A DNA stretch of 31,276 nucleotides. It comes from a virus. The stretch covers positions 1-31,276 of IMG/VR virus record IMGVR_UViG_3300020469_000163; one strand, given 5' to 3'. Below the pieces are notes generated by a model. It saw nothing but the letters and a program-made list of their open reading frames with translations, did not search any database and was not told the origin of the DNA. Each line of letters begins with the position of its first letter. Positions within the stretch are counted from its first letter, which is position 1. A program made the translations under genes and the position numbers. Shown here piece after piece: positions 1 through 31,276 of this stretch.

Positions 1-2
1 CC

Positions 3-1799
3 GGCACGGCTGTCTGCAAGCTTTGGTGGGAAGAGAACGTCGAAACGCATGACGAGGTGTACAGCGGCCTGTCTGAAGGCGAGCTCCAGCAGCTCATTAC
101 TGACGACGATGTTGAGGTTCTAGAGCACACTGCTTTTGGCGCGACTGAGACAGAGCTCCTCGAGGCGAATGACGCGATGGTCGCGGCGTTACAGGATCAG
201 CAAGTCGAGGTTACGCATGAGGTGAAAATTCGCCACACGGTTCGCAAGCCCCGGTTGAAGTGGGAAGCATTACCCCCGGAAGAATTTCTGGTGAACAAGA
301 TGGCGCGGTCGCTCGATGAGAACGACCACACGTTCACGTTTGCGGCGCACCGCCAGCTCCGCACGGTCCAGTCACTGATTGACGACGGATACGACGAAAA
401 CGCGGTTATGCAAGCCAATACCTACAACGGCGATTATAATATGCTCTATGAGCAGAGATACGACGACCTCACGACGGTCACTGAGAACTTTAATGATACT
501 GATCCAAAGCAGCGCCGTGTGGAGATCTGTGAAGCTTATTTACGATGTGACTATGACGGTAGTGGAGATAAACTGCACCGCGTCACATGCCTTGGTGGTT
601 ACAGTAACACTGTCATTCTAGACATCGAGCCGTGTGAGGAATTACCGTTTGCATCGTTAACGGCAGTACCGCGTCAGCATCGTTTAATGGGGTATTCTTT
701 AGTGGATCTGGTGAAAGATCTGCAACGTGTAAAAACCAGCCTTTGGCGCGGAATGCTCAATGGTCTGTATCATTCGCTTTATCCGCGACTGATTGCCGAC
801 GAACAACGTGTCGAACTGGACGACCTGTTAAGCTCGTCGCCGAATAGTGTTATCCGCGTACAGGGATCGCCCCAGACAGCTATCCAGCCACTGGCGACCC
901 AGTGGAGTGGTGGTCAGGCTTTCCCGATGATCCAGTATATCGACGGGCAGTTGCAACGGCGTACCGGCATTACGGAAATGGCGGCCGGCCTTGACGCCAA
1001 CGTGCTTCACTCTGAAACTGCGCGAGCCGTTGACGAGCAGTCCATGGCCGCCCGGGCGCGGATAGAACTAATCGCCAGAACGATGGCCAATGGCGGTTTC
1101 AAGCGCCTGTTAATGTTGGCGTATAAAATGTTGATGAGGCATCAGGACCATGAGCGTGTCGTTAAGTTACGCGGGAAGCAGTGGGCGACTGTCGATCCTA
1201 GAACGTGGAACGCCGGTCTAATGGTCCGGGTGAACACTGCGCTTGGAACCGGCACTAAAGCGGAACAGGTTCAGAAGCTTAATTTTATCGCTCAGAAACA
1301 GGAACAGCTGATGGCTCAGATGGGCGTACAGAACCCTGTCGCGCCGTTACCTGCGTACTATCAGACGTTGCGTAAACTTGCCGAAGCGGCAGATCTCGAG
1401 CCTGACGTGTTTTTCGCCGATCCGACTATGGCGATGCAGCAACAAGCCGGCCAGCCGCCCAAGCCATCCCCTGAGCAGATGAAAATGCAGGCCGAAATGC
1501 AGCTCAAGGAAAAGGAGTCCCAGGACAAGTTAAAGGTCCAGCAACAAGAGGGACAGATGACCGCCGAGCTCGCCCGGTACAAGGCAGAGCTGGACGCGAC
1601 GTTACAGCGTGAGAGCGCCGCATTGAAAGCCGAGGTGCAACGCGAGATCGCGGCCCAGAAACTTGAGCTGGATAAAGAAATCGAGGCGAACCGGCACATG
1701 TTCCGATTGCGTGAGTTGGAAATGGAACGTGAGCTGGAACGCGAAAAAATGATCGTTGGCGCAAGGGACGGTCAGGGCAACATAAACGTGAGCGACTAA
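3..1799 (+). CDS. Phage portal protein (5' end outside the window)
   Basis: Portal proteins form the dodecameric ring at one capsid vertex through which DNA is packaged and ejected. The frame is open from base 3, and a GTG at 57 is only an internal codon, so the true start lies left of the window. The middle (about 820-1130) has the region typical of podoviral portals, with GITEMAAGLD followed by SETARAVDEQSMAARARIE and a long helical segment. The last 120 or so residues are a Q/E/K-rich coiled coil (from about 1430), also common in these portals. The stop overlaps the ATG of the next gene (TAATG), and scaffold and capsid genes follow, as expected for a head module. The family is assigned from sequence pattern and position; a search was not run. 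Confidence 0.88.
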   Translation, partial: GTAVCKLWWEENVETHDEVYSGLSEGELQQLITDDDVEVLEHTAFGATETELLEANDAMVAALQDQQVEVTHEVKIRHTVRKPRLKWEALPPEEFLVNKMARSLDENDHTFTFAAHRQLRTVQSLIDDGYDENAVMQANTYNGDYNMLYEQRYDDLTTVTENFNDTDPKQRRVEICEAYLRCDYDGSGDKLHRVTCLGGYSNTVILDIEPCEELPFASLTAVPRQHRLMGYSLVDLVKDLQRVKTSLWRGMLNGLYHSLYPRLIADEQRVELDDLLSSSPNSVIRVQGSPQTAIQPLATQWSGGQAFPMIQYIDGQLQRRTGITEMAAGLDANVLHSETARAVDEQSMAARARIELIARTMANGGFKRLLMLAYKMLMRHQDHERVVKLRGKQWATVDPRTWNAGLMVRVNTALGTGTKAEQVQKLNFIAQKQEQLMAQMGVQNPVAPLPAYYQTLRKLAEAADLEPDVFFADPTMAMQQQAGQPPKPSPEQMKMQAEMQLKEKESQDKLKVQQQEGQMTAELARYKAELDATLQRESAALKAEVQREIAAQKLELDKEIEANRHMFRLRELEMERELEREKMIVGARDGQGNINVSD

Positions 1800-1963
1800 T
1801 GGCGAAACCCGGACTATATGCGAATATTCATAAAAAAAGAGCTAGAATCAAGGCGCAAAAAGCCGCCGGCAAGACCCCCGAGAAAATGCGAAAAGTAGGA
1901 GCTAAGGGAGCTCCTACCGCCAAGGCATTTAGGAAGTCAGCCAAGACAGCGAAGAAGCGCTAA
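1799..1963 (+). CDS. Small basic protein downstream of portal
   Basis: A 54-residue, strongly basic protein starting MAKPGLYANIHKKRARIK and ending in a Lys/Arg-rich tail. The ATG overlaps the portal stop (TAATG), and its own stop overlaps the next ATG the same way, so the three genes are probably translationally coupled. I recall very similar short proteins (MAKPGLYANIH start, KGAPTAKAF near the end) next to portal genes in many marine podoviruses and other tailed phages; their function is unknown. The charge would suit nucleic acid binding or packing inside the head, but that is inference only. Confidence 0.8.
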   Translation: MAKPGLYANIHKKRARIKAQKAAGKTPEKMRKVGAKGAPTAKAFRKSAKTAKKR

Positions 1964-2220
1964 TGGCTACGCCTAGACAGGGTAAGGCTCGCGTCAAGGT
2001 TACGGCGTCGGGTAAGCGTGTAAGTTATGGACAGGCTGGCAAGGCTAAGGGCGGCGGCCCCCGGGTTCGAGCCGGGACATCTAAGGGCGACAGTTATTGT
2101 GCCAGATCGCTAGGCATCAAGAAGCGGTTGCCGGCGTCAAAAAGGAACAACCCAAACACGCCAAACAATTTGAGCAGAAAGCGCTGGAAGTGCTCTGGCG
2201 CGAAATCGAGACGCAGCTAG
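1963..2220 (+). CDS. Small basic conserved phage protein, 85 aa
   Basis: An 85-residue basic protein with a patterned N-terminus (MATPRQGKARVKVTASGKRV, then YGQAGKAKGGGPRVRAGTSKG) and a central SYCARSLGIKKRLP segment, ending in NLSRKRWKCSGAKS. The two cysteines and the final RKKW-C-GKKS-like tail are features I recall in a conserved phage family of unknown function found beside the previous protein. It starts in the TAATG overlap at 1963. Virion association or DNA binding is plausible because of the charge, but unproven. The overlapping frame at 2097-2285 is a shadow. Confidence 0.8.
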   Translation: MATPRQGKARVKVTASGKRVSYGQAGKAKGGGPRVRAGTSKGDSYCARSLGIKKRLPASKRNNPNTPNNLSRKRWKCSGAKSRRS

Positions 2221-2230
2221 GGAGAATAGA

Positions 2231-2362
2231 ATGGTGCGTAATGTGTATGGCTCAGCCCACGACGATGAGATTGCCGAGCGGCTGACTAAAGCGTTTGAGA
2301 ATGAAAAGAAGAAGCCGAAGACTAAGACTAAAACGGCTGCTAAGAAAAAAGGAAAGAAATAA
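2231..2362 (+). CDS. Very small Lys-rich protein, 43 aa
   Basis: A 43-residue ORF (MVRNVYGSAHDDEIAERLTK start) ending in a Lys/Thr tail, KKKPKTKTKTAAKKKGKK. A ribosome binding site, AGGGAGAATAG, lies just upstream, and the stop overlaps the ATG of the next gene (TAATG at 2360-2364). It is the third short basic protein in a row after the portal. No family recognised. Base composition and tight coupling with both neighbours support it being real. Confidence 0.65.
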   Translation: MVRNVYGSAHDDEIAERLTKAFENEKKKPKTKTKTAAKKKGKK

Positions 2363-2952
2363 TGGCCCTCAATATCGATGGTATCAGCCTCACACCGATC
2401 CAGTCTGGCTTCAATCCCGACTACTCGATCATTCGCCCGGAGTATGGCGGCGCCGGTCTTCTGGACGACGGTAATAGCCCGGAGTATCGCGACCTAATCA
2501 ACAACTTTGCTGGCGGTATACTGAACGGCTATCAGGTGATTGATAATCAGGTTGTACCAATCAACCCGTCTGGCATTTACACCGGGTCTGGCATGGGCAA
2601 CGACCCCAACATGTCAATGGAAGACGAAGGCGGTGACGGCGCATTTACCATTATGGATCTTATGGATTTTCAAACTGCCATGGGTCAGGCTAATTTTGGC
2701 AATCAGGACCCGGTGTCTGCGTTCCAGATGTTTGAGGATAAAGGCAAAGGCACATTTGATATACGAGCCGGTTCACCTTATTCCAATCTGCTCTTTGGCG
2801 TTAACGAGATGGGCGAGCGGGTTCCTCTTAATATGGCTGTCGATAAGAGGGGGAATCAATTATCACCCCAACTAGTCAGAAACCGTATTAAATCATCGTT
2901 TAGTTTAATCGACGAGTCAGGTGGTGATGGTGGCGGTGACGGTGGAGACTGA
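2362..2952 (+). CDS. Hypothetical head-region protein, 196 aa
   Basis: A 196-residue acidic protein starting MALNIDGISLTPIQSGFNPD, rich in Gly, Asp and Asn, with a low-complexity GGDGGGDGGD C-terminus. It has no signal peptide, no clear transmembrane segment and no motif I can name. The ATG overlaps the stop of the preceding small basic gene, and its 3' end overlaps the next gene by about 26 bases. Its place between portal and scaffold suggests a head or DNA-packing accessory role, which is inference from position only. Confidence 0.72.
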   Translation: MALNIDGISLTPIQSGFNPDYSIIRPEYGGAGLLDDGNSPEYRDLINNFAGGILNGYQVIDNQVVPINPSGIYTGSGMGNDPNMSMEDEGGDGAFTIMDLMDFQTAMGQANFGNQDPVSAFQMFEDKGKGTFDIRAGSPYSNLLFGVNEMGERVPLNMAVDKRGNQLSPQLVRNRIKSSFSLIDESGGDGGGDGGD

Positions 2953-3220
2953 TAGATCCCCCGAGTGGACAGCTGCCGACGCGACACGGTTAATAAATGA
3001 CCCTGTATTAAAAGAATGCTTTGACGCCTATGAGAAGGCGTTAGTCGAGCGCGCTATTGAGGCCCCTGCCCGGGACGACGACGCTCGCACCCGGTGCATG
3101 ATGGCGATCCAAACATTACGGCGAGTGAAAAAAAATCTAGACCGATTGATATTCGACGGCAAGTCTGCCGCGATGCAGGCCGCTGATAATATCGCCACGG
3201 GCGAGGATCAGTGGAGTTAA
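2927..3220 (+). CDS. Hypothetical helical protein between portal and scaffold
   Basis: A protein of about 97 residues, mostly alpha-helical and charged, with VLKECFDAYEKALVERAIEA and RCMMAIQTLRRVKKNLDRLI as its most regular stretches. I chose ATG 2927; an in-frame GTG at 2921 or 2936 is possible, because the region is a run of GTG/ATG codons within the Gly-rich tail of the upstream gene. I recall similar short proteins in the portal-scaffold interval of related phages, with no known role. A gap of 48 bases then leads to the scaffold gene. Confidence 0.72.
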   Translation: MVAVTVETDRSPEWTAADATRLINDPVLKECFDAYEKALVERAIEAPARDDDARTRCMMAIQTLRRVKKNLDRLIFDGKSAAMQAADNIATGEDQWS

Positions 3221-3268
3221 CGTAACCGAGGATAAGCCGGTACGGCCCCTCTTTCCAAAGGATAATAA

Positions 3269-4204
3269 ATGAGTGACGAAACAGTCCTTTCCGACGAGGA
3301 AAGGTTTGAAAGCCTTTTGGCGGCTGAAGAGCAACCAGAAGCCGAGGTCCCAGTGGATGCTGGGGAAACCGTCGAAGAAGAAACTGAGGAGCTTGAAGGC
3401 GAAGAGCTGGAAGCTTCTGAAGACCAATTGGATGACGAAGAGACGACCGAAGAGGAACCTGAGCCCGAGGAACCCGCAGACGACGGCGTGATTGAATTTA
3501 CGCTTCAGAACGGGGAAACCATTCGGACCACGAAGGATGATTTGGCTGGTAGCTACTTACGACAATCCGATTACACGCGAAAGACACAAGAGTTGGCTTC
3601 CGAAAGGAGAGACTTTGAAGCCCAGAAAGTAGAGGTTGAGAATTATCTTCGTGAGCAGATAAATCAAGTTACTCAACTGCAACAAGCTGAACCTGACGAA
3701 AATTATTGGGCAGCCCTCTATGAAGAGGACCCGATTGGCGCTCCGAAAATTGAACGCGATTATCGTGTTCAGAAGGAACAGCGAGACAGATTGATTAACG
3801 AACAGAATCAACGGCAACAACAAATGTTTCAGCAAAAGGTGCAATCAGAGGCGCAGCAACTGCCCAACCTGATACCTGCTTGGTCTGACGCAGATGTTAA
3901 GGCCCGAGAGACTGGCGAGCTAAGCCGGTTCCTTGTTGGACAAGGGTTCGCCCCCCAAGATGTGAACATGGTATCGGACGCAAAGCTTGTACACATGCTG
4001 TACAAAGGCATGCGAATGATACAGCTTGAGACAAATGCTCCAAAGGTCGTGAATAAAAAAGTGGTCGGCAAACCCAAGGTGATTAAACCTAATGCCGCCT
4101 CACCTAAACGACGACCTCGGTCGGAAATAGCCAAAGCTAGTGAAAGCGCGAGATCAACCCAAACCAATGAGGCTTGGGCTGACGTTTTCGAGAAAATCTT
4201 GTAA
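3269..4204 (+). CDS. Capsid scaffolding protein
   Basis: A 311-residue protein with the usual scaffold layout. A very acidic N-terminal third (runs of Glu and Asp, residues about 10-70) is followed by FTLQNGETIRTTKDDLAGSY and YTRKTQELASERRDF, then a Gln-rich coiled coil, and a basic C-terminal segment (KKVVGKPKVIKPNAASPKRR) that in scaffolds often contacts the coat protein. A good ribosome binding site (AAAGGATAATAA) precedes the ATG. It sits directly before the major capsid gene. It should direct procapsid assembly and then leave the head. The assignment rests on composition, the QNGE...YTRK pattern and position. Confidence 0.85.
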   Translation: MSDETVLSDEERFESLLAAEEQPEAEVPVDAGETVEEETEELEGEELEASEDQLDDEETTEEEPEPEEPADDGVIEFTLQNGETIRTTKDDLAGSYLRQSDYTRKTQELASERRDFEAQKVEVENYLREQINQVTQLQQAEPDENYWAALYEEDPIGAPKIERDYRVQKEQRDRLINEQNQRQQQMFQQKVQSEAQQLPNLIPAWSDADVKARETGELSRFLVGQGFAPQDVNMVSDAKLVHMLYKGMRMIQLETNAPKVVNKKVVGKPKVIKPNAASPKRRPRSEIAKASESARSTQTNEAWADVFEKIL

Positions 4205-4224
4205 CTAGCTATGAGGAAAAAACA

Positions 4225-4575
4225 ATGGCTACTCCAGCGAATACAGTCATTGAGTCAACGCGAGTAAATCGCGAGGAGTCAGTGCAAAATACGATTCGAG
4301 ATATATCTCCTCTCGATACCCCCATGTTAACCATGGCTAAAGAAGTCAAACTTACTGCTCGGTATTCGGAATTTTTGACGGATGCGCTTTCCGCAGTGGA
4401 TGCTTCCAATGCCCACCTTGATGGTGACAATGATACGATTGCTGCAAGTCCAGCAGTCACCAGACTCGCTAACAGAACACAGATCGTTAAAAAGACTGCC
4501 GCCGTTAGTGGAACTACTGAAGCCGTAAACTTATATGGTACAAAATCAGAATTAGCGTACCAGATGGCCAAGCGT
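4225..4575 (+). CDS. Major capsid protein, exon 1
   Basis: First 117 codons of the major capsid protein, which builds the icosahedral shell. The start MATPANTVIESTRVNREESV with NTIRDISPLDTPM is typical of the capsid proteins of such podoviruses. Reading continues to TKSELAYQMAKR (CGT at 4573-4575); homologues as I recall them run straight on from MAKR into a KELKRD-type helix. Here the frame enters a 261-nt insert and meets TAG at 4597, so an unspliced message gives only a 124-residue fragment. The missing continuation is at 4837. Exon 1 ends in T, as a group I 5' splice site needs. Ribosome binding site TGAGGAAAAAACA precedes the ATG. Confidence 0.9.
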
Positions 4576-4836
4576 TATTCTATGAGCGCAGCCGCGTAGC
4601 GATACGCGGTTAAAAATACTGGGTGAATTGCTGGAAAGCCTAAGTCGAAAGATAAGGTAATCAGCAGCCAAGCTATCACATGATAGAAGGTTCAACGACT
4701 ATCCGAGAGGAGTACAACCTAAGTAGGTTGGAAGCGCCCAGCATCTCTATGAGATGATGATATAGTCTCAACTCGTATCCGAAAGGTCGAGCTACGAAAG
4801 TAGGTTTTGGCGTAACGAGCCAATGCAAAGATATTG
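4576..4836 (+). ncRNA. Group I self-splicing intron (IA-like) in the major capsid gene
   Basis: A 261-nt insert with the full set of group I pairings found by eye. P1: exon GCGT 4572-4575 with GCGC 4586-4589 (U.G at the splice site). P2: 4592-4598/4603-4609, GCGA loop. P3: 4619-4625/4735-4741. P4: 4629-4633/4662-4666. P5: GCCT 4638-4641/AGGT 4655-4658. P6: 4673-4677/4682-4686. P7: GACTAT 4697-4702/ATAGTC 4762-4767. P8: 4742-4747/4751-4756. P9: 4772-4775/4788-4791 with a GAAA loop. A GAAA hairpin (4792-4803) and a TTGGC/GCCAA hairpin (4807-4823) follow. The terminal G is 4836. Extra stems between P7 and the 3' strand of P3 (CC-GAGA-GG at 4703-4710 and CAACC/GGTTG at 4715-4730) match P7.1/P7.2 of subgroup IA. 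It carries no homing endonuclease ORF. Confidence 0.93.
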
Positions 4837-5478
4837 TCTAAGGAACTAAAACGAGACATGGAAACCATTATGATGGGCAAGCAGGCATCGACTGCCGGCT
4901 CAGCATCAGCGGCTGCAAAGCTCGGAGCTCTACAGGGCTACATGAGTGCAGGCATTGGTAACATTGTCTATTCTGGCGCAAAAGGCTCGGCTACCACACC
5001 GGGTTGGAGCGGTGGTAACACTGGTGCAATTGTAAATCCATCTGCAACTGCAGCACTAGATGAGACTAAGTTCAAAAGTCTTGTGAAGCTCTGCTATGAC
5101 AACGGCGCAGAAAACGCCGACGTGTTCATGGTTGGATCTTTTAACAGGCAGAAGGCAAGTCAGTTTCAGGGAATCGCAGATTTATACCGGGAAACTAACA
5201 CTCGTCCTACTGCTTCGATACTCGGGACCGCGTCGGTCTATATTTCCGACTTTTCAGGACCCGCCGGGATCAAGATAGTAAGTAACAGGTTCCAGTCTTC
5301 GGACGTTGGAATGCTGATCGACATGGACATGGTCCAAGTCGGTTTCTTGAGACCATACACAAGCTATGAGTTGGCTAAAACCGGGGATTCAACTGCTCGC
5401 AGTTTAGTTGCGGAATTCAGTATTCTGCCGATTTCACCCGAAAGTCACGGTAAGATTGTTGGCTTAACTGTAGCCTAA
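4837..5478 (+). CDS. Major capsid protein, exon 2
   Basis: The C-terminal 213 residues of the major capsid protein, beginning SKELKRDMETIMMGKQAST. The frame is also open from a TTG at 4834, but that codon ends in the intron's terminal G and has no ribosome binding site, so this is not an independent gene. Joined to exon 1 at a codon boundary it gives MAKR-SKELKRD and a 330-residue protein, a normal size for this family. Typical capsid features include GNIVYSGAKGSATTPGWSG, KLCYDNGAENADVFMVG, the SVYISDFSGPAGIKIVSNR strand region and the late FLRPYTSYELAKTGDS segment. A perfect intrinsic terminator follows at once. Confidence 0.9.
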   Translation, partial: SKELKRDMETIMMGKQASTAGSASAAAKLGALQGYMSAGIGNIVYSGAKGSATTPGWSGGNTGAIVNPSATAALDETKFKSLVKLCYDNGAENADVFMVGSFNRQKASQFQGIADLYRETNTRPTASILGTASVYISDFSGPAGIKIVSNRFQSSDVGMLIDMDMVQVGFLRPYTSYELAKTGDSTARSLVAEFSILPISPESHGKIVGLTVA

Positions 5479-5488
5479 ATCGAATGGT

Positions 5489-5515
5489 GAGGGGGAGCGA
5501 TCCCCCTCGCTTTTT
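5489..5515 (+). terminator. Rho-independent terminator after the capsid gene
   Basis: An 8-bp perfect stem, GAGGGGGA (5489-5496) with TCCCCCTC (5501-5508), closed by a GCGA tetraloop and followed by GC and five T. It lies 10 bases after the capsid stop and just before the ribosome binding site of the next gene. It probably limits transcription of downstream tail genes relative to the highly expressed capsid gene. Confidence 0.88.
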
Positions 5516-5529
5516 CAAGGGAGATGAAT

Positions 5530-5874
5530 ATGGAAAAGTGGAGACCTCTGGACGAGGACAACACTAAGGTCGAGTTGTTCTATTACGACGACGACACGCA
5601 GACCCAACACGTTAAAACCGTGTACAAACACACCGACGTTATTGTCGATGCGAATAAAGCGATACAGGGAACGCAGGCAGGCCGAGACGCCGAGAACCAT
5701 TTCTGGGAAGTGGCGCGGATACCGCCAAGCATACAGCACCTTTGGCTGAAGGAAGGCCTAGACATTTACAACCGCGAGCATGGCGCCCGGTTGATGAAAA
5801 AGCTCGATGACCCGGAGTGGAAATATCTAAGGGTGCAGACTGGCAGAATAGGCAATAGATCAGGTCACATATGA
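5530..5874 (+). CDS. Conserved hypothetical protein after the capsid gene
   Basis: A 114-residue soluble protein, MEKWRPLDEDNTKVELFYYD at the start and a WLKEGLDIYNREHGARLMKK region followed by LDDPEWKYLRVQTGRI. I recall proteins with this last pattern (a short domain ending in a DP-x-YRYLRT-like stretch) directly downstream of capsid genes in marine phages; their function is not known to me. I chose ATG 5530 because the ribosome binding site AAGGGAG at 5517-5523 is spaced correctly for it, while an ATG at 5524 abuts that site. The stop overlaps the next ATG (ATGA). Confidence 0.75.
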   Translation: MEKWRPLDEDNTKVELFYYDDDTQTQHVKTVYKHTDVIVDANKAIQGTQAGRDAENHFWEVARIPPSIQHLWLKEGLDIYNREHGARLMKKLDDPEWKYLRVQTGRIGNRSGHI

Positions 5875-7181
5875 ACATCATTGAACATCTTGACGAGGAG
5901 CTTTCGTACAATACTGAAGACTGGCTCTCTGCAACAAAGCTGGGCGCGGCCTATTTGAAAATGGGCAAACTGAGCCACGCATATGCATTTACGGCCATGG
6001 CTCTAGGGATCGAGCAGAACGCGATCACGTTAATCGAAACTGGCCGCGTGTTATCGGCCATGGGGCGTTGGAAAGAGGCGCTTAGTTTTTTCGAGGCAGC
6101 GGCTGACAAGGACCCAAAGAATATAGAGGCGGCGAATAACGCGGCCCTAGCCCACCTTAACCTTGGCGACCATGACAAGGGCGCCGAGTGGCTAATGCGC
6201 CCATTTACTAAAATGAGCAAGAAGGAATACGACGCAGCTGATACACGCGAGCTCGACTGGAACTGGTCGTTTGTGCATCTGGCCCGGGGCGACTATCGCA
6301 AGGGCTGGGCGGCGTGGAATAAAGGCGAAGGTCATGGCGACAGAGTGCCGCGTCATACATACCTGCCACGATGGCGCCCTGGGGATGAGGGCGGCGTGGT
6401 CTTTTATGGCGAACAGGGGCTGGGCGATCAGATTATGTTTGCCGAGTGTTTATACGATGCAGTGGGTGACGTGAAAGGCCCGTCGGTTGTTGAGGTTGAC
6501 CAGCGCTTGGCTGGCTTGTTTCAGAGATCATTCCCGGATCAGCAAGTCATGGGAACATTGAATAAAGAGGACGCCGGCTGGAAGGCGCCAGCTGGTAGCG
6601 GTCGCATACCATTAGGATCACTGCCTGAGTATTATCGACCGTCAGGAGCGAGCTACCGGGGGCATCCCTATTTGTTGGCGTGTCCCGATCGCAAGTTAAT
6701 GATGAGACAGCTGCTCGGCTCGATGGGCAAGCAGCAGAAAATCGGCATTAGCTGGACTGGCGGTTTGAGAAACACTGGCGGCGTTGATCGCTCGCATGAA
6801 TTAAAAAAGTTGATGGCAAGTTTCAAACGTATCGACGCTAAATTTGTTTCGCTTGAACACACACATTTTGATATTCCAGAACAACACGGCGTCAAGGCGT
6901 TTGATTACATCACCGGCAGAGAGTTGGACTACGATAATACAGCGGCACTAGTCAGCGAGCTGGACCTCGTTGTCAGCGTCCCTAATACGGTCGTTCATCT
7001 TGCCGGCGCTCTTGGCGTTCAGACGTTGGTCCTGGGGTCTAAGGCGCCAAGCTACTGTCACACGGTAATGAATTTACCGCTCTATAATTCGGTTGAAACG
7101 CTAAACGATTGGACCCCCGCCACGGCGGCCAAACGCATAAAGGATAAGCTTGATGGCATTGTCAAATTACGGCGAGCTTAA
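5871..7181 (+). CDS. TPR-repeat protein with glycosyltransferase-like (GT-B/GT9-type) domain
   Basis: A 436-residue protein in two parts. Residues about 5-125 contain tetratricopeptide-type helix pairs (LGAAYLKMGKLSHAYAFTAM; MGRWKEALSFFEAAADKDPK; AALAHLNLGDHDKGAEWL). From about residue 170 it resembles the GT-B fold proteins related to ADP-heptose transferases: a first nucleotide-fold start (VVFYGEQGLGDQIMFAECL), a second domain starting KIGISWTGGL, and the late DLVVSVPNTVVHLAGALGV motif, which corresponds to the sugar-nucleotide-binding D-x2-x-x-D/N-T-x-x-x-H-x-A-G-A pattern of that group. It may glycosylate a virion or host surface component, or have lost catalysis. It overlaps both neighbours. 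Confidence 0.75.
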   Translation: MNIIEHLDEELSYNTEDWLSATKLGAAYLKMGKLSHAYAFTAMALGIEQNAITLIETGRVLSAMGRWKEALSFFEAAADKDPKNIEAANNAALAHLNLGDHDKGAEWLMRPFTKMSKKEYDAADTRELDWNWSFVHLARGDYRKGWAAWNKGEGHGDRVPRHTYLPRWRPGDEGGVVFYGEQGLGDQIMFAECLYDAVGDVKGPSVVEVDQRLAGLFQRSFPDQQVMGTLNKEDAGWKAPAGSGRIPLGSLPEYYRPSGASYRGHPYLLACPDRKLMMRQLLGSMGKQQKIGISWTGGLRNTGGVDRSHELKKLMASFKRIDAKFVSLEHTHFDIPEQHGVKAFDYITGRELDYDNTAALVSELDLVVSVPNTVVHLAGALGVQTLVLGSKAPSYCHTVMNLPLYNSVETLNDWTPATAAKRIKDKLDGIVKLRRA

Positions 7182-7782
7182 AGCGTCAATCGCTGACACG
7201 CTTAATCGTACAGATATGGATAATCAGATTAAAGATTCGATTGCTCTATGCGATGCGATGATTAATCGCGACCCTAAATATTTTAACCGAAGAATGGAGA
7301 CGACCGCCACGTTAACATTTGACGCGGCTGGCGAGGCTTCGTTACCGGCTGACTATATCGCGGCTCGCACGGTTGTTTTTCAATCGAGCCCAAAGAGCAA
7401 TCTGACGTTTTTATCGGCGAGCGCATTTGACACTTTGTACACGACGAGCACTGCCGGCCTGCCGATCAATTACACAATCCTTGGCGAAAAGTTAAAAGCC
7501 GGCCCAGTGCCTAATAGCGCTAGTGGAGCGGTGCTACGATACTACCAGAGGATTACGGCGTTATCTGCCGACAGCGATACGAACTGGTTGTTAACATATT
7601 ACCCGGACATTTACTTGTACGGCAGTCTCGTTCATACGGCGCCATATCTGGGCGAAGACGCAAGACTTCAGACATGGTTTGGATTGCTAGACCGGGCGTC
7701 GGCTGAGTTGGCTGGCGAAGATTCCCGGGCTCGCTTTTCGGGCGCTCCTGTAGCACCTAGCGTGAACGTGACCATCGTATGA
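7153..7782 (+). CDS. Head-tail adaptor protein (SU10-adaptor-like)
   Basis: A 209-residue protein beginning MALSNYGELKASIADTLNRT. The N-terminal helix (a short disordered start, then SYGELKxxIAxxLNR-like), the central strand region with TFDAAGEASLPADYIAARTV and the C-terminal LRYYQRI...NWLLTYYPDIYLYGSL...APYLGED...LQTWF series match the adaptor family named after phage SU10. Such proteins sit under the portal and connect it to the tail nozzle. ATG 7153 is chosen over the TTG at 7150. It overlaps the glycosyltransferase-like gene by 29 bases. Confidence 0.8.
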   Translation: MALSNYGELKASIADTLNRTDMDNQIKDSIALCDAMINRDPKYFNRRMETTATLTFDAAGEASLPADYIAARTVVFQSSPKSNLTFLSASAFDTLYTTSTAGLPINYTILGEKLKAGPVPNSASGAVLRYYQRITALSADSDTNWLLTYYPDIYLYGSLVHTAPYLGEDARLQTWFGLLDRASAELAGEDSRARFSGAPVAPSVNVTIV

Positions 7783-8048
7783 TACCTAACCCGGAAGTTC
7801 ACAGAGAGTGGAGCGGTTGGGCTCGAGCCGTACAGCAAATATTGACGCCGATGTTGCAGAGCTTAGAGGTGTCATTTTTTCGGCAGGGCAACGTCTTGTC
7901 GGTGGCCCGATATGCTGTAGCCGGTCTCCCTTCGGCTGCGAACTCGGGCCAAATAATTTATGTGACAAATGAAACTGGGGGAGCGGTGCTCGCGTTTAGC
8001 GACGGCACTAATTGGCGACGTGTAACTGACCGAGCGATTGTGAGTTAA
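7779..8048 (+). CDS. Small tail-associated protein, 89 aa
   Basis: An 89-residue protein whose C-terminal half, LPSAANSGQIIYVTNETGGA followed by VLAFSDGTNWRRVTDRAIVS, is the short motif often found at tail-fibre or collar proteins (a small beta unit of the form PSA..GQI.YVTNETGGAV.AFSDGT.WRR..D). Its ATG overlaps the adaptor's stop, and the fibre gene starts 2 bases after its stop. It is probably a virion component at the tail, from context and motif. No enzyme motif is present. Confidence 0.7.
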   Translation: MIPNPEVHREWSGWARAVQQILTPMLQSLEVSFFRQGNVLSVARYAVAGLPSAANSGQIIYVTNETGGAVLAFSDGTNWRRVTDRAIVS

Positions 8049-8049
8049 A

Positions 8050-11000
8050 ATGGCTACACCAACAAGCAGATTAAAATTAAAGAAACAGACCCTCGGGTCC
8101 AATCTAAACCAGTGGGGTTTGAGCGGCGGGTTAAACGGTGCCTTCGATCAGGTTGACGTTCTTGCCGGTTACCTTGAGGTCAATCTAGGCTCAGCAACTA
8201 GCTACACATTTGGCACGACCAACTATGCTACGACGGGCAATGAGCACATGTATCGTGCCGTTAAGTTTAGCGGCTCGCCATCATCTGGCGTGACTGTAAA
8301 TATCCCGGCTGTAGATGATTTCAAATTTGTTGAGAATGCTACCGGGCAGACGATTACATTTTCCAATGGTTCCACGACTGCTACCTTGGCGAATACTTTT
8401 ACAGGTTACATCCGAACCAATGGCAGCTCGGTCATAACGGTCCTGACGTTGCCTGACGGCGTCAACGTAAAAACTGTGGCTGACAATATTGCCTCAGTGA
8501 ACCAAGTCGCGACTGACTCGGCGTCAGTAATTGCAGTGGCCGGGAAATCAACTGAGATAGGGCGATTGGGTACGGTTGATGCGGTGGCTGATATGGCGCT
8601 GCTAGGAACTACAGCGAACGTGGCGGCTCAAGCTTTATTGGGAACCAGCGCAAACGTCACGGCCCAAGGTCATCTTGGAACATCTGCTAATGTAACAGCC
8701 CAAGGTCATCTTGGAACCAGCGCTAATGTGGCGGCTCAGGCTTTGATTGGAACTAGCGCTAATGTAGCTGCTCAAGCATTAATTGGAACTTCTGCGAACG
8801 TGGCCGCTCAGGCGTTGATTGGAACGTCAGCGAATATAGCTATTCAAGCGTTGATGGGAACGACTGCAAATATTGCCGCCCAAGCGTTAATCGGAACTAC
8901 AGCGAACGTGGCGGCTCAGGCATTAATTGGAACAACGGCTAATGTAGATGCTCAAGCTCTTATTGGGACATCTGCAAATATTACAGCCCAAGCATTAATT
9001 GGAACTAGTGCAAACGTGGCCGCTCAGGCCTTAATTGGGACATCAGCAAACGTGGCCGCTCAGGCGCTTATTGGAACAACGGCTAATGTGAATGCTCAGG
9101 CCTTAATTGGAACGTCAGCAAATATTGCGGTTCAGGCGCTTCTAGGTACAAGTGCAAACGTAGCAGCGATGGCTCTGCTAGGGACGTCATCCAATATCAC
9201 AAATATGTCCAATTTGGGAACAACTCAAAATGTTTCCAATATGAATACATTGGCTCCGATAAGTGGAGACATCACCACAACGGCGGGTGTATCAACGGCG
9301 GTCACTGCTTACTCCAAACAGTACAGCGCGGGAAATGGGGACATCTCAACTCGCGCAGACGGGACGGGAACGGTCGCTGAAGGGGATCTTAGATTCAGAA
9401 CCGACACAGATACTATGCGAGTTTACAACGGCTCTGCTTGGGAAGATGCAGCGCCGGGAGCCGGGAACTATTACACAAAATCGGATTCCGATACTCGTTA
9501 TGCACAGGTGTCAAATAATCTGTCTGACGTAACGGCAACAACCGCCAGAACCAATTTAGGTTTAGATCCATTATTGGCGGCAAAAGCTCCATTAGCCTCG
9601 CCAGCATTAACTGGTTCTCCAACTGTCAACGGCGTTGCAATAGCCACAGGAACATCTGACTCAACGTTGGGAACGCTAACCCAAGCATTTACGGCTGGAC
9701 AGCAAACGACAATCAATCTGTCATCAAATGCGCTCTCTCCAAGTGTCGCAGTGACCAAGGAAGTTCCACAAACAGGCGTTACTAACAACCAATGGAACGT
9801 GGATTCCGCTGGCAGTGGAAATTACACACGATATAACACCGCGCCAGCTACAACGATTTCTTTTTCTGGTACGACAGCAACGCTTGGAAGCGGTTCGTTT
9901 TCTGCATCTGACGTAGGAAAAACAATAGAAGTCAACAATGGCAAGCTAATTTTAACAAATGTCAACGGTACATTCTCCGTTGCATCAACACCTGACAATT
10001 ACAACCAAGCCGCCAGTGGTGCGTGGCAAATGTACGGCTTAAAGTTTAACACTGCCGACACCGATTTAGAAGTTAGTAACACTCTTACAAACGCATACGA
10101 TTTATCAACAGCGGTATGGTCAAAAAAATATGACCATGTAGGCGTAACACAACCTAATGCGATGGAGTGGGTAGACAGCGGAACTAAGCTATTCGTTTTA
10201 AATACATTTAACAATACTGTGTATTCTTATACTGCATCAACGCCGTATGATGTTGGGTCATTAGTATATGTTGACCAAAGAACTGTTTCATCAGGCGATA
10301 ATAGCAATATGGGTATGGCTGTTAAACCAGATGGAACTGTTTTGTATGTTATTGGGACGCAATGGAATGCGGTATACTCATTCAATATGACTACGCCGTT
10401 CGACTTGTCTTCAGCCCCCTCGCAATATAATTCTTATTTTAGTTGTAATACTCAATTAAGCGGCGGGTCGGTTTCAGCACATTCTTTATTTTTTAAGCCT
10501 GATGGCACGGCTTTTTATGTGAATGGCTATAGCACGGCAACAGGTCGAGTATATCAATACAACCTAAACACAGCATGGGATATTACGACTGCGAGTTATT
10601 CCAACTACGGCCCAGCAGTTGTAAATTACAACCAAGGATTAACCTTTAACTCCGATGGCACACGGTTTTATATAGGAGAGCGAGGCGGTAAAACGATCCG
10701 CACATATCAAATAAATAATACGCCGTGGTCGCTTTACGATGTAAGCGGCCCAATTGCTTCATTCTCAGTAAGTAGCCACATTGATTATCCAGATGGTTTA
10801 ACATTTAATAATGACGGGAGTAGGTTCTATGTAACTGGGCCTAGTCGAGATGATATTGTCCAATGGGATGTTGGTAGCCTGCTTGCCCCAAGTGGATACC
10901 ATGCCGCGCACACAACGAACTCAATTGATAGCTCTACTTGGACTGACATAAATTCAATGACGGCCACAGATTCCGCTGGCACTGGCACAGTAAATTACGC

Positions 11001-12252
11001 TGTCTCAACTGACGACCGCACGACTTGGAAAATTGCACACAATACATCTGGCGCGAGAAACATTGTCAAAAATGCTAGTGGCACTTGGCAGTATAACTCA
11101 AACGGAACATATGGTTCTGAAACTTGGGTAAATGGTTCAACAAACAACGAGTTGGCTACACTTCAACAGGCAATGGAAGGGGCCGTATCAGTTACCAATG
11201 CTTATGCAATTTCTAATGCAACCGCTGGATACGGAGCAGTGTTTTCCGTTTCGACATACATGAGCGACCCTCGCGATATAGAATTTAGTGCTGATGGTTT
11301 AAAAATGTTCACCGTTGGGAGAACTGTTAATGCAGTTGTAGAGTGGCATCTGTCTACAGCCTTTGACTCGTCTACAGCGGTTTACGACAGCAATTTCAGT
11401 GTTTCTAGTCAAGAAGCTAACCCTACGGCATTAGCCTTTAAGCCTGACGGCACAAAAATGTATGTGGCTGGGCCAACTACTGGAAGTTTACAAGAGTATA
11501 ATTTATCGACAGCGTTTGACGTTTCAACTGCAAGTTATGTGCAAGGTTTTGCAATTTTTAATCAAGCCGCTAGTCCAGAAGGCATAGCTTTCAACAACGA
11601 TGGAACCAAAGTTTTTATTTCTGGAACTGGCAATGACGGAGTCAGAGAATGGTCACTGTCTACAGCATATGACGTAAGCACGATGTCGTACACTAGAGCA
11701 TTAACTGGTCTAGCATCTTCTAATTTGGGCGGTATAGCTTTTAATGCTGATGGCACTGAAATGTATCTTGGTTTCTGCAACAACTTTGACAGGTTGTATA
11801 AATACCAATTAAGCACTGCATTTGATATATCAACCGCTTCTGTAACAACTTATGTTGATTTAGGTAGCTACCAAAATGATATGAGAGGGATTTGTTTCAA
11901 TCCTAGTGGCACAAAACTTTTTACCATTGACCCAAATTTAGATAGAGTTTCTCAATATACACTTGGTTCATCTTCATTTGCGAATCAAATGAATAAAACC
12001 CAGCTAGACGCTGTATCAGACGCAAATCAATTTGGAGTGAGTGATGACCTAGACCTCGCCATTATTCTAAATCTCCCAAGCGGAACAGGCGTACCGTCTT
12101 CAGATGGCGTAAGCATAAATTATGACGCTAATGTAGCCAACCAAGGCGCAATTCTGGGGCCTAATGGCGATTATACCTATGACGTACCCGCCTTAAATAA
12201 AATCAGAATCACCGCCGTCAATGCGGCCACGTTAAAAATCAGAGTTGTTTAG
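8050..12252 (+). CDS. Giant tail fibre / receptor-binding protein, 1400 aa
   Basis: The N-terminus (residues 1-140) is an attachment domain of the kind MATPTSRLKLKKQTLGSNLN with a pelago-like beta region. Residues 173-400 are 19 tandem 12-residue units (see repeat feature). Residues about 430-540 contain GTVAEGDLRFRTDTDTMRVY and YYTKSDSDTRYAQVSNNLSD, classic fibre signatures. From residue about 680 there are two sets of about five beta-propeller-like blades, each with an F-x-PDGT-x-(M/F)-YV core and a Y-x-LSTAFD-(V/I)-S-TAS strand, separated by a linker of about 100 residues. The distal half is visibly richer in A+T than neighbouring genes and lacks CCCGGG sites, suggesting a recombined receptor-binding module. 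Confidence 0.9.
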   Translation: MATPTSRLKLKKQTLGSNLNQWGLSGGLNGAFDQVDVLAGYLEVNLGSATSYTFGTTNYATTGNEHMYRAVKFSGSPSSGVTVNIPAVDDFKFVENATGQTITFSNGSTTATLANTFTGYIRTNGSSVITVLTLPDGVNVKTVADNIASVNQVATDSASVIAVAGKSTEIGRLGTVDAVADMALLGTTANVAAQALLGTSANVTAQGHLGTSANVTAQGHLGTSANVAAQALIGTSANVAAQALIGTSANVAAQALIGTSANIAIQALMGTTANIAAQALIGTTANVAAQALIGTTANVDAQALIGTSANITAQALIGTSANVAAQALIGTSANVAAQALIGTTANVNAQALIGTSANIAVQALLGTSANVAAMALLGTSSNITNMSNLGTTQNVSNMNTLAPISGDITTTAGVSTAVTAYSKQYSAGNGDISTRADGTGTVAEGDLRFRTDTDTMRVYNGSAWEDAAPGAGNYYTKSDSDTRYAQVSNNLSDVTATTARTNLGLDPLLAAKAPLASPALTGSPTVNGVAIATGTSDSTLGTLTQAFTAGQQTTINLSSNALSPSVAVTKEVPQTGVTNNQWNVDSAGSGNYTRYNTAPATTISFSGTTATLGSGSFSASDVGKTIEVNNGKLILTNVNGTFSVASTPDNYNQAASGAWQMYGLKFNTADTDLEVSNTLTNAYDLSTAVWSKKYDHVGVTQPNAMEWVDSGTKLFVLNTFNNTVYSYTASTPYDVGSLVYVDQRTVSSGDNSNMGMAVKPDGTVLYVIGTQWNAVYSFNMTTPFDLSSAPSQYNSYFSCNTQLSGGSVSAHSLFFKPDGTAFYVNGYSTATGRVYQYNLNTAWDITTASYSNYGPAVVNYNQGLTFNSDGTRFYIGERGGKTIRTYQINNTPWSLYDVSGPIASFSVSSHIDYPDGLTFNNDGSRFYVTGPSRDDIVQWDVGSLLAPSGYHAAHTTNSIDSSTWTDINSMTATDSAGTGTVNYAVSTDDRTTWKIAHNTSGARNIVKNASGTWQYNSNGTYGSETWVNGSTNNELATLQQAMEGAVSVTNAYAISNATAGYGAVFSVSTYMSDPRDIEFSADGLKMFTVGRTVNAVVEWHLSTAFDSSTAVYDSNFSVSSQEANPTALAFKPDGTKMYVAGPTTGSLQEYNLSTAFDVSTASYVQGFAIFNQAASPEGIAFNNDGTKVFISGTGNDGVREWSLSTAYDVSTMSYTRALTGLASSNLGGIAFNADGTEMYLGFCNNFDRLYKYQLSTAFDISTASVTTYVDLGSYQNDMRGICFNPSGTKLFTIDPNLDRVSQYTLGSSSFANQMNKTQLDAVSDANQFGVSDDLDLAIILNLPSGTGVPSSDGVSINYDANVANQGAILGPNGDYTYDVPALNKIRITAVNAATLKIRVV
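8566..9249 (+). repeat. Tandem 36-bp repeat array encoding 12-residue units in the fibre
   Basis: Nineteen consecutive 36-bp units in frame. The protein consensus is L/I-G-T-S/T-A-N-V/I-A-A-Q-A-L; the first unit (LGTVDAVADMAL) and the last two (LGTSSNITNMSN, LGTTQNVSNMNT) are degenerate, and 16 central ones are nearly uniform. Third-base changes are frequent while residues are conserved, so the array looks maintained at protein level. This fits a long triple-helical or beta-helical stalk. Confidence 0.92.
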
Positions 12253-12261
12253 GAGATATAA

Positions 12262-13080
12262 ATGGTGATTTCAGTAGCAGATGCGTATGCTCTAGGGCCA
12301 GACGGCCAAGTCGATATGGATTTGTTCCAGCAATTTGCTAATCAGCAACAGGCAATGTTTACGCCTCAAGGTGGTACAGGGCCTAGCATGGGAAGCCCCC
12401 AACTAACGCTTGGTCAGCAATACATGGCGGGTAATCCAGATGTCCAACAAGACGCGATACGCAGAGCGCAAGCCGAAGGTCTAACTGGCGGTGATGCTTA
12501 TTCAAATCGTCTCGATGAAATAGCGCTGGAACATTTTAATAACTTTGGCAGGGCTGAAGGTCGAACAGGGTACGGCTACTCAGCGCCATCAAGTGGATCG
12601 TTTTTGCCATCTCCAAACGACATCCCCTCGTTTGGCGCAGGGGATCGCAGTAGGACCAATACGCCGGGTGTAAATATAAATCCGGGAAACGGGCAACCAT
12701 TTACCCCAGCTCCCGGTCAAACTGGTCTTGGCTCTATGCCGGGTGGAAATAATCAGAGCCAACAACCGGGATTTGATAATTCTGGCTATCAAACAGCGCT
12801 TAATAATTTTGGTGGCTTACTTAACAACTACGGCGATTTTTTCGGCGGCCTTTTATCAGGCGCTCAAAATGCTCAAACAAACATGCAACCCCAAGGTCAA
12901 AATTTTACTGGGTTCTATGGACCTCAACAAGCGGCCACTGGGTTTGGCGGGGGATTTAATAATTTCGGTAATTTTGGCGGCGCTCTTTCTGGCGGCTTCA
13001 GTAATGCATCGACGTGGGGCGGTGGCGGCAACGCATCGTCAGGCGGTAACACCGCCCACAGACAACTCTGGACGACTTAA
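12262..13080 (+). CDS. Gly/Asn/Gln-rich protein with an NPDV...FGRAEGR motif
   Basis: A 272-residue protein. Residues about 50-105 hold QQYMAGNPDVQQDAIRRAQA followed by ALEHFNNFGRAEGRTGYG, a short helical unit seen in bacterial surface and adhesin proteins, in which an (N/D)PDV is followed about 30 residues later by ALEHY-x-x-x-G-x-x-EGR. The rest is low complexity: Pro/Gly in the middle and many GGFNNFGNFGGAL-type runs at the C-terminus. A strong ribosome binding site (AGGAGATATAA) precedes it. It follows the fibre gene, so it may decorate the fibre or tail, which is inference. Confidence 0.65.
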   Translation: MVISVADAYALGPDGQVDMDLFQQFANQQQAMFTPQGGTGPSMGSPQLTLGQQYMAGNPDVQQDAIRRAQAEGLTGGDAYSNRLDEIALEHFNNFGRAEGRTGYGYSAPSSGSFLPSPNDIPSFGAGDRSRTNTPGVNINPGNGQPFTPAPGQTGLGSMPGGNNQSQQPGFDNSGYQTALNNFGGLLNNYGDFFGGLLSGAQNAQTNMQPQGQNFTGFYGPQQAATGFGGGFNNFGNFGGALSGGFSNASTWGGGGNASSGGNTAHRQLWTT

Positions 13081-13082
13081 AC

Positions 13083-15161
13083 ATGCCAACTGTAGAGCTG
13101 CCTATTAAGGCCGGTATCGTTAAAGATAATTCCGAGCTACACGCGGAGTCGCGGTGGATTGATGGCGACAAAGTACGTTTTCGCCGCGTCGGTCAGAAAG
13201 TGATGCCCGAAGTTATTGGCGGCTATGAGGATCTTTTTGACGCTGCGACAGGCGGCTATCTGCGCGGTAAGGCTCGCACGATTCACGTTTACGAAACGAA
13301 TGACAACATACGCCAAGTCGCCATTGGCTCATCATCCGACCTGTACGTTTATACGGGCGCCCTGTTATGGCCAATCACGCCTCTACGGGTTGAGCGCACA
13401 TTAAACAATGCGATCAGCGTGACTAGTGGATCGCCGACAGCGACAATTGTTTCAAGCTCCCACGGCGCCACGACAGGCGACTATGTGCTACTGTCACACG
13501 CCTCGGCGGTTGGCGGTATTAATCTTGGCGCGACCGGCGCATTTACCGACGCGATCACGGCGTCACAAAATTCCAAGACACTGCTTATCACTGATACGGC
13601 GCACGGGTTATCTACTGGAGACTCAGTGACGATTAGCGGGTCGAGTGCTATAGCCGGTGTGCCGGCCACTGAAATAAACAAAACGCTCACTGTCTATGTT
13701 AGTGACGTTGATCGATTTATCATTGCCGTTGATACGGCTGCTAATGCTGACGTGACCGGCGGCGGTTCTGTAACATGGGTTGGACATCGTCAGTATGAAG
13801 TGACGGTCACCGACGCCAATACTTACACGGTCACTGCTCCCGGGAACGCATCATCCACTGCGTCTAGTGGCGGTGGTTCGCTACTTGAGAAATTTATGAT
13901 CCCGGTGGGTAATGACACGTCGCTTGGCGCATCAGGATATTCGGCTGGTGCGTATTCGACTGGCTATTACTCACTGCCTGCTAGTACGCTTGCGACAAAT
14001 GCGAGAACGTGGACCCTAAGCAATCTTGGCGAGAAACTAATCGCCAATTATATTGAGAGCCCATTATATAAGTGGGAGAATAACCCGTCGATCAGGGCTG
14101 TCGAAATAACCGTAGCTCCTGACAAGAACCTGACCCACATGGTCACGCCAGAGCGGTTTCTAGTAGCACTTGGAACTAGTGACGACACGACATCGGCCTA
14201 CAGCCCGTTGACGGTTGCCTTCGCTACCCAAGAAGGTGGTTTATCGGCTGGCGACTGGACGCCTACCGCAACGAATAGCGCGGGTGATTTTATCCTTGGC
14301 GGCACGTCACGCATTGTGGCTGGCTGTCCTATGCCAGCGTTAAATCTGGTGTGGACATTAAACGAATTATTCAGCCTTCAATTCATCCCAAATCTGGACA
14401 CTGTATTCAGACCAACGCTAATCGGCTCTGGGTGCGGATTGGTAGGACAAAACGCTTGGGCCCGAGCCGGTGATAGTGGGTCAGTTTATTGGCTGTCCAC
14501 GTCGAAAGAATTTATGCTCTGGGCTGGCGGTACTCCGACAACGATCAGCTGCCCGGTAAAAGATTTTCTATTTGAAAATTTAGCAGATGGTCAGGAAGCG
14601 CTGATTCATGCAGGCACGTTAGATAGCCAAAATGAGATTTACTGGTTCTATCCGACGACCGACGCAAATGGCGTAACAGAAAACACACGTTATATATGTC
14701 TCAATTATGCGTTGTTAACTTGGACCGTAGGAACATTCGACATTACGGCCTTCGTTGACCGGGGGTTGGAAGAGTTCCCTATTGCCGCGTTTAGTGACGG
14801 CACAATGAAGCTTATGGAAAAAGGAACGACGGCTAACGGCTCGGCGATCCCAAGTGTATTTCTGGAATCTGGTTTCATTGATACGGCAGAAGGCCATCAA
14901 CATACATTTGTAAAACGATACACGCCTGACTTTGCCAAATTGTCTGGCGGCGTAAATGTTAAAATTCTATCGAAAGACTGGCCACAGAGCACGACGGTTA
15001 CGACGACCGATCTGGGCAACATATCATTGACCACTGAGAAAAAAGACTGCCGAATATCCGCTCGGCAAATTGCATTAAGATACGACTGGCAATCAAACCC
15101 AACTGACGGGCGACTGGGTCGCATCATGCTCGATTTAGAAAAGACTAGCAGAACTCGATGA
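13083..15161 (+). CDS. Tail nozzle / tail tubular protein B-like structural protein
   Basis: A 692-residue protein beginning MPTVELPIKAGIVKDNSELH with ESRWIDGDKVRFRRVGQKV and the EVIGGYEDLFD region, the start I associate with the long tail proteins (nozzle, or T7 gp12-like tubular protein B) of marine podoviruses. Later segments such as FLVALGTSDD, LSTSKEFMLWAGG and the C-terminal RQIALRYDWQSNPTDGRLGR also fit that group. Residues 112-265 contain a beta module that appears to have a second copy nested inside it. It overlaps the next gene by 4 bases. Confidence 0.72.
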   Translation: MPTVELPIKAGIVKDNSELHAESRWIDGDKVRFRRVGQKVMPEVIGGYEDLFDAATGGYLRGKARTIHVYETNDNIRQVAIGSSSDLYVYTGALLWPITPLRVERTLNNAISVTSGSPTATIVSSSHGATTGDYVLLSHASAVGGINLGATGAFTDAITASQNSKTLLITDTAHGLSTGDSVTISGSSAIAGVPATEINKTLTVYVSDVDRFIIAVDTAANADVTGGGSVTWVGHRQYEVTVTDANTYTVTAPGNASSTASSGGGSLLEKFMIPVGNDTSLGASGYSAGAYSTGYYSLPASTLATNARTWTLSNLGEKLIANYIESPLYKWENNPSIRAVEITVAPDKNLTHMVTPERFLVALGTSDDTTSAYSPLTVAFATQEGGLSAGDWTPTATNSAGDFILGGTSRIVAGCPMPALNLVWTLNELFSLQFIPNLDTVFRPTLIGSGCGLVGQNAWARAGDSGSVYWLSTSKEFMLWAGGTPTTISCPVKDFLFENLADGQEALIHAGTLDSQNEIYWFYPTTDANGVTENTRYICLNYALLTWTVGTFDITAFVDRGLEEFPIAAFSDGTMKLMEKGTTANGSAIPSVFLESGFIDTAEGHQHTFVKRYTPDFAKLSGGVNVKILSKDWPQSTTVTTTDLGNISLTTEKKDCRISARQIALRYDWQSNPTDGRLGRIMLDLEKTSRTR

Positions 15162-15517
15162 GCCGATCTTGGGAAGAGGTCAAACCTCTTATCGAAGCAG
15201 CGCTCGAATATCAGGACACACATAATATAACGGACGTTGAACGCGAGCTCGCCAATGACAGGGCTCAACTTTGGTGCGGTAAAAAATCAGCGTTGATAAC
15301 TCAGGTTGAGGATCATCCCCGGGGAAAGAAGGTCCGGGTGTGGTTAGCCGGCGGCGATCTTGGCGAGCTAGTCGAGATGTTGTCTGAAGTTGAACAATGG
15401 GCAGCTGAACAAAAATGTTTATCGGTGGTTATACAGGGCCGCCATGGTTGGGCTCGGGTATTAAAAAATTACACGCAGCCATATGTAAGTTTAGAAAGGA
15501 ATATTGATTATGGGTAA
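15158..15517 (+). CDS. GNAT-like conserved phage protein, 119 aa
   Basis: A 119-residue protein with an N-terminal helix (MSRSWEEVKPLIEAALEYQD), a strand pair around QLWCGKKSALITQVEDH, then VRVWLAGGDLGELVEMLSEV and a C-terminal CLSVVIQGRHGWARVLKNY. This strand-strand-AGG-helix-GR-GW layout is what I recall from a small phage family with a GNAT acetyltransferase-like fold. The canonical acetyl-CoA loop (R/Q-x-x-G-x-G/A) is not evident, so catalysis is doubtful. It lies between tail and internal virion genes and overlaps the nozzle gene (ATGA). Confidence 0.6.
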   Translation: MSRSWEEVKPLIEAALEYQDTHNITDVERELANDRAQLWCGKKSALITQVEDHPRGKKVRVWLAGGDLGELVEMLSEVEQWAAEQKCLSVVIQGRHGWARVLKNYTQPYVSLERNIDYG

Positions 15518-16547
15518 AGGTGGCGGCACAAAAATGGCTACGAGTACCTCGGATATCCCGTCGCGCTTCAGACCATTTGTTGATGAGAATCTTGCGTTGG
15601 CGGGAACATTGGCTAACACTCCCTATCAACCGTTTCAAGGGCCGACGCTGGCAGGCTTTCAACCTGACCAAATAGACGCCTTTAATCAGGTGCGTGGAAT
15701 GCGCGGTCAGATTATGCCTCAGCAACAAGCGGCTAACGCTGCCACGGCTGCCGGGATGAACTCAATCGTTAACCCTGACATAATGATGGGTAAATATCAG
15801 AACCAATTTCAAGATAGCGTCATAGATAACTTGGCGAGTGATCTTGGCCGCGAACGTGACAGGATGAACGCCACGGCCCGATTGCAAAGCCCCTACGGCG
15901 GTTCTAGATCAGCGCTCATAGAAGCTGAGAATAATCGCAACATGTTAGACAGGCTGGCCAGTCAATCAGGTCAGCTCAGGATGCAAAACTTCCAAGACTC
16001 GGCGAGACTGGGTCAGGCTGGCACTGGCCAGTTGATGCAGGGCGCCAACCAGATAATGAATCAGGCGGCAGCTAATCAGAAACTTGGATTGGATGCGGCT
16101 GGCGCACTATCGGGCATTGGGCAGCAGATACAGGGAATGCAACAGGCCGCTATGAGTGACCGCGAGAAACGCTTCCTTGATGAAATCAACCACCCATTGG
16201 CGATGCTGAACCTCAGACAGCAAGCCGTTGGTTTGACGCCCATGGGATCTGTGAGCCGTACGCCTATTAGTGGTGGCGGGACAGCGGGTGGTCTGTTAAG
16301 TGGCCTTGGCGGCCTTGCTCAAGGAGCAGCTGCTATGGGATTAAAGTTTGGATGCTGGGTAGCCCGGGAAGCATACGGTCCTGATAATCCTAAATGGTTA
16401 AGTTTCCGAACGTGGATGTACGCGGAGGCTCCTGACTGGTTGTTCAATACCTATATGAAGCACGGCGAGCGTTTCGCCAAATTTATCAGCAATAAACCGA
16501 AACTTAAATCCGCGATACGCTGGATGATGGATAAGGCGATAGGCTAA
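15510..16547 (+). CDS. Virion protein with CWVAREAYG C-terminal domain
   Basis: A 345-residue protein. The start MGKGGGTKMATSTSDIPSRF and the PYQPFQGPTLAGFQPDQIDA segment, followed by a long Gln/Ala/Met-rich helical middle, suggest a virion component released with the genome. The last 65 or so residues (CWVAREAYGPDNPKWLSFRT, then YAEAPDWLFNTYMKHGERFA and a helix of Lys residues) are a C-terminal module I recall at the ends of phage tail or ejection proteins. ATG 15510 is chosen because AGAAAGGA lies 9 bases upstream. Its stop overlaps the next ATG (TAATG). Confidence 0.7.
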   Translation: MGKGGGTKMATSTSDIPSRFRPFVDENLALAGTLANTPYQPFQGPTLAGFQPDQIDAFNQVRGMRGQIMPQQQAANAATAAGMNSIVNPDIMMGKYQNQFQDSVIDNLASDLGRERDRMNATARLQSPYGGSRSALIEAENNRNMLDRLASQSGQLRMQNFQDSARLGQAGTGQLMQGANQIMNQAAANQKLGLDAAGALSGIGQQIQGMQQAAMSDREKRFLDEINHPLAMLNLRQQAVGLTPMGSVSRTPISGGGTAGGLLSGLGGLAQGAAAMGLKFGCWVAREAYGPDNPKWLSFRTWMYAEAPDWLFNTYMKHGERFAKFISNKPKLKSAIRWMMDKAIG

Positions 16548-17842
16548 TGTCAGTACAGAACCTACTTAGAAACCTCGTCACCGAGGCCCAGTTAAACCAG
16601 CAACAAAGTCTGCGCTCGCAAAAGATGAAGGAGTTGGCGGCTGCCGCTCCTCGAGGTCAGGCGGCTCGCATTGGCGCACCTAGTCCGATTGTCAGACCGC
16701 CTAATAATTCACTCGGTCAGGGCATGTCAGCGTTAGGTAAGGCACTTGGCGACATTGGACAGATGAAGAAAGAGCGAGCGGCTAAGGATGCGTTTGGCGC
16801 CATGTATGAGCCGACAATGGTTACTGATGGCATGGGCGGCGCGACAGCTATGCCGACCTCGCCAAAGGCTGAGGCGCTCATGCGGTTTGCTATCGAAAAT
16901 TCCGGGACCAAGGCTGGCGAGTCTGCGTTGCGAGCGGCACAGTTAGCCACGCAGTCAGAAAACCAGAAGGCCACTCGGCAAAGTGATCTGGAAATGAAGA
17001 AGCTGGAAATCCAGCGAAAAAATTTACCGAAACTAAGAGCTGCAGCCACATTTTCGGCGGTCAGTCCAAAATTGGGGGAGATGGTTTCAAGCGATCAAAT
17101 GGAAATTAAAACAGCTGGTCAAATTGCTGCTAATCCAAATGCGTTAAAAATGTTTAACGATGGAAACATGGCTGGGGCGTTACAGGCGGCTAACATTAAA
17201 ATTGGCCGTACAGTAGAAGTTGAGAAAAATGGTGAAAGAAGAATTGTAGGCATTACGGATAATGGAACTCAGATTGACATAGGTCCCGCCGCGATGACAC
17301 CGGGTAGAGACAAGCCATATTCTGATGGCGTTTTCAGTCAGAAAATTGAACTAGCAGGGGAGACTGGCAGAGCGCGAGGCATGATTGAAATGGAAATGAA
17401 GCTATTAGACGGAGACCAGAAGAATGATAAGGCTATGGTCGCAATCCATGAGGCTTCAGGTATCCTTTCTTCTGGCAAAGCTACTGGAAGCACTATGGGT
17501 AACGTCTTAGACAATCTTGCGGAAGTAGTTGGTTATTCAACTCTCGGCGCCCAAGCGACAAGTCGATTAAAATTATTGCAAACAATCATTATGTTAGAAG
17601 GGAAACGGATGGAAGGGCAGCAATCTGACCGTGATGTAATACTTTACGAAAAAGCTGCTGCAAATATTGGTAACGCAAATGTTCCAGTAGAGACAAGGCA
17701 GGCTGCGTTGCGTACCCTTGCGCGATTGATGCGGAAGTATAGAAGTCGCCCTCGTGATGAAGGAGAAGGGTCATCCGCGGTTAATACTGAAACGATCCCC
17801 GCAATTCCAGAGGGATTTGTCACAATTAACGAGGGACCGTGA
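16547..17842 (+). CDS. Putative internal virion protein, 431 aa
   Basis: A 431-residue, largely helical protein starting MSVQNLLRNLVTEAQLNQQQ. It is rich in Ala, Gln, Met and Lys, has no signal peptide or enzyme motif, and contains the strand segment VEVEKNGERRIVGITDNGTQ. Tandem genes of this kind after the tail genes in podoviruses encode ejection or internal core proteins. The assignment is from position, size and composition only. It is coupled by TAATG to the previous gene and by TGATG to the next. Confidence 0.6.
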   Translation: MSVQNLLRNLVTEAQLNQQQSLRSQKMKELAAAAPRGQAARIGAPSPIVRPPNNSLGQGMSALGKALGDIGQMKKERAAKDAFGAMYEPTMVTDGMGGATAMPTSPKAEALMRFAIENSGTKAGESALRAAQLATQSENQKATRQSDLEMKKLEIQRKNLPKLRAAATFSAVSPKLGEMVSSDQMEIKTAGQIAANPNALKMFNDGNMAGALQAANIKIGRTVEVEKNGERRIVGITDNGTQIDIGPAAMTPGRDKPYSDGVFSQKIELAGETGRARGMIEMEMKLLDGDQKNDKAMVAIHEASGILSSGKATGSTMGNVLDNLAEVVGYSTLGAQATSRLKLLQTIIMLEGKRMEGQQSDRDVILYEKAAANIGNANVPVETRQAALRTLARLMRKYRSRPRDEGEGSSAVNTETIPAIPEGFVTINEGP

Positions 17843-19635
17843 TGACAGACAGATTAATTTTTAATCCTGACACGCAAAAGGCTATGCGCCTACAGGATAA
17901 TGCTTGGGTCGATACGCCTGTCGTAGTAAACCCGCAAAACGGTGAGATACGAGCGTGGGACGGTCAGTCTTATTCAACGGTTGTTAAGGGTGACACGGCT
18001 AACGCTGGCGGTGAGGCTGTTCGTAAGGCTGAGATGTTCGCCAGAGGCGCGACAGACACGGCATTCGATTATCTTACAGCCCTGCCCAGATTGGCTGAAC
18101 GTGGACTGGATGCATTGGGACTTCCTAAGACTGGGATCAGGCTCGATCCCCGGGAAGCTTACAAACAATTTGGCAGTGCGATCTCAAAACCAGTGCAGAA
18201 TATCCTAGAACTTGGCGGCGCGGATCTTGGGCCAGCTGGTCTAACTAAAGGCGATCAGGTAGCCGCCCGGGCAGGCGGTGGAGTGGTAGACGCTGCAGCA
18301 TTCATGTTACCGGCTGCCACATTAGCTAAGGCGGCTAAGACTGGAACGACGACACAAAGAGTCGCGTCACAGTTGGCGGCTCAACCAGCGGTACAGGCAA
18401 CATCTGGAGCAGTTGCCGGCGGCACGGCTGAGGCGACTGACAGCGAGCTTTTAGGATTGGCGGCAGGCTTGGCTACACCGTCCGGGATAAAAGGTGTCCA
18501 GAAACTTATCAGCCCATCACCGCCAAACCGATCGTCACAAAGAATGATCGAGTTGGCGAAGAAGGAAAACATCCCCCTTACTCCCGCGCAAATGACAGAC
18601 AATAAATCGCTCGGATATTTTGAATCATTGTTGGAGGGTATCCCATCAACTGGCGGTCGCCAAGCTAAGGCAATTGATCAAACGTCGTCGGCATTTAATA
18701 CAGCGATTTTAAGGAAAGCCGGTATCAAGGCTAAAGACGCCTCGGATGATGTTATGCGAAAGGCTGGCGATGATTTTGGGAAAGAGTTTGACCAGCTGGA
18801 AAAAGTAACGACCCTGCGCGGCGATCAGGAATATGTAGATGGCTTGCAAAGAATATCCCGGGAGTATCTTGATTATCTCCCTAGCCAACGCAAGGGCAAT
18901 TTTGAGAAGCTGGTGAATGACGCCATGGCAATAGCGTCACCGGCTGAGGGTGTCACTGTGCGGGTTAAGGGGGAAACCTACCAAAAGTTTGCCAGTAAGC
19001 TAAGGAAACTGTCCCGGGGTGCTAAAGGCGATCCCGACTACAAAGAGGCAATTGACGATCTGATTAACCATATTGACGAAACAGCGTTTCGGTCTGCTAA
19101 AACGCCGGCATTAAAAAACGCATGGAAAAATTTACGCAACCGATATCGAACGTACAAAATTATTGAGGACGCCATGTCTTCTGCTAACGCTTCGGACGGT
19201 AACATTGCGCCGACTGCATTCTATAACGCAGTCAAACGAGCTCAGGGTAAAAGTAGAATGGTTTCTGGGCAGGGACCGTTAGAAGAGCTGGCTCGATTAG
19301 GCACGAGTAAAATTAGGCCGAGCCTGCCCAATAGTGGCACGGCTCAAAGAAACATGATGGCAAGATTTATAGGTGGACCGGGAGCGCAGGGAGCTGTAGG
19401 GGCTGGCGGTGGTATGGCTCTAGGGTTTGATCCGATAACGTCTGCCGCTGTTTCACTCGGGTTACCTAGAATGGTACAGGAGATGTACTTGAGCCCAATT
19501 GGCCGTCGTTATCTGGCAAACCAAGCGGTCACAAACAAGGCCACAATGAACCCGGCATTGGCGACAGCAATAACCGCTGCTCAGGGGCGTGACGTTCCCG
19601 AGGAATTACGCGGCCTATTAGGAGTAACGGAATAA
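17842..19635 (+). CDS. Putative internal virion / DNA ejection protein, 597 aa
   Basis: A 597-residue protein starting MTDRLIFNPDTQKAMRLQDN, with an N-terminal region LIFNPDTQKAMRLQDNAWVD and a central Ala/Gly-rich region. Residues about 150-220 contain hydrophobic helices (VVDAAAFMLPAATLAKAAK; SGAVAGGTAEATDSELLGLA), followed by a charged alpha-helical half (QRMIELAKKENIPLTPAQMT; a YLPSQRKGNFEKLVNDAMAI stretch). The glycine-rich amphipathic parts would suit insertion into the host envelope during DNA ejection. ATG 17842 is preferred to GTG 17839, because GAGGG sits six bases upstream. No catalytic motif recognised. Confidence 0.62.
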   Translation: MTDRLIFNPDTQKAMRLQDNAWVDTPVVVNPQNGEIRAWDGQSYSTVVKGDTANAGGEAVRKAEMFARGATDTAFDYLTALPRLAERGLDALGLPKTGIRLDPREAYKQFGSAISKPVQNILELGGADLGPAGLTKGDQVAARAGGGVVDAAAFMLPAATLAKAAKTGTTTQRVASQLAAQPAVQATSGAVAGGTAEATDSELLGLAAGLATPSGIKGVQKLISPSPPNRSSQRMIELAKKENIPLTPAQMTDNKSLGYFESLLEGIPSTGGRQAKAIDQTSSAFNTAILRKAGIKAKDASDDVMRKAGDDFGKEFDQLEKVTTLRGDQEYVDGLQRISREYLDYLPSQRKGNFEKLVNDAMAIASPAEGVTVRVKGETYQKFASKLRKLSRGAKGDPDYKEAIDDLINHIDETAFRSAKTPALKNAWKNLRNRYRTYKIIEDAMSSANASDGNIAPTAFYNAVKRAQGKSRMVSGQGPLEELARLGTSKIRPSLPNSGTAQRNMMARFIGGPGAQGAVGAGGGMALGFDPITSAAVSLGLPRMVQEMYLSPIGRRYLANQAVTNKATMNPALATAITAAQGRDVPEELRGLLGVTE

Positions 19636-22271
19636 TGGCACTAAGAGACGAATACGGCTTGGCGCCAAGAGGCCTGCTTGGAACCCGGCCAGATATGATT
19701 AGCGAGAACCAGCAGTTGCGTGGATTAAATGCACCCGGTTACGCCGCGCATATGGCTGGCTACATGATCCCCGGGTCAGGGCTTCTTGATGCTGGAGGTG
19801 GATATCCAGCTATGCCCGGGATGGGTGGTAAAAACCCATTTGGTCCTTCGTTACTTGAAAGCATTAAAAACAGTGACTATGCGTATGCGCTTGGTCAGGG
19901 TATAGGGTCCGTTGGCGATATGCTACAGTTTGCCGGCCCTCTAGCGGTCGCTGGTACGGCGCTAAAAGCAGCGTCTGCCCCATTAAGATCGTCTGCTAAT
20001 ATTAGCAAGCTTACCCGGGGGATTACGGGCGGCGGTAAGACGCCAGATAGTAGCCGTTTAAACTCCCAAGCTCTTACACCCAATTCAATCGGATCGGGTC
20101 CGAATACTGCAACCGCTCCTACACCCAAGCCGGGATTTAACGATATACTCAAAGGGCAAACATTAACCGATTTAGTATCAGGTCAAAGGCCTGTTCGAGG
20201 GCAGACCAATAAAGAGCTGGTCGCCATGCAAAAGGCCGAGCTAACAGCTCCCCAGCTGGCTAAGATTGATGGGCTTAAAACAACGCACCCATCTGTATAT
20301 AAGGCCAGCCAATACATGTTGCCCGGAGAGGTCACGCAGTTAATCGGGTCACAGAAGAACATCGAAGCGGCAGAGCGATTGTTGGGTGTTCTCCCACCCG
20401 CGAAAGAAATGACGGCTTTGGCTAAAGTTGGCGGGGCAAAGCGAGGATGGTACAGGGCATCTACGCAGGCGCTGGTCGATGTATTTGGCGACGACGCCCC
20501 AAGGTTCAGCGCGTTGCTTGCAGCCACGTCACCTCAAACATCAGTCGAATCAAACTTGGCGAACTCGCTAAACATTTGGAAAAACTGGACAGCGGCGGGA
20601 CGACCTACAGAGCGAGAAGCTATCCTAGATATTATGGGCGCCAGTGTGCAGGGTGATAAGGGTAGAGATTCTGTTTTAGGGGCGTGGGAAAATAATACAG
20701 TCACTGCCCTAGGAACAAATAATCCAGCAGACATAAAACTGGATCTGGATAGCATCCGATTATCTGGCGCCAAAGTTGATAGTTTTATGCGGAACCTGTC
20801 TGACGACGTGTACAAGTTTACAAACGATGCTTGGATGGCAAACATTTTAGGCGTCGAGCAAAGCCTGTTCCAAGGCGGCGGTAAAGGACCACCCGGTTAT
20901 CATGTTGTATCGGCGTATGGCAGACAGGTAGGTAATTCTATAGGGTTGACGCCGCGAGAGATGCAAGAGACTGCATGGACCGCTGGTATGGCATTACTAG
21001 AAGGCGCTAAGAGCCAAGGCATCCCGGTTACCGAGATGGTCGATAAGCTTACCCGAAAAGATATTTTGGCTACCCCGGATTTTGCGACACTGTTTCAAGA
21101 GCCCGGGACTAGAAAAATATTATCTGAAGCTGGGTATGGGTCGAAGGTTGATAAATTAAAGGCGTTTAATTTTCCACCCGATCAGCCCTTAACTAAGGCT
21201 GAAAGAAAAGATGCTTTAAAGGCAGCGCAACGGTTGCAAGAGTTGGCGCAGATCCGAAAAGCCGATAGTACTGTCAAAACATTAACCATGAAAGATTACG
21301 AAGCGGTCGTTAATAATATTTTTGAAGCTGTACCGGGTCGATCAACGGGCGTGCTAACAGGGTTAGCAGATGCCCCAGAGAACGTCAGGAAAAATTATTC
21401 TCAACAGGCATTTAAAGCGCTTACCGATCAACGCGGCGTCGATATTTTAAATAAAGGGGTTGGCTTAGACACTGGTAGAACCTTGCGGGGGCAAGGCATG
21501 TACATTGATGATACAGGTGTGCCGCAATACAACCCATCTGCCAATGCACCAACTGTGTCTCAATTAACAGCATCTGGCAATCTTACAAAACCTGACCAAG
21601 ATCGATTGCAAGCAGTCGCCAATCTGAGGGGCGGCCTTTTGGCGCAAGAAGGAACGCCTATCAATGCCATTCAACCTGACCCTAAAGGGGTGGAGAATAT
21701 AATACCTAGGGATAAAGGGGCTGGCGTTCAGCCTATGATGGATGCGGCAAGTATTCTACCGCCAAATTATGCGGCTACAGACACAGGAAAAGGTATTGGT
21801 TTGTTAGACATTAGCGGAGATACCCCGGAACAATTACCGCAAGGAACTATTAAAAAAATAACTGGGTTATTGCAGGCAGATCAGAAGAACCCGTTACCGC
21901 CTGTTACAGTCGATAGAGTGTTTGGTGATTATATCGATTATACAGACGAATTTGCTCAGGGAATTGGTAGTCAGGCAGTTGTTAAAAAAATGTTTGATTC
22001 ACTCAACAAGCTTTCCAGTAAGGTTTTTAACAGGCTTGACAATAGTCAGACGCGGTTAATGGCTAAAGATTTACATGACCTCAATGAAAAAACCGCCGCC
22101 AAGAACAATCTACCTTTGAGAGAAGATCACCAAAATATGCTGAAGATCATCTACGAAAAAGGATTGAAAGGCTTGAAGGCGGCGGTCGGTACGAAAGAAT
22201 TATTGCCTTCTATTTTTGTGATCGGGCTTGGCGCGAAACTTTTCCAGCAACATTCTGGATCGGATTCATAA
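19635..22271 (+). CDS. Large internal virion protein with a conserved domain of unknown function
   Basis: An 878-residue protein, the largest of the internal set. The first 120 residues are Gly/Pro/Ala-rich with hydrophobic helices. Residues about 180-470 are a compact conserved domain: KASQYMLPGEVTQLIGSQKN, GWYRASTQALVDVFGDDAPR, LLAATSPQTSVESNLANSLN, IWKNWTAAGRPTEREAI, then KVDSFMRNLSDDVYKFTNDA-WM and QETAWTAGMALLEGAKSQG. I recall this domain in marine phage internal proteins (catalogued I think as DUF7178), without known activity; conserved SPQTS, TNDAW and QETAW motifs suggest an enzyme. The C-terminal part is helical. A minus-strand gene overlaps its last 62 bases. Confidence 0.7.
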   Translation: MALRDEYGLAPRGLLGTRPDMISENQQLRGLNAPGYAAHMAGYMIPGSGLLDAGGGYPAMPGMGGKNPFGPSLLESIKNSDYAYALGQGIGSVGDMLQFAGPLAVAGTALKAASAPLRSSANISKLTRGITGGGKTPDSSRLNSQALTPNSIGSGPNTATAPTPKPGFNDILKGQTLTDLVSGQRPVRGQTNKELVAMQKAELTAPQLAKIDGLKTTHPSVYKASQYMLPGEVTQLIGSQKNIEAAERLLGVLPPAKEMTALAKVGGAKRGWYRASTQALVDVFGDDAPRFSALLAATSPQTSVESNLANSLNIWKNWTAAGRPTEREAILDIMGASVQGDKGRDSVLGAWENNTVTALGTNNPADIKLDLDSIRLSGAKVDSFMRNLSDDVYKFTNDAWMANILGVEQSLFQGGGKGPPGYHVVSAYGRQVGNSIGLTPREMQETAWTAGMALLEGAKSQGIPVTEMVDKLTRKDILATPDFATLFQEPGTRKILSEAGYGSKVDKLKAFNFPPDQPLTKAERKDALKAAQRLQELAQIRKADSTVKTLTMKDYEAVVNNIFEAVPGRSTGVLTGLADAPENVRKNYSQQAFKALTDQRGVDILNKGVGLDTGRTLRGQGMYIDDTGVPQYNPSANAPTVSQLTASGNLTKPDQDRLQAVANLRGGLLAQEGTPINAIQPDPKGVENIIPRDKGAGVQPMMDAASILPPNYAATDTGKGIGLLDISGDTPEQLPQGTIKKITGLLQADQKNPLPPVTVDRVFGDYIDYTDEFAQGIGSQAVVKKMFDSLNKLSSKVFNRLDNSQTRLMAKDLHDLNEKTAAKNNLPLREDHQNMLKIIYEKGLKGLKAAVGTKELLPSIFVIGLGAKLFQQHSGSDS

Positions 22272-22458
22272 GTCGTTTTCTGATATCCTTCTCAACGTCC
22301 GAGGGTGGCTTGCGCCACCGCCATAACGAGAAGTCTCCTATCAGAGCCTCGCCAGTGTCTGGGTCAGTAAACTCGACTGTCAAAAAGTATTCGTCTTTAT
22401 AGTCATAGGTGACGCTGTCTTTTTCAAAATCTACGATTTTAGGGGATGGTTCATACAT
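22210..22458 (-). CDS. Small hypothetical protein on the minus strand
   Basis: An 82-residue protein, MYEPSPKIVDFEKDSVTYDY to a basic C-terminus, with a central EFTDPDTGEALIGDFSLWRW segment. It is supported by a strong ribosome binding site (AAGAAGGAG) about 8 bases before the ATG at 22458. Its 3' end overlaps the end of the large internal virion gene in antisense by 62 bases. It is the only minus-strand gene between the late modules, so it is probably expressed separately. No family recognised. A promoter is not obvious. Confidence 0.6.
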   Translation of the reverse strand: MYEPSPKIVDFEKDSVTYDYKDEYFLTVEFTDPDTGEALIGDFSLWRWRKPPSDVEKDIRKRLMNPIQNVAGKVSRQARSQK

Positions 22459-22561
22459 GGTTCATGCTCCTTCTTTAGTGCTTTTGGCGGTATGCCACGG
22501 CGCACAATCTAGGTTCAAATGCCGACCCACCCAATATAGTTATTCTGCGAGGTAAATGCAA

Positions 22562-22855
22562 ATGGTGCGAAAATTATTCCTAGCCGCCATAATAATGGTA
22601 GCGTCGATTGGCGTGTCACACGCTGAGAAGGCAGGCTTTTGCGTCACGACCAAAGATGCCATGGGCGCGGTTAAAAATGCCGGCGAAACTATTGTCTTCC
22701 GGGGCCTGTCTAAACGAGGCCATCTAGTCACGATTTATCTGTCCCAGGAAAGCCAGACATTTACCGCACTGGTTCACTATAAAGATGGCAGAAGTTGCTT
22801 CGTAGATTTTGGCGGCGAAGGCGAAGTCATGGGGGCAACTGGTGAGCGAAGCTGA
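22562..22855 (+). CDS. Small secreted (periplasmic) protein, 97 aa
   Basis: The N-terminus MVRKLFLAAIIMVASIGVSH with AEK following is a classical signal peptide, with cleavage predicted after VSHA. The mature part of about 75 residues has strands ETIVFRGLSKRGHLVTIYL and TFTALVHYKDGRSCFVDFGG, two cysteines (AGFC and SCF) that could form a disulfide in the periplasm, and no lipobox. The start is ATG 22562 (GAGGTAAA upstream), not the earlier in-frame ATG 22556. It opens the lysis cassette, overlapping the next gene by 14 bases. A role in lysis or envelope modification is inferred from location only. Confidence 0.65.
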   Translation: MVRKLFLAAIIMVASIGVSHAEKAGFCVTTKDAMGAVKNAGETIVFRGLSKRGHLVTIYLSQESQTFTALVHYKDGRSCFVDFGGEGEVMGATGERS

Positions 22856-23045
22856 ACGACTAGCCAAGCTAGAGACGCGAACCGACGAACAAGAGAGACG
22901 GTTAGCGAGCATCGAAAATAAGCTGGACAAGTTGCTAGAGATGGCCGCGATCGGCAAGGGGTCTCTGTGGCTATTGCTAAAGGCAGCTACGTTCATAGCG
23001 GCTCTCGCAGCTGCATTCGCTTGGTGTTATGACAAAGTCACCTAG
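22842..23045 (+). CDS. XhlA/holin-like small membrane protein
   Basis: A 67-residue protein from a GTG at 22842. The start has a good fit: the GTG follows the GGGGG run and opens SEAERLAKLETRTDEQ. The N-terminal half is a coiled coil (ERLAKLETRTDEQERRLASI) and the C-terminal half is one transmembrane helix (SLWLLLKAATFIAALAAAFA). This coiled-coil-plus-single-TM layout is that of XhlA-type and related phage membrane proteins that cooperate with holins. It is inside the chain of overlapping lysis genes. A longer in-frame TTG start at 22809 is possible but less likely. Confidence 0.65.
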   Translation: MSEAERLAKLETRTDEQERRLASIENKLDKLLEMAAIGKGSLWLLLKAATFIAALAAAFAWCYDKVT

Positions 23046-23364
23046 CAATCATTTACAGACCGGGGCGTGGGCAGAGTCTACCGCAATCAGTTGGCTACTC
23101 CACCGTAACTGGATTGTCTGTAAGAACGTTTCAGGCCATGGGTTTGTCGATTTGATCGCCACCAAAAGTCAGGGTGGCATGAAACAGCCCAAAGTAATTT
23201 TGATCGACGTTAAATATTATAACAAAGATCATCGATCCTATACCCCTCTCAGTGACCAGCAGAAGCGAGCTGGCGTTTGTATTCTTTTAGTAGAGGGGGA
23301 TGGTAATTGTCGATTTATAGAAAAGGAACTAGACGATGAAAAAATTGCAAAACCTGATACATGA
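23029..23364 (+). CDS. PD-(D/E)XK-like nuclease in the lysis cassette
   Basis: A 111-residue protein starting MTKSPSNHLQTGAWAESTAI. It has the layout of a minimal PD-(D/E)XK (Holliday-junction-resolvase-like) nuclease: E16 in the first helix, D41 in GHGFVDLIATK, and a D60-V-K62 pair in VILIDVKYY (Asp in place of the more usual Glu), followed by LSDQQKRAGVCILLVEGD. Catalytic activity is likely but unproven. It overlaps the upstream holin-like gene and the downstream tiny gene. A nuclease inside a lysis cassette is uncommon; it may process packaged DNA or act in a late step. Confidence 0.65.
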   Translation: MTKSPSNHLQTGAWAESTAISWLLHRNWIVCKNVSGHGFVDLIATKSQGGMKQPKVILIDVKYYNKDHRSYTPLSDQQKRAGVCILLVEGDGNCRFIEKELDDEKIAKPDT

Positions 23365-23467
23365 CATCCACGATGCCATTGGCGATTGGCCGGCAATAGC
23401 TCAAATCGCATTATTATTTGGCGCGGCATTTTTGGTCATTGCCGGTTTAATAGCGGTGTTCAATTAA
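23336..23467 (+). CDS. Tiny single-pass membrane protein, 43 aa
   Basis: A 43-residue protein starting MKKLQNLIHDIHDAIGDWPA, with a hydrophobic C-terminal helix (IAQIALLFGAAFLVIAGLIA). It has a ribosome binding site (AAAAGGAACTAG) and overlaps genes on both sides; its stop TAA shares the A with the ATG at 23467. It is too short for family assignment. Its position among lysis genes suggests a holin accessory or antiholin. Real gene status rests on spacing and the clean transmembrane segment. Confidence 0.55.
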   Translation: MKKLQNLIHDIHDAIGDWPAIAQIALLFGAAFLVIAGLIAVFN

Positions 23468-23736
23468 TGACCCCGGCCAAAGATTATGACGGCGACGGGC
23501 TCGTATCTATCGAAGAGCAGCAGGCCAGCGACCAGCACGACAAACAAGAGACACAGAGGTACATGGCTATATGTGCATTTGCCCTGATGGTCTGTATAAC
23601 AATAGTTCTGTGTACGCCAATTATTGGCGACGAGCGGGTGAAATCGCTGAGCGGATTGATTAGTAGTATGTACTTCGCACTTGCCTCATTATGCGGTGCG
23701 TATATGGGGTTCACGACTTGGGCGAATAAGAAGTGA
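23467..23736 (+). CDS. Membrane protein with EF-hand loop, two transmembrane helices
   Basis: An 89-residue protein (ATG 23467, overlapping the previous TAA). Residues 6-17 (DYDGDGLVSIEE) are a canonical EF-hand calcium loop: D at positions 1, 3 and 5, G at 6, hydrophobic at 8, S at 9, E at 12. Two hydrophobic segments follow (MAICAFALMVCITIVLCTPI and LISSMYFALASLCGAYMGF). Similar EF-hand plus two-TM proteins are known to me from marine phage lysis regions, where they are treated as holin-like. A calcium-responsive role is inference. Confidence 0.68.
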   Translation: MTPAKDYDGDGLVSIEEQQASDQHDKQETQRYMAICAFALMVCITIVLCTPIIGDERVKSLSGLISSMYFALASLCGAYMGFTTWANKK

Positions 23737-24119
23737 TCGGAAATTTATTAGGACCAGTCGCTAACCTAGCTGGCACTTGGCTAGAGGGTTACGTTAGCGA
23801 AAAGAAAGCTAAGACCGAGGCTAAGATTGTCACTATAAAATCTGAAGCCAAGATTAAAGAGCGTCAGGCTACCGGGGAGATCGACTGGGACATTGCCCAA
23901 GCGAATGCTAGTGCCGGCAGCTGGAAAGACGAGTGGCTAACGGTTCTGTTTTCAATTCCTCTAGTGCTCGCGTTTATCCCCGGGTGCGAAGACATTGTGC
24001 AGATCGGCTTTTCTCAATTGCAACTTATGCCTGACTGGTACAAGTATGCCCTGTCGGTAATCGTGGCTGCATCATTTGGCGTGAGAAGCGCCACTAAATT
24101 ATTTGGGCTAAGAAAATGA
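23733..24119 (+). CDS. Holin of the GTA 3-TM type
   Basis: A 128-residue protein starting at GTG 23733, in a GTGA overlap with the previous stop. Its N-terminus MIGNLLGPVANLAGTWLEGY, a charged Lys/Glu helix, then SWKDEWLTVLFSIPLVLAFI and WYKYALSVIVAASFGVRSAT match the holin family defined from gene transfer agents (three predicted membrane segments, with a conserved W-K-D-E-W). It would open the inner membrane so the endolysin, encoded next (ATGA overlap), can reach peptidoglycan. Confidence 0.8.
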   Translation: MIGNLLGPVANLAGTWLEGYVSEKKAKTEAKIVTIKSEAKIKERQATGEIDWDIAQANASAGSWKDEWLTVLFSIPLVLAFIPGCEDIVQIGFSQLQLMPDWYKYALSVIVAASFGVRSATKLFGLRK

Positions 24120-24529
24120 ACATCGACGCAGTGACTGAAATGTTAATCGCCAATGAGGGTGTCGTTTTACATGAGTATAAAGACCATCTCAATTACTCGA
24201 CTATTGGAGTTGGGCGTCTCATTGAAGAAGGCAAAGGCGGGATCACTGAAGAAGAGGCAAAGTATCTTTTGGCGAATGACATCCAGACTGTGTGCGACCG
24301 GCTCGATCGTAACTGGCCATGGTGGAGAGACCTATCCGAAGATCGCCAACATGTGATGATTGATTTATCATTTAATCTGGGCAACCGGCTCGGACAGTTT
24401 AAAAACTTTTTGGCGAACCTACAGGCAGGGAATTATCGAGCCGCGAGTGATGACCTCATGGATAGTCGTTATGCCGAGCAAGTACCAAACAGGGCAACAA
24501 GGAACCGGGATCTAATAAGAGGTGAGTGA
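24116..24529 (+). CDS. Endolysin, T4 lysozyme-like (GH24)
   Basis: A 137-residue muramidase. The catalytic triad spacing equals T4 lysozyme: E14 (ANEGVVLHEYKD), D23 and T29 (YSTIGVG) correspond to Glu11, Asp20 and Thr26. It also has the family's RQHVMIDLSFNLG helix and a C-terminal helix near RNRDLIRGE. There is no signal peptide or signal-anchor, so release should need the holin just upstream. The stop overlaps the ATG of the next gene (TGATG). Confidence 0.9.
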   Translation: MNIDAVTEMLIANEGVVLHEYKDHLNYSTIGVGRLIEEGKGGITEEEAKYLLANDIQTVCDRLDRNWPWWRDLSEDRQHVMIDLSFNLGNRLGQFKNFLANLQAGNYRAASDDLMDSRYAEQVPNRATRNRDLIRGE

Positions 24530-24690
24530 TGGAAAGTATAGATGCGCTCGATTTATTAAATGTTGGGATCGGTTTATTTGCCGTGTTGGGGGCCATTGTG
24601 TACAGTATTATCAAGACAAAAGTGGACGTGGATCACATGAAGTCTCAAATAACCAGTCTTTTTGACTTGTGGAACAATAGAGATAAATAG
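24529..24690 (+). CDS. Small single-TM protein after endolysin, 53 aa
   Basis: A 53-residue protein starting MESIDALDLLNVGIGLFAVL. It has one transmembrane helix (about residues 10-29) and a short charged, helical C-terminus (KVDVDHMKSQITSLFDLWNN). It overlaps the endolysin stop and ends exactly where the first copy of the 23-bp direct repeat begins. A spanin or holin accessory role is possible from position; no lipobox or proline-rich region is seen, so a classical spanin is not supported. Confidence 0.6.
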   Translation: MESIDALDLLNVGIGLFAVLGAIVYSIIKTKVDVDHMKSQITSLFDLWNNRDK

Positions 24691-24712
24691 GTACACTAAT
24701 TGGTACATTGCT
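24690..24712 (+). repeat. Direct repeat copy 1 (23 bp)
   Basis: Matches the copy at 24930-24952 at 21 of 23 positions. Each copy is itself two half-units, GGTACAYTAAT and GGTACATTGCT, spaced by 12 bases. A good candidate for an integrase arm-binding site. Confidence 0.8.
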
Positions 24713-24731
24713 AAATTGAGGAAGCTTGTAA

Positions 24732-24800
24732 GTGGTTGATAGTAAATATAGAATTGGTGTAGACGTAGGCGGGACTTTTACCGACGTCAGCTACTTTTGA
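24732..24800 (+). pseudogene. 5' fragment of a hydantoinase A-like gene (possible attP identity segment)
   Basis: A GTG-started 22-codon frame reading MVDSKYRIGVDVGGTFTDVS, then YF and TGA. YRIGVDVGGTFTDV is the well-known conserved N-terminus of hydantoinase/oxoprolinase A subunits (the start of the ATP-binding fold). AGGAAG at 24719-24724 is spaced correctly for the GTG, so the piece includes the start signals. After TDV the match breaks off and a stop follows. The likely meaning is a stretch of host gene carried in the phage att site, so that integration into the host hydantoinase gene would rebuild its 5' end; a relic of past imprecise excision is the alternative. Confidence 0.7.
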
Positions 24801-24929
24801 AAATATCCATTCCCGTCCAAATTTGTCTAATAGTGTGTTAATGTATTGATATCATTAACCTATTCGATCTATCAGTTTTTCCTATAAAGTCTCATGTTTT
24901 CCATAGATGTCTAATAAAATGAATAAAGT

Positions 24930-24952
24930 GGTACATTAATCGGTACATTGCT
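24930..24952 (+). repeat. Direct repeat copy 2 (23 bp)
   Basis: Second copy of the repeat at 24690-24712, 240 bases downstream in the same orientation. The two differ only by C/T transitions at two positions. It ends 72 bases before the integrase start codon. Confidence 0.8.
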
Positions 24953-24966
24953 CTTGTAATGCTTAT

Positions 24967-25000
24967 CCCGAGTCTATATATGTATATGTGTAGATTCGGG
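24967..25000 (+). promoter_or_regulatory. Inverted repeat upstream of integrase
   Basis: CCCGAGTCTA (24967-24976) pairs with TAGATTCGGG (24991-25000), nine Watson-Crick pairs plus one G.U, across a 14-base TA-rich spacer. It sits 25 bases before the integrase ATG. It may be an operator or an mRNA hairpin affecting integrase expression, or a core-type att element. Confidence 0.5.
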
Positions 25001-25024
25001 ATGATAAATTATTGGAGAGACAGT

Positions 25025-26257
25025 ATGAACAGGATGACAGAATCAAAATTGGAAAACTTGCACAAAGGCCTCAGCGTATCCAAGCGCATCAATTGTGGCT
25101 TCAACCTCTACGTCCAAGTATCACCGAAGGGCGCCAAGAGTTTTATCTACAGAAAACGTGTCGGTCAGGCCGCCTATCAGCGAGGCCTCGGTGTCTGGCC
25201 AACGATAGCGGTAGACGTTGCCTACGCCAAGGCGCTCGAATACAACCAGCTATTGGCGTCAGGTGAGCACCTGCCCACGGCGATAAAAAAATCAGTCGCC
25301 CAAGGCCTGACTTGGATCGAGGCAGCAAAGAAATATCTGGAGCAACGCAAAGATATTTCTGCCGACCGGGTTAAAGCAATTTACAAGCGTGTCATTACCG
25401 ACATGACCGACGAGTTCAACAACCGTCCTATCATGGCGGTCGACAAGTCACACATTAAGGAAGCAATCTTACCATTCTGGGATATGCCTACTGCTAAGGA
25501 GCGCCTAAGCAACATTCAAGCGGTCTGGTACTTCGGTGTATCTGAGATCGACGTGGACGTGCCGGTCTCAAGCAAAATGGACGAGATCAAATCGACCCTG
25601 CCTAAGAACGCCAAGCGCGAGAAGGTCCACTACGGACAGCTATCATTTGCCGACTTGCAAAAGTGGCTCGCAGGTTTGGCTGGCAATAACACAATGCCTC
25701 AGCGCGACAAGGTAGCGGCTGAAGTTATTCTTCTAACCAACAAACGCCCATCTGAAATCTTGTTGGGTGAGTGGCATGAGATCGATTTTGACAACGCCAC
25801 ATGGACCATCCCGTCAGAGCGTTTAAAGATGGGCGGCGGCGACCATGTCATGCCGTTGAGCTCCCGGGTTATCGAGTTGCTAAAAGCTTGGCGCCAAAAT
25901 CCAGACAGTATCCGTCAGCATGTAAAAGGCGATTTTATTTTCCCTGCAAAAGGTAAAAAAGGTCACACGACTGCCGTTACCTTAAACAATCAGTTGGATA
26001 AATTTTATCCGCTAGGCACTGCTACGAATGGCGGTAAGGCCGTCGTCCATGGAACGGCGAGAGGCACGTTTAAAACTTGGTCGAAAGATCAGCTCGACGC
26101 CAATGAGAAGTATGTTTATGAGAATGACGCAGTGGAGCTACAGTTGGCTCACGCAGTCGGCAATGAAGTTGAGCGAGCATACAACACGGCTAATGGAATG
26201 ACGATGCGTCGTAAGCTTGTGGAAGACTATTCAGTGGCAGCCCGGGCGCTTTGTTAA
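25025..26257 (+). CDS. int: Tyrosine recombinase / phage integrase (P4 type)
   Basis: A 410-residue integrase for site-specific recombination between attP and attB. The N-terminal domain resembles the DUF4102 arm-binding fold of P4-type integrases (GFNLYVQVSPKGAKSFIYRK). The catalytic set is complete: R241 (TNKRPSEIL), K268 (RLKMGGG), H342 and R346 (VHGTARGTFKTW), H376 (LAHAVGNEVERAYN) and nucleophile Y386. I chose ATG 25025 because GGAG at 25014-25017 is ideally placed; the longer frame from 24959 adds 22 residues coded by the repeat region and is unlikely. Its last 4 bases overlap the convergent excisionase gene. Confidence 0.9.
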   Translation: MNRMTESKLENLHKGLSVSKRINCGFNLYVQVSPKGAKSFIYRKRVGQAAYQRGLGVWPTIAVDVAYAKALEYNQLLASGEHLPTAIKKSVAQGLTWIEAAKKYLEQRKDISADRVKAIYKRVITDMTDEFNNRPIMAVDKSHIKEAILPFWDMPTAKERLSNIQAVWYFGVSEIDVDVPVSSKMDEIKSTLPKNAKREKVHYGQLSFADLQKWLAGLAGNNTMPQRDKVAAEVILLTNKRPSEILLGEWHEIDFDNATWTIPSERLKMGGGDHVMPLSSRVIELLKAWRQNPDSIRQHVKGDFIFPAKGKKGHTTAVTLNNQLDKFYPLGTATNGGKAVVHGTARGTFKTWSKDQLDANEKYVYENDAVELQLAHAVGNEVERAYNTANGMTMRRKLVEDYSVAARALC

Positions 26258-26436
26258 GCGCCTTCGCCCCGCCGTATCAATCTAGATATTTCCTTGGGTC
26301 GCCAGAAACGGCGGCCCCCTCTTTTTTCGCCCTCGGGATACTTGCCATCCTTCATGCCTTTATACCAGTGAGCCCGGGAGACAGGATACCGGCGCAACAC
26401 TTCTTTCAAGTCGTACAGCTGGTCATCATTAATCAT
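26254..26436 (-). CDS. AlpA/MerR-like excisionase or transcription regulator
   Basis: A 60-residue protein (MINDDQLYDLKEVLRRYPVS) with the small winged helix-turn-helix layout of AlpA-type phage regulators and excisionases: an N-terminal DLKEVLRRYPVSRAHWYKGM helix-turn-helix, a short wing (GEKRGGRRFWRPKEI) and a final Arg-rich helix. It converges on the integrase gene with a 4-base overlap of the coding ends. It likely assists excision or controls integrase expression. AGGTAAAT precedes the ATG. Confidence 0.78.
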   Translation of the reverse strand: MINDDQLYDLKEVLRRYPVSRAHWYKGMKDGKYPEGEKRGGRRFWRPKEISRLIRRGEGA

Positions 26437-26713
26437 ATTTACCTCGTCCCTTCGTCCATTTTCTCGCCGCGTAATGTCTCACGGGTGGTCTTGCAGGCTT
26501 GAACCAGCGTAGGTGATATTGGCGAGCTTTGTACGGCTTAGGGTTATTTTCAATCAATAGATCAAACCCCACACCGTCACTGCTACGCCGCTGACACATG
26601 GCAACCTCACCGGCGTCATACTTATGCTTAAATTTTTCAATCGATTGGGTCGGGTCAGTCGGAACCCAACCAGCGCCGGCACGTTCTTGATATCCAATTT
26701 TAATCCATGTCAT
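26429..26713 (-). CDS. Hypothetical early protein, 94 aa
   Basis: A 94-residue basic protein starting MTWIKIGYQERAGAGWVPTD, with a WVPTDP turn region, CQRRSSDGVGFDLLIENNP and an aromatic/basic tail (HLRWFKPARPPVRHYAARKW). It overlaps the excisionase gene start by 8 bases and its upstream neighbour by 4. No family recognised. It lies in the leftward early operon. Confidence 0.62.
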   Translation of the reverse strand: MTWIKIGYQERAGAGWVPTDPTQSIEKFKHKYDAGEVAMCQRRSSDGVGFDLLIENNPKPYKARQYHLRWFKPARPPVRHYAARKWTKGRGKYD

Positions 26714-26922
26714 TGGTCAGGTTTCTCCCGGGGTGGCGGTGGGGTCCAGACACACTGCATATTCTGAACGCCAAAGCCGGCGTCTAGCAGCTCCTGTGGC
26801 AACGCGGATAGCTGGTGCATCATCATGCTGTAGCAGTCAGACCTACTCTCAAATGCGCCAGCGCTCTCGATTGGTATAAACCATAGGTTAGCGAAAATAA
26901 CGGTTATGTGTGCCTTAAACAT
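26710..26922 (-). CDS. Small hypothetical protein with a hydrophobic N-terminus
   Basis: A 70-residue protein starting MFKAHITVIFANLWFIPIES and ending in a Pro-rich tail (CVWTPPPPREKPDQ). ATG 26922 is chosen because AGGTGACA lies right before it; an upstream in-frame ATG at 26946 is less well supported. The first 22 or so residues could be a signal peptide or anchor, and two Cys residues (SDCYSM, MQCVW) could form a disulfide. It overlaps the end of the upstream gene by 8 bases. Function unknown. Confidence 0.55.
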   Translation of the reverse strand: MFKAHITVIFANLWFIPIESAGAFESRSDCYSMMMHQLSALPQELLDAGFGVQNMQCVWTPPPPREKPDQ

Positions 26923-27136
26923 TGTCACCTCGCCGGTATGTCTCAAGACATCCCTTGGTAAATTCCTTCGCCTGTTCCTTGCTCATCTCGAGCCGCCTGA
27001 CACAAATCGTTTCCTTACCGGCCTTTTCCATCATTACCAGACAAAACTTGTCGTCGATCCACGTTGAGAAAACGTCGTGAATCCTATCCCCGGGTTTTTG
27101 GTCCTCGTAGGATTTTCCAAAATCAATTAATCGCAT
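26915..27136 (-). CDS. Hypothetical early protein, 73 aa
   Basis: A 73-residue charged protein starting MRLIDFGKSYEDQKPGDRIH, with a strand region (FSTWIDDKFCLVMMEKAGKE) and a helical C-terminus (EMSKEQAKEFTKGCLETYRR). It overlaps both neighbours by a few bases (8 to 10). No family recognised; part of the leftward early operon. Confidence 0.6.
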   Translation of the reverse strand: MRLIDFGKSYEDQKPGDRIHDVFSTWIDDKFCLVMMEKAGKETICVRRLEMSKEQAKEFTKGCLETYRRGDNV

Positions 27137-27324
27137 GTGTATGATTCCATCTCTTTACGATTTTCTAGCCGGCGATAAATGGACAGCATCTCCACCGACA
27201 GTTTTAATAATTCATTGGGTTGCAGATGGACCGCGAATAATGGCTCAGGATCTCGCGGGTGATACACCCGGAACTCGGGGCCGTCGTCACCATCGAAAAT
27301 AATTACACGTCGATACTTGTCCAT
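27127..27324 (-). CDS. Hypothetical early protein, 65 aa
   Basis: A 65-residue protein, MDKYRRVIIFDGDDGPEFRV with a short beta-like first half and a helical second half (QPNELLKLSVEMLSIYRRLE). AAGGAG before the ATG is a strong ribosome binding site. It begins the lower leftward gene group, just past a candidate terminator. Unknown function. Confidence 0.62.
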   Translation of the reverse strand: MDKYRRVIIFDGDDGPEFRVYHPRDPEPLFAVHLQPNELLKLSVEMLSIYRRLENRKEMESYTCD

Positions 27325-27345
27325 CTGCTCTCCTTAAATAAAGAA

Positions 27346-27385
27346 CCCCGGGCGCATGTCACTGCCGCTATAAAGCTGCCCGGGG
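27346..27385 (-). terminator. Candidate Rho-independent terminator between two early gene groups
   Basis: CCCCGGGC (27346-27353) pairs perfectly with GCCCGGGG (27378-27385); on the minus strand the stem is followed by TTCTTTATTT. The 24-base loop is long and the U run is broken, so termination may be partial. It lies between the ssDNA-binding-like gene and the downstream small genes. Confidence 0.5.
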
Positions 27386-27407
27386 CTATCCCCACCACGG
27401 GAATCTC

Positions 27408-27986
27408 TTAGCCAAAGTCGCCGTCGTCTTCCTTCGTCATGTCGAGGACAGGCGTCTCGTCAAATGCGCTGGGTCGATCGACCACCTTGCATGTGTAAGC
27501 CGGGACAGGATTGTTGTTGGTCCCGACTTTCTCAACGCCGGTAACCGACATTTCAATTGCCTTCTTGCCACGATCGGCCTCGGGGATCTTTTGCAGTTCG
27601 CGCCCTAGGTTAATGAGCTGGCGAAAGACGGTTGTCTGGTCAGCGTTCCAGTCAAGGACGCCAGTCGTCACGCCGCCCCAGTCTTTCGCGTAGACCTTGA
27701 GAAAAAATGCCTTGGCCTCTAGGGCAGCAATTGTCCCGTCGCTTGATTTCGCCGGCATCCCCTCGGTAAAATCGACACGCTGGTCGTAGGGTTTATTCTT
27801 CCCGTTTGGCTGAGGGACCCAAGCTCGCCAACCATACTGGCTGGTCTTGGGATCAACGATAAACGTCTGAGGCAACTTGAGCTCGTTCTGCTCGCCGTTC
27901 ATTTTAACCCGAAGCTTGCCCGAGCTACCGTTCCAATTCAGCTCATCGAAAAAGCTGTTAGTCTGTAAAAAGTCATCAAAACTCAT
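27408..27986 (-). CDS. Putative ssDNA-binding protein with acidic C-terminal tail
   Basis: A 192-residue protein from ATG 27986 (AAAGGAAA upstream; an in-frame ATG at 28004 is less likely). The start MSFDDFLQTNSFFDELNW, a strand-rich body (FIVDPKTSQYGWRAWVPQPN) and an acidic tail (LDMTKEDDGDFG) resemble phage ssDNA-binding proteins, whose acidic tails recruit partner enzymes. It lies directly after a RecB-like nuclease gene, a usual recombination/replication pairing. The OB-fold is not provable by eye, so an alternative role in the same pathway is possible. Confidence 0.5.
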   Translation of the reverse strand: MSFDDFLQTNSFFDELNWNGSSGKLRVKMNGEQNELKLPQTFIVDPKTSQYGWRAWVPQPNGKNKPYDQRVDFTEGMPAKSSDGTIAALEAKAFFLKVYAKDWGGVTTGVLDWNADQTTVFRQLINLGRELQKIPEADRGKKAIEMSVTGVEKVGTNNNPVPAYTCKVVDRPSAFDETPVLDMTKEDDGDFG

Positions 27987-28016
27987 AGTGTATTTCCTTT
28001 TCAAATGGTCGTTGAT

Positions 28017-28856
28017 TTAATAGCCAAATAGTTTCTTGGCAGACTGCCGGGTGACCACGCCGTTCAGCCGAAAATGCGAATAATCTGGAATTATGTGCGC
28101 CGCGATCTCCATTGGATCGTTGCTCAATGTCAGGATCTTGCAGATGGCGCCAATGGTATGCTTGACCTCTTCAATCGACGTGGATGCATCCTCGAGCTCA
28201 TAGCTAAAGTGACGCGGCTCGATCGACTTGGCGCCTCGAGGCTTGCCATCTGGAAGTAGGACCAGCGTCTTAAATGTCTGGTTGGTATTGTGGGTGTAGA
28301 TCGCGCCCTGACGCATATATGAATCGACTTTGGTCTGCGACGGCTTTTGTCCTGGGGCCTTGGTGTCGATGATCAGGCCCTGCTCCTCGAATACAAAATC
28401 AGCGTACCCGGTAATCGGGATTGGCGACCAGTCGGCTTCATAGAAAATCGGGACCTGCGTTTTCGGCGTACCCAGATCTTTCATCTGGTTGTAGCCGGTT
28501 TTGATGCGCTGAGCTGTCTTGGTGCGAACACTCTTAACCTCAGCTGGGTCCTCAAATGACATGAAATCCATCAACGATTGTTGTTCTTCACCTTTATATA
28601 AAGGCCGATAGGTCAACCCAGATTCAATCGCCTCATCGACCGGCGTACCCGTGAGCGCCAACTCGACGCCCTTCTCGGTAGCGTTGCCAATGATGGCCGC
28701 AATGCCTACGGGGTCGCTAGGTAACTTGAGCGCCTTCATCAATCCCCTCGCGGGACTGTCGCGCCACATCTCCAAGGTACTGAAGGACCAAGCCTTAATC
28801 TCAAAGCGCTCTAGTGCTGCCTTGAGGCGTTTGTCTGTCGGGTCGAAATAAGCCAA
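28017..28856 (-). CDS. PD-(D/E)XK exonuclease (RecB/Cas4-like)
   Basis: A 279-residue protein of the RecB/Cas4 nuclease class. Motifs in order: WSFSTLEMWRDSPA near residue 23 (helix preceding the core), GNATEKGVE (E61, with Asn in place of the usual His), GYADFVF (D153), LIIDTKAP (D164-T-K166, the D/E-x-K pair) and YMRQGAIYT (Q183 and Y187, the Q-x-x-x-Y motif). The start is a TTG at 28856, with AAAGGA eight bases upstream and an in-frame TGA just before, so no longer form is possible. It probably processes DNA ends for recombination or replication with the next gene's ssDNA-binding-like product. Confidence 0.75.
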   Translation of the reverse strand: MAYFDPTDKRLKAALERFEIKAWSFSTLEMWRDSPARGLMKALKLPSDPVGIAAIIGNATEKGVELALTGTPVDEAIESGLTYRPLYKGEEQQSLMDFMSFEDPAEVKSVRTKTAQRIKTGYNQMKDLGTPKTQVPIFYEADWSPIPITGYADFVFEEQGLIIDTKAPGQKPSQTKVDSYMRQGAIYTHNTNQTFKTLVLLPDGKPRGAKSIEPRHFSYELEDASTSIEEVKHTIGAICKILTLSNDPMEIAAHIIPDYSHFRLNGVVTRQSAKKLFGY

Positions 28857-28884
28857 TAATCAATTCCTTTCTAGGTTTACAGGT

Positions 28885-28951
28885 GCAACTCTTCGCCGGT
28901 CTGAAATGTCACCTTTAACCCCCCAGCGTTTACCCGGTTGGGCAGAGTTGC
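28885..28951 (-). promoter_or_regulatory. Structured 5' leader of the nuclease operon
   Basis: The untranslated leader upstream of the nuclease gene contains a perfect 8-bp pairing (GCAACTCT at 28885-28892 with AGAGTTGC at 28944-28951) enclosing 51 bases with further GC-rich helices. It may be a structured RNA element or a decay/attenuation control site; no known riboswitch is recognised. Confidence 0.4.
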
Positions 28952-29003
28952 TCTTTGTTTCGCCGCGCCCTGTACACTGCGTGGAAGGAGGGGGGTGTCT
29001 CAA

Positions 29004-29012
29004 AATATAGCA
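29004..29012 (-). promoter_or_regulatory. Extended -10 promoter for the leftward nuclease operon
   Basis: On the minus strand the sequence reads TGCTATATT, an extended -10 (TGN plus TATATT, five of six consensus). No good -35 hexamer is seen 17 bases upstream, which extended -10 promoters can tolerate. Transcription would start near 28997 and give a leader of about 140 bases to the TTG start at 28856. Confidence 0.5.
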
Positions 29013-29055
29013 TAAAAACGTGTAATCTCGGAGTTAGTGGTTCAAAAAAAAGGGA

Positions 29056-29163
29056 CTAGTACGGTACGCCAAAGCCGACGGCGAACAGTAATATTAGCAA
29101 CGGAAACATGAATACGCAGACCATGCCGAGTACGTCGCAAATTAAAGTTTTCCAGAAGTTCAT
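29056..29163 (-). CDS. Tiny membrane protein, 35 aa
   Basis: A 35-residue hydrophobic protein starting MNFWKTLICDVLGMVCVFMF and continuing as one transmembrane helix (PLLILLFAVGFGVPY). GGGAG lies before the ATG with correct spacing, and the ATG overlaps the upstream stop (TAATG at 29163-29165). It is the last of three coupled tiny genes. Such mini-proteins in early phage operons often modulate host membrane functions, which is inference. Confidence 0.6.
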   Translation of the reverse strand: MNFWKTLICDVLGMVCVFMFPLLILLFAVGFGVPY

Positions 29164-29327
29164 TACTCGTCTCCCATGTAATTTTGTATGACAGAAAATT
29201 TACCCTTAAAGCCTTTCGACAAAAGATCTTCCACTCTGTCTATCAATATGCATTCAGCCTCGTCTCGGCTCGCTGCCTCAATCGTGTCAATAACATCAGC
29301 GGCTACGCTCACAGAATATTTGGGCAT
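29163..29327 (-). CDS. Small hypothetical protein, 54 aa
   Basis: A 54-residue protein starting MPKYSVSVAADVIDTIEAAS with DEAECILIDRVEDLL following, a helix-rich, acidic small protein with an antitoxin- or ferredoxin-like beta-alpha start. Its ATG overlaps the stop of the upstream gene, and its own stop overlaps the next ATG. AAGGAGAGAG is the ribosome binding site. No family recognised. Confidence 0.6.
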   Translation of the reverse strand: MPKYSVSVAADVIDTIEAASRDEAECILIDRVEDLLSKGFKGKFSVIQNYMGDE

Positions 29328-29557
29328 TAACTCTCTCCTTCCAAGTAACGCTTGATTAAAATGTCCCGGAGCTGGCGCTGAGATAATCGTTCCACGCCGA
29401 GCTCCTTCCCCATGATGCGAATGGCAATGTCCACAGGCCGCTCGCCGCGTTTCTTCGCCTGAGTGATTGTCATGGTGCGCGATTGTTTGGCGCGAGACTC
29501 AGGGGTGCGAGATATAATTGGCTCCTCGCTTGCCGTGTCGTTTAGTAAGTCCATCAT
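29327..29557 (-). CDS. Hypothetical basic early protein, 76 aa
   Basis: A 76-residue protein starting MMDLLNDTASEEPIISRTPE. The second half is basic and helical (TITQAKKRGERPVDIAIRIM and GVERLSQRQLRDILIKRYLE), compatible with a DNA- or RNA-binding helix-turn-helix but not assignable. AGGAG precedes ATG 29557; the second ATG at 29554 is an alternative. It heads a three-gene tiny operon with overlapping ends. Confidence 0.6.
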   Translation of the reverse strand: MMDLLNDTASEEPIISRTPESRAKQSRTMTITQAKKRGERPVDIAIRIMGKELGVERLSQRQLRDILIKRYLEGES

Positions 29558-29644
29558 CCTATTTCTCCTAGTTATGATTCGTGATAATCGTGCAGATTCG
29601 GGATTGTCGAATTAAAAAAAACAACCCCCGTTTAACGCCGATAA

Positions 29645-30127
29645 TTAAGCGACGTTTTTAAGCTGACTATTTATAATTTTATTAACGTTGGGTAACCCTC
29701 CAGCGATGTGCTGAATCTCTTGACGAGCTTTAATAATATACTTGTCATTATCCTCTAAACAGAGAAGTGCCGCTCGGGCATTTTCAGTGTGCGAGCACCT
29801 AGCCAAATAATCTGTAGTACACACCGTCGCTATCAAATGAGGGTTCATATCATCCAACGCTTCATAAAATTCATCCATAAATTCGTCGTTGAAAAATTTA
29901 TTCGGGCGTTTAGGGTCACACTCAAAACCGCTTGCAACAATAAACTCACCGTGCTCTGGCGTTTTGTAAATTCCTCGAAACCGTCTAAAATTTTGGTACT
30001 TTAAAACCTCTAAACGATTGTTGATTTTTTTGTGCATTTCCTCAAGGCTTAGATCGCCACTAGGTCTTAGTTTGTATAGCAAAACACTGGTTGTGTTTGC
30101 TATGTCTTCGCTCAAGTACTCTTTCAT
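29645..30127 (-). CDS. Hypothetical early protein, 160 aa
   Basis: A 160-residue protein starting MKEYLSEDIANTTSVLLYKL, charged and mostly helical with a beta-rich middle (FRGIYKTPEHGEFIVASGFE). It carries two Cys near CTTDYLARCSH. GGAAAGGAAAAG is the ribosome binding site. It lies directly downstream of the repressor gene in the same orientation and may share its transcript. Its composition is more A+T-rich than the structural genes. No family recognised. Confidence 0.62.
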   Translation of the reverse strand: MKEYLSEDIANTTSVLLYKLRPSGDLSLEEMHKKINNRLEVLKYQNFRRFRGIYKTPEHGEFIVASGFECDPKRPNKFFNDEFMDEFYEALDDMNPHLIATVCTTDYLARCSHTENARAALLCLEDNDKYIIKARQEIQHIAGGLPNVNKIINSQLKNVA

Positions 30128-30160
30128 TCAACTTTTCCTTTCCAGCTTAACTGCGCCCAA

Positions 30161-30448
30161 TCAACGCAGATTAAAATAGATGCTGTTATCAATAATTTCT
30201 AATGTCTGTTTCGGCACGTCGCCACGTTCACCAGCGACGAGCCAGCCAACGCTTACCCTAAAATGTTTCGCAAGAGCCATGAGCTGATGCGTGTATACTC
30301 GCTTTCGACACTGTTCTATGTCGCCGTAGGAATTAATTGACCAACCGAGACTGGCTGCAACATCTTCTTGCCGCCAGCCATGGTAAGTTCTTAGCGCTTT
30401 AATCCTAGCGGCGAGTGCAATGCGCTCGGGTGATACCGCTTTCCCCAT
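30161..30448 (-). CDS. XRE-family helix-turn-helix repressor
   Basis: A 95-residue protein with a classic HTH_XRE domain, residues about 12-68: RIKALRTYHGWRQEDVAASL, then GWSINSYGDIEQCRKRVYTH and LMALAKHFRVSVGWLVAGE. This is the layout of Cro/CI-like phage repressors, without the long C-terminal dimerisation/cleavage domain of lambda CI. It is divergent from a rightward early operon, with a likely operator region between them. It probably maintains lysogeny or times early expression. Confidence 0.85.
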   Translation of the reverse strand: MGKAVSPERIALAARIKALRTYHGWRQEDVAASLGWSINSYGDIEQCRKRVYTHQLMALAKHFRVSVGWLVAGERGDVPKQTLEIIDNSIYFNLR

Positions 30449-30485
30449 TGTCTAATAATCTCCAATCAATTTTCATCCTGTCTGC

Positions 30486-30515
30486 ACGATAATTTTGAAA
30501 ACGTCACATTGTCAA
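30486..30515 (-). promoter_or_regulatory. Promoter for the repressor (minus strand)
   Basis: On the minus strand: TTGACA (30515-30510), an 18-base spacer, then TATCGT (30491-30486; four of six -10 positions). It lies about 40 bases before the repressor start. A TCTGCACGAT site at 30481-30490 overlaps the -10 and recurs in inverted orientation at 29587-29596. Confidence 0.5.
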
Positions 30516-30526
30516 CAAAAAAGTTA

Positions 30527-30554
30527 TTGACTGTAAAAACCCCAACGATCTAGA
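30527..30554 (+). promoter_or_regulatory. Candidate rightward early promoter
   Basis: TTGACT (30527-30532) with a weak -10 (TCTAGA, 30549-30554) 16 bases on. The -35 hexamers of the two divergent promoters are back to back (11 bases apart), as in lysis/lysogeny switches. The -10 match is poor, so it may need activation. Confidence 0.4.
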
Positions 30555-30565
30555 GATGGAGAGTG

Positions 30566-30582
30566 CTCCGAGATTATCGGAG
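30566..30582. promoter_or_regulatory. Palindromic operator candidate
   Basis: CTCCGA, five bases, TCGGAG: a perfect 6-bp inverted repeat just downstream of the rightward promoter. Its size and position suit a dimeric XRE repressor. Confidence 0.5.
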
Positions 30583-30607
30583 TTGGATGATACATTTTGG
30601 AGGTGAT

Positions 30608-30793
30608 ATGAATAACGGCATTCCTATACTGCTCGCGGATTTTCTCCAAGTCTGCTCGAGCGGTGCTCCCCGGCGGCATCATCCCCGTCGGGGGGCTTTT
30701 ATGCCAATCCAACAATTTTCAAACCTCGCCGTTCTCCTCCTTGGCGGCGACACACTGGCGCGGCGAATCGTAAATCGCCGCGTCCTTTTTTAA
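30608..30793 (+). CDS. Leader ORF containing a terminator, 61 aa (uncertain)
   Basis: A 61-codon ORF with a near-perfect ribosome binding site (GGAGGTGAT) right before the ATG, starting MNNGIPILLADFLQVCSSGA. The coding sequence includes a complete intrinsic terminator (30665-30700), and its TAA stop lies in the T run of a second one. The product is basic in its middle and unlike any family I know, so it may be a leader peptide whose translation controls read-through into the next gene. It may also be a chance ORF. Confidence 0.4.
   Translation: MNNGIPILLADFLQVCSSGAPRRHHPRRGAFMPIQQFSNLAVLLLGGDTLARRIVNRRVLF
30665..30700 (+). terminator. Intrinsic terminator 1 in the early leader
   Basis: A 12-bp stem with two G.U pairs: GCTCCCCGGCGG (30665-30676) with CCGTCGGGGGGC (30685-30696), an 8-base loop and four T. 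It lies inside the leader ORF. Confidence 0.75.
30757..30791 (+). terminator. Intrinsic terminator 2 in the early leader
   Basis: A 10-bp stem with one G.U pair: GGCGCGGCGA (30757-30766) with TCGCCGCGTC (30775-30784), an 8-base loop and a C plus six T. It ends right at the ribosome binding site (AAGGAGA) of the resolvase-like gene. Confidence 0.85.
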
Positions 30794-30803
30794 GGAGAAT
30801 CAC

Positions 30804-31276
30804 ATGGTAAGCGGCAAAGGTGCGAAGGCCAAAGGCGACAACTACGAACGCGAGCTGGCGGCTTACATCAACAAAGAAATATTTCACGGGGAATCGGTCG
30901 TCAGCCGAACCCCGCTATCAGGCGGCGGCGTCCACACGGGCAAAGCAGATCTCGAAGGAATGAAGTATTTATCGGTTGAGGCAAAGAGGACAGAAAAGTT
31001 CTCACCCCATACAGCCATGCGACAGGCCGAGGCTGCGGCAGGCGACAAGAATATCCCGGTGGTCATTACCCGCAAGAGTAACGTCGCAACCGGCGACAGC
31101 TGGGTCATGCTGAAACTGTCGGATTTTCTGAAGATTTATCGAGATCATCTACGCAACGAGAAACAGCGTGAACATGACGCACAAGATGAGGAAGAGGCCC
31201 GGAAGTTTTACCAAGAGCTATTAGCCAACCCCGTGTTCCGGGCTCAGGTCGATGAGATGCCCGGGGATACATTCTC
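30804..31276 (+). CDS. Holliday-junction-resolvase-like PD-(D/E)XK nuclease (3' end outside the window)
   Basis: Open to the right edge (at least 157 codons). It begins MVSGKGAKAKGDNYERELAA and shows the PD-(D/E)XK resolvase pattern: E15 in YERELAAYIN, D49 in HTGKADLEG, E59-A-K61 in LSVEAKR, followed by FSPHTAMRQAEAAAGDKNIP and VVITRKS. Such enzymes resolve branched DNA in phage replication and packaging. A strong AAGGAGA precedes the ATG. The C-terminal part is a charged helix (RNEKQREHDAQDEEEARKFY). It is the first gene after two tandem terminators. Confidence 0.8.
   Translation, partial: MVSGKGAKAKGDNYERELAAYINKEIFHGESVVSRTPLSGGGVHTGKADLEGMKYLSVEAKRTEKFSPHTAMRQAEAAAGDKNIPVVITRKSNVATGDSWVMLKLSDFLKIYRDHLRNEKQREHDAQDEEEARKFYQELLANPVFRAQVDEMPGDTF

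Follow-up and report, generated by a model that had tools for sequence, protein, structure and literature searches.

Capsid genes of phages are known to be interrupted by group I introns. In mycobacteriophage LittleE the splicing of a capsid intron was demonstrated by RT-PCR together with N-terminal sequencing (PMC3706429), and lactococcal phage Tuc2009 is cited as a capsid-intron case in the same paper (PMC3706429). In crAss-like phages the major capsid protein (MCP) gene is a typical intron site and may fall into up to five fragments (PMC7886860), while BAKA carries an intron that has no homing endonuclease gene (HEG) and whose splicing was demonstrated (PMC3706429). The original prediction of a capsid intron in the viral DNA considered here called such a placement unusual, which overstates the matter: LittleE, Tuc2009 and the crAss-like phages are precedents, and our searches have brought up further cases (contigs L007-L009, L098, L151-L153 and L011, and phage C72C1).

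The window that we analysed is the whole stretch of 31,276 nt of a viral IMG/VR record (IMGVR_UViG_3300020469_000163). We consider it highly probable that an SU10-type capsid gene of this phage is interrupted by a HEG-less, IA-like group I intron that would be self-splicing, and whose family would spread without an endonuclease of its own. The intron, at a position that we call site A, occupies 4576-4836 on the plus strand (261 nt, first base T, last base G). The Rfam model RF00028 matches 4569-4791 (+) over its full length with 91.5 bits against a gathering threshold of 50 (E 1.8e-22), which is the sole intron found by the Rfam scan of the window, and our own covariance model, among whose training sequences is the window intron itself, scores 4567-4837 at 245.8 bits. 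The above-threshold match to the full RF00028 model, a covarying fold and a clean join of the reading frame bear out the group I intron predicted at 4576-4836.

The capsid gene consists of exon 1 (4225-4575, +), which starts with the ORF at 4225 and ends with GCC AAG CGT, and exon 2 (4837-5478, +), which opens with TCT AAG GAA, both covered by the match to SU10_MCP. The joined product of 330 aa belongs to this family (5.2e-64, 217 bits against a cut-off of 24.1; Pfam), and the gene is flanked by an SU10 portal gene upstream and an SU10 adaptor gene downstream (Pfam). The SU10_MCP match of the joined protein agrees with the prediction that a major capsid gene is split. When aligned with relatives that are empty at site A, the joined protein is collinear with them, with no residue missing or added, and this 330-aa frame confirms the boundaries 4575 and 4837. 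Production of the capsid protein had been said to depend on splicing; as the capsid frame exists only with the intron removed, that much of the claim stands, and the dependence itself is a probable reading of the sequence.

The helices P1-P9.2 were assigned by hand on the window sequence, and all coordinates are of the plus strand. P1 brings the exon-1 GCGT and the first T of the intron (4572-4576) together with the internal guide sequence (4585-4589), has a U.G pair at the splice site and is supported by a compensatory change in introns of another site, B. It is followed by the P2 hairpin (4592-4609, loop GCGA), supported by covariation, and by the P3-P8 and P4-P6 core with the P7 pseudoknot, where P3 (5' strand 4619-4625, partner 4735-4741) has four of its seven pairs changed on both sides in homologues, P7 (5' strand 4697-4701, partner 4763-4767) is the guanosine-binding helix by homology, and P4 (4628-4633 with 4662-4667), P5 (4639-4641 with 4655-4657), the P6a hairpin (4673-4686) and the P8 hairpin (4742-4756) are supported by pairing and by the alignment of homologues. 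P9 (loop GAAA), P9.1 (loop GAAA) and P9.2 lie within 4772-4823, and the terminal G (omega G) is base 4836. Between P7 and P3 there is an additional stretch (4702-4730) that folds into two hairpins, P7.1 (loop GAGA) and P7.2, and it is from this insertion, and not from a subgroup-specific model, that we read the intron as one of subgroup IA. The pairings from P1 to P9, the U, the terminal G, the GNRA loops and the P7.1/P7.2 region are as had been predicted, with the correction that the loop of P7.1 is also of the GNRA type.

All 13 helices in the window are made of standard pairs only. Support for the fold was counted on seven homologous introns, with partners slid by 1-3 columns and 500 shuffles as controls: 88.5% of cells pair, against 34-44% in the slid controls, both sides are changed in 23 of the 65 pairs, and covariation scores 0.396, compared with 0.188 in shuffled data, none of the 500 shuffles being as high. 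Covariation is present in P3, P4, P8 and P7.2 and is clearest in P3, where CUGGG/CCCAG of the window turns into UCCCG/CGGGA in L007 and L009. As P7 is invariant across all homologues, covariation is silent on this helix, which is consistent with the fold only. P9 as aligned is paired in 28.6% of cells across subfamilies, its stem holding in the window's own subfamily only, and the figures for P9.1 and P9.2 are 85.7% and 100%.

In our reading the insert is a functional group IA intron that lacks a HEG and whose splicing is predicted. It might instead be a dead insertion, that is, an inactive intron in a broken capsid gene of a defective prophage or of an assembly artefact, and it fits this view that the contig is a fragment assembled from a metagenome and that it carries an integrase gene. 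We find it very improbable, however, as the core helices are all intact and show compensatory changes, the exons are open and join cleanly, and an intron of 94% identity occupies the same site in L008. Of the two words chosen earlier, minimal or decayed, the first fits better, the HEG being absent; the retained core, P1/P10 and GNRA loops, and recent moves between phages, speak against decay. Three other accounts of the insert were rejected: an intein, because the insert has an in-frame stop and an intein needs one open frame; a frameshift; and an assembly chimera, because L008 has the same insert independently.

The Rfam model stops before P9.1, P9.2 and the terminal G, and the 3' end of the intron therefore rests on the protein frame, the relatives and P10. 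The U before the 5' splice site pairs with a G in P1 and a G is the last base of the intron, both typical of group I. A combined score for P1 and P10 ranks the true site first among 978 positions of the joined window gene, and first or second in 10 of 11 other introns scored. Frame, U and G ends, and the P1 + P10 scan are three independent lines which agree on the splice sites. P10 of the window is imperfect, with 5 of 7 positions paired (the first, second, fifth and sixth and, marked by a colon, the seventh) and a score in the top 2.3% of positions; it is perfect or near-perfect in the introns of L009, of site A in L098 and of a further site, D.

Unspliced translation would be halted 22 nt into the intron, according to the reading-frame analysis, by an in-frame TAG (4597-4599) that reaches from the end of the 5' strand of P2 into the first base of its loop, inside P2 as was foreseen. 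Every intron examined, in seven lineages, has an in-frame stop at intron nt 6-22, ahead of the catalytic core. That all seven lineages have this early stop is unlikely to be accidental, the chance in random sequence being about 1/3 within eight codons, a cut-off which was chosen after the data had been inspected. We infer that ribosomes on exon 1 stop at this early codon, so that the core can fold unhindered, and splicing of T4 introns has reportedly been linked to translation in published work. We propose that the pre-mRNA is translated as far as the TAG in P2, which would keep ribosomes off the catalytic core; that the RNA folds, with P1 (GCGU with GCGC) and the terminal G setting the splice sites; that an external guanosine may then start the two transesterifications of the standard two-step group I reaction; and that the ligated exons would give the 330-aa capsid protein.

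An IMG/VR scan with the joined protein as query gave seven contigs with 87-92% identical capsid proteins. Site A is empty in L002-L007. In five of these (L002-L006) codon 262 is followed by a group I intron distinct from the window's (site B), the contig of L002 ending inside it, while L007, empty at both A and B, is interrupted after GAATTAGCGT, at a site A' that precedes A by 17 nt. L008 has introns at both A and B. All 8 contigs of the window's clade, the window included, thus carry at least one capsid intron, across three sites, and one carries two. The window keeps an unoccupied and intact A' (4542-4575, +; GAATTAGCGT followed by ACCAG, with the junction after 4558), a site occupied by a related intron in L007, in L009, whose capsid protein is 45% identical, and in phage C72C1. 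The prophage search of genome contigs gave a single relative, L098, a contig binned as Acidimicrobiaceae, with introns near codon 50 (site C) and at site A, the latter of another lineage than the window's. The fifth site, D, near residue 250, is occupied in L151-L153; the intron of L152 is 244 nt long and the spliced protein matches across the junction. By our alignments, SU10-type capsid genes carry predicted introns of the window's family at five sites (A, A', B, C and D), and the family would have entered them repeatedly.

Our covariance model detects an intron in 13 of the 103 SU10-type capsid loci searched, a count over non-random loci by a model trained on some of the positives. Outside the SU10 family, one coat-protein gene of PHROG 9953 (L011, 1900-3700, minus strand) is interrupted by three group I introns, its four exons, of which the second has only about 38 codons, having been aligned with an intron-free homologue from a Bradyrhizobium phage. 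A DNA pattern for the P7/P7.1 region matches 15 IMG/VR contigs, and the non-capsid matches look, from flanking frames only, like genes of DNA polymerase, ssDNA-binding protein, terminase and tape-measure protein. Because such contigs match, the family extends beyond capsid genes; the sample of 15 is too small and pattern-biased for claiming enrichment in capsid genes.

The introns are far more alike than the genes that carry them. At A' those of L007 and L009 share 95% nt identity against 51% for the coding sequences, at A those of the window and L008 share 94% against 79%, and at B the values are 98-99% against 88-95%. As intron identity is so far above that of the coding sequences, recent transfer is indicated, and by this measure the A' intron has moved recently between L007 and L009. 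The A' intron of L007 (1387-1670) also looks mosaic, its 5' half resembling the site A intron of the window and its P9 region the site B intron.

A possible trace of the route is found at site D, where comparisons were made for L151 and L152. L152 is 97.4% identical over the gene to the intron-free L144, and downstream of the site 10 of the 11 differences between them fall within 60 nt; compared with other empty alleles, 10 of the 10-17 downstream differences of L152 fall within the first 60 nt. As the pairs share history, these comparisons count as one event and not as nine. The pattern is as expected of co-conversion in DNA-based transfer, and it is at site D only that co-conversion appears clear, the test at site A being weak (p 0.02-0.11).

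This tract bears on a proposal that the introns moved between A and A' and to new sites not by DNA homing but by reverse splicing into RNA, followed by reverse transcription and recombination. The P1 target of 4 nt, GCGU, is common to A and A', which lie 17 nt from each other, and reverse splicing is thought to require 4-6 nt (PMC3984707); their introns are 70% identical overall, with closer 5' halves and the same GCGC guide, and in the A' introns P10 matches the intron's own 3' exon over 6-7 bp. The donor-type exon sequence beside the site D intron, though, fits DNA conversion and not insertion of intron RNA alone, the P1 score alone is reached at 2-5 places per gene, and the other lineage at site A in L098 makes independent arrivals at conserved codons also plausible. 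We hold reverse splicing to be unlikely.

Homing endonucleases were looked for in the introns and in the phage records. The longest open frame in the 261 nt of the window intron is 52 aa (39-63 aa in homologous introns), and there is no HEG within it, just as predicted. No homing endonuclease family is among the 25 commonest of the 28 Pfam families that match 69 proteins of the window and its relatives, and direct searches for HNH_3, HNH, GIY-YIG, LAGLIDADG_3 and NUMOD4 gave 0 matches in the phage records searched. The assembly of L098 (G013) has a single GIY-YIG match, on a different contig, in a 643-aa frame. With these five families and Pfam, neither the window nor the complete phage C72C1 nor contig G012 (40.7 kb) gave an endonuclease; of these and the other records, C72C1 is complete, the window and most others are fragments, and a free-standing HEG is possible beyond them.

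These searches weigh against homing in trans, in which empty alleles would be cut near these sites by an endonuclease from another part of the phage genome or from a co-infecting phage, and the introns would be copied in by repair; ordinary recombination in co-infection would, moreover, give the same pattern. Homing in trans has precedents in T4-like phages (PMC2988022; PMC3984707), and it would account for the co-conversion-like tract at site D and for insertions in the most conserved capsid stretch. The thyX intron of Alteromonas phage AD45-P1, the closest named relative, adjoins a homing endonuclease gene, and in the related phage L014 an HNH gene lies downstream of the capsid gene, at a distance of about 1.5 kb. 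We regard trans homing as a serious candidate that has somewhat less than an even chance of being the route. The family would, in our proposal, have spread with no endonuclease of its own, the most likely route being either homologous recombination or homing started in trans.

The occupancy of all 8 clade contigs, at three sites, also admits the idea that the intron is retained for a benefit to the phage, either because it disrupts a capsid-gene sequence that a competitor's endonuclease would cut or because it adjusts the timing of capsid production. An endonuclease of a phage intron is known to block a competing phage (PMC11620839), but a competitor's endonuclease for these sites is not known, the clade sample is eight contigs, and full occupancy could come from recent spread alone; such a benefit seems doubtful to us. 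With a similarly low degree of belief, we may speculate that in marine phages the SU10-type capsid gene is a standing hot spot where HEG-less group I introns hop between neighbouring conserved codons such as A and A', and that they stay at full occupancy in the window's clade because an occupied site would protect its carrier, for instance against endonucleases of co-infecting phages.

Several other features of the window were observed. A SAM-V riboswitch (RF01826) lies at 22464-22537 on the minus strand, with 44.5 bits against a threshold of 41, directly upstream of an 82-aa ORF (22210-22458, -), and the 3' end of the riboswitch contains an AAGGAG ribosome-binding site; relative L123 has the same riboswitch (7678-7747, -, 45.7 bits) with nearly the same ORF, and our literature search found no publication pairing SAM-V with a phage. 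The head-gene block contains a 436-aa ORF (5871-7181) with similarity to PHROG 36377, and TPR-repeat families match within the protein set that holds this ORF and its L122 counterpart, the member not being specified. A 1400-aa ORF (8050-12252) has many near-identical ALIGTSANVAAQ-type repeats near its N-terminus. An integrase gene (24959-26257; Phage_integrase and an arm DNA-binding domain) is also present, which suggests that the phage is temperate.

Should splicing proceed as predicted, a small phage without a driving endonuclease would rely on a ribozyme to make an abundant shell protein. Five sites, with single introns, a double one and 97% identical empty alleles, would make a natural system for studying how HEG-less introns move and what keeps them in a highly expressed gene. 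There is also a warning for annotators: in the record of C72C1 (OQ984150.1, L128) the intron-split capsid gene at 2154-3358 is entered as two separate 'major head protein' genes, with three spurious reverse-strand genes between the exons. In the literature searched, which mostly leaves subscription journals outside and makes this a weak negative, HEG-less introns at five capsid-gene sites, of which two are separated by 17 nt, were not found for a group of small phages of the SU10 type.

Compared with the introns described by RF00028, that of the window differs in nothing essential: it shares the full-length match, the core helices, the U before it and the G ending it, has a candidate P10 that is imperfect, and differs in having no HEG and short peripheral loops. 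LittleE likewise has its major capsid gene split with the spliced product in frame, but its intron is of 819 bp, with a HEG of LAGLIDADG type, in an HK97-type capsid gene of a siphovirus, and splicing was shown there while here it is predicted (PMC3706429). Closer in size is the tail-gene intron of BAKA and Optimus, 265 bp, also HEG-less and in a virion gene, RT-PCR-confirmed (PMC3706429), although gene and host group are other than the window's. The MCP introns of the crAss-like Delta and Zeta groups are of group I as well, lie in the capsid gene and may be several per gene; they were found mainly via endonuclease domains, whereas ours are HEG-less and belong to small SU10-type phages (PMC7886860). 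By sequence, the core half of the window intron has 77% identity to the thyX intron of Alteromonas phage vB_AmaP_AD45-P1 (KF005317), but the latter interrupts a thymidylate synthase gene and is accompanied by a homing endonuclease gene. Phage C72C1 (OQ984150), despite a much more distant capsid protein, has the same arrangement, a HEG-less intron of 251 nt in a capsid gene of the SU10 family, at A', 17 nt from the site occupied in the window.
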